From an uncultured Arachnia sp. (lineage in GTDB: Bacteria; Actinomycetota; Actinomycetes; Propionibacteriales; Propionibacteriaceae): a stretch of 64,000 bases of DNA. The stretch covers positions 62,001 through 126,000 of the forward strand of contig CANMNB010000003.1 of the NCBI GenBank assembly GCA_947499145.1, read 5' to 3'. How positions within the stretch are numbered: the first letter of the stretch is position 1; each line of letters starts with the position of its first letter. The notes under the pieces are model-generated. The model ran no database searches, was not told the DNA's origin, and worked only from the letters and a program-made list of their open reading frames with translations. Shown here in pieces: positions 1 to 64,000 of this stretch. The position numbers were made by a program, and so were the translations under genes.

Positions 1-2310
<2,310 letters not shown>

Positions 2311-2339
2311 CGCTCTCCTTGGTCGTTCCGCCCAAATTG

Positions 2340-2353
2340 TCTTGACGTCAAGA
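2340..2353 (-). promoter_or_regulatory. 14-bp palindrome in the aconitase promoter
   Basis: TCTTGACGTCAAGA is an exact palindrome 30 bases upstream of the acnA start codon. On the minus strand a -10-like TATGAT (2355-2360) sits just before it, so the palindrome would cover the transcription start, a classic repressor position. The protein that binds it is not evident from the window. Confidence 0.5.
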
Positions 2354-2386
2354 TATCATACTCGACGCCCTGTTCCCGAGGCCCGC

Positions 2387-3559
2387 TCACGGGGCCGTCG
2401 CCAAGTCTAGGGTGGCCACGCATTCGACGTGATGGGTCATCGGAAACAGATCGAAGGCGCGCAGTTGCCGCAGCACGAAGCCCTCCTGCGCGAAGGTGGC
2501 CAGGTCCCGGGCCAGCGAGGCGGGATCGCACGCCACGTACGAGACCACTCGCGGACGGAGGCCGGCGATCGCGCGGACCACCGCTGCTCCTGCGCCCTTC
2601 CGGGGCGGGTCCAGGACCACCACGTCGACGTCCGGACGGTGGGAGGCGAGATAGCGGTCCACGGGCGCATCCACGAAACGCGCGGCGGGCACGTTGCGAC
2701 GCGCGTCCCGGACGGCCCGTGCGCCCCGTTCCACCCCCAGCACCCCACAACCGGCGTCCGCCAGTGCACCGGCGAAGAGCCCGGCGCCGCAGTACAGGTC
2801 GAGGGCGGATTCGCCCACCCGCGGCTCCACGCCCGCCAGCACCGCGGACGTGAGGGTCTCGGCCGCGGCCGCGTGCACCTGCCAGAAGCCGGCCGCCGAG
2901 ACCTCGTATCGACGCGAGGCGATGTGCTGGCGCACGCGGCTCGGGCCTGACACCAGTTTTCCGTCGACGAGCACGCTCGAGGCATCGTCGGAGATGACGA
3001 CCTCGACCTCCGAGGCCCCCTCACCCCAGTGCCGGAGGTCCTCGACGGAGGGTCCCGGGGCCGCGATCAGGCACCCTTCGGGCGGTAGCGGGACGACGTC
3101 GTGGCTGCGCGCGCCCCGCAGTCCGGGGTCTCCCTCCGGGGTGGTCGCGTAGCGCATCCGGGTTCGCCAGGCGAGGATCGGCTCCACCCGCTCGACCATG
3201 CCGTTCCACTCAAGGCCGGCCAAGCGCTGTAACTGCTCGGCCACCACCGAGCGCTTCAACTCCAACTGGTGGTCCGGAGCGACGTGCTGCCAGTCGCACC
3301 CACCACAGACCGCCGCGATGCGGCAGGGCGGGACGACCCGGTGCGGGGAGGGCTCCAGCACGTCGACCACATGTCCTCGGTCAAACCTCCGGCCCGTCTC
3401 GGTGACCTCGACGGCGACCAGCTCGCCCTCGAGGCCCCCTCGGACGAACACCACCTTGTCGTCGTGCCGTCCGACCACGACACCGCCGTGGGCCACGCGC
3501 TCCAGCCGCATCTCGATCACCACGTCCCCATCCTGCCGTGCGCAGGCCACGACGGCCAT
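2387..3559 (-). CDS. class I SAM-dependent RNA (uracil-5-)methyltransferase, TrmA/RumA family
   Basis: This 390-residue protein would methylate a uracil at C5 in rRNA or tRNA with S-adenosylmethionine. An N-terminal TRAM RNA-binding domain (about residues 15-70) is followed by cysteines in PPC and CGGCDW that resemble the RumA iron-sulfur site. The Rossmann methyltransferase domain has DLYCGAGLFAG for SAM binding and DPPRKG. The catalytic cysteine is in SYVACDPASLARDL near residue 355. ATG 3559 gives the longest product; GTG 3527 or 3524 just after GGATGGGGAC is an alternative start that would drop 11-12 residues. The gene diverges from trkA across 76 bases. Rv2689c holds the same place in M. 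tuberculosis. The exact target base cannot be told from sequence. Confidence 0.88.
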   Translation of the reverse strand: MAVVACARQDGDVVIEMRLERVAHGGVVVGRHDDKVVFVRGGLEGELVAVEVTETGRRFDRGHVVDVLEPSPHRVVPPCRIAAVCGGCDWQHVAPDHQLELKRSVVAEQLQRLAGLEWNGMVERVEPILAWRTRMRYATTPEGDPGLRGARSHDVVPLPPEGCLIAAPGPSVEDLRHWGEGASEVEVVISDDASSVLVDGKLVSGPSRVRQHIASRRYEVSAAGFWQVHAAAAETLTSAVLAGVEPRVGESALDLYCGAGLFAGALADAGCGVLGVERGARAVRDARRNVPAARFVDAPVDRYLASHRPDVDVVVLDPPRKGAGAAVVRAIAGLRPRVVSYVACDPASLARDLATFAQEGFVLRQLRAFDLFPMTHHVECVATLDLATAP

Positions 3560-3635
3560 CCCCGCTCAACTGTCAGGAGGTCCCCGCAGTGCGCTACCGT
3601 CGACCCATCCCTTCGGGAACGGTGAGGAGCGTCTC

Positions 3636-4298
3636 GTGCACTACGTCATCATGGGCTGCGGTCGGGTGGGCTCCATGCTCGCCAGGGGACTGGAGAAGCG
3701 GGGCCACAGCGTCGCGGTGATCGACTCCAACGTCCAGGCGTTCAGGCGGTTGGGAAGTGAGTTCCAGGGCACGACCGTCAAGGGTGTGGGTTTTGACCGC
3801 GAGGTCCTCGAGGCGGCCGGCATTCGCCAGGCCGACGGCTTCGCCGCCGTCTCGAGCGGGGACAACTCGAACATCCTCGCCGCGCGCGTCGTCCGTGAGG
3901 GATACGGGGTCGACAATGTGGTGGCCCGCATCTACGACCAGGGCCGCGCCGCGGTCTACGAGCGTCTCGGCATCCCGACGGTCGCCACCGTTCGGTGGAC
4001 CGTGGGCCAAGTCCTTCGTCGACTACTGCCGGAGGGCAGCGAGCCGGTCTGGCGCGACCCCTCGGGGGAGGTCCGGCTGATCCAGGTCTTCGTCCATGCC
4101 GGTTGGGTCGGGCGCAGGATCCGGGACCTGTCGGCAGCCGCCCGCGCCCCCATCCCGTTCATGAGCCGCATGGGCCGTGGCCTCGTGCCCGACGGTGAGA
4201 CCGTCTACCAGGACGGGGACATCGTTTTCGTGGGCTGTGAGACCGAGCGCACATCCGACATCGAGGCGCTCTTCGGCAGCGCCCCGGCCAAGAACTAG
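3636..4298 (+). CDS. TrkA-family potassium uptake protein (first of two)
   Basis: This 220-residue cytoplasmic regulatory subunit of a Trk/Ktr potassium transporter has an N-terminal RCK/Rossmann NAD-binding domain beginning MHYVIMGCGRVGSMLARGL (GxGxxG) and a C-terminal TrkA_C domain from about residue 140. The GTG at 3636 is chosen because GAGGAG stands just upstream and the nucleotide-binding fold begins there; the frame stays open further upstream but reads nothing family-like. It is 8 bases from the second trkA gene, so the two are one operon and likely form a hetero-assembly, as CeoB/CeoC (Rv2691/Rv2692) do by position. No membrane subunit (TrkH/TrkG) is in the window. Confidence 0.92.
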   Translation: MHYVIMGCGRVGSMLARGLEKRGHSVAVIDSNVQAFRRLGSEFQGTTVKGVGFDREVLEAAGIRQADGFAAVSSGDNSNILAARVVREGYGVDNVVARIYDQGRAAVYERLGIPTVATVRWTVGQVLRRLLPEGSEPVWRDPSGEVRLIQVFVHAGWVGRRIRDLSAAARAPIPFMSRMGRGLVPDGETVYQDGDIVFVGCETERTSDIEALFGSAPAKN

Positions 4299-4306
4299 GA
4301 GCAGTC

Positions 4307-4996
4307 ATGCGAGTAGCCATCGCCGGCGCGGGCAACGTGGGGCGCTCCATCGCCCGGGAACTCATCTCGAACGGCCACCAGGTCCTGCTGATAGACCGGG
4401 ATCCCCTGGCCATCAAGCCCGACTCGGTGCCTGGGGCGGAGTGGTTCCAGGCGGATGCATGTGAGCTGTCAACGCTTGAGGACGCCGAACTCGAGAACTG
4501 CGACGTGGCCATCGCCGCGACCGGGGACGACAAGGCCAATCTCGTCCACTCTCTGCTGGCAAAGACGGAGTTCGGTGTGCCGCGCACGGTGGGGCGCGTG
4601 AACCACCCCGGCAACGAGTGGATGTTCGACGAGGTCTGGGGCGTCGACGTCGCCGTGTCCACCCCGCGCATCATGTCGGCCCTCGTCGAGGAGGCGGTCT
4701 CCACCGGGGACCTGGTGCGACTCCTGACCTTCACCAAGTCGACGACCAACCTGTCCGAGATCCGCCTTCCCGACAACAGCCGCTACGTGGGCCGTGCCGT
4801 CGCGGACCTGGACCTCCCGAGCGGGGCGGTGCTCGTGGCCATCATCCGCGACGGCGCACCCGTGGTCCCCCAGCCCACAGCCTCGCTGGAACCGAGCGAC
4901 GAAATGCTCTTCATCGTCTCCCAGGACGCCGAGTCCCAGTTGGCAGCGATGTTCGAGGCCGAGGACTACGACACCACCGAGAAGTCGGGGTTGTAG
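4307..4996 (+). CDS. TrkA-family potassium uptake protein (second of two)
   Basis: This 229-residue RCK protein starts MRVAIAGAGNVGRSIAREL (GxGxxG NAD-binding loop) with an acidic residue ending strand 2 in LIDRD. A TrkA_C domain follows from about residue 135, with LPSGAVLVAIIRDGAPVVP typical of the ligand-binding fold. It pairs with the preceding TrkA gene as one transcription unit; AGGAGCAG precedes the ATG. Its 3' end overlaps by 31 bases the end of the convergent OB-fold gene, so the two transcripts share 3' sequence. Function: gating of potassium uptake in response to NAD(H) and other ligands. Confidence 0.92.
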   Translation: MRVAIAGAGNVGRSIARELISNGHQVLLIDRDPLAIKPDSVPGAEWFQADACELSTLEDAELENCDVAIAATGDDKANLVHSLLAKTEFGVPRTVGRVNHPGNEWMFDEVWGVDVAVSTPRIMSALVEEAVSTGDLVRLLTFTKSTTNLSEIRLPDNSRYVGRAVADLDLPSGAVLVAIIRDGAPVVPQPTASLEPSDEMLFIVSQDAESQLAAMFEAEDYDTTEKSGL

Positions 4997-5337
4997 ATCA
5001 CCCGCTCGCCCTCGTCGTTGGTGAGGCGACCGTGGACGACGAGGTGGCAGCCGGGAGCGACGCACTCGAGCCGCTTGCGCCCCATCCACACCAGCTTGAC
5101 CTGACCCGTACCGTCCTCGAGGTGCGCCTCGAGCCAGCCGCTCTCGTCGTTCGTCGCGAGGTCCGTCACCGTCCCGTGGAATGTCACCCGCGTCCGCTCG
5201 CGGGAGTCCGCGATGGCCTGGCTGCCGTACTGCCGCACATGGTCCAGGCGTTCCTCGGCCTGTTTCTGCTCGGGAGTCGCGAACCAACGCCGGAGGCGTC
5301 GGGTGAAGGTGCTGCGCTCCTCGGGGTTCTCGGTCAT
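4966..5337 (-). CDS. OB-fold nucleic-acid-binding domain protein
   Basis: A 123-residue protein with a basic, helical N-terminus (TRRLRRWFATPEQKQAEERL) and an OB-fold from about residue 50 (RVTFHGTVTDLAT, HLEDGTGQVKLVWMGR, VVHGRLTNDEGERVIYNP). The OB-fold resembles that of aminoacyl-tRNA synthetases and RecG, suggesting nucleic-acid binding; the precise role is unknown. Its ATG shares bases with the DUF3710 stop (TGATG), which fixes the start and indicates translational coupling. It is the last gene of the DUF3093-dut-DUF3710-OB operon, matching Rv2694c. It overlaps the end of the convergent trkA gene. Confidence 0.85.
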   Translation of the reverse strand: MTENPEERSTFTRRLRRWFATPEQKQAEERLDHVRQYGSQAIADSRERTRVTFHGTVTDLATNDESGWLEAHLEDGTGQVKLVWMGRKRLECVAPGCHLVVHGRLTNDEGERVIYNPDFSVVS

Positions 5338-6041
5338 CACGTCTCGCTCGGGGCTCCGTCCGTTCCCTCGGCCGTGGAGGCTCCGGGGATCGGCGGGATC
5401 GTCATCTTCAGCAGGCTGCCGGGAGCGGCGGGCTCCGTTCCCCGACGCACGACGAGGTTGGCGAAGAACTCGTACAGGGCCAGTTGTGCGTCCTCGTTGT
5501 CGGGCTCCAGCGCTGCCCGGCCCATCACCACGGCGCGCAGCACCCACCCCGGCCCGGAGACGAGCCAGGTGCGGGAGACGTGGACGGCAGGGTTGCCGGC
5601 GGCGTCCTTCACGGGGAGCCTGCGACGCATCTCGGCGCCGAAGGGTCCCGCCACGACCTCGACACGGCCGCCTGCACGCTTGGTGGCCGCAATGATCTCC
5701 TCGCGGATCTCGTCCAGCATCGAACTCTTCGCCGGACCGGCGAAGACCGCCACCTCCATGGCGGAGAATCCGTCGCCGACGAGGATGGCCTGGACGCGCT
5801 CCTTCTGCTGGTCGACCTGGAGCTGCATCGTCATCTTCGGGAAGGGGGTCAGCACCATGCGTCCGAGGTCGATGCGCTTGACGTCGTCGGCGTCGAGGTC
5901 CACCTCGTCGATGTCGAAGGGCCCGTACTCCCGGTCGAACGTGGCATCCATCCCGGCCCATGCCTCGCGGTCGATGCCGTCGGCCTCGTCGGTCCCGGGG
6001 ACCTCCTGGTCCGGAAGCTCGGTGTTGTTGTCGGAGTTCAC
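5337..6041 (-). CDS. DUF3710 domain-containing protein
   Basis: This 234-residue protein of a conserved actinobacterial family has an acidic, disordered N-terminus (about residues 1-50) and then the DUF3710 core, with [20 protein letters not shown] near residue 60 and a long alpha/beta segment to about residue 210. No catalytic motif or membrane segment is seen, and no biochemical function is known to me. Its ATG overlaps the dut stop by four bases (ATGA) and its stop overlaps the next gene, so it is translated in step with dUTPase. Orthologue by position: Rv2696c. Confidence 0.88.
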
Positions 6042-6505
6042 GTCTGGGGGCCTTCCATGTTGACTGTGGTGACGTCGTTCACACCAGTGGAACCATACCC
6101 ACCCTCGCCGCGTTCCGTGGGGTCGAGATTGTCGACCAGCTCGAAGCGGGCCTGCACGACGGGCATGACCACCAACTGCGCGATCCGGTCACCCGTGGAC
6201 AGGGTGATGGGACGGTCGGCATCCTGGTTGATGAGGCAGACCATCACCTCGCCCCGGTAACCGGAGTCGATGATGCCGGGCGAGTTGACGATGCCAAGGC
6301 CGAGGCGCGCCGCCAGACCGGATCGGGGTGTCACGAGACCGACGGTGCCCTCCGGCAGTGAGAGCCGCACTCCGGTGCCCACCAGCGCGCGCTCCCCCGG
6401 CTCGAGCACGACGTCGGACGTGCATCGGAGGTCAGCGCCTGCGTCTCCGGCACGCGCATAAGCCGGCGCGAAGCCCTCGGGGGCCGTGTAGCGGACCTGC
6501 ATCAT
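6038..6505 (-). CDS. dut: deoxyuridine 5'-triphosphate nucleotidohydrolase (dUTPase)
   Basis: dUTPase hydrolyses dUTP to dUMP and pyrophosphate, keeping uracil out of DNA and feeding dTMP synthesis. The 155-residue trimeric-type enzyme shows the usual motifs in order: motif 1 GDAGADLRC, motif 2 [10 protein letters not shown], motif 3 [17 protein letters not shown], motif 4 [11 protein letters not shown] and motif 5 [11 protein letters not shown] near the C-terminus. It begins ATGATG, so the start could be one codon later; both overlap the DUF3093 stop. Thymidine kinase, another dTMP source, is 2.3 kb away. Confidence 0.97.
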
Positions 6506-6948
6506 CGCACCCGCGCCTGCTCGATGGCGGCCGCGAACGCCTGGGGACGTCGGGAGCTGATGAGCCAGTACGGGTGCGGGTCCGCCGCGTCTCGCACGTG
6601 GATCCTCACCGTGGTGGGGATATAGGGACGGGTGAGGAGAAAGGCACGATGGTCGGCTTCAGCCCCCAGCGCCCGACTCGTCGCGGGCTCGTCGAGCGCC
6701 GTCACCTCACCGACGTGCTCGATGCCGATCCGTGCGCGTCCGGCTGCGACGGTCCGACCCGCCACCTCCAGGCGCGTCCGTCCGTAACCGACGAGGAGCA
6801 CCAGCAGCCCCACCAGCAAGCTGAGCGTGATGGCGGTGGCCAACGGCCAGTCGAGGTAGGCGAAGACGGCCACGGCCAAGGATGCAGCCAGGCCGACGAC
6901 AGCCAGCCACCACCACACCGGCACCGTCAAACGCTCGCTGTAGGACAC
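6502..6948 (-). CDS. DUF3093 domain-containing membrane protein
   Basis: This 148-residue protein starts [13 protein letters not shown] and has two hydrophobic helices close together (about residues 8-26 and 32-52), then a cytoplasmic domain ending in a [12 protein letters not shown] segment typical of DUF3093. Function is unknown. The GTG at 6948 is preferred because DUF3093 proteins begin at this YSERL motif and a -10-like TAGATT lies 7 bases upstream; a longer frame to 7020 adds non-conserved sequence that would overlap the divergent gene. It leads the operon with dut, whose start overlaps its stop (ATGA). Corresponds by position to Rv2698. Confidence 0.85.
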
Positions 6949-6955
6949 GCTTCCC

Positions 6956-6961
6956 AATCTA
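6956..6961 (-). promoter_or_regulatory. -10 box of the DUF3093-dut operon, leaderless spacing
   Basis: TAGATT on the minus strand ends 7 bases before the GTG start, so transcription would begin at or next to the start codon. No clear -35 is seen. Confidence 0.45.
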
Positions 6962-7013
6962 GCCTCGTCGCTACGACATAATGAAACGACCAGACCCCAG
7001 GAGGTACGCAGCC

Positions 7014-7325
7014 ATGGCACTGTCCGAGAAGATCGTCTTCAAGATTTACGCCGGCCTCGTCGGCGCCGCCACGACCATTGCGGCCCAGCGGCTCGTCACC
7101 ATGGTGTGGGAGGCCTCCACCGGAGACGTGCCCCCGAACCCGAACGACCCCGAGGTCCCGCTCACCCGCGCCCTGATCTGGGCAGCCGCCAGCGGCCTCG
7201 GCGTTGGCATGAGCCAACTCGCCATGAACCGGTTGATCCAGCAGCGCTGGGCTGCCAACACGGGCCACGAGGCGCCGGGGCAGCTGCACTCCATCCTCGA
7301 CATCGCGCAGCGCAAGGGAAAGTAG
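7014..7325 (+). CDS. DUF4235 domain-containing membrane protein
   Basis: This 103-residue protein has two predicted membrane segments, KIYAGLVGAATTIAAQRLV (about residues 9-27) and RALIWAAASGLGVGMSQLAM (about residues 54-73), joined by a short proline-rich loop. This matches the DUF4235 family of small actinobacterial membrane proteins; function unknown. The ATG at 7014 is chosen over an in-frame ATG at 6981 because AGGAGG lies 9 bases upstream. A -10-like CATAAT at 6977-6982 would give a leader of about 25 bases. It is followed by a strong bidirectional hairpin. Confidence 0.85.
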   Translation: MALSEKIVFKIYAGLVGAATTIAAQRLVTMVWEASTGDVPPNPNDPEVPLTRALIWAAASGLGVGMSQLAMNRLIQQRWAANTGHEAPGQLHSILDIAQRKGK

Positions 7326-7340
7326 CCAACCCAGCACGAG

Positions 7341-7373
7341 GGGCCCGCGCCGGTGACGAACCGGCGCGGGCCC
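7341..7373. terminator. bidirectional hairpin terminator
   Basis: A perfect 14-bp G+C-rich stem (7341-7354 with 7360-7373) and a GACGA loop lie between the ends of the convergent DUF4235 and DUF4193 genes. There is no T-run on either side, as is common in actinobacteria. Confidence 0.75.
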
Positions 7374-7388
7374 AGCATGGGTTGTACG

Positions 7389-7685
7389 TCAGACGCAGTC
7401 GACGCAGTAGGGCTGTCCGTTCTTCTCCTCAGCAAGCTGGGAGCGTGCCTTGACGAGGAAGCACGAGGCGCAGGTGAACTCGTCCGCCTGTCGCGGCAGG
7501 ACGCGGACGGTCAGTTCCTCGTGGGAGAGGTCGGCCCCGGGGAGCTCGAACGACTCCGCGGCCTCGACCTCGTCCTCGTCCACCTTGCCCGAGTTCTTGT
7601 CATTGCGGCGAGTCTTGAGCTCCTCGATGGAGTCCTCGCTCATCTCCTCGTCGGTCTTGCGCGGAGCGTCGTAATCGGTCGCCAT
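7389..7685 (-). CDS. DUF4193 domain-containing protein
   Basis: A 98-residue acidic protein with the family signature MATDYDAPRKTDEE at the start, a charged middle, and a C-terminal zinc-ribbon-like pair CASC and CVDC separated by about 20 residues. It probably binds a metal ion; the cellular role is not known. The ATG at 7685 follows GGGGAGGACC. Rv2699c occupies the same place next to the dut cluster in mycobacteria. Confidence 0.88.
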   Translation of the reverse strand: MATDYDAPRKTDEEMSEDSIEELKTRRNDKNSGKVDEDEVEAAESFELPGADLSHEELTVRVLPRQADEFTCASCFLVKARSQLAEEKNGQPYCVDCV

Positions 7686-7843
7686 GTCAGGTCCTCCCCT
7701 GTGCCCACATCCAAGCGCGTGTCGGCAGCGTCGACACCTAGCGCGCGACAATGATTACCACACAAACGCCGCCACGCAAGTGGCACCCCTCCCGGTGGGC
7801 CCCGCGGAGGCCGTCGGTCCTGCCCCTGCAGGGTTCCCGCTGG

Positions 7844-7849
7844 TAGGTT
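7844..7849 (+). promoter_or_regulatory. -10 box upstream of sepH
   Basis: TAGGTT ends 9 bases before the GTG at 7859, which fits transcription starting at or very near that codon. It also supports the short form of SepH described below. Confidence 0.4.
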
Positions 7850-7858
7850 GACCAGCAA

Positions 7859-8791
7859 GTGAAGGAATCGGGAGAGTCGATGGACAGTTCATTGAGCCCG
7901 CGCGAGATCCAGGCCCGGATCCGGGCCGGGGCATCGATCGCGGACGTGGCCGAGGAGGCTGGTGTGCCCGCGGAGCGGATCGAGGGTTTTGCCCTACCCG
8001 TCGTCGCGGAGCGCGAACACGTCGCCCGGACTGCTCTGGCATCCACCGTCCGTCGCCGTGGTGACGGGACCGTGCACCGTCGGCTGGGAGACCTCATCCG
8101 TGAGCGCCTCCAGGTGCGGGGGGTCGACGCCGACACGGCCACCTGGGACGCCTGGCGGCAGCCGGACCGGACGTGGCGACTGGTCGGGAGGCTTGAGGAA
8201 GGCGCCGCCCCGCGCTGCGCCGAGTTCGTCTTCGACCCCAGGGGCAGGTTCAGTGTCGCTGACAACAGCGATGCTCGCTGGATGATCGGCGAGGAGGTCC
8301 ACGGGGACCCCGACAACGAGAACACCGTCGACTTCGACGACGAGCTGGCGCTGGTCCGCGCCACCCAGCCCCGGCCAGGGCGGGATGACTCCCCACGTCC
8401 CGGCGACGACGTTCCTGCCACCGATGAGCGCTATGACGACACGGAGCACACCTCCCCCCTCGACGACCTCTACGACATGCTGAGTGGGATCAGCGAGGAC
8501 TCGGTGCGGATCTACGTCGGTCTCGAGGACCCGGATCCCGAGGCATCCGATGACGTCCCCGTGCCCTCCGACGACGACCTCGACGATCGTCCGGAGGACC
8601 GTGAATCCGTTGCCCCCTCGTCGATCCCTGGGACGGAGGAGGCACCGTCCGCTGCGCCGGAGCCGACGCAGGAGCCTCTCGTGGAGGACCCGCACGAGGA
8701 GTTGCCCCCCGCACGCAAGCCGGGGAAGAAGCGCCGCGCGCAGGTCCCGAGCTGGGACGAGATCATGTTCGGCGGCCCCACGGGCAAGTAA
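7859..8791 (+). CDS. sepH: septation protein SepH (DUF3071), short N-terminus
   Basis: SepH is an actinobacterial cell-division protein that binds FtsZ and promotes its assembly. This 310-residue copy shows the conserved helix-turn-helix part (LSPREIQARIRAG, then VAEEAGVPAERIEGFALPV) and the WDAWRQPDRTWRLVGRL segment, then a long acidic, disordered C-terminal half. Family members known to me carry some 45-55 further residues before the SPREIQARI motif. Here an in-frame TAG at 7844 prevents any upstream extension, so the N-terminal strand-rich part of DUF3071 is absent. GTG 7859 or ATG 7880 (after GGGAGAG) could be the start. It converges with tdk with no gap. Confidence 0.87.
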   Translation: MKESGESMDSSLSPREIQARIRAGASIADVAEEAGVPAERIEGFALPVVAEREHVARTALASTVRRRGDGTVHRRLGDLIRERLQVRGVDADTATWDAWRQPDRTWRLVGRLEEGAAPRCAEFVFDPRGRFSVADNSDARWMIGEEVHGDPDNENTVDFDDELALVRATQPRPGRDDSPRPGDDVPATDERYDDTEHTSPLDDLYDMLSGISEDSVRIYVGLEDPDPEASDDVPVPSDDDLDDRPEDRESVAPSSIPGTEEAPSAAPEPTQEPLVEDPHEELPPARKPGKKRRAQVPSWDEIMFGGPTGK

Positions 8792-9439
8792 TCAGTCAGC
8801 TTCCCCCAGCGGCAGGGGATCGGGAGACAAGGTGGCCTGCGCCCGCTCCGCGGTGAGCCTCCGACGGTGGTGCCGCCGGCACAGCACCTCGTAGCGGACT
8901 TCCGACGTTTCCCCCGTGTCACCCACCACCACTTGGCTGCCCTCGGTGACCATCACCCCGTCGACGACCCGTGCGTTGTGGGTGCCCTTGGCACCACACC
9001 AGCACAGCGGGCCCAGCGGCAGCGTCTCGACCCGATCCGCCAGTTCGACGAGCCGCTGCGACCCCGGGAACAGTCGTGTCCTGAAGTCCGAGAGGATGCC
9101 GAAGGCGTACACGTCCAGTTGAAGTTCGTCGACGACTCGCGCCAGCTGCTCGACGTGCTCCCCGGTGTAGAACTGGGTCTCGTCGCAGATCAGGTAGTCC
9201 ACTCTCTGCAGCGACGTCAGCTCCGAGATGATGTAGCGCCAGAAGTCGAAGTCGTCGTCGATCTCGATCGCCTCCGTCGAGAGCCCCAGTCGGGAGGTCA
9301 CGCGGCCCGATCCGGAGCGGTCCTGACGGGTGAAGACCCGGCCACGGCGGCCGTGGGTGCTCTGCGTGTGGTGGAGTTGCAGGGCCAGGGTCGACTTCCC
9401 GCAGTCCATCGGTCCGGTGTGGAAGACCAGCTCAGGCAC
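8792..9439 (-). CDS. tdk: thymidine kinase
   Basis: This 215-residue type II thymidine kinase phosphorylates thymidine to dTMP using ATP. The P-loop GPMDCGKST is at residues 9-17, the Walker B-type LICDETQFY near residue 85, and the lasso/zinc cysteines lie in the C-terminal half (LCWCGAK and VLCRRHH). The GTG at 9439 is chosen because AAGGAG precedes it and residues before it are not family-like; it overlaps the end of the glycosyltransferase gene by 8 bases. It is the last gene of a leftward operon starting at DUF5998. Confidence 0.95.
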   Translation of the reverse strand: MPELVFHTGPMDCGKSTLALQLHHTQSTHGRRGRVFTRQDRSGSGRVTSRLGLSTEAIEIDDDFDFWRYIISELTSLQRVDYLICDETQFYTGEHVEQLARVVDELQLDVYAFGILSDFRTRLFPGSQRLVELADRVETLPLGPLCWCGAKGTHNARVVDGVMVTEGSQVVVGDTGETSEVRYEVLCRRHHRRRLTAERAQATLSPDPLPLGEAD

Positions 9440-10673
9440 TTCGTGGTGCTCCTTTCGACGCGACGACGTCGCGGTAGAGGCGTTCGTAGGCCTCGGCGGT
9501 GCGTTCGGGACGAAGCTCGGGAACGAGGCGCAGCGATGCCGCACGCATGTCCGCCCGGCGGTGGGCATCCGCGAGGGCTCGGATCCCAGCAGCCAGCGCC
9601 TCCTCGTCCGGGTTCGTCAGGAGCGAGTTGTCGGGACGCGTGGCGACGGTGAGGCGATCGTCGCAGTAGAGGATCGGCAGTCCTGCGGCGACCGCCTCGG
9701 AGAGGACGAGCGCCTGGGAGTCGAACCGGTGGGAGGCCAGCGTGAACACGTCGGCGTTCGCGAGTTCCCACGCGATCGAGCGCAGGTCCCGCAGGTGGCC
9801 GCGGAAGTCGATGTTTGATGCCCCGGCTGCCAACTGGCGCAGCCGGCGCCGTTGGTCCCCGTCGCCCACGACCACCAGTTCCGAGTTCGGGACCGCTGCG
9901 CGGCGAAAGGCCGAGACGAGGACGTCCAACCGCTTCTCCTTGGCCAACCGGCCCACGGCGAGGTAACGGACGGTGGCATCGGAGCGCTCGCGTCGCACGG
10001 AGTCGATCGCCTCGAGCATGCCACGGTTGACTCCGGTGGGCACGATGTGTCCCGGCATCGGGCGGCCCGCAGCCTCCTCGATGAGGTGGTGCATGAACGC
10101 GGACGGAACGGTGTACGCGTCGACCTTGCCTGCGATGTCGGCGAAGGACGCCCAGTCCATTCGGGCAGCCAGTCCCCCGTCCTCGTTCTCGCGCCGGGGG
10201 AGCCGGGCACGCGGTGACGGCCTGCGACTGGCCCGGGTCAGGACGGGATTGATGAGGACCTGGTAGGACAACGTCCCGAAGATGGCCGACCTCACCGTCT
10301 GGTGCGTGCCGGCCACGTTGGCGTGGAAGCTGTGGACGTGCGGGATGCCCTGGAGCCGCGCGATCCGTGCCGCCAGCACGACCGCCCCCCGCTCGGTTTG
10401 GGAGTGGACGACGTCGAAGTCAACCCGGCGCGAGATGAGGGACGCGCGCCGCTCCGTGTGGTGCAGGATGCTGAGATGGGCGGGCAGTCCCTCGACGTAG
10501 ACGGTCGGGCACTCGATGATGCGTCCGATCCGGGGCTTCTCCAGGTGCCGGTCCGGGGCGATGAGTGTGACGTCGTGACCGAGAGCAGTCAGTTCCTCCA
10601 ACTGCGTCTGCACGGAGCGCCCGATCCCCCCCGACGCCGGGAAGAAGTCATCGAGGACGATGCCGACCCGCAT
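9432..10673 (-). CDS. glycosyltransferase family 4 protein
   Basis: A 413-residue GT-B fold glycosyltransferase. The N-terminal acceptor domain starts MRVGIVLDDFFPASGGIGRS and contains HSFHANVAGTH. The C-terminal GT4 domain has AVGRLAKEKRLDVLVSAF, GDGDQRRRLRQL and the nucleotide-sugar motif SEAVAAGLPIL. A basic, low-complexity insert of about 25 residues (RRPSPRARLPRR region, near residue 165) interrupts the linker after HSFHAN. Donor and acceptor are unknown; lipid or polysaccharide glycosylation is likely. The ATG overlaps the preceding stop (TGATG), so it is coupled to the phosphodiesterase-like gene. Confidence 0.88.
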   Translation of the reverse strand: MRVGIVLDDFFPASGGIGRSVQTQLEELTALGHDVTLIAPDRHLEKPRIGRIIECPTVYVEGLPAHLSILHHTERRASLISRRVDFDVVHSQTERGAVVLAARIARLQGIPHVHSFHANVAGTHQTVRSAIFGTLSYQVLINPVLTRASRRPSPRARLPRRENEDGGLAARMDWASFADIAGKVDAYTVPSAFMHHLIEEAAGRPMPGHIVPTGVNRGMLEAIDSVRRERSDATVRYLAVGRLAKEKRLDVLVSAFRRAAVPNSELVVVGDGDQRRRLRQLAAGASNIDFRGHLRDLRSIAWELANADVFTLASHRFDSQALVLSEAVAAGLPILYCDDRLTVATRPDNSLLTNPDEEALAAGIRALADAHRRADMRAASLRLVPELRPERTAEAYERLYRDVVASKGAPRSA

Positions 10674-11794
10674 CACCGCGGCCCGAGGGCAATGAGGGGG
10701 ACGTACATCTCGTCCGCAGTCAGCGAGCCGTGCATCCCCACCAGTGAGTACTCGCCGGGGTACGCCTCGGACATCACGCCCCAGTCGCCCCTCATGGCGA
10801 CCAGAACGTCCCCGATCCGCTGCGCCACCCGCGCGGTGACCTCCGGACCGAACCATCCGAGGTCGATGGCGTCGCCCCGGGTGACCACGAGGGCACGATC
10901 GCCGAGGAACTCCTGCCACCGACGGGCCAGCCCGACCGCGTCGGAGTCCGTATAGAGCTGGCGGAAGCGCGCCTCACCGGCGATGTGCCGGAAGCCGCCG
11001 AGGGCAGGCTCCGCCTCGGCGACCACGCGGTGCTGCTCCGGAACGTTGACCATGCCGTGGTCGCCGGTGACGAGGAGCGTCACGTCATTCGGCAGGGCCC
11101 CGGAGAGCTCCGCGACCAGGTCATCCACATGCGCCAGTCGCTCCAGCCACTGCCAGGAGCCGACACCCTTGCCGTGCCCCTCGTGGTCCAGGAGGCGCTC
11201 ATAGCAGTACACGACGTCGTGGTCGCCGAGCGCCCCCAACACGAGTTCGACGAAGTGCTCCGGATCGGCCTCCACCTCCACCGCGTGGTGGTTCGTCCCC
11301 GAGAAGGCCAGGCGGGTCAGGGCGCTGTCAGCGAAGCGCGCGAGGCTGACGGCTCCCGCTGGTCGTCCCTCTCGGGCCATCGCCTCGAAGAACGTGCCGT
11401 GGCAGCTGAAGGCCGCAACGTCCTCGGGTCCCCCCTCCCAGCTGAGAGCGTTGACGACCTGGTCGCGCGCCGGGTCCAAGAAGGTGTATCCCACGACGCC
11501 GTGGCGTCCCGGGGGCACCCCGCAACCGAGGCTGGTGAGCGACGTGGCCGTCGTGGACGGCACTCCACACGTCAGCCGCAGCGACCGCTCAAGCTCGCTA
11601 CCCATGACCTCCGCGTGGTCCGCGTGCCGCTCCAGGACGTTCCATCCGAGACCGTCCACCAGCAGCACGACATAGCGACCAGCCTCCGGGACGTCCACCA
11701 CGGGGGTCCGGCCGTCCAGCCGCGCCGCGATGCTGGGCAGGAGGTTCGCCAGAATCTTGCCGCCGTAGTCCGGCAGCACGAAGTCCTGCGACAT
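10673..11794 (-). CDS. alkaline-phosphatase-superfamily protein (nucleotide pyrophosphatase/phosphodiesterase-like)
   Basis: This 373-residue protein belongs to the alkaline phosphatase superfamily, probably a metal-dependent phosphodiesterase. The first metal-binding aspartate is in VVLLVDGLGWN near residue 48, the nucleophile threonine is in GVPSTTATSLTSLGCG near residue 80, and the later metal ligands are in YERLLDHEGHGKG and VTGDHGMVNVP. There is no signal peptide, so it acts in the cytoplasm; substrate unknown. It overlaps both neighbours by one base (TGATG), tying it tightly to the DUF5998 and glycosyltransferase genes. Confidence 0.85.
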   Translation of the reverse strand: MSQDFVLPDYGGKILANLLPSIAARLDGRTPVVDVPEAGRYVVLLVDGLGWNVLERHADHAEVMGSELERSLRLTCGVPSTTATSLTSLGCGVPPGRHGVVGYTFLDPARDQVVNALSWEGGPEDVAAFSCHGTFFEAMAREGRPAGAVSLARFADSALTRLAFSGTNHHAVEVEADPEHFVELVLGALGDHDVVYCYERLLDHEGHGKGVGSWQWLERLAHVDDLVAELSGALPNDVTLLVTGDHGMVNVPEQHRVVAEAEPALGGFRHIAGEARFRQLYTDSDAVGLARRWQEFLGDRALVVTRGDAIDLGWFGPEVTARVAQRIGDVLVAMRGDWGVMSEAYPGEYSLVGMHGSLTADEMYVPLIALGPR

Positions 11795-12372
11795 CAGGCC
11801 ACCCGTCGCTGCAGCAGCGTCCCGAACTCCAGCAGCTTGCGCGTGTTGTGGGCGCCGTCGCCCGCGGGGCTCATTCGGACCGTGAGATCGTTGGGCACCT
11901 CCACCCCGGTCATGCCGTGCTCGGCATCACAGTCGGGGTCGTCGCACGAGGCGGGCCCGAGGTCCAGTCGCTTCGCGGCGCCCCACACGAGCGTCAGCCA
12001 CGTCTCGATGACCTGTGAGTCCTGTGGGAAGTTCTCGGGGTGCGCCACGGATCGCGTCACAACCACGGAGTCGATGGCGCGCAGCGCCACCACCTCCGCC
12101 GTCGTCAGCGCCCGGTCGGGGGCACCGTTGTCGCCGTCATCGGTGTGCGTGATGATCAACTGTCCCGGGGTCAGCACCAGGACGGTCATGTGGCGCTGCA
12201 CCTCGTGCCCGGCGAACGTGGCCTCGTGGTGCACCAGGTGACCGAGGACCTCCTGGCTGCCCAGGGCACCGGAGATGGTGTCGCACACCAGCTGGGGGTA
12301 GAACCCGCATTCGGCCACCTCGCTCACGAGTGCCGGCGGCAGCGGGGTCCTCGTCTGGCTGGAGCTCGTCAC
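11794..12372 (-). CDS. DUF5998 family protein
   Basis: A 192-residue protein with no recognised catalytic motif, starting MTSSSQTRTPLPP. A beta-rich middle (TVLVLTPGQLIITHTDDGD) looks like a PH-like fold, and there is a cysteine pair CDDPDC near residue 140. I assign it to DUF5998, an actinobacterial family found next to the alkaline-phosphatase-like gene. A start two codons upstream (GTG 12378) is possible. The frame stays open far into parC antisense, but only this part is protein-like. It leads the operon DUF5998-phosphodiesterase-glycosyltransferase-tdk and diverges from the App1 gene with only 36 bases between start codons. Confidence 0.75.
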   Translation of the reverse strand: MTSSSQTRTPLPPALVSEVAECGFYPQLVCDTISGALGSQEVLGHLVHHEATFAGHEVQRHMTVLVLTPGQLIITHTDDGDNGAPDRALTTAEVVALRAIDSVVVTRSVAHPENFPQDSQVIETWLTLVWGAAKRLDLGPASCDDPDCDAEHGMTGVEVPNDLTVRMSPAGDGAHNTRKLLEFGTLLQRRVA

Positions 12373-12396
12373 CCGCACATTGTTCCACGCCTTCGC

Positions 12397-12402
12397 TAGG
12401 TT
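12397..12402 (+). promoter_or_regulatory. -10 box of the App1-type gene, leaderless spacing
   Basis: TAGGTT ends 6 bases before ATG 12409. Any -35 would lie inside the short divergent gap shared with DUF5998. Confidence 0.45.
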
Positions 12403-12408
12403 GTGACC

Positions 12409-13434
12409 ATGGAATCCCGCCCCTTCATCGCCGCGCGCGTCGAGGACCGCCTCAACGCGGCCCTGAACAAGCTCCTCGTGCGTCGCGGCTGGCAGGAGTC
12501 GGTCGTCGCCTACTCCGGCTTCGGCAACGGCGAGCACATCCGGGTCCTGGCTCGGATCGTGCTGCGCCCCTCGAACAAGCTGGGCATCGTCCAGGCGGCC
12601 ACGGAGCTCATGCACCAGCGGGGGTGGCGCAACTTCATCGCGGCGCCCTCGGTCGGCGCCAAGGCCACCGTCGTCATCGGGGACCAGCGCATGGTGGTGC
12701 GTGCCGATCGCAGTGGTTACATCGACGTGCGCGTGCACAACCCCGGACTCGCACCGGGCTGGCACCACGTCGTCGTCGAGGGGAGGGGCGGGGCAAGCGC
12801 CCATGCCCCCATCCAGGTCATCGACTCGGAAGAGACCTTCGGCATCGTCTCCGACCTGGACGACACCATCATCTCGACGTGGCTGCCCCGGCCCCTGGTC
12901 GCCGCCTGGAACTCCTTCGTCCTGACCGAGCAGGCCCGTCAGGCGGTGCCCGGCATGGCCCGGCTCTACCAGCAGCTCCTGGAGCAGCACCCGGGCGCGC
13001 CCGTCATCTACGTCTCGACCGGAGCCTGGAACACCTATCCGATGGTGAGCCGGTTCCTGGCCCGGCACGGGGTGCCGAAGGGCGCCATGCTCCTGACCGA
13101 CTGGGGCCCCACCAACACCGGATGGTTCCGCAAGGGAGCCGACCACAAGCGCATGTGCCTCCGGGAGCTGGCGCGCGACCTGCCGAACATCCGCTGGCTG
13201 CTGGTCGGCGACGACGGCCAGCACGACCCGGAACTCTACGCCGAGTTCGCTTCCCTGCAGCCGGCACACGTCAGGGCCCGTGCCATCCGGCAGCTGAGCC
13301 CGGGCGAGCACGCCCTGGCCCACGGGACGCTCTCCGAGGTGCCCAGCCCGCAGCGCTGGGAGCCCGAGACAGCGCCCGAGGTACGGGCGCCGGACGGCGA
13401 TGGGCTGGCCGATAAACTGCGCCACGTTCTGTGA
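12409..13434 (+). CDS. App1-family phosphatase-like protein (DUF2183)
   Basis: A 341-residue protein with the App1 catalytic domain known from yeast phosphatidate phosphatase. The HAD-like DxDxT motif is in SDLDDT at about residues 149-153, followed by YVSTGAWNTYP (motif II), a lysine near RKGADHK, and the acidic motif LLVGDDGQHDPE. An N-terminal beta-rich domain (about residues 1-140) precedes it. No signal peptide or membrane helix is visible; phosphatidate or another phosphoester is a likely substrate. ATG 12409 is preferred over GTG 12403 because of the -10 spacing. It lies 33 bases before parC. Confidence 0.85.
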   Translation: MESRPFIAARVEDRLNAALNKLLVRRGWQESVVAYSGFGNGEHIRVLARIVLRPSNKLGIVQAATELMHQRGWRNFIAAPSVGAKATVVIGDQRMVVRADRSGYIDVRVHNPGLAPGWHHVVVEGRGGASAHAPIQVIDSEETFGIVSDLDDTIISTWLPRPLVAAWNSFVLTEQARQAVPGMARLYQQLLEQHPGAPVIYVSTGAWNTYPMVSRFLARHGVPKGAMLLTDWGPTNTGWFRKGADHKRMCLRELARDLPNIRWLLVGDDGQHDPELYAEFASLQPAHVRARAIRQLSPGEHALAHGTLSEVPSPQRWEPETAPEVRAPDGDGLADKLRHVL

Positions 13435-13467
13435 CACGCAACACTTCACGCAGGGAGCAGGGATCCA

Positions 13468-15918
13468 ATGGCGCGGGCCACCACCACTGAGGAAGACGCC
13501 TTCGAGGAGCACATCGTCGACGTCGACGTCCGCGAGGAGATGGAGACGAGCTTCCTGGAGTACGCCTACTCCGTGATCTACTCCCGGGCGCTCCCGGACG
13601 CCAGGGACGGCTTGAAGCCCGTCCAGCGGCGCATCCTCTTCTCGATGGACGACATGGGCGTTCACCCCGACCGCGCGCACGTCAAGTGTGCCCGCGTGGT
13701 CGGCCAGGTGATGGGCAGCCTCCACCCGCACGGCGACTCGGCCATCTACGACGCCCTCGTCAGAATGGCGCAGCCGTGGGCCGTGCGGCTGCCGCTGGTG
13801 GACGGGCACGGCAACTTCGGCTCCCTTGACGCCGGCCCCGCAGCCATGCGTTACACCGAGTGTCGGATGGCACCGAGCGCCTCCGCCATGACCCGCGGGC
13901 TGGACGAGGACACCGTCGACTTCCGCCCCAACTACGACGGCAAGGAGTCCGAGCCGGAGGTCCTGCCTGCCGCCTTCCCGAACCTGCTGGTCAACGGGGC
14001 GACGGGTATTGCCGTCGGCATGGCGACGAATATCGCGCCGCACAACCTCGTGGAAGTGGTCGCCGCGCTGAAGCAGTTGCTGCGCGATCCCAGCATCGAG
14101 CTGGACGAGCTGATGCGCTTCATGCCGGGCCCCGACTTCCCCGCGGGGGGCAAGATCATCGGTCTCGACGGCATCCGCGAGGCCTACGCCACGGGCCGCG
14201 GGTCGTTCCGGGTGCGCGCCAGCGCCAGGATCGAAAAGGTCACCCCCCGTCGAATGGGGATCATCGTCACCGAGCTTCCGTACATGGTGGGACCCGAACG
14301 GATCATCGAGCAGATCAAGAAGGGCGTCGACGACAAGAAGCTCAGCGGCATCCATGACGTCAAGGACTTGACCGACCTCGCCCATGGAACGCGTCTGGTC
14401 ATCGAGATCAAGAACGGCATCAACCCGGAGGCCCTGCTCGAGCAGCTCTACCGGTACACCAAGCTCGAGGACACCTTCGCGATCAACGCGGTGGCGCTCG
14501 TCGAGGGACAGCCGCGCACGCTGACGTTGAAGGAACTCCTGCGCGTCTACCTCGACCACCGGCTCGACGTCATCCTGCGCCGCAGCCAGTTCCAGCGGAC
14601 CAAGGCATCCGACAGACTCCACCTCGTGCGCGGCCTGTTGATCGCGATCGCGGACATCGACGACGTCATCGCCATCATCCGCTCCTCCGATGACGCCGCT
14701 CAGGCCAGGACCCGGCTCATGGGGGCATTCGACCTGGACGAGACCCAGGCCACCTACATCCTCGACATGCAGTTGCGACGGCTCACCCGCTTCTCCAGCA
14801 TCGAACTCGAGAAGGAGGCCGAACAGCTCCTCGAGACAATCGCCCGCCTCACCGAGATCATCGACGACGAAGCGGTGCTGCATCGCGTGACGGCTGCCGA
14901 GCTCGACGAGGTCGCGAAGCAGTTCGGCACGCCGCGCCGGACCATCCTGTTGGCGTCGCACGGCTCCCCCGCAACCTCGAGCGCCACGCCGCTCGAGGTG
15001 CCCGACGCCCCCTGCTGGGTGATGCTGAGCGGGACCGGGCTGGTCGCCCGCAGCGATGCCGACTCACCGTTGGCAGTGGACGGCCGCAGCCGGCACGACG
15101 TCGTGGTCTCGGCCGTCCGCACCACGTCCCGAGGCGAGTTTGGCGTCGTCACCAACCGGGGCCGCGTTCTTCGCGCCCAGGCCATCGAGCTCCCGACCGT
15201 CCCGCTCACGGCCACCGCCCCGTCCCTCCAGGGAGGCTCCCAGGGCACCGAGCTGTGGCCCCTGCAGCCGGGCGAGCGAGCCCTGGCCCTGACGACGTTG
15301 GCCCCCGACTCCCCCGGGTTGGCCGTCGGAACGGTCGCCGGCGTGGTCAAGCGCGTCCGACCCGAGATCCCGTCCAAGGCCGACTGGGACATCATCCCGC
15401 TCGCTGACGGCGACGAGCTCGCCGGTGCCGTGGAACTGCCGGACGAGTCGTCCCACCTCGTGTTCGTCACCTCCGACGCACAGTTGCTGCACTTCCCCGC
15501 GTCCGGGGTGCGCCCGCAGGGGCGCTCGGGCGGCGGCATCGCCGGCATCAAGCTCACAGCCGGCGCGCGAGTGGTGTGGTTCGGTGCCGTCGAGCCGGCG
15601 TCGTCCGACCTCCTGACGATCTCCGGCAGTTCCTCGTCGTTGCCGGGCACCGAAGCCGGCAGCGCCAAGGTCACGCCGATGTCGGAGTATCCCCCCAAGG
15701 GCCGCGCCACCCAGGGCGTCCGGTGCCACCGATTCCTGAAGGGCGAGGACCAGATCATCCTGGCCGCGGTGGGGCCACGCCCACTCGTGGCGTGCGCCGC
15801 CAGCGGGGCCGCGGTTGACCTGCCGGAGGGCGTGGGCCGTCGGGACGGATCCGGCACCCCGCTCGCCCAGCCGGTCGCCGCGGCGGCAGGCAGGTCGGCC
15901 GGGGACGCGGCAGCCTAG
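13468..15918 (+). CDS. parC: DNA topoisomerase IV subunit A (GyrA/ParC family)
   Basis: This 816-residue breakage-reunion subunit of a type II topoisomerase has the winged-helix domain with [11 protein letters not shown], the quinolone-resistance-determining region [19 protein letters not shown] (Ser and Asp of the usual resistance positions intact), and the active-site tyrosine at about residue 129 in AMRYTECRM. The C-terminal beta-pinwheel starts near residue 500. It lacks a clean GyrA box (only [15 protein letters not shown] is seen), which favours topoisomerase IV over gyrase. GGGAGCAGGG precedes the ATG. Its partner parE lies 6.2 kb downstream on the other strand, with the lactate genes between. 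It ends overlapping the convergent regulator by 4 bases. Confidence 0.92.
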
Positions 15919-16664
15919 GCCTCGGCCAGTGGGAGCAGCGCATCATGGGCGCTGCGGATGTGGGTCTCGGCCATCCGAGCGGCCTCCGCGCCGTCCCCGG
16001 CCTCGATGGCGGCAAGAATCTTCTCGTGGTCGCGCATCAGACGGGCACGCAGGGCCGGCCAATCAGGCAGCTTCTCCTCGGCTGACCGGATGGTCGCGGC
16101 GACCGATTCACGGATGGCGATCGTCAGGTCACGCACCAGGTTGTTGTCACCCAGTTCGGCGACTGCCACGTGGAAGGCCGTGTCGAGCTCATTGAAGTCG
16201 TGAGACTCGAGGTCCTCGGCCATCTCGTCGACCAGCTGCCGTGCGCGTCCCAGGACCTCCGGGTCGTGGCGTCCGCCGGAGACGACGGCGGCGGCCCGGG
16301 ATGAGGCGGCCCGCTCGAGGATGATGCGCGTCTCGGTGAGGTCGTCGTAGGACGTCGAGTGCAGGGCGAGGTGCATCCGCAACATGCGCCCGAAGGCCGC
16401 GCCCTGTGTCGTGGCGATGCGCGTGCCGTGCCCCGGCCCCGAGCCTGCCACCACGATCCCCTGCGCCTGCAGCACCTTGAACGCTTCGCGTACCGCTCCC
16501 CGGCTGACACCCATGGCGGCGGCCAGGGTCCGCTCCGCCGGCAACCGGTCACCGGACCGGTACCGCCCCGAGAGGATCTCGTCGGAGACGTGCCTCAGCA
16601 CGTGCTCGAAACCGCCGGCGACCGCAGCGGTCGCGGGGTCGGTGGTGTCCTCGTCTCGTGCCAT
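15915..16664 (-). CDS. FadR/GntR-family regulator, probable lactate-operon repressor (LldR-like)
   Basis: A 249-residue transcription factor with an N-terminal GntR winged helix (about residues 20-90: VSDEILSGRYRSGDRLPAERTLAAAMGVSRGAVREAFKVL in part) and a C-terminal FCD ligand domain (about residues 105-240) with the metal/ligand histidines in HVAVAELGDNN, MRDHEKIL and ETHIRSAH. ATG 16664 follows GGAG and begins the conserved region; a longer frame to 16799 would run over the operators. It diverges from the lactate permease, and two TGGTnnGACCA sites lie between them, so it most likely represses lctP-lldEFG and itself, with L-lactate as inducer. The effector is inferred from context. Confidence 0.85.
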   Translation of the reverse strand: MARDEDTTDPATAAVAGGFEHVLRHVSDEILSGRYRSGDRLPAERTLAAAMGVSRGAVREAFKVLQAQGIVVAGSGPGHGTRIATTQGAAFGRMLRMHLALHSTSYDDLTETRIILERAASSRAAAVVSGGRHDPEVLGRARQLVDEMAEDLESHDFNELDTAFHVAVAELGDNNLVRDLTIAIRESVAATIRSAEEKLPDWPALRARLMRDHEKILAAIEAGDGAEAARMAETHIRSAHDALLPLAEA

Positions 16665-16736
16665 GACTCCATGATGCCCGGACTCTCCGACGACGCGCTC
16701 GCGATACCCCCTTGTCGACGAGCAGGCCGAGGTGTA

Positions 16737-16765
16737 TGGTCGGACCAATAACAATGGTAGGACCA
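16737..16765 (+). promoter_or_regulatory. two tandem LldR/FadR-type operators
   Basis: TGGTCGGACCA (16737-16747) and TGGTAGGACCA (16755-16765) are two near-palindromic 11-mers, 18 bases centre to centre, in the divergent gap between regulator and permease. They match the TGGT-n3-ACCA core known for LldR-type FadR regulators. Confidence 0.8.
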
Positions 16766-16801
16766 ATGCTGGTCTCCACGTGAACATCGGAGTTCCCACC
16801 C

Positions 16802-18496
16802 ATGACGCCTCTCGAGGTCTTCACCCCGGACGTGAATCCCTTGGCCCGCCAGTGGCTCTCGGCGCTGGCCGCGGCCCTGCCGATCGTTGCGATGCTGGTC
16901 ACCCTGGCCGTGTTGCGATGGAAGGCTCACCATGCCGGGATGTTCTCGTGGGCCGTCGCCCTCCTCGTTGCTCTGGGCGCATTCGGGATGCCGCTTCACA
17001 TGGCTCTGTCAGTCAGCGTCCAGGGCTTCCTGTATGGCCTGTTCCCGATCGTGTGGATCCTGCTCTGCGCCATCTGGATGTACCAGGTCACGGTCATTTC
17101 GGGCCGCTTCGACGACCTCCGGTCGACGTTCTTCCTCATCAGCGAGGACCCGCGCGTCCTGGGACTGCTGATCGTGTTCTGTTTTGGAGGTCTCCTGGAG
17201 GCGCTTGCCGGTTTCGGGGCACCGGTGGCCATCACCGCAGCCATGCTCATCGCCGTCGGCTTCTCCCCCATCAGGTCAGCCATCACGGCACTCCTGGCCA
17301 ACACCGTTCCCGTCGCCTTCGGCGCTGTGGGCCTTCCCGTCCTCATGGCCGCACGCGTCGGTGGTTTCGGCGACGACGTGCTGGCAGTTTCCCCGATCAC
17401 CGGGCGCCTCACCGCACTCCTCTGCCTCGTGATCCCGTTCCTGCTGCTCGCCGTGATGGACCGGCACAACGGCATCCGGGAGGTGTGGCCACTGGGCCTG
17501 GCCGTGGGTGCCTCGTTCGGGGTCACCAAGTGGATCGTCTCGGCGACCCCGCTGTACAACCTCACGGAAATCTTCGCCTCCGTCGTGACCATCATCGTCG
17601 CGATCGGGTTCCTCAAGCTCTGGACGCCGTCCGGCGGGCTGGGCGCGCGCCAGGCGGTGGCGGTGCCCATGGTTCCCGGGGTCGAGCCCGCCGCTGTCCC
17701 CGGCACGGTGCCCAACACCGCCGACCTCACGGGGCGTCGCATCGCCATGGCTCTCGTGCCCTACGGCCTCGTGATCGTCGTCTTCGGGATCGCCGCGCTC
17801 CCGTCGGTCAAGGCCATTCTCAAGTCCACCGACGTCTCCTTTGCCTGGCCGGGACTCGCCGAGATGACTGCCGCAGACGGTTCCGCGGCCGCCCACCAGG
17901 TGTTCACCCTGGGCTGGGCATCGACCCCCGGCATCCTCCTGGCCCTCGTCGCGATCGTCGTGGGGCTGATCTACCGGGTGCCGCTGGCCGAGGTGTTCCG
18001 TGAGTTCTGGCGCAACGTCGTCAAGATGCGCTACGCGATGCTGACGATCGGCTCGGTCGTCGCGCTGGCGTACGTGATGGGCGACTCGGGCCAAACCCTT
18101 GCGCTCGGCATGTTCATCGCGGGCGCGGGTGCCATCTATCCCTTCCTGGCCCCCGTCCTGGGATGGCTCGGTGTCTACGTCACAGGCTCGGACACCTCGG
18201 CCAACATCCTGTTCTCGGGCCTGCAGTCCAGCGTGGGCGGGCAGATCGGAGCCGGCTCCCCGCTCGGGGTTGAGAGCATGCGAGCTCTCCTGGTCGGCTC
18301 CAACGCAGCTGGCGGGGTGGTCGGCAAGATGATCTCGCCGCAATCCCTCGCGATCGCCGCTGCCGCGATCGGCGTCAGCGGGTCGGAGTCGATCATCCTG
18401 CGTCGCGTGTTGAAGTGGAGCTTCATCCTGCTCGCCTTCCTCTGCGTCCTGGCCGGTCTGATGTCGACCCCGGCCCTGAGTTGGCTCCTCCCATGA
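16802..18496 (+). CDS. L-lactate permease, LctP family
   Basis: A 564-residue polytopic membrane protein with about 13-14 hydrophobic segments across its length. Family motifs include GGLLEALAGFGAPVAITAAM near residue 135, FGAVGLPVLM near residue 180, and GSDTSANILFSGLQ near residue 465, followed by GKMISPQSLAIA. It imports L-lactate (or glycolate) with protons. It is the first gene of the lactate operon, just downstream of the two operators, and the LldEFG dehydrogenase subunits follow directly, so imported lactate would be oxidised to pyruvate. CGGAG stands about 10 bases before the ATG. Confidence 0.95.
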   Translation: MTPLEVFTPDVNPLARQWLSALAAALPIVAMLVTLAVLRWKAHHAGMFSWAVALLVALGAFGMPLHMALSVSVQGFLYGLFPIVWILLCAIWMYQVTVISGRFDDLRSTFFLISEDPRVLGLLIVFCFGGLLEALAGFGAPVAITAAMLIAVGFSPIRSAITALLANTVPVAFGAVGLPVLMAARVGGFGDDVLAVSPITGRLTALLCLVIPFLLLAVMDRHNGIREVWPLGLAVGASFGVTKWIVSATPLYNLTEIFASVVTIIVAIGFLKLWTPSGGLGARQAVAVPMVPGVEPAAVPGTVPNTADLTGRRIAMALVPYGLVIVVFGIAALPSVKAILKSTDVSFAWPGLAEMTAADGSAAAHQVFTLGWASTPGILLALVAIVVGLIYRVPLAEVFREFWRNVVKMRYAMLTIGSVVALAYVMGDSGQTLALGMFIAGAGAIYPFLAPVLGWLGVYVTGSDTSANILFSGLQSSVGGQIGAGSPLGVESMRALLVGSNAAGGVVGKMISPQSLAIAAAAIGVSGSESIILRRVLKWSFILLAFLCVLAGLMSTPALSWLLP

Positions 18497-18533
18497 CCAC
18501 ACCCGCCCCGTCGATGAACAAGGAGATTCCCAC

Positions 18534-19328
18534 ATGACCGCACGACCCGGGGCCCACGAGGCCCGTCGGGGAGCTGGAGCCACCGGGCCACGCGTGGCCG
18601 TCTTCGGCACCTGCATCAACGACACGATGATGCCGCAGGCCATCCACGCCACGGTGACGCTGCTCGAGCGCCTGGGATGCACCGTCGACTATCCCGACCG
18701 CCAGGCCTGCTGCGGGCAAGTCATGACCAACACCGGGTACTTCGGGGAAGCCATGGGCACCGTCACCAACTATGTCGACAGCTTTGGCGACTACGAGTAC
18801 ATCGTCGGCCCGTCGGGTTCCTGCGTCGGTTCGGTCCGGGAGCAACACCCGATGCTGGCCCGGTGGGCGAAGGACAGGGCCCTGGAGCGCGACGCCCAGT
18901 CCGTGGCATCCCGCACCTACGAGCTCTCGGAGTTCATCGTCGACGTGCTGGGCGTCACCGACGTCGGGGCCTACTTCCCCCACCGCGTCACGTACCATCC
19001 CACGTGCCACTCGATGCGCGTCGCGAAGGTCGGCGACAGGCCCATGCGTCTGCTCGAAGCCGTCAAGGGGATGACCCTCGTGCCGCTGCCATTCGCGGAG
19101 CAGTGCTGTGGCTTCGGCGGTACGTTCTCCCTCAAGAACCCCGACGTCTCCGTCGCCATGGCCTCCGACAAGGCTCGCCACGTGCGCTCCACCGATGCGG
19201 AGTACCTGATCGCCGCCGACAACGCCTGCCTGATGAACGTCGGCGGCATGCTGCACCGCCAGCACTCAGGGATCCGCACCATCCACCTGGCCGAAGTACT
19301 GGCCCAGACCGAGGAGGCCGCGCTGTGA
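18534..19328 (+). CDS. lldE: L-lactate dehydrogenase complex subunit LldE/LutA
   Basis: A 264-residue iron-sulfur protein with two CCG domains (QACCGQVM near residue 60; EQCCGFGGTF near residue 190), each with an upstream cysteine (FGTCIND; YHPTCHS). It is a subunit of the LutABC/LldEFG membrane-associated complex that oxidises L-lactate to pyruvate. AAGGAG lies 9 bases upstream of the ATG. Its end overlaps the lldF start (GTGA), a sign of coupled translation. Confidence 0.93.
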   Translation: MTARPGAHEARRGAGATGPRVAVFGTCINDTMMPQAIHATVTLLERLGCTVDYPDRQACCGQVMTNTGYFGEAMGTVTNYVDSFGDYEYIVGPSGSCVGSVREQHPMLARWAKDRALERDAQSVASRTYELSEFIVDVLGVTDVGAYFPHRVTYHPTCHSMRVAKVGDRPMRLLEAVKGMTLVPLPFAEQCCGFGGTFSLKNPDVSVAMASDKARHVRSTDAEYLIAADNACLMNVGGMLHRQHSGIRTIHLAEVLAQTEEAAL

Positions 19329-20812
19329 CCCCCACCACGACCCGACGGACCCCCGCGCCTCCGCCCGGCGCCTGGCTCGGCATGCCGAGATTCCCCGTCG
19401 CAGCCAGGGCCGAGCTGCAGCTGGCGGAGCAGCGCAAGAATCTCCGGCACGCCACCGGGACCATCCGCGCCAAGCGCGTCGCCCGCGCCTCGGAGGTTCC
19501 GAACTGGGAGGAACTCCGACGAGCCGGCGAGCAGATCAAGACCCGCGTGGCCCGCCACCTCGACACCTACCTCCTCCAGGCCGAGGAGAAGCTCACCGCT
19601 GCCGGAGTGCACGTGCATTGGGCGCGGGACGGCAAGGAGGCCAATCGCATCGTCGCCGACATTGCCAAGCGGAAGGGCGTCGACGAGGTCGTCAAGATCA
19701 AGTCGATGGTGACCCAGGAGACGGACCTCAACGAGTATCTCGAGGAACAGGGCATCGCCGCCTGGGAGACCGACCTCGCGGAGCTCATCGTCCAGCTTGG
19801 GCACGACCTCCCGAGCCACATCCTCGTACCCGCGATCCACCGGAACCGTTCGGAGGTGCGCGACATCTTCCGTGAGGAGATGGGCCGTTACGGCACCGCC
19901 GCTCCCGTGGGCATCTCCGATGATCCGGCCGAGCTCGCCGACGCCGCCCGCACCCACCTGCGGGAGAAGTTCCTCCGAGCCCGGATGGGCGTCTCGGGTG
20001 GCAACTTCATCGTGGCCGAGACCGGCACCCTGGTCATCGTGGAGTCCGAGGGCAACGGGCGCATGTGTCTGACGCTGCCGGAGACCCTCGTCTCGGTTGT
20101 CGGCATCGAGAAGGTGGTGCCCACGCTGGAGGACCTCGAAGTGTTCCTAAAGCTGCTGCCGCGGTCCTCGACGGGCGAGCGCATGAACCCGTACACCTCG
20201 CTGTGGTCGGGCGTGCGTGAGGGAGACGGCCCCCAGGAACAGCACGTCATCCTCCTCGACAACGGCCGCACGAATGTCCTGGCCGACCCGGTGGGTCGGG
20301 CGGCGCTGCGGTGCATCCGCTGCTCGGCGTGCCTCAACATCTGCCCCGTCTACGAGCGTGTGGGCGGGCACGCCTACGGCTCGCCCTATCCCGGCCCGAT
20401 CGGTGCGGTCCTCAACCCGCAGCTGCGCGGGCTCGACAGCGAGGTGGACCAGGCCCTGCCCTTCGCCTCGACACTGTGCGGGGCCTGCAACGAGGTCTGC
20501 CCCGTCAACATCCCGTTCACCGACCTCCTGGTGCACCTGCGCCACAAGGTCGTCGAGCACAAGACTGCCCACCATCCCACCCCGGAGCGGGCTCTCATGC
20601 GGGCCGCCGCCTGGGCCCTCTCGGACGGCCGCCACCTCGCGACGGTGCAGCTCGGCTCCCGGCTCGTCGGGCGCCTCCTGGGCCGGCGTTGGATCGGCCC
20701 CCTGCCCGTCCCTCTGCTGGGCCGTTGGCTTCGGGCGCGTGACGTCGCGGCACCACCCACCGAGACCTTCCGATCCTGGTGGAAGAAGAACCGAAAGGCT
20801 GGCACGAAGTGA
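19325..20812 (+). CDS. lldF: L-lactate dehydrogenase complex subunit LldF/LutB, iron-sulfur
   Basis: A 495-residue protein. The N-terminal two thirds is the LUD domain (with GGNFIVAETGTLVIVESEGN near residue 225), followed by a ferredoxin-like part with two [4Fe-4S] motifs: CIRCSACLNICP near residue 335 and CGACNEVCP near residue 390. It passes electrons from lactate oxidation. The GTG at 19325 overlaps the lldE stop by four bases and fits the family start; a longer open frame upstream is only an lldE shadow. Its own stop overlaps lldG in the same manner. Confidence 0.93.
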   Translation: MTPTTTRRTPAPPPGAWLGMPRFPVAARAELQLAEQRKNLRHATGTIRAKRVARASEVPNWEELRRAGEQIKTRVARHLDTYLLQAEEKLTAAGVHVHWARDGKEANRIVADIAKRKGVDEVVKIKSMVTQETDLNEYLEEQGIAAWETDLAELIVQLGHDLPSHILVPAIHRNRSEVRDIFREEMGRYGTAAPVGISDDPAELADAARTHLREKFLRARMGVSGGNFIVAETGTLVIVESEGNGRMCLTLPETLVSVVGIEKVVPTLEDLEVFLKLLPRSSTGERMNPYTSLWSGVREGDGPQEQHVILLDNGRTNVLADPVGRAALRCIRCSACLNICPVYERVGGHAYGSPYPGPIGAVLNPQLRGLDSEVDQALPFASTLCGACNEVCPVNIPFTDLLVHLRHKVVEHKTAHHPTPERALMRAAAWALSDGRHLATVQLGSRLVGRLLGRRWIGPLPVPLLGRWLRARDVAAPPTETFRSWWKKNRKAGTK

Positions 20813-21465
20813 CCACAGCGAAAGAGGAGATCCTGCGTCGGATTCGGGAGGCCACCGCCGACGTCATCGAGTCCGACCCCGCTCTCGACACCCCCATCGA
20901 ATGGACCTATGGCCGCCCCCTCACCACCCGCGACGTACTGGCCGACTTCGTCGAGAAGGTCGAGGACTACAAGGCCACGGTAGTGCGAGTGCCGCTGGAC
21001 CAGGTGGGCGCCGCCGTCGTGGCGGGCCTCAGGGCACTGGGAGCAACCAGCGTGGTGCTGCCCGCGGGCCTCGATGCCGACTGGCGACGGGCCATCGAGG
21101 CCTCCGACCTCGAGGTTCATGCCGACGAACCCCCGCTCACGGCCGCGGAACTCAACCGCATTGACGGCGTGGTGACGGCGTCCGCAGTGTCCATGGCCGA
21201 CTCCGGCACGATCGCCCTCGACCACGGTCCCGACCAGGGTCGCCGCGCGTTGACGCTCGTGCCGGACCGGCACGTGTGCGTGGTCCGCTCCGACTCGGTG
21301 GTCAGCGACGTCCCCGAGGGCGTCGCCGCCCTGGCCCCAGCCATCCGCAACGGCAGTCCAGTGACATGGATCAGCGGAGGCTCGGCCACCAGCGACATCG
21401 AACTCAGCCGTGTCGAGGGAGTCCACGGCCCCCGACACCTCTACGTCGTGCTCGCGGAGGTCTGA
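20809..21465 (+). CDS. lldG: L-lactate dehydrogenase complex subunit LldG/LutC
   Basis: A 218-residue LUD-domain protein and third subunit of the lactate-oxidising complex. Typical features are an N-terminal helix (AKEEILRRIREA), the central GVVTASAVSMADSGTIALDH segment near residue 125, and the C-terminal ISGGSATSDIELSRVEGVHG motif. The GTG start overlaps the lldF stop by four bases. No terminator is obvious in the 148 bases to the carbonic anhydrase gene, which may therefore be partly co-transcribed. Confidence 0.93.
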   Translation: MTTAKEEILRRIREATADVIESDPALDTPIEWTYGRPLTTRDVLADFVEKVEDYKATVVRVPLDQVGAAVVAGLRALGATSVVLPAGLDADWRRAIEASDLEVHADEPPLTAAELNRIDGVVTASAVSMADSGTIALDHGPDQGRRALTLVPDRHVCVVRSDSVVSDVPEGVAALAPAIRNGSPVTWISGGSATSDIELSRVEGVHGPRHLYVVLAEV

Positions 21466-21613
21466 GGAGGCGATCACGGCGGACGCCTCGCCGGGACGTC
21501 CGGCACCCGGCCGGGCACCCGCTGGCGGTCGTCGCATTGTTCGAGAACCGGCCGTCGCTCTACAGCCGGTGTTGCTGGCGGTAGCATCGGCGCAGCCCAC
21601 GAAGGAGATGGTC

Positions 21614-22105
21614 ATGAGCTTCGACGACCTGCTGGCCGCCAACCGCGACTACGCCGAGGACTTCCCGCACGGCGGCTTCGACGGCATCGCCCGTGAGGGA
21701 GTGCTGATCGTCACGTGCATGGACTCTCGCATCGACCCACTGAACATGGTCGGCCTCGGTCACGGCGATGCGAAGATCCTGCGTACGCCGGGGGGAAAGG
21801 TCTCCAGCACGACACTGACCGGCTGCGTGCTGAGCGTGCAGTTGCTCAACGTCGACCGGATCCTCCTCATCCCGCACACGAAGTGCGCCATGGCCTCCGG
21901 CACGGACCAGGACATCCGCGAGGTCATCGCCAGCCGGAGCGGCATGGACACGAGCTGGCTGACGTTCGGCGCCTCCCCCGACCAGCTTGACCGGCTCCGG
22001 CAGGACTTCGACATGGTGAGCAACCACCCCCTGATCAAGGGGCGCGCCGAGGTGGGCGGGTTCATGTACGACGTCGACTCCGGCCTGCTCGAGCAACTCC
22101 TCTGA
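21614..22105 (+). CDS. beta-class carbonic anhydrase
   Basis: A 163-residue enzyme that hydrates CO2 to bicarbonate. Zinc ligands are Cys35 (TCMDSR, with the catalytic Asp-Arg pair), His88 and Cys91 (PHTKC), the same positions as in the short mycobacterial enzyme Rv1284 as I remember it. The usual RNAGG segment is changed to RTPGG. The second ATG (21614) is preferred because AAGGAG ends 6 bases before it and directly abuts the ATG at 21608. It sits between the lactate operon and convergent parE; a bicarbonate supply for carboxylation during growth on lactate is possible but is inference. Confidence 0.88.
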   Translation: MSFDDLLAANRDYAEDFPHGGFDGIAREGVLIVTCMDSRIDPLNMVGLGHGDAKILRTPGGKVSSTTLTGCVLSVQLLNVDRILLIPHTKCAMASGTDQDIREVIASRSGMDTSWLTFGASPDQLDRLRQDFDMVSNHPLIKGRAEVGGFMYDVDSGLLEQLL

Positions 22106-22124
22106 CCTTCGGGACAGCCGCGAC

Positions 22125-24203
22125 TCAGGCGTCGATCCGGTCGGCCTCCAGCGAGTAGGCGCCCTGAACGATGAACTCCTTGCGGGGGGCGACGTCGTTG
22201 CCCATCAGCACCTCGAACACCTGCTCGGCGTCCGAGGCATCGTCCACCGTCAGGCGACGCAGGCTCCTGCGGCGGGGATCCATGGTGGTCTCCGCAAGCT
22301 GGTGGGCGTCCATCTCGCCCAGGCCCTTGTAACGCTGCGGCTCCTTGAACCGGACTCCCTTGCGGGTGAGCTCGGCCGCCTTCCGCTGGTACTCGGCGTC
22401 GGAGTAGGTGTAGATGAACTTCTCCATCCCCTTCTTGGGGTTGATGAGCTCGAAGCGGTGCAGCGGGGGCACGGCCGAGAACACACGGCCGGCCTCCACC
22501 ATCGGCCGCATGTAGCGGAAGAACAGGGTCGCCAGCAGGCAGCGGATGTGGGCGCCGTCGGAGTCGGCGTCGGCCATGAAGATCACCTTGCCGTATCGCG
22601 CCTGGTCCAGGTCGAAGGTGCGCCCTGATCCCGCACCGAGCACCTGGATGATCGACGCGCACTCGGCGTTCTTCAGCATGTCCCCCACCGACGCCTTCTG
22701 GACGTTGAGGATCTTCCCCCGGATCGGGAGCAGTGCCTGGAACTCGGAATTGCGAGCGACGTTGGCCGTGCCGAGGGCCGAGTCCCCCTCGACGATGAAC
22801 AGCTCGGTGAGCTCCCCGTCCGAGGAGCGGCAGTCCTTCAGCTTGGGCGGCAGCGCGGACGACTCCAGGGCGTTCTTGCGCCGCTGGTTCTCACGGTGTG
22901 CGCGGGCCTGGAGCCGGGTGCGCGAGGCCGAAACGACCTTCTCCATGAGCTGACGGGCGATCGGCTTCACCGCGCTCTTCGTGCTGGTGAGGAAAGCGGT
23001 GAGTTCCCGCTCGACCACGGTGGCGACGAGCCGCTGGACGGGCGGGGTGCCGAGCACCTCCTTGGTCTGGCCCTCGAACTGCGGTTCCGCGAGCCGCACG
23101 GTGACGACGGCTGTGAGCCCCTCGAGGCAGTCCTCCTTGGTGATCTCCTCGCCCGATTTCAGGATCCGGGTCCCGTTCAGCGAGGCGTTGAAGGCGCGCA
23201 GCACGCCGCGCTCGAACCCCGACACGTGGGTACCACCCTTGGGCGTGGCGATGATGTTGACGAACGACTTGAGGACCGTGTCGTAGCCGGTTCCCCACCG
23301 CACGGCGATGTCCACCCCCAGGTCGCGAGTGACGTCCGTGGCGGTCATGGAGCCCGACTCGTCCAGCATCGGCACGGTCTCCGTGAAGGTGTCACCGCCC
23401 TGGAGACGCAACACCTCGGTCAGCGGGGCGTCCGAGGCGAGATAGTCGGTGAACTCGGTGATCCCCCCGTCATGGTGGAACACCTCCGTCTCCGGCTCGG
23501 CGCCCCGATTGTCGGTCAGCTGGATGCGCAGCCCCGGGACGAGGAAGGATGTCTGGCGGGCCCGGTCACGCAGCTGGGTCCATGACAGTTCTGCGTCCTT
23601 CAGGAAGATCTGTTCATCAGTCCAGTAGCGGACCCTGGTGCCGGTGCGGTTCTTGGGTACCCGCGCGACCTTGCGCAGCCCGGCCTGCGGGGTGAACGGC
23701 GCGTCGGGGCCCTCGCCGTCGAAGACGCCCGGAACGCCTCGCTTGAAGCTCATGGCCCACGTGGCGCTGTTGCGGTCCACCTCGACATCCAGCCGGGAAC
23801 TCAGCGCATTGACCACCGAGGCGCCCACACCGTGCAGGCCGCCGGTGGCGTTGTAGGAGGAGTTGCCGAACTTCCCGCCGGCATGCAGCTTGGTGTACAC
23901 CACCTCGACGCCGCTCAGGCCGGTGCGTGGCTCCTTGTCCACGGGAATACCGCGAGCGTGGTCCACGACCCGGACCGCGCCGTCGTGCTCCAGCACGACC
24001 TCGATGGCCTCCCCGTAGCCGGAGAGCGCCTCGTCCACCGCGTTGTCGATGATCTCCCAGAGGCAGTGCATGAGGCCCCGCGTGTCCGTGGACCCGATGT
24101 ACATCGCGGGGCGTTTCCGTACTGCCTCGAGGCCTTCGAGGACCAGGAGGTTCTTGGCCTCGTAGTCGCGTGGCGCGTGGGCGACGTTCTTCGGGGTCTG
24201 CAC
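22125..24203 (-). CDS. parE: DNA topoisomerase IV subunit B (GyrB/ParE family)
   Basis: The 692-residue ATPase subunit. The GHKL ATP site shows EIIDNAVDEALSG and GGLHGVGASVVNALS, then the transducer domain with QTKEVLGTP. The TOPRIM domain has ELFIVEGDSALGTA (catalytic Glu) and MADADSDGAHI (metal aspartates), and the C-terminal part ends RYKGLGEMDAHQL. The 692-residue length without a large insert fits actinobacterial ParE/GyrB. It pairs with parC at 13468; a dedicated gyrA-gyrB pair would be expected near the origin, outside this window. The ATG at 24203 begins a typical extension before DYEAKNLLVLEGLEAVRKRP. Confidence 0.92.
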   Translation of the reverse strand: MQTPKNVAHAPRDYEAKNLLVLEGLEAVRKRPAMYIGSTDTRGLMHCLWEIIDNAVDEALSGYGEAIEVVLEHDGAVRVVDHARGIPVDKEPRTGLSGVEVVYTKLHAGGKFGNSSYNATGGLHGVGASVVNALSSRLDVEVDRNSATWAMSFKRGVPGVFDGEGPDAPFTPQAGLRKVARVPKNRTGTRVRYWTDEQIFLKDAELSWTQLRDRARQTSFLVPGLRIQLTDNRGAEPETEVFHHDGGITEFTDYLASDAPLTEVLRLQGGDTFTETVPMLDESGSMTATDVTRDLGVDIAVRWGTGYDTVLKSFVNIIATPKGGTHVSGFERGVLRAFNASLNGTRILKSGEEITKEDCLEGLTAVVTVRLAEPQFEGQTKEVLGTPPVQRLVATVVERELTAFLTSTKSAVKPIARQLMEKVVSASRTRLQARAHRENQRRKNALESSALPPKLKDCRSSDGELTELFIVEGDSALGTANVARNSEFQALLPIRGKILNVQKASVGDMLKNAECASIIQVLGAGSGRTFDLDQARYGKVIFMADADSDGAHIRCLLATLFFRYMRPMVEAGRVFSAVPPLHRFELINPKKGMEKFIYTYSDAEYQRKAAELTRKGVRFKEPQRYKGLGEMDAHQLAETTMDPRRRSLRRLTVDDASDAEQVFEVLMGNDVAPRKEFIVQGAYSLEADRIDA

Positions 24204-24329
24204 CCGGCCAGCCTACCGAGTGGGGCCTCGGTCTTCGCGGGTGGCGAACTGGCTCGCGTGGCGTCATGGAACAATCCGTCGCCCCGGTACGTTGTCATGA
24301 TCGAAGCCACGACCCGAGGAGAGGCGACC

Positions 24330-24524
24330 ATGACCGAAACCATGACTGATCCCGCTCTGACCGCCATGGACCGCTGTGATCGCTGCGGCGCCCAGGCGTA
24401 CATGCGGGTCATCCTGCAGAGCGGGGGCGAGTTGCTCTTCTGCGCCCACCACGCTCGAGCACACCGCGAGAAGCTGAGCGAGGTCGCCTCCAAGATCCAG
24501 GACGAGACCCACAAGATCAGCTGA
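24330..24524 (+). CDS. DUF7455 small zinc-finger-like protein
   Basis: A 64-residue protein with CDRCGAQAYMRV and, 20 residues on, FCAHHARAH, so two Cys and Cys/His pairs probably bind zinc. It matches the small actinobacterial DUF7455 family often found beside parE. The ATG at 24330 follows GGAGAGG; an earlier in-frame ATG at 24297 lacks such a site. Its last 8 bases overlap the end of the convergent nudC gene. Function unknown. Confidence 0.82.
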   Translation: MTETMTDPALTAMDRCDRCGAQAYMRVILQSGGELLFCAHHARAHREKLSEVASKIQDETHKIS

Positions 24525-25377
24525 TCGCCGGTGGCACCGGGAGCGTCCCTGCGAGCCAGGACTCGATGAGGTGCCGAGCGATTGACGCGGAGGAGGGCAG
24601 CGAGAGCTGCCCTCCTGCCATGTCTCGGAGGAGTTCCTCGCGTTCGACGTAGCGGGCCTGCTCGATCTCGTGGCCGTCGGGCGACAGCCGTTCTTCGGCC
24701 GTCCGGGCGGAGAATCCGAACATCAGCGAGCGTGGCAACGGCCAGGGCTGGGAGCTCACGTACTGCACCGAGGTGAGGGAGATTCCGACCTCCTCCTCGA
24801 CTTCCCTCCAGACCGCTTGCTCGAGCGATTCCCCGGGCTCCACGAATCCGGCCAGTAGTGAGAACCGGCCGGGCGCCCACGAGGCCTGCCTGGCGAGCAG
24901 GAGTCGGTCCCGCACGTCCAGGACCGCAACGATGATGGCCGGGTCCTGACGGGGGAACGCCAAGGCGCCACATGCCCGACAGCGCCGACGAGCACCGCCC
25001 GCGTCGGGGACGGTGTTCCCGCCGCAGCCCTCGCACGGCGGTGCTGCCGCGTGCCAGCGGACCAGTGCCACGGCCACAGCAGCGATCTGTTGCCACGCCT
25101 CGTCCAGTTCCCGCCAGGTGCGCGTGAGGCTGCGTTCCATTGGAGCCACGGCGCGCACGAACCACGGGGATCCCGCCCACGCTCCGACCAGGACGTCGTC
25201 TTCGCGGCGAGCACCGCGGGGTGCTGCAGTGACGGGCTGACCGTCCGGACCCACGAGCACGCCGCCGTCGACGTCCACCTCCAGCATCCGGGCAAGGGTC
25301 CACAACTCGTCGAGGTCTCGCTCCGTCCGGCGTTCGGGCATGCGGTCCACGCTGGAGCGCTGGCGCCAGTGGTTCAT
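24517..25377 (-). CDS. nudC: NAD(+) diphosphatase / RNA decapping hydrolase NudC
   Basis: This 286-residue Nudix hydrolase cleaves NADH (and NAD-capped RNA in characterised relatives). Domain order: N-terminal domain, zinc ribbon with four cysteines (CEGCGG and CRACGALAFPR, residues about 115-140), then the Nudix box GFVEPGESLEQAVWREVEEEVGI in part near residue 175, and the NADH-specificity motif SQPWPLPRSLM near residue 210 (SQPWPFP in most). It follows adnB by a single base, so it is the last gene of the adnA-adnB-nudC unit, the same arrangement as Rv3202c-Rv3201c/Rv3199c. Confidence 0.93.
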   Translation of the reverse strand: MNHWRQRSSVDRMPERRTERDLDELWTLARMLEVDVDGGVLVGPDGQPVTAAPRGARREDDVLVGAWAGSPWFVRAVAPMERSLTRTWRELDEAWQQIAAVAVALVRWHAAAPPCEGCGGNTVPDAGGARRRCRACGALAFPRQDPAIIVAVLDVRDRLLLARQASWAPGRFSLLAGFVEPGESLEQAVWREVEEEVGISLTSVQYVSSQPWPLPRSLMFGFSARTAEERLSPDGHEIEQARYVEREELLRDMAGGQLSLPSSASIARHLIESWLAGTLPVPPAIS

Positions 25378-25378
25378 G

Positions 25379-28300
25379 TCACTCCTGCAACCCGGAGAAT
25401 GCTCCCGAGATGAGTCCCGGACGCGCGTCGACGAACCGGAGGTCGTCGCTCAGGACATGGTAGAAGGCCGTGGCGATCTTCGAGTCGGGGATGCCCATTG
25501 CCCGTGACCAGGCCTGTCGGTAGACCGCGAGCTGCAGTGGATTCGCGGGTGCGTCGGACGTCTTCCAGTCCACCACCAGGAAGGAGTGCGGCTCGCGCCA
25601 GCGGTAGACCGCGTCGATGCGCCCGCGCAGCACGTGGTTGTCCCAGTGCAGCAGGAACGGGACCTCCACCGCCACCGGGTCGAGTTGTCCGAAGCGCCCC
25701 GTCTCGAAAGCGTCGACCAGGCGTACCAGCTCCGGGTCGTCCGCTCCCGGGCCGTGGCTGTCGAGCTCCTCGAAACCTGCCTGCCTGTCGTGGCGGTGCT
25801 GCACCCAGTCGTGGAAGAGCGTCCCAATGCGTGCCGAGCGGCGTGGCCGTCGCGGCATGGGACGCACAAGATCCGTGACAAAGCCCTGCGCATCAGCAGC
25901 CAGAGCCATCAACGCGGACGCCGACAGCCCCTCCGGCAGCACGACGTCGCGCTGCCGTCGGAGTTCTCGCTGGGCGTTCAGGATGGCCAGGTCCCGGTCC
26001 CATCCCTGGATCTGAGCGAGGTCCCCGGGGGAGGCGACGCCTGAGCCCGTCTCCCACTCGGGCCGCTCATCGGGTTCGAGTGCGGCAGCCTCGTGCACCA
26101 GTCGCGCAGCCTGCCGGCGGCGATACACGGCCTCCTCGTCTCCCCGGATGGGCCATTCGACCGACACCTCGAGCGGAGGGCTCGGGTTCGTGGACGACGT
26201 GGCAGCGTGACAGGAATCCGCGCACACTTCCTCCGTGGCGCGGTAGAAGCGTGACGGTCCTCGGGGCCGGACCAGTCCGGGTACCCATGTGTGGGTGCTC
26301 ACGTACAGCTCCTGACGGGCCCGCGTGGCCGCCACGTAGGCAAGTCGGTCCTCCGAGAGCTCGTGGTCCGTGCGCACGTCCTCGAGGTAGTCCGCGATGC
26401 CCTGCTTGGTGTAGTCGCGGAGCTGTGGGATGGAGGCGGCATCACCACGCAGCGGTGCGGGGAGCAGTTGCGCCTTCAATGGCCAGATGCCGGTTCGGTA
26501 CTGCGCTGGGAAGACCCCCTCGGCCCACGCAGGCAGGAAGACGGTGTGCCACTCCAAGCCCTTGGCTCGATGGACGGTGAGGAGCTTGACCGAGTCCGCG
26601 TCCGAGGGAACAGCGCGTTCCAGACCCTCACCGTGACGGTCCTCGGCATCGAGATAGGCCAGGAAGCCCGTGAGCGATCCGTCGCCGTCCACGTCGACGT
26701 AGGTGCTGGCCGCGTCGACGAAGCGTGCCAGTTGGGCGCCATCGTCGAGGTCGGAGACGTGGGCCTCGACCTCCAGGGCGAGGGCGTGGATCACGCGGCG
26801 CACCAGGTCGGGGATGCTCTCCCCCACATGCTCGCGCAGCCGGGTCACCGTGTCGTGGAACTCCGCCACGCGCTCCCGTCCTGCCGCTGTCAGGCCGGAC
26901 CCGCCCGGGTCCGCGACGGCGTCAAGGAGCGATGCGACGTCCGTTGCATCCGCGCGCTGCAGGAGTTGGTCGAGCACATCCGGTGTCTCGGACGCCGGTG
27001 AGGTCGCCCCGCCCTCACCGGACAACTCGCGTGCCCTGCGCCCGAGTGCCTCCAGATCGGCGAGACCGAGGCGCCAGCGAGGTCCGGTGAGCAGTCCCGC
27101 CGTCGCAGGATTGGCCGCCACGTCGTCGAGCAGTCTCAGCATGGCCACCACTGGCGCGACTTCCGGGAGGTGGATCAGTCCTCCGAGCCCGACGATTTCT
27201 GTGGGCACGTCGCGCTCCCGCAGCAGCGCATGCACGTCGGCCAGGGTGGCGTTGCGTCGCACCAGGACCGCCATCTCGGCCCAGGAGCGGCCCGCATCGT
27301 GCAGCTCGGTCACCCGGGTGGCCAGCCACTCCAACTCGTCGGTCTGGGAGTCGAAGGACAACGCCTGCACCCGTCCAGGCGGGGTCCCGAGCGGGGCGAC
27401 GAGCTCGACGCCCGCCGCCGCTCCCCCGTGCCGGACCTCACGCGCCAGGCAGTTGCCGACGTCGAGGATCCGCTGTCCCGAGCGACGGTTGACGGACAAC
27501 GTGTACCGACGCGCGGATGTCCCGTCCACCGCACGGAACGCCTCCGGGAACTCGAGGATGTTGGAGGCCGCGGCTCCTCGCCATCCGTAGATGGCCTGCT
27601 GCGGGTCGCCGACCGCGGTGACGGGGAATCCGCGACCTGCCTCGGCCGTTGGTCCGGAGAACAGCCGCTGCAGGAGTACCGCCTGCGCCGACGATGTGTC
27701 CTGGTACTCGTCCAGCAGCACAACAGCGAACCTGTCCCGGATCCGCTGCGCCACGGCCGGCACCCGCTCGACCAACTCAACCGCGCGCCGCAGCTGGTCG
27801 GCGAACTCCACGAAGCCCCGCTCCGTCTTGAGGTGCTGGTAGTCCGCCACGAGCCGGAGCAGTTCCAGGCGCTCGTCGAGCGCCGCCAGGGCCAGCGCCA
27901 CGTCCTTGTACGGTTGCCCCCGCCATCGGGGCGCTTGGAGCAACTTCTCGCGCGCCACGAGCGTGAAGTGCTCGACCTCATCGGGGGGCACCAAGTGGCT
28001 CTGTAACTGCGCGTCGAGGTCCAGGACCCGTTCCGGGATGGAAACCGGACTCAGACGGCTGATGCCGGTGAATGGGCCGGGAGCCGCGGTCACCGCACGG
28101 GACGCGAGCCGATAGCGGGACGCTCCCGTCAGCATCGTGAAGCCCTGCTCCAGTCCCAGCCGCAGCCCGAACTCCTCAACGAGCTTCCCGGCGAAGGAGT
28201 CGTAGGTAAGGATCACCTCGGCACCTTCGTCCTGAGTACCCTCGACCACCCCCGCCGCGACAAGGGCTGCGGACACCCGTGATGACAGCTCGGCGGCAGC

Positions 28301-28522
28301 CTTGCGCGTGAACGTGAGTCCGAGGACCTCGTCGGGACGCACCTGTCCGGTGCCCACGAGCCACACCACGCGCGCGGCCATCGTGGTGGTCTTGCCCGTG
28401 CCGGCCCCCGCGATGATCACCGACGGTTCCAAAGGCGCTGTGATGGCCGACAGCTGCTCGTCCGAGAACGGCGTCGCCAGGGCGGCGCAGAGGTCCTCCA
28501 CCCCCCTGAGCTTCCGGCTCAT
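25379..28522 (-). CDS. adnB: AdnB-type ATP-dependent DNA helicase-nuclease (UvrD motor + RecB nuclease)
   Basis: A 1047-residue protein, one half of the actinobacterial AdnAB DNA end-resection machine. UvrD-like motor: Walker A GAGTGKTTT at residues 39-47, motif Ia LTFTRKAAAELSSRV, Walker B VVLLDEYQDTS, motif III GDPQQAIYGWRGA, motif V/VI VHRAKGLEWHTVFLP and VAATRARQELYV. The C-terminal RecB-family nuclease starts near residue 890 with LFHDWVQHRH, then GRIDAVYRW, VVDWKTS and QLAVYRQAW, the metal-binding D-DxK-Q set. ATG 28522 overlaps the adnA stop by 4 bases and is chosen for that coupling. All motor and nuclease residues look intact. Confidence 0.9.
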   Translation of the reverse strand: MSRKLRGVEDLCAALATPFSDEQLSAITAPLEPSVIIAGAGTGKTTTMAARVVWLVGTGQVRPDEVLGLTFTRKAAAELSSRVSAALVAAGVVEGTQDEGAEVILTYDSFAGKLVEEFGLRLGLEQGFTMLTGASRYRLASRAVTAAPGPFTGISRLSPVSIPERVLDLDAQLQSHLVPPDEVEHFTLVAREKLLQAPRWRGQPYKDVALALAALDERLELLRLVADYQHLKTERGFVEFADQLRRAVELVERVPAVAQRIRDRFAVVLLDEYQDTSSAQAVLLQRLFSGPTAEAGRGFPVTAVGDPQQAIYGWRGAAASNILEFPEAFRAVDGTSARRYTLSVNRRSGQRILDVGNCLAREVRHGGAAAGVELVAPLGTPPGRVQALSFDSQTDELEWLATRVTELHDAGRSWAEMAVLVRRNATLADVHALLRERDVPTEIVGLGGLIHLPEVAPVVAMLRLLDDVAANPATAGLLTGPRWRLGLADLEALGRRARELSGEGGATSPASETPDVLDQLLQRADATDVASLLDAVADPGGSGLTAAGRERVAEFHDTVTRLREHVGESIPDLVRRVIHALALEVEAHVSDLDDGAQLARFVDAASTYVDVDGDGSLTGFLAYLDAEDRHGEGLERAVPSDADSVKLLTVHRAKGLEWHTVFLPAWAEGVFPAQYRTGIWPLKAQLLPAPLRGDAASIPQLRDYTKQGIADYLEDVRTDHELSEDRLAYVAATRARQELYVSTHTWVPGLVRPRGPSRFYRATEEVCADSCHAATSSTNPSPPLEVSVEWPIRGDEEAVYRRRQAARLVHEAAALEPDERPEWETGSGVASPGDLAQIQGWDRDLAILNAQRELRRQRDVVLPEGLSASALMALAADAQGFVTDLVRPMPRRPRRSARIGTLFHDWVQHRHDRQAGFEELDSHGPGADDPELVRLVDAFETGRFGQLDPVAVEVPFLLHWDNHVLRGRIDAVYRWREPHSFLVVDWKTSDAPANPLQLAVYRQAWSRAMGIPDSKIATAFYHVLSDDLRFVDARPGLISGAFSGLQE

Positions 28523-31500
28523 CGGTCCACCTGCCCGAGACCCGGATGGATCGCCGGGCACGAGTCGGCGAAGGGACAGAAGGTGCACATGCTGCACGGG
28601 CGGGCCGGGAATTCGCCCGCAGTGATCGTGGCGACGGCGCTCCGCAGCTGCTCATGCACCCACGTGGGGGCCTCCCCCTGGTCACCGTCCGCCACCCATT
28701 TCAGCGGTGGTTGCTCCACCACGTCTGGTAGTTCGTCGCCGTGACGGAGGTACACGAGGCCGGCGGGAGCGAGGTCGCGGACCCCGGGGGCGAGGTGGTC
28801 GAAGGCGCCCAGGGAGGCCGCGAGCTGGTACAGACCGAGCTGGGAGTGTTCGAGCACCTCCTTGCGATTCACCCGTGTCCTGCCCGTCTTGATGTCCAGG
28901 ACCCGCAGCCCGTCCTCGGTCAGCTCCAAGCGGTCAACAGTCCCAGTCGCGACAACCGTCGTGCCGTCCACGTCGATCTCCACCCGGAACGGCACCTCGA
29001 CGCCCAGGAGTTGGTGACGGGTCTCCTGCTCCCACGCGAGGTAGCGATCCAGTGCCTGCGCCACGGCCACCCGCTCCGACACTGCCAACCACTCCGCCTC
29101 GAAGGGGATCCGGTCCCACACGCGCGCCAGTTCCTCCCGAGCCGCGTCACCGTCAAGATCTCCGCCCGCCACTCTCTGGGCCAGGACGTGGACCACGTCG
29201 CCAACCGACGCCCGTGAACTCCTACCGACGTCCGCCTTGGCCCTGCGCGCGAGGAACCAGTGGCGCGGGCAGGCCAACAGCTGCTGCAGCGATGATCCCG
29301 TGACGGCCACGACGCCCGGCGGTTCGACCACTGACGACGAGTCGTCTCGCCCCCACCAACTGCGCGGATCGGCAGCGGCCACCGACGCGTCGCCAACCAT
29401 GAGGCCAGCCAAGCGACTCGCTGCTGCACGACGCACGACGTCCGACGAGGCAGGCGACTCCACGGCCTTGCGCAGGGCGCCGACGACGGCGCTCTCGGTG
29501 AGGGGGCGAGCTGGTCGCCCGTGGATCCGCTCGGGTCGAGGCCCGAGTTCCGTGAGGAACCGTGACGGGCGGCCCAGTTCCCCCTCCACACCCTGGGCCG
29601 CGCTCACATGCAGCTGTGTCTGGGCACGCGAGCAGGCGACATGGAACAGGCGTCGTTCCGCGGCGAGGTCCTGCGGCGCGCCGGCCCCGCTCACGTGCCC
29701 TGCGTCCAGGACATCGGGGTCGAGGAGGAGACCGTTGGACGAGAACCGGGGCCACCGCCCCTCCTGCAGGCCGATCACGAACACCACCGGCCACGTCGCC
29801 CCGCGGGCGCGATGGGCCGTGACGAGCCTGACGCCCCGACCGCTGAGGGCTGCCTCACGCCCGGTATCGGCCGGGATGTCCTCCCCCTGCACGTCGTTGA
29901 TGAAGGTGAGTGCCCCCGCCCTGCCCCGCAGGTGCGATCGTCGGCTGGCCATCTCGAACAGTTCCACGATCGCGTCCAGATCGTGGTCGGCACTCCGTGA
30001 CCCGGACAGGGCGGCCTGGCGAAGTCGACCGGGCCACGGCGTGGCGTCCCACAGCAGCCACAACAGCTCCTCCACGGGCGCCCCGGCCTCCGCCGCTTGA
30101 CTTGCGGCGCGGAGGGCACCACCGAGCGCGCCCGCTGCGGCAGCCTCGACGCCCATGACTCCCTCGAGCACCCGTTCGTCCGCGAGGGCTTCGGCCAGCG
30201 CCAGCTCTGCTCGGATCGGAACCTTGTCTCTGCGCCGGAGGCTCCGCACCAGCGCACGCTGCGCCACACCGTCGACCCCCGCCAGCGGGGAGGCCAGCAG
30301 CCTCCGGGCCTCGTCACCGTCGGGCGTGGCACCACGTGCCGCCACACCGAGGGCGAGCAGCAAATGGCGCACCGCCAGTTGCTGGGCAAGGGCGATCTCG
30401 TCCCCAGCCACCTCCACCGGTATCCCATACCTGGTGAGTTCCTTCGCGAGGGGGGCCAGCTGGTGACGCCCCGAGCGCCCGATCACGGCAATGTCGTGGA
30501 AGCGATGGGCCCCCTCGTGCACCAACTCCCGGATCTGCTCGGCCAGGTGGGCGGTCTGTGCGGACTCGTCGTCGTAGATTCGCGCCGTCACCACTCCACC
30601 CTCCGACTCGAATCGTGCAGGGAGTGGGGGCACCAGGCTGGCCGCCAACCTGGAACGTTGCAGGCACAGCGCGTCGCCGATCCGGCCGGCGTGCACATGG
30701 TCCTGCTCCAGGAACGAGACGACGGTTCCCGGCAGCTGCCCCAACGCCGGCAACGCCGTCCCCGAGGCTCCCCGAAAGCCGCCCGTCCGCTGCAGAGGGT
30801 CACCAAAAACGTGCAGAGCGGCGCCGGTGCGCACACAGTCGGTCAGGAGACCCGCCTGAGAATCGTCGAGCTCCTGGCCGTCATCAACGATGATGGCGGC
30901 GAGCAGCGCCCGCATCGCCGTGTCGTTCGCCGGGTCCGTGACCAGAAGCCTGGCGCGATGCACGAGCTCGGCGTAGTCGAGCGACTGGTCGAAATCGCAG
31001 ACGTCCAGGTACCGATCCAGCAGGTGCGCCGTGGCTGCCAGGAGCGGCTCACCCCGTTCCGCGGCCAACTGGTGGAGATCCTCCGGGTCGAGCGCCGCGC
31101 GGCGAACTGCGGCCAGGAACTCACGCACCTGGCGACCGAAGGCGCGGGTGGGGAGTGCTGCATGAAACTCCTCCGGCCAGAGGGCGGGGCCGAGCTCCTG
31201 CAGCAGTTCCCGGATGCGCAACTCCTGTTCGGGTGCACGCAGCAGGCGCCAGTCGGCATCGGACTCACCCAGCCGCCGCAGCAGTCCGAGGGCGAAGCCA
31301 TGGACCGTGGTGGAGCGAAACGCCACCTGGGCGGTCCCGAGCCGGCGCGACACCGCGCGGCGAATCTGCTGGGCCGCCGTCCTCGAGGGTGCCAGGACGA
31401 CGAGGCGTTCGATCGGCGTACCGTCCTCGACCCGCCGCGCCACGCTCTCCACGAGTGCCGTCGTCTTGCCCGTTCCCGGCGCCCCCAGGACCAGGTGGAC

Positions 31501-31599
31501 CCCGCTCGTCGGCGAGGCCGCGTCCGTCTGCCAAGGGTCAGTTCGATGGTCCGCCCGCAGTCTGGGGGGCAGGATGTTCCATCGCCGTGATGCACTCAC
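28519..31599 (-). CDS. adnA: AdnA-type helicase-nuclease subunit with iron-sulfur cluster
   Basis: About 1026 residues, partner of AdnB. Walker A GAPGTGKTTAL is at about residues 39-49, but the Walker B box reads AIIVDDGQELDDSQ, with Asp in place of the catalytic Glu (DDxQ for DExQ), so the motor may be weak. A late motif ends VTAHRARGATWPVVFVIGL. The C-terminal nuclease has LLACPRHWFLARRA, ATGTVDRLELTEDG, VLDIKTGR and QLGLYQLA, then cysteines in CSMCTFCPFADSCP; together with the CPRHW cysteine these form the expected [4Fe-4S] site. The start is uncertain: GTG 31599 is the last candidate before the Walker A region, but no strong ribosome site precedes it. It diverges from cspA. Confidence 0.85.
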   Translation of the reverse strand: MSASRRWNILPPRLRADHRTDPWQTDAASPTSGVHLVLGAPGTGKTTALVESVARRVEDGTPIERLVVLAPSRTAAQQIRRAVSRRLGTAQVAFRSTTVHGFALGLLRRLGESDADWRLLRAPEQELRIRELLQELGPALWPEEFHAALPTRAFGRQVREFLAAVRRAALDPEDLHQLAAERGEPLLAATAHLLDRYLDVCDFDQSLDYAELVHRARLLVTDPANDTAMRALLAAIIVDDGQELDDSQAGLLTDCVRTGAALHVFGDPLQRTGGFRGASGTALPALGQLPGTVVSFLEQDHVHAGRIGDALCLQRSRLAASLVPPLPARFESEGGVVTARIYDDESAQTAHLAEQIRELVHEGAHRFHDIAVIGRSGRHQLAPLAKELTRYGIPVEVAGDEIALAQQLAVRHLLLALGVAARGATPDGDEARRLLASPLAGVDGVAQRALVRSLRRRDKVPIRAELALAEALADERVLEGVMGVEAAAAGALGGALRAASQAAEAGAPVEELLWLLWDATPWPGRLRQAALSGSRSADHDLDAIVELFEMASRRSHLRGRAGALTFINDVQGEDIPADTGREAALSGRGVRLVTAHRARGATWPVVFVIGLQEGRWPRFSSNGLLLDPDVLDAGHVSGAGAPQDLAAERRLFHVACSRAQTQLHVSAAQGVEGELGRPSRFLTELGPRPERIHGRPARPLTESAVVGALRKAVESPASSDVVRRAAASRLAGLMVGDASVAAADPRSWWGRDDSSSVVEPPGVVAVTGSSLQQLLACPRHWFLARRAKADVGRSSRASVGDVVHVLAQRVAGGDLDGDAAREELARVWDRIPFEAEWLAVSERVAVAQALDRYLAWEQETRHQLLGVEVPFRVEIDVDGTTVVATGTVDRLELTEDGLRVLDIKTGRTRVNRKEVLEHSQLGLYQLAASLGAFDHLAPGVRDLAPAGLVYLRHGDELPDVVEQPPLKWVADGDQGEAPTWVHEQLRSAVATITAGEFPARPCSMCTFCPFADSCPAIHPGLGQVDR

Positions 31600-31722
31600 A
31601 CACCCATGCAAGCAGAAGCAGCCGACAAATTCCTCAGACTTTTCTCGCCCAGCACTTGGGATACGCCCCCCACCTGTGACAGAGTGGGTCCACCGAGTAC
31701 GTGACGTATTTGCGTAAGCGGA

Positions 31723-31746
31723 CCCGAACCGCGCGGTGCGGTCGGG
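31723..31746 (+). promoter_or_regulatory. hairpin in the cold-shock gene leader
   Basis: CCCGA-CCGC pairs with GCGGTCGGG (one bulged A) directly before the TAAGGAG ribosome site of cspA. It could act as a temperature-responsive leader element, which is inference. Confidence 0.3.
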
Positions 31747-31765
31747 TATGTAAGGAGAAGCAAGA

Positions 31766-31972
31766 ATGGCACAGGGAACCGTGAAGTGGTTCAACGCCGA
31801 AAAGGGTTACGGTTTCATCGCCGTGGACGGCGGCGAGAACGAAGACGTATTCGTGCATTGGAAGTCCATCGACAGCACCGGTTTCCGGTCGCTCGAGGAG
31901 AACCAGCGCGTTGAGTTCGACATCGTGCAGGGCCAGAAGGGGATGCAGGCGGACCACGTCCGCGTCATCTGA
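31766..31972 (+). CDS. cold-shock protein, CspA family
   Basis: A 68-residue single cold-shock domain that binds single-stranded RNA and DNA as an RNA chaperone. RNP1 is KGYGFIAV (residues 14-21) and RNP2 VFVHW (about residues 30-34). The usual VHYSAI after RNP2 reads VHWKSI here. The ribosome site TAAGGAG stands before the ATG, and a strong terminator follows within 25 bases, so the gene is a single unit. The leader is long (over 40 bases) and contains a hairpin, as in many cold-shock genes. Confidence 0.95.
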
Positions 31973-31995
31973 CGCCCAGCACCACAACAGCAGAA

Positions 31996-32025
31996 GACGG
32001 GGACCCGCTCACGTGGGTCCCCGTC
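31996..32025 (+). terminator. hairpin terminator after the cold-shock gene
   Basis: GACGGGGACCC pairs exactly with GGGTCCCCGTC across an 8-base loop, 23 bases after the cspA stop. Confidence 0.85.
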
Positions 32026-32087
32026 TCGCGTCTGCCGATCAGCCGTCGCCGTTACCATGGGCGCCAGACCGACCGTCCGAGGAAACC

Positions 32088-32885
32088 ATGACAGACACCC
32101 CCAGCAGCGGTGCGGAGCGCCGGCATTTCATCCTGTCCCCCACCGCATGGCTGGGCGGGTGCAGTGACCTCGGGCTCAAGCACTCGACGAACCAGGACGC
32201 CTTCTGCCTGGCCGTGCGGGAGTCTGTCGGCGCCGCCATCATGGCCGTCGCAGACGGCGTGAGCACCGCCCTGGGAGCCGAGGACGCCTCCCGTGCTGCC
32301 ACGGATGCCGCCTGTGGCGCCATGGTTGACGCCTTCGCTGCCGAACAGGATCTCGTGGATGCCCTGCCGTCCGCGTTCCGGGCCGCGCACGACGCGGTCA
32401 TGGACCCGCCGGGACTGGACGAGCCGTCCGCCTGCACACTGGTGGTCGCTGCGATCCGCGATGGTGCCGTCACCCTGGGCAACGTCGGCGACTCCCGCGC
32501 CTACTGGGTGGGCGACGACGGCTCCTGCGCCCTCCTGACCACGGACGACTCCATGGCCCAGGCGCGCATCCTCCTCGGCATGCCCCGCGAGGACGCGGAA
32601 CGCTCCCACCAGGCCCATTCGATCACCAAGTGGCTGGGACGTGATGCCGACGACGTTCTCCCTGCCATCACCACCCTCCAGCCCGAGACCGGGGGATGGT
32701 TGCTGCTCTGCTCCGACGGACTGTGGAACTACGCCAGTTCCCCTCGTGACATGTACGAGGTTGTGGCACCCCGGGCGCGGCAGGCCGGCACGGCCGCCGA
32801 GCTGGCCGAGTCGTTGGTGGCCTGGGCCATTGACAGGGGCGGGCGGGACAACGTCACCGTCGCCCTGGCCCGCCTTGAGCCCTGA
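32088..32885 (+). CDS. PP2C-family serine/threonine protein phosphatase
   Basis: A 265-residue metal-dependent phosphatase without a membrane anchor. PP2C motifs in order: SDLGLKHSTNQDAF near residue 30, VADGVS near residue 55, GNVGDSRAYW near residue 135, LLLCSDGLWNY near residue 210 and GGRDNVTVALARL at the end. The aspartates that bind Mg/Mn (DAF, ADG, SDG, DNV) are present. Some family members act on forkhead-associated or kinase substrates; no kinase gene is nearby, so the target is unknown. GAGGAAACC precedes the ATG. It lies between the cold-shock terminator and DUF3107. Confidence 0.87.
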   Translation: MTDTPSSGAERRHFILSPTAWLGGCSDLGLKHSTNQDAFCLAVRESVGAAIMAVADGVSTALGAEDASRAATDAACGAMVDAFAAEQDLVDALPSAFRAAHDAVMDPPGLDEPSACTLVVAAIRDGAVTLGNVGDSRAYWVGDDGSCALLTTDDSMAQARILLGMPREDAERSHQAHSITKWLGRDADDVLPAITTLQPETGGWLLLCSDGLWNYASSPRDMYEVVAPRARQAGTAAELAESLVAWAIDRGGRDNVTVALARLEP

Positions 32886-32938
32886 TTTGGCAGGGACCGA
32901 TATCGTGAGCGTCGAACGCTAGCAACCCTGGAGGGCGC

Positions 32939-33163
32939 ATGGAGATCAAGATCGGTATCGCCGACGTGGCACGAGAGCTGACCATCCACACCGAGTCGTC
33001 AGGTGATGACATCGTGGACTCGCTCTCCCGGGCCCTCGAGAACGGCTCACTCTTCGAGATCACGGACGTCAAGGGCCGACGGGTCCTCATCCCGGCTGCC
33101 CGGGTCGGGTACCTGGACCTGGGTGCGACGGAGTCCAGGCCCGTCGGGTTCGGCGCCCTCTGA
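32939..33163 (+). CDS. DUF3107 domain-containing protein
   Basis: A 74-residue protein starting MEIKIGIADVARELTIHTE, with alternating strands and one helix (DIVDSLSRALENG), and ending in GRRVLIPAARVGYLDLG. It is the conserved small actinobacterial DUF3107 family, function unknown to me. CTGGAGGGC gives a ribosome site before the ATG. A compact hairpin lies 10 bases after the stop, so it ends a transcription unit. Confidence 0.88.
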   Translation: MEIKIGIADVARELTIHTESSGDDIVDSLSRALENGSLFEITDVKGRRVLIPAARVGYLDLGATESRPVGFGAL

Positions 33164-33173
33164 CCCCAGTGCA

Positions 33174-33190
33174 CCGCCGCTTCGCGGCGG
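33174..33190 (+). terminator. short hairpin terminator after DUF3107
   Basis: CCGCCGC and GCGGCGG pair around a TTC turn (a cUUCg type hairpin), 10 bases past the DUF3107 stop. No T-run follows. Confidence 0.6.
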
Positions 33191-33207
33191 GCCGGGGGCT
33201 ACTGGAG

Positions 33208-33213
33208 TAGACT
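33208..33213 (+). promoter_or_regulatory. -10 box of the DEAD-box helicase gene
   Basis: TAGACT lies about 90 bases before the proposed CTG start, giving a leader of roughly 80 bases. No clear -35 is seen. Confidence 0.35.
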
Positions 33214-33303
33214 GCCAGGCGGTGGCACTGCCGCGGCGCCTTTCGAGCGCGTCCCGGTGCCGTTCCCGACATCGCATCTGCACCCCGAGAAGAAGGCAAG
33301 ACC

Positions 33304-34725
33304 CTGACCGAGACCCAGCCCGTCACCACCGAAACGTTCACCGACCTCGGCGTCCGCGCCGAGATCGTCGAGGCCCTCGCCGAGGCGGGCATCACCTCAC
33401 CCTTCCCCATCCAGTCGCTCGCCATCCCGCTCGCGCTGGAAGGCACCGACCTCATCGGACAGGCCCGGACCGGCACGGGCAAGACCCTCGCCTTCGGCGT
33501 CAGCCTCCTGCACCGTCTGGAAGCGTTGGCCGAGGACGAGGCGCCGACGCACGGCAAGCCTCGCGCACTCGTGATCACTCCCACCCGTGAGCTCACCGCC
33601 CAGGTGGCCCGGGACATCGAGGTGGCCGGCACCAAGCTCGACGTCAGGATGCTCACCATCTACGGCGGCACCGCCTACGAGCCACAGCTCGACGCCCTCT
33701 CGGACGGCATCGACATCGCCGTGGGCACCCCCGGCCGTCTGCTGGACCTCGCCAACCGGCGCGCACTGGACCTGTCCAAGGTGCAGATCCTCGTGCTCGA
33801 CGAGGCCGACGAGATGCTCGACCTCGGCTTCCTCCCGGACATCGAGAAGATCCTCGCCAAGACTCCCAAGCAGCGCCAGACCCTGCTTTTCTCCGCCACG
33901 ATGCCCACCCCCATCCTCACTCTGGCGCGCGCCACCCTCAACCGGCCGGTGAACATCCGCGCCGAGGGCCACGACGCGAAGGCCACCGTCCCCGACGTCG
34001 AGCAGTTCGTCTACCAGGCCCACGACCTCGACAAGCCCGAGGTGGTGGCCCGGATCCTGCAGGCCTCTGGCGTCGAGAAGGTCATGGTGTTCAGCCGGAC
34101 CAAGCGAGCCGCGCAGCGGCTCGCCGACGAACTCGTGGACCGGGGCTTCCCCGCAGCTGCGATCCACGGGGACCTCAACCAGGCCGCCCGCGAGCGCGCC
34201 CTGAAGAATTTCCGCTCGGGGAAGGTCAACACCCTGGTGGCCACCGACGTCGCAGCCCGCGGTATCGACATCAGCGGGATCAGCCACGTCATCAACTACG
34301 AATGCCCAGACACCGATGCCACGTATGTGCACCGCGTGGGCAGGACGGCCCGGGCGGGCAACACCGGCATCGCGGTCACCCTGGTGGACTGGGCCGACGT
34401 GACCCGTTGGAAGACCATCGACAAGAGCCTGGAGATCGGCATCCCCGAGCCGACGGAGACCTACTCCTCGTCACCGCACCTCTACACCGATCTCGACATT
34501 CCCGAGGGGACGCGGGGACGGTTGCCGGGCGCGGTCCCCGTCGAGCGCCCACGCAAGGCGGGCAGGGACGACCCGGAGCGAGGCCGTCGGCGTCGCGGGG
34601 CGTCGACCGCCGAGGCGAAGGACACCGCTTCGGCCCCCACCGAGCGGGGCGAGCGGCCGAAGCGCCGCCGGCGCCGTCGTCGTGCCGGTGTTGAGGTGGC
34701 CCCTGCCGAGGGCCAGGCTCAGTAG
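33304..34725 (+). CDS. DEAD-box ATP-dependent RNA helicase, CTG start
   Basis: A 473-residue RNA helicase. Motifs in order: Q motif FTDLGVRAEIVEALAEAGIT with PFPIQ, motif I ARTGTGKT (about residues 60-67), Ia PTREL, GG, Ib TPGR, II DEAD, III SAT, IV VFSRTKRAA, V ATDVAARGID, VI HRVGRTAR; then a basic tail rich in Arg (RRRR near the end) likely for RNA binding. The reading frame is conserved from CTG 33304, directly after GAAGAAGG at a normal distance, and holds no ATG, GTG or TTG between the in-frame stop at 33208 and a TTG at 33517, well past motif I. A CTG start is therefore the best reading; starting at ATG 33526 would lose the Q motif and ATP site. It overlaps the end of trpS by 7 bases. 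Confidence 0.9.
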   Translation: MTETQPVTTETFTDLGVRAEIVEALAEAGITSPFPIQSLAIPLALEGTDLIGQARTGTGKTLAFGVSLLHRLEALAEDEAPTHGKPRALVITPTRELTAQVARDIEVAGTKLDVRMLTIYGGTAYEPQLDALSDGIDIAVGTPGRLLDLANRRALDLSKVQILVLDEADEMLDLGFLPDIEKILAKTPKQRQTLLFSATMPTPILTLARATLNRPVNIRAEGHDAKATVPDVEQFVYQAHDLDKPEVVARILQASGVEKVMVFSRTKRAAQRLADELVDRGFPAAAIHGDLNQAARERALKNFRSGKVNTLVATDVAARGIDISGISHVINYECPDTDATYVHRVGRTARAGNTGIAVTLVDWADVTRWKTIDKSLEIGIPEPTETYSSSPHLYTDLDIPEGTRGRLPGAVPVERPRKAGRDDPERGRRRRGASTAEAKDTASAPTERGERPKRRRRRRRAGVEVAPAEGQAQ

Positions 34726-35804
34726 TCCATGTTCATGGCCGATCGGACCTCGGAGAGCGTCCGGTCGGCCACCTCATTGGCACGCGCGTTCCCCTCCCGG
34801 AGGATCCGCTCAAGCTCGCCCGCGTTCGCCACGAGCTCAGCACGGCGTGCCCGATGCGCCGCGAAGCGCTCATTGACGGCCTCCGTGGCCAGTCTCTTGA
34901 GGCCGCCGCCGCCGCCGTCACCGATCTCCTCGGCGACATCCCTGGGATCCCTGTCGAGACACAGCGCCGCAATGTTGACCAGGTTCGAGACCTCCGGGCG
35001 CCGCTCCGGCTCGTACGTGATGTGACGATCGGAGTCCGTCACCGCACGCTTCAGCAGCTTCGCCGTCTGGTCCGCGGTCATCCCCAGTTCGATGGTGTTG
35101 CCCTTCGACTTGCTCATCTTTGTCCCGTCGAGGCCCAGGATCGTGCCCGACTTGCTGAGCAACGCCTCAGGAGCCGGGAACACCGGCCCTTCGCCCGCGC
35201 GGCCATAGCGCTCGTCGAAGCGCCGCGCAATGACACGAGCCTGTTCCAGGTGCGGCAACTGGTCCTTGCCCACCGGGACGAGGTTGGCCTTGCAGAACAG
35301 GATGTCGGCGGCCTGGTGAACCGGATAGGTCAGCATGAGGCCGGACATCGGCCGCTCACCCGTATCGTCCAACTCCGACTTGACCGTCGGGTTGCGGCGC
35401 AGCTCCGCGTCGGTGACGATGGAGAGGAACGGCAGCATGAGCTGGTTGAGGGCGGGCACCGACGAGTGGGTGAAGATGGTGACCTTCTCCGGGTCAAGGC
35501 CCGCAGCCAGGTAATCCGCCAGCAGCGAGTAGACGCGCTCCTTGATCGGGCCCACCCCGTCGCGGTCCGTGATGACCTGGTAGTCGGCGATGACGACGAA
35601 CGTCTCGAGGCCGCTCTCGGCCAGCCGCACGCGGTTTTCCAGCGAACCGAAGTAGTGCCCGATGTGGAGGTTCCCGGTGGGACGGTCACCCGTGAGGATG
35701 CGGAAGGCCGAGGGGTCGCTGGCGATCTCGCGTTCGATCTCCCGGCTGCGGGCCGTTGCCCGGGCCAGTGACGTGACCTCGGTGGTCGCCTCGTTCTCCG
35801 ACAC
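34719..35804 (-). CDS. trpS: tryptophanyl-tRNA synthetase
   Basis: A 361-residue class I aminoacyl-tRNA synthetase that charges tRNA-Trp. The HIGH motif is in GDRPTGNLHIGHYFGS near residue 45 and the KMSKS motif is in GTKMSKSKGN near residue 225. The first 30 residues (ARATARSREIEREIASDP) are an extra N-terminal helix before the catalytic core. The start is GTG 35804 behind GGAAGGCGA. No T-box leader is seen upstream. Its 3' end overlaps the convergent helicase gene. Identification is secure. Confidence 0.96.
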   Translation of the reverse strand: MSENEATTEVTSLARATARSREIEREIASDPSAFRILTGDRPTGNLHIGHYFGSLENRVRLAESGLETFVVIADYQVITDRDGVGPIKERVYSLLADYLAAGLDPEKVTIFTHSSVPALNQLMLPFLSIVTDAELRRNPTVKSELDDTGERPMSGLMLTYPVHQAADILFCKANLVPVGKDQLPHLEQARVIARRFDERYGRAGEGPVFPAPEALLSKSGTILGLDGTKMSKSKGNTIELGMTADQTAKLLKRAVTDSDRHITYEPERRPEVSNLVNIAALCLDRDPRDVAEEIGDGGGGGLKRLATEAVNERFAAHRARRAELVANAGELERILREGNARANEVADRTLSEVRSAMNMDY

Positions 35805-35856
35805 AGCGCTCGCCTTCCGAATTTGTGTTTCGTTTCGGTCGACACCCTACCGGCTG

Positions 35857-36714
35857 CTAGCGCGGCACCGCTCCCCCACGACCGCGGATCCGCGCCAGCA
35901 GTTCGCGGTAGGCCGTGGGTCGAGTCAGGTTGCACCCGAGTTCGTGGTCCACCTTGCCGGCGCCGTGGTAGTCGCTCGAACCGGTGCGCACGAGACCCAG
36001 CCGCGCGCCCATCTCGAACAACAGCGAGCGCGTGTGTGAGTCGTGGTCCTGATGGTCGACCTCGATGCCGTCCAGGCCGTGGAGATGAACCAGCTCCTCG
36101 ATGTAGGGCGCGGGCAGGACCGAGCGGCTCTGCCGTCCCCAGGGGTGCGCCAGCACGGCGACGCCCCGCGCAGCGTGCAGGAGGTCGATGGCTCGCCCGA
36201 GCTCGGTGGCGTAGCGGGGAACATAGGCGGGACGGCCCTCGGCGAGAAACTGTTCGAACGCCTCCGTTCGGCTTCCGACGACTCCGGCGGCCACCAGGAC
36301 GTCCGCCACGTGTGGGCGGCCCAGTGACACCGCTCCTCGGGCCTGCATGAGGACGTCGTCCATCGTGATGGCGATCCCCAGGTCCCGAAGCCTCGCACAC
36401 ATCTGGGGCACCCGCTGGCGCCTGGCCTCGCGCATCCGTGTCAGCTCGGCCAGCAATCCTGGGTCCCGTACATCGCACCCATAGCCGAGCACGTGGACCG
36501 AACGGCCGTCCCTGTCGGCTGACATCTCGATGCCGGTGAGCACCCTCACGCCGTGACGGCGACCGGCCTCCTGGGCTTCGACGAGCCCGCCGAACGTGTC
36601 GTGGTCGGTCAGGGCGATGACGTCGAGGTCGGCCTCCGCTGCTTCGAGCACCAGGCGAGTCGGCGTGTCCGTGCCATCGCTCACGTTGGAGTGGGTGTGC
36701 AGGTCGATCCTCAT
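35857..36714 (-). CDS. PHP-domain phosphoesterase
   Basis: A 285-residue protein of the PHP (polymerase and histidinol phosphatase) family, resembling 3',5'-nucleoside bisphosphate phosphatases. Metal ligands: DLHTHSNVSDG at the N-terminus, LTDHDTFGG near residue 35, GIEMSA near residue 60, VLAHPWG near residue 190 and a final GSSDYHG near residue 245. The start at 36714 is chosen over ATG 36723 because a -10 box TAGGAT lies 7 bases before it and the family begins at MRIDLHTHS. It diverges from DUF2505 over 49 bases. Exact substrate not known. Confidence 0.87.
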   Translation of the reverse strand: MRIDLHTHSNVSDGTDTPTRLVLEAAEADLDVIALTDHDTFGGLVEAQEAGRRHGVRVLTGIEMSADRDGRSVHVLGYGCDVRDPGLLAELTRMREARRQRVPQMCARLRDLGIAITMDDVLMQARGAVSLGRPHVADVLVAAGVVGSRTEAFEQFLAEGRPAYVPRYATELGRAIDLLHAARGVAVLAHPWGRQSRSVLPAPYIEELVHLHGLDGIEVDHQDHDSHTRSLLFEMGARLGLVRTGSSDYHGAGKVDHELGCNLTRPTAYRELLARIRGRGGAVPR

Positions 36715-36721
36715 GGGGCTC

Positions 36722-36727
36722 ATCCTA
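36722..36727 (-). promoter_or_regulatory. -10 box of the PHP gene, leaderless spacing
   Basis: TAGGAT on the minus strand ends 7 bases before the ATG at 36714. Confidence 0.45.
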
Positions 36728-36751
36728 GGGTGGCGTGAATCCGAAGGCGGT

Positions 36752-36757
36752 TACTGT
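36752..36757 (+). promoter_or_regulatory. -10 box of DUF2505, leaderless spacing
   Basis: TACTGT ends 6 bases before ATG 36764; no ribosome site is present in between. Confidence 0.4.
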
Positions 36758-36763
36758 GGTGGC

Positions 36764-37243
36764 ATGCAACTGACGTACCGCCACTCGTACCCCGGCACCC
36801 ACGAGGAGGTCGTCGCCCTGATGCGCAACGAGGAGTTCATCTCCGACGTCGCGCAGCACGCGGGCGCCACCAGCCACTCCGTTCACATCACCGACGAGGC
36901 GACCACGGTGGACATGACGCTCAGCGTGCCCGGGGAGGTGGCCAAGTTCGTGGGAGGCTCGGTCCACGTCTCCCAGACGTTCCGCTGGCGAGCGCCCGAA
37001 GCCGACGGAACGCGCCGCGGTACCGTCGACGTCGCGGTCAAGGGGCTACCCGTCGCCGTGGACGCGGTGGGCATCCTGCGTCCACTGACGGATGGAACCG
37101 AGGGCATCTATGAGGGGGACCTCAACGTCCGGATCCCGTTGGTCGGACGCAAGGTCGAGCAGCAGATCCGCCCGTTCATCGACGACGCCTTCTCCGGGAT
37201 CGAGCGGCGCGCCCAGGACTGGCTCATGCGGCCCGAGGTCTGA
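36764..37243 (+). CDS. DUF2505 domain-containing protein
   Basis: A 159-residue protein with the SRPBCC/START-like fold expected of DUF2505: it opens MQLTYRHSYPGTHEEVVALM, has strands such as TTVDMTLSVPG and GTVDVAVKGLPV, and a long C-terminal helix KVEQQIRPFIDDAFSGIERR. Such folds bind hydrophobic ligands in a groove, but the ligand is not known. The ATG at 36764 has no Shine-Dalgarno sequence; a -10 box lies 6 bases upstream, suggesting a leaderless mRNA. It converges with ku. Confidence 0.85.
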   Translation: MQLTYRHSYPGTHEEVVALMRNEEFISDVAQHAGATSHSVHITDEATTVDMTLSVPGEVAKFVGGSVHVSQTFRWRAPEADGTRRGTVDVAVKGLPVAVDAVGILRPLTDGTEGIYEGDLNVRIPLVGRKVEQQIRPFIDDAFSGIERRAQDWLMRPEV

Positions 37244-37249
37244 GGCCCG

Positions 37250-38059
37250 TCAGCTGGCTTTGTCCTGCGCGGCCGCCTCGCGGCGTTTCCGAGCTGCCTC
37301 GACGGAGGCCTTGAGTGTCGCCATGAGATCCACGACGTCCCCTTCGGGTCGCGTCCGATCCTCGCTCTCGGGCATCGGGGTGCCGGCCAGCTTGGCCTCC
37401 ACCACCTCCGTCAGCGCCTCGCGGTAGCTGTCGGTGAACGCGTCGGGGTCGAAGGATCCCTCGAGTTGGGCAATCAGCAGGTTGGCCATCTCAAGCTCCG
37501 CGTCGGAGACCGTGACGTCCTCCGACGGGCGTGCGAAGTCTCCCTCCCTCAATTCGTCCGGCCAGTACATCGTGTGCAGCAGGAGCAGGTCGTCCTTGGG
37601 CCGCACGAGGGCGAGGGACTCACGGTTTCGCAGGGCAACCTTCACCACTGCCACCTTGTCCTGCTTCTGCAGGGCCTCGCGGAGCAACACGTAGGGCTTC
37701 ATCCCCGTCGACTGCGGCTCCAGGAAGTAGGACTTCTGGAGATAGCTCTCGTCGATCTCGTCCGCGTCCACGAACTGGACGACGTCCACGGTCTTCAGGC
37801 TCGTGAGCGGGAGCGCGTCGAAGTCCTCGTCCGTCAGGACCGCCATCCGCCCGTCAGCGGCCTCGAAACCCTTGGCGATGTCCTCCCACTGCAGGACCTG
37901 GCCGCAGACCTCGCACACGCGCTGGTAGCGGACCCGGCCGCCGTCGGCCTGGTGGACCTGGCGAAACGAGACGTCGTTGTCCTGGGTGGCGCCGTACAGC
38001 TTCACGGGGATGGTCACGAGGCCGAACGAGATCGACCCGTTCCAGATGGCCCTGGGCAT
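37250..38059 (-). CDS. ku: Ku protein, non-homologous end joining
   Basis: Bacterial Ku is a homodimer that encircles broken DNA ends and recruits LigD. The 269-residue protein starts MPRAIWNGSISFGLVTIPVK and has the conserved core with RVRYQRVCEVCG, SYFLEPQ, LHTMYWPDELRE and a lysine- and glutamate-rich C-terminal helix (ASVEAARKRREAAAQDKAS), the extension that recruits LigD and threads along DNA. AAGGAGCACC precedes the ATG at 38059. No ligD gene is in the window. Together with AdnAB, 6-9 kb away, it supplies the two competing ways of handling a double-strand break. Confidence 0.95.
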   Translation of the reverse strand: MPRAIWNGSISFGLVTIPVKLYGATQDNDVSFRQVHQADGGRVRYQRVCEVCGQVLQWEDIAKGFEAADGRMAVLTDEDFDALPLTSLKTVDVVQFVDADEIDESYLQKSYFLEPQSTGMKPYVLLREALQKQDKVAVVKVALRNRESLALVRPKDDLLLLHTMYWPDELREGDFARPSEDVTVSDAELEMANLLIAQLEGSFDPDAFTDSYREALTEVVEAKLAGTPMPESEDRTRPEGDVVDLMATLKASVEAARKRREAAAQDKAS

Positions 38060-38142
38060 GGGTGCTCCTTCCGTTGTGCGATGCCATCGTCTCACCGAGC
38101 GGGTCCGGCACATCGACGTCACCTTAGATCACGAGTGGGTAA

Positions 38143-38155
38143 CGATCAGAGATCG
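38143..38155 (+). promoter_or_regulatory. inverted repeat upstream of the sugar ABC operon
   Basis: CGATC-AGA-GATCG is an exact 5-bp inverted repeat about 27 bases before a -10-like TAGTAT (38182-38187), so it would overlap the -35 region of the chvE promoter. A LacI-type or other regulator site is possible. Confidence 0.35.
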
Positions 38156-38269
38156 CTCTCCCGCATCGGTCCGCGACGTCCTAGTATTCGCCATGTCACA
38201 CAACAAATGGGATCGAGCGACGTCGCCCAATCCCTCCACACTCGGGGTCCGCCCCGGAAGGGAACTGTC

Positions 38270-39454
38270 ATGGCCATCACCAGACGTCACCTCCTGTTGG
38301 GAACCGTGGCCGCTTCGGCCGTCGGTGTCCTCACAGCCTGCAGCGAAGAGCGCGGGGGCACCACCGCGCCCGCCGACCCGACCACCGGGGCAGCATCTCC
38401 GGCGGAAGGCACTGAAACCACCGGGGCGACCGAGGCGCCGGCGGAGGATGTGCTCATCGGTATCGCGATGCCCACCAAGAGTTTGGAACGCTGGAACCGT
38501 GATGGCGCTCACCTGGAGGCGCTCCTCAAGGAGCGTGGCTACCGCACGAGCCTCCAGTACGCCGACAACAAGCAGGACCAGCAGAACAACCAGCTCCAGA
38601 ACATGATCAACGACGGCGCCAAGGTCCTCGTGATCGCGTCGATCGACGGCACGGCCCTGGGCCCGGTGCTGCAACAGGCCAAGGACGCCGGCACCTCCGT
38701 CATCGCCTATGACCGCCTCATCAACGGCTCCGAGCACGTCGACTACTACGCCACGTTCGACAACTACAAGGTGGGCGAGCTCCAGGGACAGTACATCCTC
38801 GACCACAAGGACGACTTCAAGAACGAGGACGGCTCGATCAACCTCGAACCCTTCGCAGGCTCTCCCGACGACAACAACGCGAAGTTCTTCTTCGCAGGAG
38901 CGTGGGACAAGGTCTCCCCCCTCGTGGAGAGTGGTGAGTTCACCGTTCCCTCGGGCAAGGCGCCGGCATCCGAGGACGAATGGACCAACATCGGCATCCC
39001 GGCGTGGAAGAGCGACACGGCCCAGGCCGAGATGGAGAACAGGCTGAACTCGTTCTACGCCGACGGGAAGAAGGTCAACATCGTCCTGTCGCCCAACGAC
39101 TCGCTCGCCCTGGGCATCCAGCAGGCCCTCGACGGCGCCGGGTACACGCCGGGTGAGGACTGGCCCCTGGTGACCGGCCAGGATGCTGACTTGGCCAACG
39201 TCAAGAACATGCTCCAGGACAAGCAGGCGATGACGGTGTGGAAGGACACTCGCAAGCTCGGTGATCAGGTGGCAGCGATGATCGTGCAGGTGATCGACGG
39301 GGACGAGGTGGAGGTCAACGACACCGAAACCTACGACAACGGCGTGAAGGTGGTTCCCACCTACCTCCTCGAACCCGAGGTCGTCACCAAGGACGCGGTG
39401 GAGGAGAAGCTGGTGGAATCCGAGTTCTACTCCGCATCCGACTTGGGTCTGTGA
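38270..39454 (+). CDS. sugar ABC transporter substrate-binding lipoprotein (ChvE type)
   Basis: A 394-residue exported lipoprotein: signal peptide with RR near the start (ITRRHLLLGT) and lipobox LTACS (Cys near residue 24), then a Thr/Pro/Ala-rich linker to about residue 60 and a periplasmic-binding-protein type 1 domain (IGIAMPTKSLERWNRDG, NMINDGAKVLVIASIDGTAL, AYDRLINGSEHVDYYATFDN). It binds a monosaccharide, probably xylose, glucose, galactose or arabinose as in ChvE/GguAB systems. Start at 38270 after GGAAGGGAAC. First gene of a three-gene operon with gguA and gguB. Confidence 0.92.
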   Translation: MAITRRHLLLGTVAASAVGVLTACSEERGGTTAPADPTTGAASPAEGTETTGATEAPAEDVLIGIAMPTKSLERWNRDGAHLEALLKERGYRTSLQYADNKQDQQNNQLQNMINDGAKVLVIASIDGTALGPVLQQAKDAGTSVIAYDRLINGSEHVDYYATFDNYKVGELQGQYILDHKDDFKNEDGSINLEPFAGSPDDNNAKFFFAGAWDKVSPLVESGEFTVPSGKAPASEDEWTNIGIPAWKSDTAQAEMENRLNSFYADGKKVNIVLSPNDSLALGIQQALDGAGYTPGEDWPLVTGQDADLANVKNMLQDKQAMTVWKDTRKLGDQVAAMIVQVIDGDEVEVNDTETYDNGVKVVPTYLLEPEVVTKDAVEEKLVESEFYSASDLGL

Positions 39455-39463
39455 CACTGGGCC

Positions 39464-41029
39464 ATGGACAACGCGACTCCAGTGGGCGACAAGGACCCGG
39501 CGCTGCTCGAAATGCGGGACATCGTCAAACGTTTCGGGCCCGTCACGGCACTGGAGGGCGTGTCCATCGCCGTTCGCAGGGGGGAGATCCACGCCATCTG
39601 CGGCGAGAACGGAGCCGGGAAATCCACGTTGATGAAGGTGCTCTCCGGTCTCTACCCGCATGGCACCTACGAGGGCGAGATCGACTACGAGGGTGAGCAG
39701 GTCCACTTCAGGACGCTCAAGGACAGCGAGTCCAAGGGCATCGTGATCATCCACCAGGAGCTGGCCCTGTCGCCCTACCTGTCGATCGCCGAGAACATCT
39801 TCCTCGGCAACGAGCAATCACGCAATGGCGTGGTGAACTGGCGGGCAACTCACGCCGGAGCCGCTGAACTGCTGCAGCGCGTCGGTCTGCGGGAACCGAC
39901 GACCACGCGCGTCAGCGACCTCGGCGTGGGCAAGCAGCAACTCGTGGAGATCGCCAAGGCGCTGTCGAAGGATGTCAAGCTGCTGATCCTCGACGAGCCG
40001 ACTGCTGCCCTCAACGACGATGATTCAGCGCACCTGCTCTCCCTCATGCGCATGCTCCAGTCCGAGGGCGTCACCCAGATCATCATCAGCCACAAGCTGA
40101 ACGAGATCATGGCGATCGCTGACTCGATCACGGTCATCCGGGACGGATCGGTGGTGGAGACCATGGACATGCACGGGCCGGAGCCCGTCACGGAGGAGCG
40201 GATCATCCGGGCCATGGTGGGACGACCCTTGGACCATCGGTTCCCACCGCGGGAACCCGTCATCGGTGACGAGATCTTCCGGATCGAGGACTGGACCGTC
40301 CACCACCCCTCGCACCCCGATCGAATCGTCGTGGACGGCGCCACCCTCAGCGTCGCCGAGGGAGAGATCGTGGGTATCGCCGGCCTGATGGGGGCTGGCC
40401 GGACCGAGCTCGCCATGAGCCTCTTCGGCCGCCAGTACGGGACCAACATCTCCGGTCGCGCCTTCAAACGAGGTCAGGAGATCCACCCCGACACGGTGCA
40501 ACGGGCCATCCAGAGCGGGCTCGCGTACGTGAGCGAGGACCGCAAGCGCTTCGGCCTGAACCTGATCGCCGAGATCCGGCACAACATCACCGCAGCAGCG
40601 CTGGGGAAGATCAGTCGCCGAGGCGTCCTCGACAAAGGACGCGAGACGCGCGTGGCGCAGGACTACCGCGACCAGATGCGCATCCGAACCTCGACGGTGC
40701 AGGCGCCCGTCGGCCAGCTGTCCGGTGGGAACCAACAGAAGGTCGCGCTCAGCAAGTGGATGTTCTCCGACCCGGACGTCCTGATACTCGACGAACCGAC
40801 CCGCGGCATCGACGTCGGTGCGAAGTACGAGATCTACACCATCGTCCACGCGTTGGCGGCACAGGGCCGGGGTGTGATCGTGATCTCATCCGAACTGCCC
40901 GAACTACTCGGCCTCTGCGACCGGATCTACACCCTGAGCGAAGGCCGCATCACGGGGATGCAGCACCGCGAGGAAGCAACCCAGGAATCACTCATGCGAC
41001 TCATGACGCTGGAAAGGGCACAACGATGA
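39464..41029 (+). CDS. sugar ABC transporter ATP-binding protein (GguA/MmsA type)
   Basis: A 521-residue protein with two fused ABC cassettes. The first has Walker [10 protein letters not shown] (about residues 47-55), signature [16 protein letters not shown] (a VGKQQ variant) and Walker [12 protein letters not shown]. The second has a degenerate Walker A ([10 protein letters not shown]), signature [14 protein letters not shown] and Walker [13 protein letters not shown]. This layout is typical of monosaccharide importers of the RbsA/XylG class. It begins 9 bases after the binding protein and overlaps the permease start by 4 bases (ATGA). Confidence 0.94.
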
Positions 41030-42249
41030 CACAAGGGACAGCCGCCGCCGCGTCCGCCGGGACCCCGACAACCCCTCCCCGTCGATTCGCCGGACTCGCC
41101 GGCGGTGCACGGCAGTACGGGATCGTCGCGGCGCTGGTACTCATCGTCCTGTTCTTCCAGATCATGACGGATGGGCGCATCCTGCAGCCGAACAACGTCA
41201 CGAGCCTGATCCAGCAGAACGCCTACGTCCTCATCCTCGCCGTGGGGATGCTCATGATCATCGTCGCGGGCCACATCGACCTCTCCGTGGGATCCGTGGT
41301 CGCCACCGTCGGCGGCGTCATCGGAATCCTGCTGACCGACCTCAACTGGAATCCCTGGGTGGTCGTCGTCGTGGCGCTCCTCATCGGTGCCCTGATCGGC
41401 GCCTGGCAGGGCTTCTGGGTGGCATTCATCGGGGTGCCGGCATTCATCGTGACCCTGGCCGGCATGCTCATCTTCCGGGGGGTGGCCCTCGTCCTCGTGG
41501 CCTACACGAGAGCCGGCTTCCCGGGCCAGTTCCTGGACATCGCCGGGGCCGGGGTGGCCGGGACCGTGGGCTTTGTCGGCCAACTGGACGCCTTCACCCT
41601 GATCGCAGGCCTGATCGGTATCGGCGGCATCGTCGTGATGTCCCTCAGGAACCGCCGCCTGCAGGCACGCCACGGGGTGGCCTCCGAGCCCACGGGGCTC
41701 TTCATCGGACGCCTGCTGCTGATCTCGGTCCTGCTCGCGGTCGTCACCTACTGGGTGGCCCTGAGCGCACTCGGACTCCCCTACGTCCTGATCATCGTCG
41801 GCGTCGTGATCGTCGCCTACGCATGGCTGATGGGCAACACCGTCTTTGGCCGCCACATCTACGCCATCGGTGGCAACCTGGCAGCAGCCAAGCTCTCGGG
41901 CGTGAACACCCGGCGCGTGAACTTCTGGCTGTTCGTCAACATGGGCTTCCTCTGCGGATTGGCGGCAATCGTCGTGACGTCCCGCGCCGGAGCCGCGCTG
42001 GCGGCCGCCGGCCAGAACTACGAACTCGACGCCATCGCGGCCTGTTTCATCGGTGGCGCCGCGGTGACGGGTGGAATCGGTCGGGTCTTCGGTGCGATCG
42101 TCGGCGCCCTCATCATGGGCGTTCTCAACATGGGCCTGTCCATCATGGGCGTGGACCCCTCGTGGCAGTTCATCATCAAGGGGCTCGTCCTGCTGCTCGC
42201 CGTTGCCTTCGACCTCATCAACAAGCTGCGGTCAGGCCAGCGGGCCTGA
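41026..42249 (+). CDS. sugar ABC transporter permease (GguB/MmsB type)
   Basis: A 407-residue inner-membrane permease of the RbsC/XylH family with about ten membrane segments. Characteristic parts: [20 protein letters not shown] near residue 85, [17 protein letters not shown] near residue 135, the cytoplasmic coupling region with [20 protein letters not shown] near residue 280, and [20 protein letters not shown] near residue 345. It completes the importer with the two upstream genes and is coupled to gguA (ATGA). Its end overlaps the convergent DUF6912-like gene by 18 bases. No sugar kinase or regulator is adjacent. Confidence 0.94.
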
Positions 42250-42714
42250 CCCCCTGCGGTACTCCTCCACGTCGTTCCAGAGCAGGTCGGACTCGTGGAG
42301 GAGCCGCTGCACCTCGGGGAAATCCCAGGCGGTGTCGATGTCCAGGTCCTTTGCCGCAGCCGCAGCGTCGGACGAGTCCACCCCCGGAGCCTCGCAGAAC
42401 CACGCAGTGATGGCCTGAGCGGGGACGCGCGACACGTTGACCCCGCCATTGTCCGGGTCAGCCCCGAGACCCACGACGGACGTCGGGACGTCGGCCACCA
42501 GCACGAGTCGTTCACCGTAACGGGACAGTGCGGCGATCGACGCCAGCACGAGGGCTGCATACTCGGCGTCCTCGGCCTGGGCGGGGGTGTACCCGAGTGC
42601 CTCGAGCAGTTCGTCGGTGACGGTGTGTGCCGGGCGGTCGGTCAGTTCGACCCCGCCCGTCATGGTCTCCAGCTCGGAGCGGGAAACGGGGACGAAGACG
42701 AGTTGGCGTTCCAC
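42232..42714 (-). CDS. conserved hypothetical protein, DUF6912-like
   Basis: A 160-residue cytoplasmic protein with no signal peptide or known motif. It starts MERQLVFVPVSRSELETM, has an acidic middle with EDAEYAALVLASIAALSRYG, and ends in DFPEVQRLLHESDLLWNDVEE. This looks like the actinobacterial DUF6912 family, but I am not certain. The start is GTG 42714, with a -10 box TAGGCT 7 bases upstream and no ribosome site, so it is probably translated from a leaderless mRNA. It diverges from the lipoprotein gene. Confidence 0.6.
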   Translation of the reverse strand: MERQLVFVPVSRSELETMTGGVELTDRPAHTVTDELLEALGYTPAQAEDAEYAALVLASIAALSRYGERLVLVADVPTSVVGLGADPDNGGVNVSRVPAQAITAWFCEAPGVDSSDAAAAAKDLDIDTAWDFPEVQRLLHESDLLWNDVEEYRRGSGPLA

Positions 42715-42721
42715 GGGAACC

Positions 42722-42727
42722 AGCCTA
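42722..42727 (-). promoter_or_regulatory. -10 box of the DUF6912-like gene, leaderless spacing
   Basis: TAGGCT on the minus strand ends 7 bases before the GTG start at 42714. Confidence 0.45.
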
Positions 42728-42764
42728 CGTTGGATCCATCGTCTTTCCCTGGATGAGGAGCGTC

Positions 42765-43106
42765 ATGTCCGTGACACGTCGGGTCGTGTTGGCTGCCTTG
42801 CTCGCCGCTGCCGTCACGGGCTCGGGCTGCGCCGCCGGGAGCGCTCCTCCGACTGACATCGACCTCGTCGTCACGTCCGAGGGACCGGATGCCACACGGA
42901 CCGTCGAGGTGCCCCTCGGGTCACGGGTCACGATCGCCGTGGACGCCCGGATCGATGACATCCTCCACGTGCACGGCTACGAGATCGAGACCCCGCTGCA
43001 GGCGGGGGGATCCGAGACGGTCAGCTTCGACGCCACCATGTCCGGGGCCTACGAGGTGGAGACCCACTCGAATTCCGCCATCTGGCTGAAGCTGGTCGTT
43101 CGGTGA
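42765..43106 (+). CDS. small lipoprotein with cupredoxin-like fold
   Basis: A 113-residue protein with a signal peptide (RRVVLAALLAAAVTGSGC) and lipobox Cys near residue 24. After it comes a beta-rich domain (VEVPLGSRVTIAVDAR, ILHVHGYEIETPLQAGG, ETVSFDATMSGAYEVETHSN) that reads like a cupredoxin sandwich. The classic copper ligands are incomplete: histidines remain in HVHGY and ETHSN but there is no Cys-x-His-x-Met loop. Start at 42765 after GAGGAG. It overlaps the next, polytopic membrane gene by 4 bases (GTGA), so the two probably work together. Function unknown. Confidence 0.75.
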   Translation: MSVTRRVVLAALLAAAVTGSGCAAGSAPPTDIDLVVTSEGPDATRTVEVPLGSRVTIAVDARIDDILHVHGYEIETPLQAGGSETVSFDATMSGAYEVETHSNSAIWLKLVVR

Positions 43107-44386
43107 CACCCCTGCACGGGATCGCCTCCCGTGACGACCTGCCGCTCCCCTTTCCCCTGGTCGTCACCGGGGCTGCACTCGCACTCGTCGCCACCTTCTG
43201 GATAGTGGCTTTTGCCTGGCGCCAGCCACGGCTGCTCAACCTGCAGGGCCATCCGCTCCCGCGACTCACCTCCTTCGTCGACCACCCCGCGACATCGCGC
43301 GGTCTGCGCGTGGTGGCGATGCTTCTCTGGGGGGTCGCTGCCCTGGCGCTCGTCTTCGGGGCCGACCGCATCGACAACCCGGTCTTCGGCTTCGTGTTCG
43401 TTTGGCTGTGGGTCGGGCTGGTACCCGTCTCGCTGCTGATGGGAGGGATCTACCGCCGGGCCAATCCCCTGCGCGCGCTGCTGCGGATGACCGGCGCCAC
43501 GGCTCCGGCTCCCCTGCACCAGACCTCCTCCCGGCTCCCGGCCGCCGGAGCGCTACTGGTCTTCCTCTACCTCGAACTCGTGGAGCCGGAGGCACTCACA
43601 CTGCCGGTGCTCCGCGGTTTCGTCGCGCTGTGGCTGGCCTGGGTGATCGGCGGCACCCTTCTGAAGGGGCCGCGCTGGATCGCCAAGGCCGATCCGTTCG
43701 AAGCCTTCGCCGCCACCGTCGCGCGACTCTCCCCGTGGCAGAGGAACGCCGACGGCACCCTCCTGTTCGTCAGTCCACTGCGCAATCTGGGTGCCTGGGC
43801 GGTACCCCGCGACTTGGCCCCGCTCGCCGCGGTCCTGCTGGGCGGCACTCTCTTCGACGCCGTCTCCGCCTCGGCTTGGTGGGTGCGGTCGACCCAGGGG
43901 CTGGCTGTCGATCCCCGTCTGCTGGGGATCACAGGGCTCACGGTGACCGTTGCCGCGGTCTACCTGGTCTTCAGCGCCGCGGCCGCGCCCCTGCGGCCCA
44001 CCGGAGGGTCACATCGCGCCACGGTCGACTCCCTGGCGCCGGGCCTGCTTCCTCTGGTGGCCGGCTACTTCCTGGCTCACTACGCCACGATGCTCTACCT
44101 CGAAGGACAGCGCACGGCCATCAGGTTCGCGGACCCCCTGGGACGGGGGTGGGACCTGTTGGGCATGGCCGAGGCCGCCCCCGACACGACGCTCTTGGCC
44201 TACCCGATGGTGATCGCCGTCGGCCAGGTGCTGGCGATCGTCGCAGGCCACGTCGCCGGCGCGCTGGTGACCCATGACATCGCACTCAGGCTGGATCCGG
44301 ACCACGCGGTCCGAGCCCAGGTGCCCCTGTTGGCCGTGATGGTCGTGCTGACCGTGGGCGGGCTCCTCTCCATGTTCGGCACCTGA
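43103..44386 (+). CDS. polytopic membrane protein of unknown function
   Basis: A 427-residue protein with about ten to eleven hydrophobic segments, for example residues 18-37 (LVVTGAALALVATFWIVAF) and 71-90, and others through residue 420. Polar loops hold charged histidines (FVDHPATSR near residue 55, GHVAGALVTHD near residue 385). No ABC, MFS or other transporter signature is recognised. It is translationally coupled (GTGA) to the lipoprotein at 42765, so the pair may be a membrane system for a metal or small ligand; that is inference. Related actinobacterial proteins exist as far as I recall, without an established role. Confidence 0.7.
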   Translation: MTPLHGIASRDDLPLPFPLVVTGAALALVATFWIVAFAWRQPRLLNLQGHPLPRLTSFVDHPATSRGLRVVAMLLWGVAALALVFGADRIDNPVFGFVFVWLWVGLVPVSLLMGGIYRRANPLRALLRMTGATAPAPLHQTSSRLPAAGALLVFLYLELVEPEALTLPVLRGFVALWLAWVIGGTLLKGPRWIAKADPFEAFAATVARLSPWQRNADGTLLFVSPLRNLGAWAVPRDLAPLAAVLLGGTLFDAVSASAWWVRSTQGLAVDPRLLGITGLTVTVAAVYLVFSAAAAPLRPTGGSHRATVDSLAPGLLPLVAGYFLAHYATMLYLEGQRTAIRFADPLGRGWDLLGMAEAAPDTTLLAYPMVIAVGQVLAIVAGHVAGALVTHDIALRLDPDHAVRAQVPLLAVMVVLTVGGLLSMFGT

Positions 44387-44397
44387 CGCCTCCAGTT

Positions 44398-44466
44398 GTT
44401 GTCCGACGTCGCGGGATTGTTGTCCGAGTAACGGCGACGTTGTCGGCGCCGGACCCATGTTGTCGG
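44398..44466 (+). repeat. four phased GTTGTCSG direct repeats
   Basis: GTTGTCCG at 44398 and 44419, and GTTGTCGG at 44439 and 44459, are spaced 21, 20 and 20 bases, about two helical turns, in the 130-base gap before the Rv3235-family gene. The array ends about 38 bases before the -10 box of that gene, which suits a regulator-binding region. Confidence 0.6.
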
Positions 44467-44504
44467 CCCCGGGCACCGGTCTACCGATCACCGCCACGGA
44501 CTCC

Positions 44505-44510
44505 TAGCGT
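44505..44510 (+). promoter_or_regulatory. -10 box of the Rv3235-family gene, leaderless spacing
   Basis: TAGCGT ends 6 bases before ATG 44517. Confidence 0.4.
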
Positions 44511-44516
44511 CAGGGC

Positions 44517-44882
44517 ATGCCAACCGCCACCCGCTCCCGCCCCTGCCCGACCAACCAGGCCCCAGCCCCTCCAATCATGGCGGTCCACGACGCCTCGCGC
44601 CTTGTGCGGATCATGCTGGAAGCCCTGATAGGACGCCGGGCGCTGCACCAGGTCAGGGAGCGGATGCAGACCCCAGCCCTGCTCCAGCTCACCGCCTACG
44701 TGGACACCGGGAGGTTGTCGAGGGCCGTGCCGGGTCGGATTCGGCTGCAGATGCCAAGTCCACGAGCGGTCGAGGCGGTGAGCCTGTTGCGCGTCGGACC
44801 GCGATGGCTCGTGTGCACCCTCAGGCTCGATCGGGGGGAGTCGCGGTGGCAGTGCTCGAGCATCGATGTGCTCGGCCTCTGA
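44517..44882 (+). CDS. Rv3235-family protein
   Basis: A 121-residue protein with a disordered N-terminus (residues 1-25) and an alpha/beta domain with ASRLVRIMLEALIGRRAL and LLRVGPRWLVCTLRL. This is the family of Rv3235, which sits near secA1 in mycobacteria; some relatives carry similar RVRR-type arginine patches. Function unknown. No good ribosome site precedes the ATG; a -10 box 6 bases away suggests a leaderless transcript. Its stop touches the end of the convergent secA gene. The upstream gap carries the four GTTGTCSG repeats. Confidence 0.78.
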   Translation: MPTATRSRPCPTNQAPAPPIMAVHDASRLVRIMLEALIGRRALHQVRERMQTPALLQLTAYVDTGRLSRAVPGRIRLQMPSPRAVEAVSLLRVGPRWLVCTLRLDRGESRWQCSSIDVLGL

Positions 44883-47645
<2,763 letters not shown>

Positions 47646-47737
47646 GTCGTCCAGACCCTTCGCCGTCGTTGTCCGCTGTCGAACCGTCTGCCATCCTATC
47701 GTCGGCCCGGCAGTGTCGAAAACTGTTCCGGCATGAT

Positions 47738-47771
47738 GCCGGGGCGCCGCCCAGGTGGACGACGCCCCGGC
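47738..47771 (-). terminator. hairpin terminator after hpf
   Basis: GCCGGGGCG and CGCCCCGGC form a perfect 9-bp stem just past the hpf stop. A T-run (TTTT at 47720-47723 in transcript sense) follows at some distance. It separates hpf from secA. Confidence 0.65.
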
Positions 47772-47779
47772 GGGACGGA

Positions 47780-48385
47780 TCAGGCGCTCTGGCCGACGTT
47801 CAAGTGGATCACGCCGTAGTTGTACGCCTTCCGCCGGTAGACGACGGAAGGCCTGCCGCTCTCCGCGTCCTGGTAGAGGAAGAAGTCGTGACCGACGAGC
47901 TCCATCTCGTCCAGCGCCTGCGCCAGGGTGAGGGGCTGCGCGTCGAACTCCTTCTCGCGCACCACGAGCGGACCGTCTCCCTCGATGACGAGTCCGGCAA
48001 CCTCCTGCCGTGTCTCGTCGTCCCCGGTCCCATTGGATTCGGGGCTGGGCTCGTTGAACGGCACGGTGCCGCGCAGGTCGCGATGGGTCTTCCGGCGATC
48101 GGCAGCCTTTCGCAGCTGTGTCTTCAACCGGTCGAAGGCCTGGTCAAAGGCGGCGTACTTGTCGTTGGCCCGCGCCTCCGCCCGGATGACCGGACCCTTG
48201 CTGCGCAGCGTGATCTGGACCTCGACGGCATCGGAGGGGTCCTTCGTCCCCTCGGAGGCGTGGAACTCGACCTCCACCCGGATGATGCGGTCCCTGAGCC
48301 GTTCGAGAGACGTTATGCGCTCCTGCACGAGTTCCTTCAACTCCGGCCCAACGGTGCAGTGACGACCAGTAACGACGATGTCCAT
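47780..48385 (-). CDS. hpf: ribosome hibernation-promoting factor, long form
   Basis: A 201-residue long HPF that dimerises 70S ribosomes into inactive 100S particles. The N-terminal beta-alpha-beta S30AE domain runs [20 protein letters not shown] to about residue 105, then a linker (residues about 110-140), and the C-terminal dimerisation domain ending [40 protein letters not shown] and YGVIHL. ATG 48385 follows AGGAGG. A large hairpin in the 107-base leader may control it. Matches Rv3241c. Confidence 0.94.
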
Positions 48386-48430
48386 CGTTCCTCCTAATCC
48401 GCGTGGATCCACGCTCCCGAACAACAATCG

Positions 48431-48478
48431 ACGCCGTGGTCCCGGCCTCCCGAAGGAGCCTGGGACCGAACGGCGTCT
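48431..48478 (-). terminator. long hairpin between comF and hpf
   Basis: GACGCCGT...ACGGCGTC encloses GGTCCC...GGGACC and an inner CTCC/GGAG stem with a CGAA loop, with small mismatches. It lies 14 bases after the comF stop and 45 before the hpf start, so it may be the comF terminator or an attenuator in the hpf leader. Confidence 0.55.
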
Positions 48479-48492
48479 TCCATATCTGAACG

Positions 48493-49176
48493 TTACTCCC
48501 CCGCGGGGTACCCCGGGGAGACATCCACGCCTCGCTCGAGCCTGCGGTCGGCGTCGGCGATGACCGCAGCCCCCAGGACCGGGATCCCCGCCCGGCGAAG
48601 CGCCGCCACCGTGGCGGCCAACGACGATCCCGTGGTCACCACGTCGTCGGTGACGACCGCACCCAGCCGAGGTTGTGGTCGCCGCGTGAGGCGCATCTCG
48701 TCCGACAGCAGTGCGCGCCGCTCCTGTCTCCCCCTCCCGCGCTGGCGTCCGTCCCGGATCGGCACGCGGGTGACCAGCGGCTGTGCACGGTACCCCGTGA
48801 GTCGAGCTGCCGTCCGGGCCAGGGCTAGTCCGTGGTCCAGACCGCGGCGACGCCTGGAGTGCGCGAGCGACGGGACCGGCACCAGGACCACTTCACCGTC
48901 CAGACCGAGCTCCCGAACGGCGCCAGCGAGCCGGCGGCCCAGGGGCGACCTCAGCTGAAGTGCCCCGTCGTCCTTGAAGGCAGGCACCAGATGGGCCATC
49001 AAGGGGCGATAGTGGTTCGCCGCCATCACGGGAAGGTCAAGACAATCTCGGCGCACCCCATGGGGCGTCTCGTCGAGCCGTCGCCGGCAGGGTGGGCAGA
49101 CGCGTTGGCCTGGCTGCCGGCACGCCGCGCACGCCGAGCCCAGCACGAGATCATGGAATGCCGTCCACACCTGCAC
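48493..49176 (-). CDS. ComF-family phosphoribosyltransferase-like protein
   Basis: A 227-residue protein related to competence protein ComFC. N-terminal cysteines CAACRQPGQRVCPPC look like a zinc ribbon, and the C-terminal half is a type I phosphoribosyltransferase fold with the PRPP loop VVTDDVVTTGSS near residue 180. In naturally competent bacteria this protein helps take up DNA; in actinobacteria a role is not established. It lies between lpqB and hpf, with the same order as Rv3242c, and the downstream gap contains a large hairpin. Confidence 0.88.
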   Translation of the reverse strand: MQVWTAFHDLVLGSACAACRQPGQRVCPPCRRRLDETPHGVRRDCLDLPVMAANHYRPLMAHLVPAFKDDGALQLRSPLGRRLAGAVRELGLDGEVVLVPVPSLAHSRRRRGLDHGLALARTAARLTGYRAQPLVTRVPIRDGRQRGRGRQERRALLSDEMRLTRRPQPRLGAVVTDDVVTTGSSLAATVAALRRAGIPVLGAAVIADADRRLERGVDVSPGYPAGE

Positions 49177-49223
49177 ACCACCATGATGGGTGTGCAGGGG
49201 GCGGCATCACCGTCGATCCACAG

Positions 49224-50915
49224 CTAGCCCGGGTAGCTGATCTCGTCGAGTTCGACGCCGGTTCCTGACCAGCGGATGCGTGCCTCGTAGCGGAACACGA
49301 CATTGGAGGACGACCGCACCGCGAGCGCGTCGCCGCCCATCCGTGGCAGGGCCGACACTTCGGCTGGCGCTCCGGTGAGCGGACCTATGTCTCGTACCAG
49401 CGAGCCGTCGAACCGTACGAGGAACACCGATGGCCGCTCAGATCCGGGCTGGGCGACGACCGCAATCTCGGACTCTCCGCTGAAGTCGAGGCTCCGGTAG
49501 CCCTGCAGGGGAGCACCCGAGTCGTCGATCAGCGGCATTGGTCGCCACTGCTCCAGGCGGGGCGCCGCGTCTCCGACGATGGTCGCCGATCCCAGCACGT
49601 TGCCCGACGAGCCGGCCAGGATCAGGGCCACCCGTGCCCCGGTCTGGGAGACGGAGAAGTCCACGATGGGCGACTCCGGGATCTCGAGTTCGACCGTCTG
49701 GGCCGCGCCCTGTTGGTCCACTCGCACGACCTGTGTCGCGTCCTCGCCGTCACGGCCGAGGAACCACAGGTAGCCACTCGCGAACTGCAGGGAACGGATG
49801 CTGCTGAACTGGAGATCGAGTTCAGCCAGCTCCCCCTCCAGCGGGCCAGTGATCACGACGTCCCGGGAGCGTGGCACGAACGCCAGTCGGGCGGCATCCA
49901 GGGAGAGCGCGATTTCGGCCACGTCCCGCTCCCCCGTGTCCAGGGGCAGGAACGAGCCGCTCGAGGTGAGGCGACCCGCCACGCCTCCCCGCACGCCGAA
50001 GAGGTCGGTGCTGGTACCGCGAGTGAGGACCTGGTACCCCTGCTGGGACGCCAGTTCCAGCACCCCGTCCTCGTCCTGGCCGGGCAGGGGGTACGGGACG
50101 CCGTCAACGGCCAGCTGCAGACCGGTCACCCGAGGAATGGCCGTCAGAGACCACATGAGCTGGGCACCGAGTTCGCGCCGCTGGCTCTCGTCGAAGCGGC
50201 TTGGTAGCCCCGCCAGGGTCAGTTGGGCGACACCATCGGGGCTGATCGTCGCCCCCTCCGGGGCGAGGCGTGTGCCGGGCGGGATGGTGTTGCGGACAGC
50301 CATGGCCAGATCCGGTCCCGGCCCGGCGAGCAGCGCCTCCACCACACGGGCGGGAGTCAGCAGTGCCTCGGGCAGATGGATGAGCTCCGGCACCACGTGG
50401 GACCCGTTGCGCGCCATGAAGTAGATGGCCGGATGGGCGTAGAAGCGCTCGAAGATGTAGCGGGACACCATCACGCCCGAGGGTGGATTGCTGATCCGCC
50501 ACTGACCGTCCTCCTGCACGACGCGGAAGTCGTGCTCGAGGGTGTCCGCCACCGGCGTGTGGCGGCCGTGGGCGTCCAGCACACCGATGCGGGTGCCGGT
50601 CAGCAGGATGCGGTCGGAGACCTCGGCGACACGTCCGTCGTAGATTCCGGCTCCCGATGACGGCTGCCAGGTTGCTGCGCTCTCGACGGTGAGGTACTGC
50701 CGTGCGACGGCGTAGTCCGCGTCCGGCTCCGCCATGGCCTGGAGGAAGCCCTCTGCCAGCCGATCGGGGGGCATGTCCGGCTGGGGCGGCTCCGGCGCCA
50801 GCTCAACGCTGCGCGGCTCCGCCGTCATGGGGATCCGCTCGACCTCCCCCTGGGTGGGGATCGTGGTGCACGCTGACAACAGCAGCAGCGCGAGCAACAC
50901 CGCCAGCCTCCTCAT
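49224..50915 (-). CDS. lpqB: lipoprotein LpqB, MtrB accessory protein
   Basis: A 563-residue exported lipoprotein: signal peptide and lipobox LLLSACTT near residue 16, a GerMN domain (about residues 190-320; for example LLAGPGPDLAMAVRNTIPPG) and a C-terminal beta-propeller-like region to the end. LpqB modulates the MtrAB two-component system and is linked to cell-wall growth and division. Its ATG overlaps the mtrB stop by 4 bases (ATGA), so mtrA-mtrB-lpqB is one translational unit. Confidence 0.94.
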   Translation of the reverse strand: MRRLAVLLALLLLSACTTIPTQGEVERIPMTAEPRSVELAPEPPQPDMPPDRLAEGFLQAMAEPDADYAVARQYLTVESAATWQPSSGAGIYDGRVAEVSDRILLTGTRIGVLDAHGRHTPVADTLEHDFRVVQEDGQWRISNPPSGVMVSRYIFERFYAHPAIYFMARNGSHVVPELIHLPEALLTPARVVEALLAGPGPDLAMAVRNTIPPGTRLAPEGATISPDGVAQLTLAGLPSRFDESQRRELGAQLMWSLTAIPRVTGLQLAVDGVPYPLPGQDEDGVLELASQQGYQVLTRGTSTDLFGVRGGVAGRLTSSGSFLPLDTGERDVAEIALSLDAARLAFVPRSRDVVITGPLEGELAELDLQFSSIRSLQFASGYLWFLGRDGEDATQVVRVDQQGAAQTVELEIPESPIVDFSVSQTGARVALILAGSSGNVLGSATIVGDAAPRLEQWRPMPLIDDSGAPLQGYRSLDFSGESEIAVVAQPGSERPSVFLVRFDGSLVRDIGPLTGAPAEVSALPRMGGDALAVRSSSNVVFRYEARIRWSGTGVELDEISYPG

Positions 50916-52465
50916 GAGGTCCTCCTGGCCTCGAGGTCAGTGGGGATCACCGGGAGTGGCGAGCTGGTGAGCTCGTGCTCCGGGTTTCGGGGAAGTGTGA
51001 GCCGGAACTGGGCTCCGCGACCGGGCCGTCCCCACGCTGTGAGCCAGCCACCGTGCAGCCGCGCATCCTCCAGGGCGATGGACAGTCCGAGGCCCGATCC
51101 GCCAATGATCCGGGTGCGCGACGGGTCCGCGCGCCAGAAGCGTTCGAAGACCTGGGCCGACTGGGCCGCCGAGAAACCCACTCCACGGTCCCGGACGGTG
51201 ACGGCGACGGCAGTGTCATCCGAGGCGACGTGGACCTCGACGGGCCTCTGTTCTCCGTGTTCGATGGCGTTGACGATGAGGTTGCGCAGGATGCGCCGGA
51301 TGCGCCTGGCGTCCACCTGTGCCGTCGCGGGTCCGTCCGCCTCGAACAGCAGTTGCGTGTCCTGGCTCTCGGCGAAGGCCCGCTGTGCCTCGACCTCCGA
51401 GGACACGAGCTGCGTCAGGTCCACCTCGTCAAGTGTGAGGGTGGCGGCACCGGCGTCGAAGCGGGAGATCTCGAGGAGGTCGGACAGCATCTCGTCGAAG
51501 CGGTCGATCTCCGTGCTCATGAGTTCCGCCGTCCTGGCCGTCACGGGTTCGAAGGACGAGCGCTTCTCGTGGAGCACGTCCGCGGCCATCTTGATGGTTG
51601 TCAGCGGGGTCCGCAGCTCGTGGCTGACGTCGCTGACGAACCGGCGTTGGACGAGGGAGAGCGTCTCAAGCTCGCGGATGCGCTCCTGCAGGTCATCGGC
51701 CATCTGGTTCATCGAGACTGCCAGGGACGCGATGTCATCCGTGCCGCGCACCGCCATGCGCTCGTCCAGGTTTCCCGACGCCAGGCGCAGGGCCGTCTGG
51801 CTGGCCCGGCGCACGGGTCGCACGACCTGCACAGTGACCAGGTAGGCGATGAGCGTCAGTGCCGCCAGGATCGCGGCCCCGGTGGTCAGGACGGCATCCC
51901 GCAGCGCATCGAGGGTGGCGACCTCGCTCGTCATCGGGAAGATGTAGTAGACCGGGAACCGCTCCCCGACGGAGTCCACCAGCACTGTCCCGATCGCCCA
52001 TGCCGGTTCGGTGGGCGATCCGTCCGAGTAGCCCACGGCTGTCGGAGTGATGAACAGCCCGTCGCCGTCGTCCACCTCCCTTCGGAGGCTCTCCGGGACG
52101 GAGTCCGGCGTGATGCCGGAGGACACGAGGATCGAGGCCGGCCCTTGGATGACGACCTTGTACTGCCCGGCCTGGGCCCGGGCCAGATCAGTGAGTCGGA
52201 TGAGTTGTTCCGTGACTGCGATGTTGCGCATCTCCGGGGCACGGAGCTGCTGCTGCATGAAGGAGTGGATGCTCGTGGCCTCTGCCAGCGAGGTGGCCTT
52301 CTTGGTCTCCACGATGCTGGCGGTGGCCTGCTGCATCAGCATCAGACCAGCCAGAGCGAGGACGATGGCGGACGACAACAGCGTGGTGACCAGCACCCTC
52401 AGGGGAAGCGAACTCCCCCACAGGTGTGCCGGGCCGCGCCACCCGCTAGCGCTCGGCGTGGTCAC
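50912..52465 (-). CDS. mtrB: sensor histidine kinase MtrB
   Basis: A 517-residue membrane sensor. Two transmembrane helices (about residues 23-45 and 190-212) frame an extracellular domain; a HAMP domain follows (to about residue 265), then the HisKA dimerisation domain with phosphoacceptor His in SDVSHELRTPLTTIKM near residue 280, and the HATPase domain with N box NLIVNAIEHGE, G1 RDRGVGFSA and G2 GGSGLGLSIALEDARLHGG. It phosphorylates MtrA. The GTG start overlaps the mtrA end by 20 bases, showing close coupling. Confidence 0.96.
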   Translation of the reverse strand: MTTPSASGWRGPAHLWGSSLPLRVLVTTLLSSAIVLALAGLMLMQQATASIVETKKATSLAEATSIHSFMQQQLRAPEMRNIAVTEQLIRLTDLARAQAGQYKVVIQGPASILVSSGITPDSVPESLRREVDDGDGLFITPTAVGYSDGSPTEPAWAIGTVLVDSVGERFPVYYIFPMTSEVATLDALRDAVLTTGAAILAALTLIAYLVTVQVVRPVRRASQTALRLASGNLDERMAVRGTDDIASLAVSMNQMADDLQERIRELETLSLVQRRFVSDVSHELRTPLTTIKMAADVLHEKRSSFEPVTARTAELMSTEIDRFDEMLSDLLEISRFDAGAATLTLDEVDLTQLVSSEVEAQRAFAESQDTQLLFEADGPATAQVDARRIRRILRNLIVNAIEHGEQRPVEVHVASDDTAVAVTVRDRGVGFSAAQSAQVFERFWRADPSRTRIIGGSGLGLSIALEDARLHGGWLTAWGRPGRGAQFRLTLPRNPEHELTSSPLPVIPTDLEARRTS

Positions 52466-53147
52466 CGGCCCTGTACCCGATCCCGCGGACGGTCACCACA
52501 ATCTTCGGGTTCTCGGGGTCGCTCTCGACCTTGGAGCGCAGGCGCTGAACGTGAACGTTGACCAGGCGCGTGTCCGCCGCGCTGCGATACCCCCACACCT
52601 CGTCGAGGAGCTCCTCGCGGGTGAAGACGTGCTCGGGACGCTTGGCGAGGGCCAGCAGGAGGTCGAACTCCAGCGGCGTGAGGGGCAGGGCAGCGCCACC
52701 TCGCTTGACGGTGTGGGCGGACACGGAGATGGAGAGATCCGCGATGGCCAGCGTGTCGGACGAGCCATCCACGCTCATGCGCCGCAGCCGGGTCCTGATC
52801 CTCGCCACGAGCTCCTTCGCCTTGAATGGCTTGGCCACGTAGTCGTCCGCGCCCGCCTCGAGGCCCGAGACCACGTCGGAGGTGTCCGATTTGGCGGTCA
52901 GCATGATGATCGGGACCCCGGACTCGGCTCGCATGTCACGACAGACCGACACCCCGTCGCGGCCGGGGAGCATGAGGTCGAGCAGGACCAGGTCGGGTTT
53001 GCTCTGCCGCATGATGTCGAGTGCGTCGGTGCCGTTGGCGACGTGGTGGGTGTCGAAGCCCTCCTGGCGCAGCACGATCTGAAGCATCTCGGACAACGCC
53101 GGGTCGTCATCGACGATCAGTATCCGCGTGCGCGGCCGCTCCGTCAC
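52446..53147 (-). CDS. mtrA: response regulator MtrA
   Basis: A 233-residue OmpR/PhoB-type regulator. Receiver domain with acidic pocket VDDD and phosphoacceptor Asp57 (LVLLDLMLPG), switch Thr in MLTAKS and Lys in AKPFKAKEL; then the winged-helix DNA-binding domain with LTPLEFDLLLALAKRPEHVF and VHVQRLRSKVE. It controls cell-wall and septation genes in actinobacteria. The GTG at 53147 is chosen because GAGGAG precedes it and the receiver fold begins right after; an open extension upstream is not conserved. First gene of mtrA-mtrB-lpqB. Confidence 0.96.
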   Translation of the reverse strand: MTERPRTRILIVDDDPALSEMLQIVLRQEGFDTHHVANGTDALDIMRQSKPDLVLLDLMLPGRDGVSVCRDMRAESGVPIIMLTAKSDTSDVVSGLEAGADDYVAKPFKAKELVARIRTRLRRMSVDGSSDTLAIADLSISVSAHTVKRGGAALPLTPLEFDLLLALAKRPEHVFTREELLDEVWGYRSAADTRLVNVHVQRLRSKVESDPENPKIVVTVRGIGYRAGDHAER

Positions 53148-53226
53148 TGGCTCTCCTCGTCCTCGCTTGGCGCCCATGCTAGCCGCTCGCCACACGGCGG
53201 GGCTCGCAAACGGGCGGCAGCCCCCG

Positions 53227-53790
53227 TCAGTTGAGCTCGGGTGACTCCGTCCACGTCGACCAGCGGCCCGGCACGCCCCCGATACGGCGGAGGGTTCGCC
53301 GCCACAGGTCTCGGGGGGTCCCGAAGATCTCCTCCACCCGAGCCCGCGCCCGGAACCAGGACCCACGAATGAGCTCCCCCTCGAGCTGGCCCGGCTCCCA
53401 CCCGGAGAGGCCGACATAGATGCGCAGGTGCGAGTAGGCACCCTCGACGAGTTCGACGGGCGTGTCCAGGTCGAGGACCCCGACGTCCTCGAACAGCCGA
53501 CGCCACCCGGGGGGTTCTTCGAGGACGTTCGCCACCTTCGCGAGGCCCACGGCGGCCTGCTGTTGCACGGGTCCGCCCTCGAACAGCTGCTGTGGGGGTG
53601 TGAGGAGGCGCTCGAAGTGCGAGAGCGCGGGAACCATGCCGACGTCGGCCGGTCGGTGCAGGCAAACGCCGAGGGAGCCAGCGTCACCGTGGTCCAGCAG
53701 CAGCACCACGCTGCGGTCGAAGTAGCCGCCGCTGCCCGGCTCCGTACCAACCAGCACCTGGCCCGGGGAGACGGCGAGACCGGAAGTCAT
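53227..53790 (-). CDS. YqgE/AlgH family protein
   Basis: A 187-residue protein of the UPF0301 (YqgE/AlgH) family. Features: LVGTEPGSGGYFDRSVVLLLDH at the start, GVCLHRP, the FEGGPVQQQA segment near residue 70 and RIYVGLSGWEPGQLEGEL near residue 130 (conserved GYAGWGPGQLE in others). Role unknown; some relatives are regulatory. A -10-like CACAAT lies 6 bases before its ATG. It sits 79 bases upstream of mtrA on the same strand, so it may be co-transcribed with the mtr genes. Confidence 0.87.
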   Translation of the reverse strand: MTSGLAVSPGQVLVGTEPGSGGYFDRSVVLLLDHGDAGSLGVCLHRPADVGMVPALSHFERLLTPPQQLFEGGPVQQQAAVGLAKVANVLEEPPGWRRLFEDVGVLDLDTPVELVEGAYSHLRIYVGLSGWEPGQLEGELIRGSWFRARARVEEIFGTPRDLWRRTLRRIGGVPGRWSTWTESPELN

Positions 53791-53843
53791 GACTCCATTG
53801 TGGCGCAGGGCCGCATCGTCCCGCTGGCACCGCGTCGGGCACG

Positions 53844-53875
53844 AAAAAACTCCCGGACCAGGACGGTCCGGGAGT
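53844..53875 (-). terminator. Rho-independent terminator of tmRNA
   Basis: ACTCCCGGACC and GGTCCGGGAGT form a perfect 11-bp stem with a 5-base loop. In transcript sense it is followed directly by TTTTTT. It lies 28 bases past the tmRNA 3' end. Confidence 0.92.
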
Positions 53876-53902
53876 CTGTGATGTCCTCGGACATCGCAGG
53901 GG

Positions 53903-54267
53903 TGGAGGTGGCGGGAATCGAACCCGCGTCCTCGAGCGGCGAACCAGGTCTTCTCCGGGCGCAGCCGACTAGGCGATTTCTCAGCTCCTGCACTCGCGTC
54001 GGCACGTCGCAGTCAAGCTCAGTTCCTGAAAAGTCCCGAACGGCCGCAGGAACCACAGCCGTTCAGCAAGCCTTCTAGATGAGGCCAGGCACCGGGCGGA
54101 AGGCGCACCCGGGCTGACCCTTCGGTCGCTGATCAGGCAGCGAGAGCGAAGTCAGTGCGGTTGTTGTTGGCACTTATTGGTTTCCATGCAGCGTTTGACG
54201 AGATGAGCATGGATCCTCGGCCCGCTTCTCCTGGGACTACCGTCCCAAGTCGAAACCAGTCACCCCC
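53903..54267 (-). ncRNA. ssrA: transfer-messenger RNA (tmRNA)
   Basis: tmRNA rescues ribosomes stalled on broken mRNA. The 5' end GGGGGTGACTGGTTTCGAC and the 3' end with T-arm GCGGGTTCGATTCCCGC and CACCTCC pair as a 7-bp acceptor stem (one G-U). The CCA end is not encoded. The tag frame ends at 54133 and reads ANNNRTDFALAA before TGA (54133-54171), giving the usual C-terminal ALAA degron. A perfect terminator lies just downstream. smpB, the protein partner, is 718 bases upstream. Confidence 0.95.
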
Positions 54268-54322
54268 TGTTGAGTTGTACCCGAACATTCTACTCCGGGG
54301 CCGGCCGGAACCCCAATCGTCC

Positions 54323-54916
54323 TCAGCGTCCGATCTGGCGGTGGGCGTGTTCGGGCTTGACGATGAGGAACTTCTCCACGCGCTCGGTGCTGTTGCGCCC
54401 GTTGAAGGCACGGACGCTGAGCAGGATGGTCCCCACGAACCACGTCATCCAGGCGGCGAACAGCGCGAGGCCCGCGTCGAGGACAACCGCGCTGACCATC
54501 GCCAGCGCGCCGACGATGAGCATCGTGAGCTGGAATGCCAGCGCCCGGCTGGCCTCCAGCCACGCCCGTCCACCCGGCGTCGCAACCGCCTTGACCACGG
54601 CGGGACCGACGAAGGCGGTGAACAGGCCGCTGAGGTGAGTCAGTCCCGCGCCGACGTCCTGGACCTGGTGTGGCGCCTCAGGTCGGGCGACGGGAGCAGC
54701 CGCCAAGGGCGGCGCGACGGGGACGGAGCGCGGGATGCCGCGGAGACACGCGTTCAGCTCGACCCGGGACGACGTGGTCAGGGCAGTGCCGAGCCGCTTG
54801 TCGAAGGCGTCCGGGTCGAGCGCGCCCGTGGCGTACGCCTGCTGGAGGTAGTCGACCGCCCGATCCCGCTGCTGGTCACTGACGGGTCCGTCGAGGAAGG
54901 GGTCGAAAGTCGGCAT
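54323..54916 (-). CDS. DUF1707 domain-containing membrane protein
   Basis: A 197-residue protein. The N-terminal SHOCT-like/DUF1707 helix pair is seen in VSDQQRDRAVDYLQQAYATG and LDPDAFDKRLGTALTT (residues about 13-55). After an Ala/Pro-rich linker come an amphipathic segment and two or three membrane helices (about residues 115-175: AFQLTMLIVGALAMVSAVVL and LALFAAWMTWFVGTILL). Role unknown. ATG 54916 is preferred; an earlier ATG at 54931 is possible. It lies between smpB and tmRNA on the same strand. Confidence 0.85.
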   Translation of the reverse strand: MPTFDPFLDGPVSDQQRDRAVDYLQQAYATGALDPDAFDKRLGTALTTSSRVELNACLRGIPRSVPVAPPLAAAPVARPEAPHQVQDVGAGLTHLSGLFTAFVGPAVVKAVATPGGRAWLEASRALAFQLTMLIVGALAMVSAVVLDAGLALFAAWMTWFVGTILLSVRAFNGRNSTERVEKFLIVKPEHAHRQIGR

Positions 54917-54984
54917 GGTTCCATGATGCACGTTCGATCGGAGCCACGCATCGGGGACAACCCTGCCGCATCCCGGAACCGCCC

Positions 54985-55461
54985 CTAGCGGACTCGACGG
55001 TTCCTGCTGGCCAGTGCGCGCCTCGCCTCACGGTCCGCGTCGCGCTGGGCGATCGTCTGACGCTTGTCCCACTCGCGCTTGCCCGTGGCCACCGCAATCT
55101 CGACCTTCGCGTAACCGTCAGAGAAGTAGAGCGAGAGCGGTACGAGGGTCTTCCCCGCGCTGGCGAGCTCACGTTCGATCTTGCCGATCTCGCGGCGGTT
55201 CAGGAGCAGCTTGCGGGAACGTCGTGCCGAATGGTTTCGCCAGGTCCCGAACTCGTACTCAGGGATGTGGGCATTGCGGAGCCATACTTCCCCGTCGTCG
55301 ACCGTCGCAAACGCCTCGGTGAGGTTGGCACGGCCCAGCCGCAGGCTCTTCACCTCGGTACCGGTCAAGACCATGCCCGCCTCGAAGACATCGCCGATCG
55401 CGTAGTCGTGGCGCGCCTTCTTGTTCTGCGCAATCAGCTTGCGTCCGGTCTCCCTGGGCAT
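54985..55461 (-). CDS. smpB: SsrA-binding protein SmpB
   Basis: A 158-residue partner of tmRNA in trans-translation. The OB-fold core shows [38 protein letters not shown] and [13 protein letters not shown], and the basic C-terminal tail includes [19 protein letters not shown], which reads the empty mRNA channel. It is close to tmRNA (54267) on the same strand. The M23 peptidase gene ends 28 bases upstream, so smpB is likely co-transcribed with the ftsE-ftsX-peptidase genes. Confidence 0.96.
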
Positions 55462-55488
55462 CCCCTCATCATGCCACCTCGTACCAGG

Positions 55489-56955
55489 TCAGAACCACTT
55501 GCTCATCGGGTTCACGATGCTGCCGTTCTGCCACACCATCAGGTGCAGGTGGCAGCCAGTGGAGTAGCCGGTGGTGCCCACGTAGCCGATGACCTGCCCC
55601 TTCGAGACGCGCTGTCCGGGCGAGACGATGTAGCGCGAAGCGTGGTTGTATCCGGTAGTGACGTAGGCACCATTGATGCGGCCATGATCGATCATCAGAC
55701 GATTCCCGTAGCCCGCGTTGTAGTAGCGCTCGGCCACCACACCGCTGTACGCCGCACGCATCGGCGTGCCACATGCGGCCGCGAAGTCCGTGCCGTCGTG
55801 GAGCTTGCGATAGCCGAGGACGGGATGGAGCCGCATGCCGTAGTGGGACGTGAGGCGCCCCTGGACGGGAAGCATGAAGCTGGTGGACGGCGCCGCAGGC
55901 TTCGCTGCCGGTTTAGGTGCGGGCTTCGGTGCGGCCGGACGGTCGTTCCGGCTCGTCGAGGAGTCAGTCCGGCTGGGCGTGCTCGCCGCAGCCTTCGCGG
56001 CAGCGGCCTTCTCCGCTGCGGCCCTGTCGGCTGCGGCCTTCTCCGCCGCAGCCTTTTCAGCCGCGGCCTTCGCGGCTGCGGCCTTCTCCGCCGCGATCCG
56101 GGCCTCCTCCTCACGCCTGATGCGTTCGGCGATGCGCTTCTCGACATCAGCCGCCTCGGTCTCGAGCGCCTGTTGCCTCGCCTGCTCGTTCGCAAGCTCG
56201 TTCTCAGCCGCCGCCAGGGCAGCATCTCGGGCCGCGACCTTGTCCGCCACGGAGGCCCGAAGCGCATCCGCCGCGGCCTCACGGGCTTCGGTCTCCTCCA
56301 ACTGGCGAGCGGCAGCCTCACGGGCCTCACGGGCGGCTGCCTCAGCCTCCTCGGCGGCAGTCTCGGCGGCCTCGAGCTGGAGTCGGCGGGCCGTCAACTC
56401 GTCGAGCTCCAGCGCACTCGAGTCGAACAGCGTCTCCGCCAGCTGCGCCCGGTGGTTGAGGTCGGACATCTCGATGTCGGAGAACAACAGCGCCAAGTCC
56501 ACGAGGGGACCTGACTGCTGTGTGATGACGGTGATCTCCTCGTTGGTGCGGGCATCGACCGCGTCGAATGCCGCCTGGGCGGCAGCCACGTCGGCGATGG
56601 CCTGTCGGAGCTTGTGCTCCGCCGCGGCGAGCTCCTGAGCCCGCTGCTCGTCGAGAGCGCGCGCCTCTTCGGTGGCACGCTCGGCCGCGGCGAGCTCCGC
56701 CTCGGCCTCCTCGAGTTCGGCGGTCGCGGCCTGGAGCGCCGATACGGCACCGGCCACCTCGGCCGACGCACCCTCGATCGCTGCGGCCTGGGCTGCCAGC
56801 TGCTGCTGGAGCTCCGCCTTGCGGTCGTCGAGTTCGTCGGCGGTGGCCTGCGGGGTTCCGGTGGCCAGCATGGCCACCGTGGCCAGCACGGCGACGATGC
56901 CGCGGACCACGACTGCAGGGAGCGGCAGGCTGGTGACAGGAAGGTCCTGCGCCAC
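55489..56955 (-). CDS. secreted M23 peptidase with coiled coil (FtsEX-linked, EnvC-like architecture)
   Basis: A 488-residue exported protein: signal peptide (about residues 1-40), a long coiled coil to about residue 310, an Ala/Glu/Lys-rich repeat, a Pro/Ala linker, then an M23 (LytM) zinc peptidase domain from about residue 370. Zinc ligands: RKLHDGTDFAA (His and Asp) and GCHLHLMVW (HxH). The full set H, D, HxH is present, so the peptidase is likely active on peptidoglycan cross-links. It follows ftsX by 18 bases; FtsEX activates such coiled-coil hydrolases in other bacteria, so regulation by FtsEX is likely. Confidence 0.9.
   Translation of the reverse strand: MAQDLPVTSLPLPAVVVRGIVAVLATVAMLATGTPQATADELDDRKAELQQQLAAQAAAIEGASAEVAGAVSALQAATAELEEAEAELAAAERATEEARALDEQRAQELAAAEHKLRQAIADVAAAQAAFDAVDARTNEEITVITQQSGPLVDLALLFSDIEMSDLNHRAQLAETLFDSSALELDELTARRLQLEAAETAAEEAEAAAREAREAAARQLEETEAREAAADALRASVADKVAARDAALAAAENELANEQARQQALETEAADVEKRIAERIRREEEARIAAEKAAAAKAAAEKAAAEKAAADRAAAEKAAAAKAAASTPSRTDSSTSRNDRPAAPKPAPKPAAKPAAPSTSFMLPVQGRLTSHYGMRLHPVLGYRKLHDGTDFAAACGTPMRAAYSGVVAERYYNAGYGNRLMIDHGRINGAYVTTGYNHASRYIVSPGQRVSKGQVIGYVGTTGYSTGCHLHLMVWQNGSIVNPMSKWF
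55990..56095 (-). repeat. in-gene Ala/Lys/Glu repeat
   Basis: Imperfect short repeats (GCGGCCTTCTCCGC type) encode a run of AAEKAA units at the end of the coiled coil of the M23 peptidase gene. Length may vary between strains. Confidence 0.6.
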
Positions 56956-56973
56956 TGGTCTTCTCCTAGGGGA

Positions 56974-57876
56974 TTAGATGCGGAGGTACTTGCGGGTGGC
57001 CAACAACGTGGGGACGATCGCCAGGGCGATCCCCACTGCTGCCACGGCTAGCATGGCAGTGATGACGTGGGACCAGTCAATCCAAGGTAAAGCCTGGATT
57101 GAGGTCTTGGCGTTCGACTCGATGACCAGGTAGTACCCGGCACTGAGCATGCCTCCTGCCAGCACCACGCCGATGAGGCCCGCGATGAGGCTCTCCAGCA
57201 GGAATGGCAACAGGATGTAGAGGTTGGAGGCTCCGACGAGCCGCATGATCCCGATCTCACGGCGCCGGGTGAACGCCGCCATCCGAATGGTGTTGGCGAT
57301 CTGGAGCGCCGCGGCGACCAACAGCAGGACGCTCATGCCGATGGTGGCCCATTGCAGTGCCCCGAGCCAGTTGAACATCGGGTCCAGCACGCGGTGGAGG
57401 TCCTGGACGTTCTGCACGCCCTGCAGGCCTCGCGCCTCGCTCACGACCCCCTCGTAGTTCTCCGGATTCTCGAGCTTGATGCGAAAGGAATCCTGCATCT
57501 GGTCCGCGCTGCGGGAACCGAGGATGGGCGAGTCCTTGAAGACCCGCTGGAACTCCTCGAACGCCTCCTCCTTGGACTCGTAGAAGACTTCCTGGACCTC
57601 GGGGTTGGCCTCCAGCGTCTCCTGGATGGTCTGGCGTTGCGCCTCCGTGGTCCCCTGACCGGGCTCACACATGCCGCCCTGGGTGGTCTCGGTGCACAAG
57701 AAGACGGATATCTCGATCTTGTCGTACCAGCGGCCCTTGACCAGGTCCACCTCCATCGAGGTGAGCAGTCCGGCGCCGAAGAGGGAGAGCGACACGCCCA
57801 TCGTGACGATGACCGCGATGGTCATGGCCAGGTTTCGTTTGATTCCCGACCAGGTTTCTCGGAGGGTGTGCCTCAC
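56974..57876 (-). CDS. ftsX: cell division ABC transporter permease FtsX
   Basis: A 300-residue membrane protein. One N-terminal helix (about residues 22-44), a large extracellular domain (to about residue 170) with two cysteines (FLCTE and GMCEPG), and three C-terminal helices (about residues 175-290) with NTIRMAAFTRRREIGIMRLVGA at the cytoplasmic loop. The extracellular domain would contact the secreted hydrolase encoded next door. GTG 57876 follows GGAAGGA and starts the conserved RHTLRETWSGIKRN; a longer frame would run into ftsE. It lies 16 bases after ftsE. Confidence 0.94.
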   Translation of the reverse strand: MRHTLRETWSGIKRNLAMTIAVIVTMGVSLSLFGAGLLTSMEVDLVKGRWYDKIEISVFLCTETTQGGMCEPGQGTTEAQRQTIQETLEANPEVQEVFYESKEEAFEEFQRVFKDSPILGSRSADQMQDSFRIKLENPENYEGVVSEARGLQGVQNVQDLHRVLDPMFNWLGALQWATIGMSVLLLVAAALQIANTIRMAAFTRRREIGIMRLVGASNLYILLPFLLESLIAGLIGVVLAGGMLSAGYYLVIESNAKTSIQALPWIDWSHVITAMLAVAAVGIALAIVPTLLATRKYLRI

Positions 57877-57892
57877 TGGTGTCCTTCCTGCC

Positions 57893-58579
57893 TCAGGCCG
57901 TTCCGTAGACGCCCTTGGCCTGGTCACGCACGAGCTCGCCCTGGCGTAGCTCGAGCACCCGGCGGCGCATCTGGTCGACGATCGAGGAGTCGTGGGTGGC
58001 CATGATGACCGTGGTGTCGGTGCGGTTGATGCGGTCCAGGAGCTTCATGATGCCAACCGACGTCTCGGGGTCGAGGTTGCCGGTGGGCTCGTCGGCGATG
58101 AGGATCTGGGGACGATTCACGAAGGCACGGGCGATCGCCACGCGCTGCTGCTCGCCGCCGGACAGCTCCTCGTTGAGCCGGTTCTCCTTGCCGGCCAGCC
58201 CTACGAGTTCCAAGGTCTCGGGGACCACTCGACGGATGAACTTGGTGGGTTTGCCGATCACCTGGAGCGCGAAGGCGACATTCTCGTAAACGGTCTTGCC
58301 CGGTAGCAGCCGGAAGTCCTGGAAGACGGTCCCGATTTGCCGGCGCAGCGCCGGCACCTTCCACTGGTTCATGGTGGTGAGGTTCTTGCCGGCGACGTAG
58401 AGCGTGCCCTTCGTCGGGCGGTACTCCCGGAGGATGAGGCGCAGGAAGGTGGACTTCCCCGACCCCGACTGGCCCACCAGGAAGACGAACTCGCCCTTGG
58501 CGATCTCGAGGTTGATGTTGCGGAGCGCAGGCCGATCCTGCCCGGGGTAGTACTTCGTGACGTCCTCGAACGTGATCAA
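57893..58579 (-). CDS. ftsE: cell division ATP-binding protein FtsE, TTG start
   Basis: A 228-residue ABC ATPase. Walker [10 protein letters not shown] near residue 37, Q-loop VFQDFRLL, signature [15 protein letters not shown], Walker [13 protein letters not shown] and H-loop ATHDSSIVD. The frame starts with TTG 58579, preceded by GGAG at a normal spacing; no ATG or GTG lies nearby upstream, and FtsE proteins begin at this [11 protein letters not shown] position. FtsEX couples ATP hydrolysis to peptidoglycan hydrolase activation at the septum. Confidence 0.94.
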
Positions 58580-58684
58580 GTGCAGCTCCGACCTCTAGGG
58601 GAAGTTCCTGAGAAAATCTCAGTAGGTCGGTGCGAGTCTATGTCAGGCCCCGAGGCGGCGCGAATCAACACGCCGCTACCTCAG

Positions 58685-59800
58685 TCATGCGCCCGCCTGC
58701 TCCGTGTGCTTGCGCCAGCGGATACCGGCATCGATGAAGCCGTCGATCTCACCGTCGAAGACGGCGTCGGGGTTGCCCACCTCGTGTTCGGTTCGCAGGT
58801 CCTTGACCATCTGGTACGGATGGAGCACGTAGGACCGCATCTGCGAGCCCCACGAGTTGCCGTCACCGGACTTCAGAGCATCAAGCTCCTTCTCGCGCTC
58901 CAGCCGGGCCCGCTCCAGGAGTCGGGACTGGAGGACGCGCAGCGCTGCCGCCTTGTTCTGCAGTTGCGACTTCTCGTTCTGGCAGCTGACGACCAGCCCC
59001 GTCGGGAGATGGGTGATGCGAACGGCGGAGTCCGTGGTGTTGACCGACTGGCCGCCTGGTCCCGAGGAGCGGAAGACATCGACACGGATGTCGGCCTCCG
59101 GAATGTCGATGTGGTCGGTCTCCTCCGTCACCGGGAGAACCTCGACGCCCGCGAACGACGTCTGCCGCCGGCCCTGGTTGTCGAAGGGAGAGATCCGCAC
59201 CAGGCGATGGGTCCCCTGCTCCACCGACAGCGTGCCGTACGCGAACGGCGCCCGCACGGCGAACGTCGCCGACTTCAGCCCCGCCTCCTCCGCGTACGAG
59301 GTGTCATAGACCTCCACGCCGTAGCCGTGCCTCTCCGCCCAACGGGTGTACATGCGCAGCAGCTTCTCCGCGAAATCGGCGGCGTCGACGCCGCCCGCTT
59401 CGGCGCGGATCGTCACGAGCGCGTCGCGGGGGTCGTAGTCACCCGACAGGAGGGTTCGAACCTCCAGCGCATCGATCTCGTCCTTCAGGCGCCCGAGCTC
59501 GCGCTCGACGTCGGAGCGCGCGTCGGCGTCCCCCTCGTCCTCCGCCATCTCGAGCATGAGGGCTGCGTCGTCCAGCCGTCCGCGGAGGCCCTCGAGTCGT
59601 TCGAGCTCCGACTGCTTTGCCGAGAGCTGTGAAGTCACGCGCTGCGCGTTGTCCTGGTCATCCCACAGGTCAGGGGCGGCGACCTCCGTCTCCAGCTCCG
59701 CAATGTCCTGCCGAAGGGCTGGGAGGTTGGCAACCGCCTCGATCGAGGCGAGGGACCTGTCGAGGTCGGAGATCACGTGCGTCAGTTCGGGTGCGGCCAC
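58685..59800 (-). CDS. prfB: peptide chain release factor 2
   Basis: A 371-residue class I release factor for UGA and UAA stops. Stop-codon recognition motif SPF (VRISPFDN near residue 205) and catalytic GGQ ([15 protein letters not shown] near residue 250). The reading frame is continuous, so the programmed +1 frameshift known from E. coli prfB is absent, as usual in actinobacteria. GTG 59800 is the start. It heads the prfB-ftsE-ftsX-M23-smpB series on this strand. Confidence 0.96.
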
Positions 59801-59912
59801 GAAGTACTACTTTACAAGCACACCGCGACCCGGCGCGCCACGGGAGAATCCGGGCGGTTTTCCGATTACGGGCGGCGTTTGCCACAATGGGCGAGCCCGC
59901 GCGGGTGTCATC

Positions 59913-59986
59913 GGGCGCATAGCTCAGTTGGTTAGAGCACCTGCCTTACAAGCAGGGAGTCGGGGGTTCGAGTCCCTCTGCGCCCA
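59913..59986 (+). tRNA. tRNA-Val (UAC anticodon)
   Basis: GGGCGCA/TGCGCCC acceptor stem, D-arm AGCTCAGTTGGTTAGAGC, anticodon stem CCTGC/GCAGG around CTTACAA (anticodon TAC at 59947-59949), and T-arm with GGTTCGAGTCC. The discriminator is A and CCA is not encoded. It lies between prfB and a secreted protein gene. Confidence 0.95.
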
Positions 59987-60012
59987 CTTCGACCCAGCAG
60001 GAGGAAGCCACC

Positions 60013-60702
60013 ATGCGTCGTTCCTCCTCAGCTCCACGACGAGCGGCGCCGGCCTCCCAACCCACGAGCAGGCGGGCACCCCTCCTGGTGGGGATCACCG
60101 TCACGGTGCTCACAGCTGTCGTGGTGACCGGTCTCGTCTTCGGCCCCAGACAACCCCTCGATCAGTCCGACCGCCCCATCATCGCGGTGGCCACCTCCAG
60201 CAGGACTCCCTCCCCATCACCTGCGCCATCGACCAGGGTCCTCCTCGACGACACCACCTTCCCAGCACCCGCGGGCTGGACCGTCTCCACCAGCAGTCTC
60301 CCGGACTCGGGGGACACGGTGGCACACCTGTCCCACGCCAGCTCTGGAACCAGGCTGCAGGCGGCGACACTGGCGCAACCCCGGGAGCCCGTCGCCGCGT
60401 GCGAGGCCCTGGCCACCGGCTTCTCCGAACGCTTCACCGACGTGACGTGGAACCTCGGATTGCCGGTCGCTGTGGACGCGTCCCTCGGCGGCGCTGCCAC
60501 CTGCGGCTTCCGCGGCAGCACCCCCCTGGGCGACCGGGTGGAGGTGACCTTCACCCTCGTCCAGCGCACCGTGGACGGGCACTCCCTCCTGTGGCGCAGC
60601 GTGGTCGACGACGAAGGCGCCTCCGGGTCATCCGTGGCCGAGGCATCGGCGATGGCGTGCAGCGCGAGTCGTGGGTTCGGCGTCCCACTCCCCCTCTGTT
60701 AG
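60013..60702 (+). CDS. hypothetical secreted or membrane-anchored protein
   Basis: A 229-residue protein I do not recognise. Basic N-terminus (RRSSSAPRRAAP), one membrane helix (about residues 24-45), a Ser/Pro-rich linker, and an extracellular domain of about 150 residues with four cysteines (VAACEAL, AATCGF, AMACSAS and the last residue Cys) that could form two disulfides. PAGWTVSTSSLPDS and the spacing resemble small DUF-type sensor or sortase-like domains only weakly. It starts 27 bases after the tRNA, with CAGGAGGAAGCC before the ATG, and converges with pfk. Confidence 0.7.
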   Translation: MRRSSSAPRRAAPASQPTSRRAPLLVGITVTVLTAVVVTGLVFGPRQPLDQSDRPIIAVATSSRTPSPSPAPSTRVLLDDTTFPAPAGWTVSTSSLPDSGDTVAHLSHASSGTRLQAATLAQPREPVAACEALATGFSERFTDVTWNLGLPVAVDASLGGAATCGFRGSTPLGDRVEVTFTLVQRTVDGHSLLWRSVVDDEGASGSSVAEASAMACSASRGFGVPLPLC

Positions 60703-60714
60703 CGACGGCGGGCT

Positions 60715-62928
60715 TCAGCCCCGGGGCCGGCTGCTGAGCTGGGCGAAGATCTCCCGCAGACCGAGCCACCACTGCTCGACGGGCCGCTGTTGGTCCCAGT
60801 CCATCCCGTCGACCACGTCTCGCAGCGGGGCGAACAGCGTCGGCGACTCGGAGGACGCCGCCACGTAGGCCGTGGCGCCAGCCTCCAGTTGCCTGTCGAG
60901 CTCGAGGACGGCTGAGTACGCGAGCCTGGTGGCGTTGATCCGGTCGAAGGGCGTGGGCACCCCGCCTTGCTGCACGTGCCCCACCACGGCCTGGCGCACC
61001 GAGAACTGTCCGTGGCCCTCGGCCTCGAAGAGCCTCCGCAGGACGTCCGTGGTGTAGTACTCGCTGGCGTCCTCCCCAATGACGGCGAGGTAGAAGTTGC
61101 GGCCACCTGCAAACGCATCGACCATGGCTGCGACGTCATCGGCAAGGCCTGCGAGCGTGATGCCCTCCTCGGGCAGGTACACCCGTTCGGCGCCCCCCGC
61201 GATCCCCCCCATCAGCGGCAGGAACCCGCAGCCGCGGCCCATCGTCTCCACCACGAACGCCCGCCGGCTCGCAGACGCCGACATCCGGACCATGTCGATG
61301 GAGTCGACGACCGTGTTGAGCGCGGTGTCCGCCCCGACCGCCATCGGCCAGGACGGGAGATTGTTGTCGATGCTCGCCGGCAGCAGCGCAACGGGAATGT
61401 CGAAGGCCGGGTACCGACGTCGTTCAGCTTCGAGGATCGCCACCGTTCGATAGGCGTGGTAGCCGCCCGCCACCAGCAAGGCGTCGACATCGTGGTCCTC
61501 CAACTGGCGGGCCATGGCGTAGAGGTCCGTCTCACTCGGCACGTAGCGGCGGGTACCGAGGTCGGCACCGCCGGTATGCGCCATGCCCTCGGCATCGGCC
61601 CAGCTGACAGGATCGATGTGTCCGCTGACCAATCCCGGCACGCCGCCGCGGACGGCCAGCATCTGGTGCCCGCGGTCGATGCCCGCACGCACCGCCACGC
61701 GAGCGATCTGGTTCATGCCGGGAGCCAACGCACCGGCGTGCATGACCGCGATGCGTCTGGGCCTCACCCCCTCGAGGACGGACGGTCTGGCCTCCGACAG
61801 GACGCGGTAGATGTCGATCATCTGCTCGAACCCCCGACCGCGCGCGGCGACCGCGTGGTCGAAGTCCCCCTGCGAGATGTGCTGGGCGACGGCGCGAGTG
61901 TCAGCGACTGCCTCCAACAGGGGTCGGGTGACGACTTGGTCCCGGTGCATGCCGACCAGGAGCGGCTCGGAGTCCGCGTCGCCGTCGAGCACCTGGCGCA
62001 CCGCTTCAACGCCGGTGACGGTAGCCATCCACCGGTCGTAGGCGCTCGGCTTCCCGCCTCGTTGGACGTGTCCGAGGATCGTGATCCTGGCATCCTCGCC
62101 GGTGCGCTCCAGCAGGGCCTGGTGGACGCGCTCGACCGTGATGGGTTCCCCACCTCGGTCGCGAGCGCCCTCGGCCACCACCAGGATGGAGTCGCGGCGC
62201 CCGGCCTCGACACCACGCGCCAAGACCTCCACCATCCGATCCTCCCAGCCGTCTCGTGGCGGGGACTCCGGCAGGAAGGTGTAGTCGGCCCCGCCGGCGA
62301 TGGCGCTCATCAGCGCCAAGTAGCCGCAGTGGCGTCCCATCACCTCGACGATGAAGGTGCGCTGGTGGGACTCGGCGGTCGAGGAGATGGCGTCGATGGC
62401 CTCCGTGATCCGGTGGAGGGCGGAGTCCGTCCCGATCGTCATGTCCGTGCCCACCATGTCGTTGTCGATCGAGCCGACGAGACCGACGACGCGGAGCGTG
62501 GGGTGCGCTGCCGCCTGCTGGGGTGTCACCTCCCCGGACGCGACGCAGTCAGCAAGGAGATCGGCCCAGGCGAGGCGCAGGGCTCGAGTGCCCGTCAGGG
62601 ATCCGTCGCCGCCGATGACGATGAGCCGGTCGATCCCACGGGCGACGAGATTGGCCACCGCTCGTCGCTGGCCGTCGCGGCTCCGGAACGCGTCAGAGCG
62701 GGCGGTGCCGATGACCGTGCCGCCCTTGTTGAGGATGCCGGATACGTCGTCCCACCCCAGGCGCCGGATGTGGTCGCCCCCATCAACGGCGCCCTGCCAC
62801 CCCTCATGGATGGCGTACACCTCCGCGTCGCGATGGAGCGCCGACCGGGTGATGGCCCTCACGGCCGCGTTCATGCCGGGGGCATCGCCCCCGGACGTCA
62901 GGACACCTATACGGGGCGAGTCGGCCAC
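60715..62928 (-). CDS. 6-phosphofructokinase, double-length (eukaryote-like tandem) type
   Basis: A 737-residue protein of two fused PFK-1 domains; ordinary bacterial PFK has about 320-400 residues. N-half: GVLTSGGDAPGMNAAVRA, IGGDGSLTG (Gly, so ATP rather than PPi expected), catalytic Asp155 in GSIDND, EVMGRHCGYLAL and GHVQRGG. C-half: VMHAGALAPGMN, GGYHAY in place of GGDG, ASIDNNLPSW (Asp to Asn), GADTALNT and GHVQQGGVPTPFDR. Loss of catalytic features in the second half and the sequence of both halves mirror animal and fungal PFK-1, where the C-half became allosteric. It converts fructose 6-phosphate to fructose 1,6-bisphosphate. It follows DUF3052 by 1 base. Confidence 0.93.
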   Translation of the reverse strand: MADSPRIGVLTSGGDAPGMNAAVRAITRSALHRDAEVYAIHEGWQGAVDGGDHIRRLGWDDVSGILNKGGTVIGTARSDAFRSRDGQRRAVANLVARGIDRLIVIGGDGSLTGTRALRLAWADLLADCVASGEVTPQQAAAHPTLRVVGLVGSIDNDMVGTDMTIGTDSALHRITEAIDAISSTAESHQRTFIVEVMGRHCGYLALMSAIAGGADYTFLPESPPRDGWEDRMVEVLARGVEAGRRDSILVVAEGARDRGGEPITVERVHQALLERTGEDARITILGHVQRGGKPSAYDRWMATVTGVEAVRQVLDGDADSEPLLVGMHRDQVVTRPLLEAVADTRAVAQHISQGDFDHAVAARGRGFEQMIDIYRVLSEARPSVLEGVRPRRIAVMHAGALAPGMNQIARVAVRAGIDRGHQMLAVRGGVPGLVSGHIDPVSWADAEGMAHTGGADLGTRRYVPSETDLYAMARQLEDHDVDALLVAGGYHAYRTVAILEAERRRYPAFDIPVALLPASIDNNLPSWPMAVGADTALNTVVDSIDMVRMSASASRRAFVVETMGRGCGFLPLMGGIAGGAERVYLPEEGITLAGLADDVAAMVDAFAGGRNFYLAVIGEDASEYYTTDVLRRLFEAEGHGQFSVRQAVVGHVQQGGVPTPFDRINATRLAYSAVLELDRQLEAGATAYVAASSESPTLFAPLRDVVDGMDWDQQRPVEQWWLGLREIFAQLSSRPRG

Positions 62929-62929
62929 G

Positions 62930-63364
62930 TCAGCGACGCGAGCCCTTGGGGCGGACCACGCGGTGTGCCTGCCAGTCGGCCGACACGTTCACAGTCGTGG
63001 TCAGCGAGAGGCCGGCGGTGGCTGCCCCCTCGGCCAGGTCGCTGGGCTCGATGAACCCGTCCCGGCCCACCTTGGGGGTCATGAGCCAGATCCAGCCGTC
63101 GTTGGACAGGTCGGGCAGAGCGTCCACGAGCCCGTCGGCGACGTCGCCGTCATCGTCGCGCCACCAGAGGAGCACTACGTCGACCGCCTCGATCGCATCC
63201 TCGTCGAGCATCTCGCCGTCGATGAGGTCCATGATCTCGTCGCGGAGGTCGGAGTCCACGTCCTCGTCCCAGCCGATCTCCTGGACCACCATTCCGGTCT
63301 CCAGGGACAACAGCTCCGCCCCACCATGGCTGTCGCCAGCCCTCGAGTTCGTACCTTTCGCCAT
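62930..63364 (-). CDS. DUF3052 domain-containing protein
   Basis: A 144-residue acidic protein of an actinobacterial family. Signature parts: GMVVQEIGWDEDVD near residue 25, DLIDGEMLDEDAIEAVDVVL, WWRDDDGDVADGLVDALP and WLMTPKVGRDGFIEPSDL. Function unknown. It is next to aceE on the same strand, the arrangement of Rv2239c/Rv2241 in mycobacteria. ATG 63364 begins MAKGTNSRAG; a GTG or ATG four codons earlier is possible. pfk starts 1 base after it ends, so the two genes are likely co-transcribed. Confidence 0.85.
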   Translation of the reverse strand: MAKGTNSRAGDSHGGAELLSLETGMVVQEIGWDEDVDSDLRDEIMDLIDGEMLDEDAIEAVDVVLLWWRDDDGDVADGLVDALPDLSNDGWIWLMTPKVGRDGFIEPSDLAEGAATAGLSLTTTVNVSADWQAHRVVRPKGSRR

Positions 63365-63421
63365 GTCACGTACCACGAGGCCTAGCCTGCCAGATGGGGC
63401 GGTTGCCGGGGAACCCGGGGC

Positions 63422-64000
63422 CTAGGCGTCTCCGCCCGCGTTCCCCGAGGTCCCTGCCGTCACGTCGTCGATGCGGTACTTCTCCGCTGCCTGCGTGGCC
63501 CATTCACGGGGCACCTCACCGGCCACGGCGAGGCGTTGCAGCACCGACACCGCGATGGAAGGGCCGTCGATGTTGAAGTATCGCCGGGCGGCCGCGCGCG
63601 TGTCCGAGAAGCCGAAGCCGTCGGCTCCCAGGGTGGTGTAGTCCCGCGGGACCCACTGCCGGATCTGGTCGGGCACGGCGCGCATGTAGTCGGACACGGC
63701 CACGATCGGACCCGCGGACTCCCCCAGCTGCTGCTCCACCCACGTGGTGGGGTGGTCGCCGAAGGGGTCGCGGTACTTCGCCTCGTCGAGCTCCAGGCCC
63801 TCGCGGCGCAGCTCACCCCACGAGGTGACGCTGTACACGTCGGCGACCACGCCGTAGTCCGCCTTGAGCAGTTCCTGGGCCTCGAGGGCCCACGGGACCG
63901 CGACGCCGGCCGCCAGGATGGTCGCGCGCCGGGCATCCTCTCCGACGCCGTCGAACGAACCGCGCTTCAGCAGGTACATGCCCTTGAGGATGCCGTCGAC
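63422..64000 (-). CDS. aceE: pyruvate dehydrogenase E1 component (homodimeric), C-terminal part
   Basis: The last 192 residues of the homodimeric E1 of the pyruvate dehydrogenase complex; the rest (family length about 900) lies beyond the window. Visible parts: GILKGMYLLKRGSF, ILAAGVAVPWALEAQELL, VYSVTSWGELRREGLELDE, and the conserved end GADGFGFSDTRAAARRYFN. It decarboxylates pyruvate with thiamine diphosphate and acetylates the E2 lipoyl domain. It precedes DUF3052 by 57 bases on the same strand. Confidence 0.95.
   Translation of the reverse strand, partial: VDGILKGMYLLKRGSFDGVGEDARRATILAAGVAVPWALEAQELLKADYGVVADVYSVTSWGELRREGLELDEAKYRDPFGDHPTTWVEQQLGESAGPIVAVSDYMRAVPDQIRQWVPRDYTTLGADGFGFSDTRAAARRYFNIDGPSIAVSVLQRLAVAGEVPREWATQAAEKYRIDDVTAGTSGNAGGDA

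Follow-up and report, generated by a model that had tools for sequence, protein, structure and literature searches.

The closest described relatives of the protein reported here are the 6-phosphofructokinases (PFKs) of animals and fungi, from which duplicated PFK sequences are described in the excerpts of PMC11609450. In the excerpted parts of PMC12203962, PMC2990764 and PMC12889660, the fusion of two PFK units is presented as a feature of the eukaryotic enzyme and bacterial double PFKs go unmentioned; PFK transfer both to and from bacteria is credited to Bapteste et al. 2003 (Gene), as cited in the excerpt of PMC12203962. For sewage bacteria, the excerpts of PMC12766714 assign glycolysis in one Accumulibacter to a PPi-type pfp, and those of PMC4502571 list genes in such sludge that were putatively transferred, 6-phosphofructokinase being one of them. 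Our literature search, which covered titles and the starts of abstracts, recognised no two-domain PFK in bacteria and found neither an account of its bacterial breadth nor a test of a shared fusion; Bapteste et al. 2003 may mention such genes. The kind of protein is already known, in that the curated NCBIfam model TIGR02478 covers it, and this limits the surprise. Here we describe such a gene in the window, i.e., the whole 64,000-nucleotide stretch of an uncultured Arachnia sp. that was analysed, whose product shares its duplication-fusion with animal and fungal PFK-1.

The gene, its product and its neighbourhood

The gene (60715-62928, minus strand) is an open reading frame of 737 codons for amino acids with a GTG start and no internal stops, and PF00365 matches its product in two stretches (596 bits), i.e., two PFK domains in one chain, as the original prediction had stated. 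Its features are as follows.

60715..62928, minus strand: two-domain ATP-type 6-phosphofructokinase, 737 aa (ORF, TIGR02478, PF00365, PDB matches, AlphaFold model)
61768..62928, minus strand: N-half, residues 1-387, predicted catalytic half (active-site residues)
62458..62613, minus strand: GGDGS (106-110) to SIDND (153-157), the fixed 42-residue spacing of two-domain PFKs (motif alignment)
60718..61767, minus strand: C-half, residues 388-737, predicted regulatory half (residue and column conservation)
61453..61467, minus strand: GGYHA (488-492), ruined C-half ATP/Mg motif, counterpart of GGDGS in the N-half (alignment)
61360..61374, minus strand: SIDNN (519-523), counterpart of the catalytic TIDND, with D521 (Asp127) kept and N523 (Asp129) changed (alignment)
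61231..61263, minus strand: R556 and M563-G564-R565-G566, putative sugar-phosphate pocket of the C-half, with R565 being Gly in 5/5 eukaryotic chains (alignment)
60967..61074, minus strand: E619, R645 and H651-V-Q-Q654, remainder of the putative C-half sugar-phosphate pocket, the Arg252 equivalent being Gln654 as in eukaryotes (alignment)

All motifs that the prediction had named are present in the translation, with GGDGS at residue 106, SIDND at 153, VEVMGRHCG at 194 and GHVQRGG at 286 in the N-half, and GGYHA at 488, SIDNN at 519 and GHVQQGG at 650 in the C-half. TIGR02478 (6PF1K_euk) scores 909 bits against a cut-off of 708.4 over residues 6-734; prokaryotic PFK models also match the protein, in several stretches. 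In the PDB, the highest scores, 659-672 bits end to end, go to human PFKP, PFKM and PFKL and to rabbit PFKM; the yeast subunits come next (547-599 bits), and single-domain bacterial PfkA after them (at most 239 bits). Since the PFK-1 scores far exceed those of single-domain PfkA, the likeness to PFK-1 is not due to chance. Identity to human PFKP is 44.7% for the window protein and 51.5% for an Accumulibacter protein, the latter above the 45.1% between human PFKP and yeast PFK1. The AlphaFold model, a monomer without ligands built from 27 sequences (pLDDT 89.3, pTM 0.90), superposes on human PFK-1 (8w2g_A) along the whole chain, with a TM score of 0.96 both ways and an rmsd of 1.8; the best single-domain PfkA reaches a TM score of 0.40 by query length. 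An ordinary PfkA paralogue is ruled out by the PDB scores together with the tree of halves described below, and the 737 residues in two domains differ from the one domain of ~320 residues of a single-domain PfkA. The proposal of an animal/fungal-type PFK-1, and not a bacterial PfkA or a PPi-PFK, was thus borne out by TIGR02478, the PDB scores, the half trees and the TM score. The comparison of composition with the neighbours that had been suggested earlier gave a GC3 of 0.875, inside the range spanned by nine other window genes (0.83-0.92), so the gene is native-like and not compositionally foreign.

Two genes lie upstream on the same strand.

62930..63376, minus strand: DUF3052 protein, directly upstream of pfk (ORF and profile search)
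63422..63979, minus strand: 3' portion of a gene encoding a transketolase C-terminal domain, putatively aceE (pyruvate dehydrogenase E1) (ORF and profile search)

The order is thus the aceE-type gene, which probably continues past the edge of the window, then DUF3052 and then pfk. A single base separates the DUF3052 stop from the PFK start codon, and the two genes probably form an operon. Among the best 80 of 141 loci from named genomes, DUF3052 precedes pfk in all 23 Tessaracoccus/Arachnia-type loci (L015-L035, L084 and L092), with an aceE-type gene at 21 of these 23 (at one, L030, some 2.6 kb more distant); of the remaining 57 loci, just one (L050) has DUF3052 near pfk. Loci outside this named set show ~1.5 kb of flank, too little to judge synteny. 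Other settings include an Actinomyces locus (L094), where pgi follows the two-domain pfk, and a Competibacter locus (L049), where genes of the oxaloacetate decarboxylase alpha and beta types precede the two-domain pfk. The genome of the window carries two more PFK genes, one single-domain (NF002872, an ATP-dependent subfamily model, 343 bits against a cut-off of 253) and one PPi-type at C3:31601 (PRK06555, 646 bits against 395), and the two-domain PFK is therefore not necessarily the main enzyme of glycolysis.

Distribution among bacteria

Of the 25 genus genomes (own included), 23 carry a two-domain PFK over the cut-off; both genomes below the cut-off are 60% complete, one with a frame-broken match and one without a two-domain match. 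None of 16 genomes from other families of the order had one over the cut-off. In samples that are partial, overlapping draws, it was present in 7/394 genomes of the class and in 21/346 of the phylum (18 of the 21 outside the window's class), and it is rare in another family of the class (f7, 3/151, centre genome counted). Among named genomes, we considered the best 80 of 141 confirmed loci from a scan whose seeds were exact peptides taken from the window protein, so that it misses remote carriers. All 80 cover at least 712 of the 737 residues. The carriers among them are actinobacterial (Tessaracoccus, Arachnia, Propioniciclava, Raineyella, Austwickia, Mobilicoccus, Actinotalea, Actinomycetaceae and others) and pseudomonadotal (Ca. 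Accumulibacter, Ca. Competibacter, Ca. Contendobacter and a Propionivibrio MAG). A plasmid home was dismissed: 27 plasmid records match at E 1e-50, and none of the 27 covers 80% of the query.

Around one Accumulibacter genome, 3/274 class members and 3/101 family members carry the gene (centre counted); this sporadic occurrence suggests that it probably moved there horizontally. A locus titled Accumulibacter UW9-POB (L056) carries a two-domain PFK both halves of which pair with those of Ca. Contendobacter odensis (support 96 and 98). This fits a transfer reported in the excerpts of PMC11131965, a 2024 study that found pfkA to be unexpectedly patchy across Accumulibacter and traced a pfkA homolog (OG0002868), carried by Ca. 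Accumulibacter UW9 and others, to Competibacteraceae. We infer that OG0002868 is the L056 gene; the excerpted text does not call it two-domain or eukaryote-type. That Accumulibacter has only this PFK holds for one of nine Accumulibacter-titled genomes (two tandem halves only) and was dismissed, the other eight having one more PFK match. Planctomycetota were likewise dismissed as carriers: the single match (L043/G431; 1/249, the centre itself) lies on a contig that is probably misbinned, as its oxaloacetate decarboxylase beta neighbour is 90% identical to that of Competibacter. Its PFK rows are still included in the larger quick tree, the residue counts and alignment A1.

The original prediction had offered either transfer or an old bacterial form. 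For this organism, the old form fits: a recently acquired foreign gene is not supported, given its presence in 23/25 genus genomes, the native GC3 and the conserved DUF3052 neighbour (23/23), and within the genus the gene appears to be inherited vertically beside DUF3052 and the aceE-type gene. Deeper down, the joint occurrence of Actinomycetota and Pseudomonadota in one clade (clade B, below) suggests horizontal movement. Between eukaryotes and bacteria, the trees are compatible with a gift in either direction.

A shared duplication-fusion and the direction of transfer

For trees of separate halves, the proteins were cut after residue 387. In the careful tree, the N-halves of bacteria and eukaryotes form one clade (100/100) and the C-halves another (100/100), and the same grouping appears in the larger quick trees (support 98-100). 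The halves thus join their eukaryotic counterparts and not ordinary PfkA, which answers the call for a phylogeny of each half. Forcing the bacterial halves together, as independent fusions would have it, is 186 log units worse (p-AU 8e-60). The insert noted earlier between GGDGS and SIDND is real: GGDGS and [ST]IDND are 42 residues apart in 114/114 two-domain sequences (109 bacterial, 5 eukaryotic), compared to 19-20 residues in six single-domain PfkAs. The matching C-half spacing is 26 in 111/114, and the other three (70, 86 and no pattern match) we take for pattern errors. The half trees, the rejected constraint and the common spacing show a single duplication-fusion beneath bacterial and eukaryotic PFK-1. 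Bacterial sequences, picked for spread, numbered 37 of 92 in the larger quick tree (with four single-domain rows), 35 of 109 in the second quick tree, 27 in the concatenated tree and 17 in the careful tree. Eukaryotes are represented by five chains (two human, three yeast; four in the careful tree), several with deviating letter make-up, and the outgroup consists of six single-domain rows, which no branch of the careful tree separates from the rest. The genome's own single-domain paralogue L002 and L110-L112 stand outside the trees, and L153 was dropped at the motif filter.

Three groups emerge from the concatenated tree, for which the single-domain outgroup was placed beneath both halves. Clade A (support 92) holds families f58, f71, f73, f81 and f89 of other actinobacterial classes and rare f7 members; clade B (99) holds the window's group, f36, f62 and Pseudomonadota, by name Propionibacteriaceae, Actinomycetaceae, Dermatophilaceae, Cellulomonadaceae and sewage proteobacteria; group E (99) holds animals and yeasts. 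With five eukaryotic chains, too few to settle the direction of transfer, the tests are compatible with any root among A, B and E, and the N- and C-halves disagree on it.

A bacterial origin, for which we see somewhat less than an even chance, would have the fusion arise in bacteria, likeliest actinobacteria, and the animal/fungal ancestor acquire the gene ready-made. It agrees with the two deep bacterial clades and with the C-half rooting, which puts clade A outside and would thus nest eukaryotes within bacterial diversity. N-half W54 and D187 and C-half N129 (E. coli numbering), which are common to clade B (90/90, 88/90 and 90/90, respectively) and the five eukaryotic chains and absent from 19/19 clade-A rows, point the same way. 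However, the support is weak, the N-half and C-half trees conflict, and in the concatenated root tests B+E appears in the quick tree with support 0, with p 0.67 for A+B and p 0.57 for A+E.

The reverse course, in which a bacterium (likeliest an actinobacterium) received the two-domain PFK-1 in finished form from a eukaryote and the gene then spread among bacteria, is in our view less likely than not. In its favour, the N-halves of all bacteria form a clade that excludes animals and yeasts (99/97 in the careful tree, 85 in the second quick tree), and the concatenated A+B tree is not rejected (p 0.67) and is 4.4 better than that of the free quick search. Trees with clade B next to animals alone or to fungi alone lose 16 log units but are not rejected either (p 0.09 and 0.10). 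On the other hand, the C-halves place clade A, weakly, outside eukaryotes plus clade B (89/70 careful; 87 and 89 quick), an N-half clade of B plus eukaryotes is likewise not rejected (p 0.61) and is 5.9 better than the quick tree, the carriers span two deep bacterial clades and many families, and the GC3 is native. In the concatenated tree with its five eukaryotic chains, the window protein falls outside the animal and fungal clade, although nesting beside animals or fungi is not rejected (p 0.09-0.10). As a separate observation, animals and yeasts themselves are no single clade in the careful N-half tree (81/9).

The predicted catalytic N-half

Residue counts use E. coli numbering and rows that were not thinned (90 of clade B, 19 of clade A), and the roles of the residues, apart from those of Asp127 and Arg162, are those that we presume for PFKs. 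Asp127 and Arg162 are named as functional PFK residues in the excerpts of PMC12203962. D103, D127, D129, R162, M169, G170, R171, E222, H249 and R252 of the N-half are present in 90/90 clade-B and 19/19 clade-A rows. The window N-half keeps 17 of 20 E. coli active-site positions, the changed ones being Y41 (W), F73 (S) and T125 (S), the last of which is likewise Ser in the eukaryotic chains. We take PPi-PFKs to carry Asp/Lys at the donor-specificity positions 104/124. These PPi-type residues are absent from the window N-half, which has Gly at both, and G104 in all rows and G124 in 89/90 clade-B and 19/19 clade-A rows make up an ATP-type pair. From its intact residues, the N-half is predicted to catalyse F6P + ATP -> F1,6BP.

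The predicted regulatory C-half

In the C-half of clade B, the D103 position is mostly W, F, Y, H or L, R77 is replaced by a gap in 90/90 rows and S105 by Ala in 89/90, and D129N and R252Q are fixed, as they are also found in the eukaryotic chains. Kept are D127, R162, M169, G170, E222 and R243 (90/90 each), H249 (89/90) and R171 (88/90), along with R72 of the ATP and catalytic site (90/90, and in the eukaryotic chains); G11 is kept in 58/90. For a column test, the clade-B sequences were thinned at 75% identity, which left 30; R72 was in neither column set and G124 was also out of the ATP set. At least 95% conservation was found in 8/9 columns of the fructose-6-phosphate pocket, whereas over the C-half as a whole 24% of columns reach it (hypergeometric p 6e-5), and in 1/6 ATP-site columns; for the PfkA effector site, 3/6 columns are conserved (p 0.15, not significant). 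This pattern is that of a binding site retained after catalysis was lost, and with the fructose-6-phosphate pocket kept, the C-half probably senses a sugar phosphate; alternatively, folding or subunit contact could account for the conservation of the pocket. Of the PfkA effector site, clade-B C-halves mostly retain R21, R25, K/R154 and E187, to a greater extent than the eukaryotic chains, and these residues may form a second regulatory site. In clade A, 5/9 pocket columns are conserved (p 0.05), with R162, M169, G170, E222 and R243 kept, D127 replaced in 19/19 rows and R171 kept in 7/19. As less of the pocket is kept there, a sugar ligand is less sure and the ligand may differ.

The C-half pocket positions correspond in human PFKM to what we take to be its fructose 2,6-bisphosphate (F2,6BP) site. 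Ser530 and Gly575 of PFKM correspond to D521 and R565 of the window protein, and are Ser and Gly in 5/5 eukaryotic chains; R735 of PFKM, presumably an F2,6BP contact, corresponds to Gln714. The C-half had been described as changed in the eukaryotic manner: this stands for the loss of the ATP/Mg motif, but not for D521 and R565, which are kept here. The doubt raised about F2,6BP proved well placed, as PFK-2 (6PF2K, PF01591) was not found in 18/18 carriers, in a search whose control matched 3/14 genomes, 0/14 over the cut-off, and thus had no true positive; F2,6BP is therefore an unlikely ligand. Given D521 and R565 in place of Ser and Gly, and no PFK-2 found, our guess at the ligand is F6P or F1,6BP, with about even odds that it is one of the two. 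Having lost most of the Mg-ATP site and kept the pocket, the C-half would offer an allosteric sugar-phosphate site between the C-halves of neighbouring chains, where F6P or F1,6BP, most likely, and not F2,6BP, would act as a glycolytic feed-forward signal.

Overall, we favour, with a probability of roughly 0.72, an ATP-dependent two-domain PFK-1 whose fusion is common with animals and fungi, with a catalytic N-half and an allosteric C-half, in which catalysis, allostery, ligand, oligomer and vertical descent are predicted. It is very improbable that both halves are catalytically active, or that the C-half alone is a second kinase: the clade-B C-half does keep R72, D127 and R171 along with the greater part of the F6P pocket, but it has GGYHA in place of the GGDGS Mg-ATP motif, a gap at R77, N for D129 and Q for R252. 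Convergence, i.e., separate fusions in bacteria and in eukaryotes, has next to no chance, given halves that sort by position and not by host (100/100 twice), the rejected separate-fusion constraint and the identical spacings. Building on the favoured PFK-1 reading, we would tentatively propose, as a scenario more apt to be wrong than right, that both the fusion and the switch of the C-half to sugar-phosphate sensing are bacterial, that eukaryotes took the enzyme ready-made, and that F2,6BP control is a later refit of an F6P/F1,6BP sensor through loss of the Asp and Arg kept in clade B.

Implications and comparison with known systems

With the same fusion in many actinobacteria and some sewage bacteria, it may not be the eukaryotic invention that it is usually taught to be. 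These bacteria make the order of events testable, i.e., fusion, loss of the second active site and F2,6BP control, and in members that lack a detectable PFK-2, the regulatory half may be seen as it was before its best known ligand, or as it is without it. The distribution also bears on the glycolysis of phosphorus- and glycogen-accumulating sewage bacteria.

Compared to the PPi-dependent PFK of its own genome (C3:31601), with which it has the PFK-A superfamily in common, the window protein differs in its donor positions, both of which are Gly, whereas the PPi-dependent enzyme has GGDDT and PKTIDND. Each half of the window protein corresponds to one unit like the single-domain PfkA of E. coli or Bacillus; unlike PfkA, the window protein has two units per chain, an N-half spacing longer by 22-23 residues and a C-half without the ATP/Mg motif. 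Animal PFK-1 (human PFKP, PFKM and PFKL) and the yeast PFK alpha and beta subunits have the same domain order, spacings, N-half catalytic residues and fold, and have lost the ATP/Mg motif in the C-half as the window protein has, the fusion being common to them. They differ in having Ser and Gly in five chains where the window C-half has D521 and R565, and V, L, Q, D and D at C-half position 187, which is Glu in the window protein. The hosts differ as well, in that no PFK-2 was found in 18 bacterial carriers, and the two-domain PFK of this Arachnia genome thus compares with animal and yeast PFK-1 as the same fused enzyme with a C-half pocket of its own kind.

PFK genes in the Arachnia genome and the gene facing the two-domain PFK

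A search of the genome from which the window comes revealed that this small genome carries PFK genes of three kinds, namely two-domain, single-domain ATP-dependent and PPi-type, the latter two being encoded outside the window:

Contig C12, 135670-136629: single-domain PFK (L002), above the cut-off of the ATP-dependent subfamily model
Contig C3, 31601-32632: PPi-type PFK (L004), PRK06555

The two-domain PFK gene is convergent with a gene on the opposite strand, with 12 bases between the two:

Window 60013-60702, +: protein of 229 residues that has a hydrophobic segment close to its N-terminus

A Pfam search of this protein gave no match; sequences resembling it are present downstream of PFK in many Tessaracoccus/Arachnia loci.

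Two-domain PFK genes in other genomes

As given by the search, the two-domain PFK rows of L131 and L150 each contain a single in-frame stop (TAG in G504 and TGA in G1043), which may stem from decay, from an edge effect or from an error in the assembly. In Actinomyces marseillensis (L094, 4959-8961), the gene downstream of the two-domain PFK is pgi, for phosphoglucose isomerase.

In Competibacter (L049, 1628-7211), oxaloacetate decarboxylase alpha- and beta-type genes directly precede the two-domain PFK, and the Competibacteraceae MAG UBA10638 has two differing two-domain PFKs on separate contigs (L040 and L044). A contig filed under Phycisphaerales (isolate GAO1; L043, 1-8701) is probably misbinned, because its oxaloacetate decarboxylase beta gene has 90% identity to the Competibacter counterpart and its PFK is likewise Competibacter-like.
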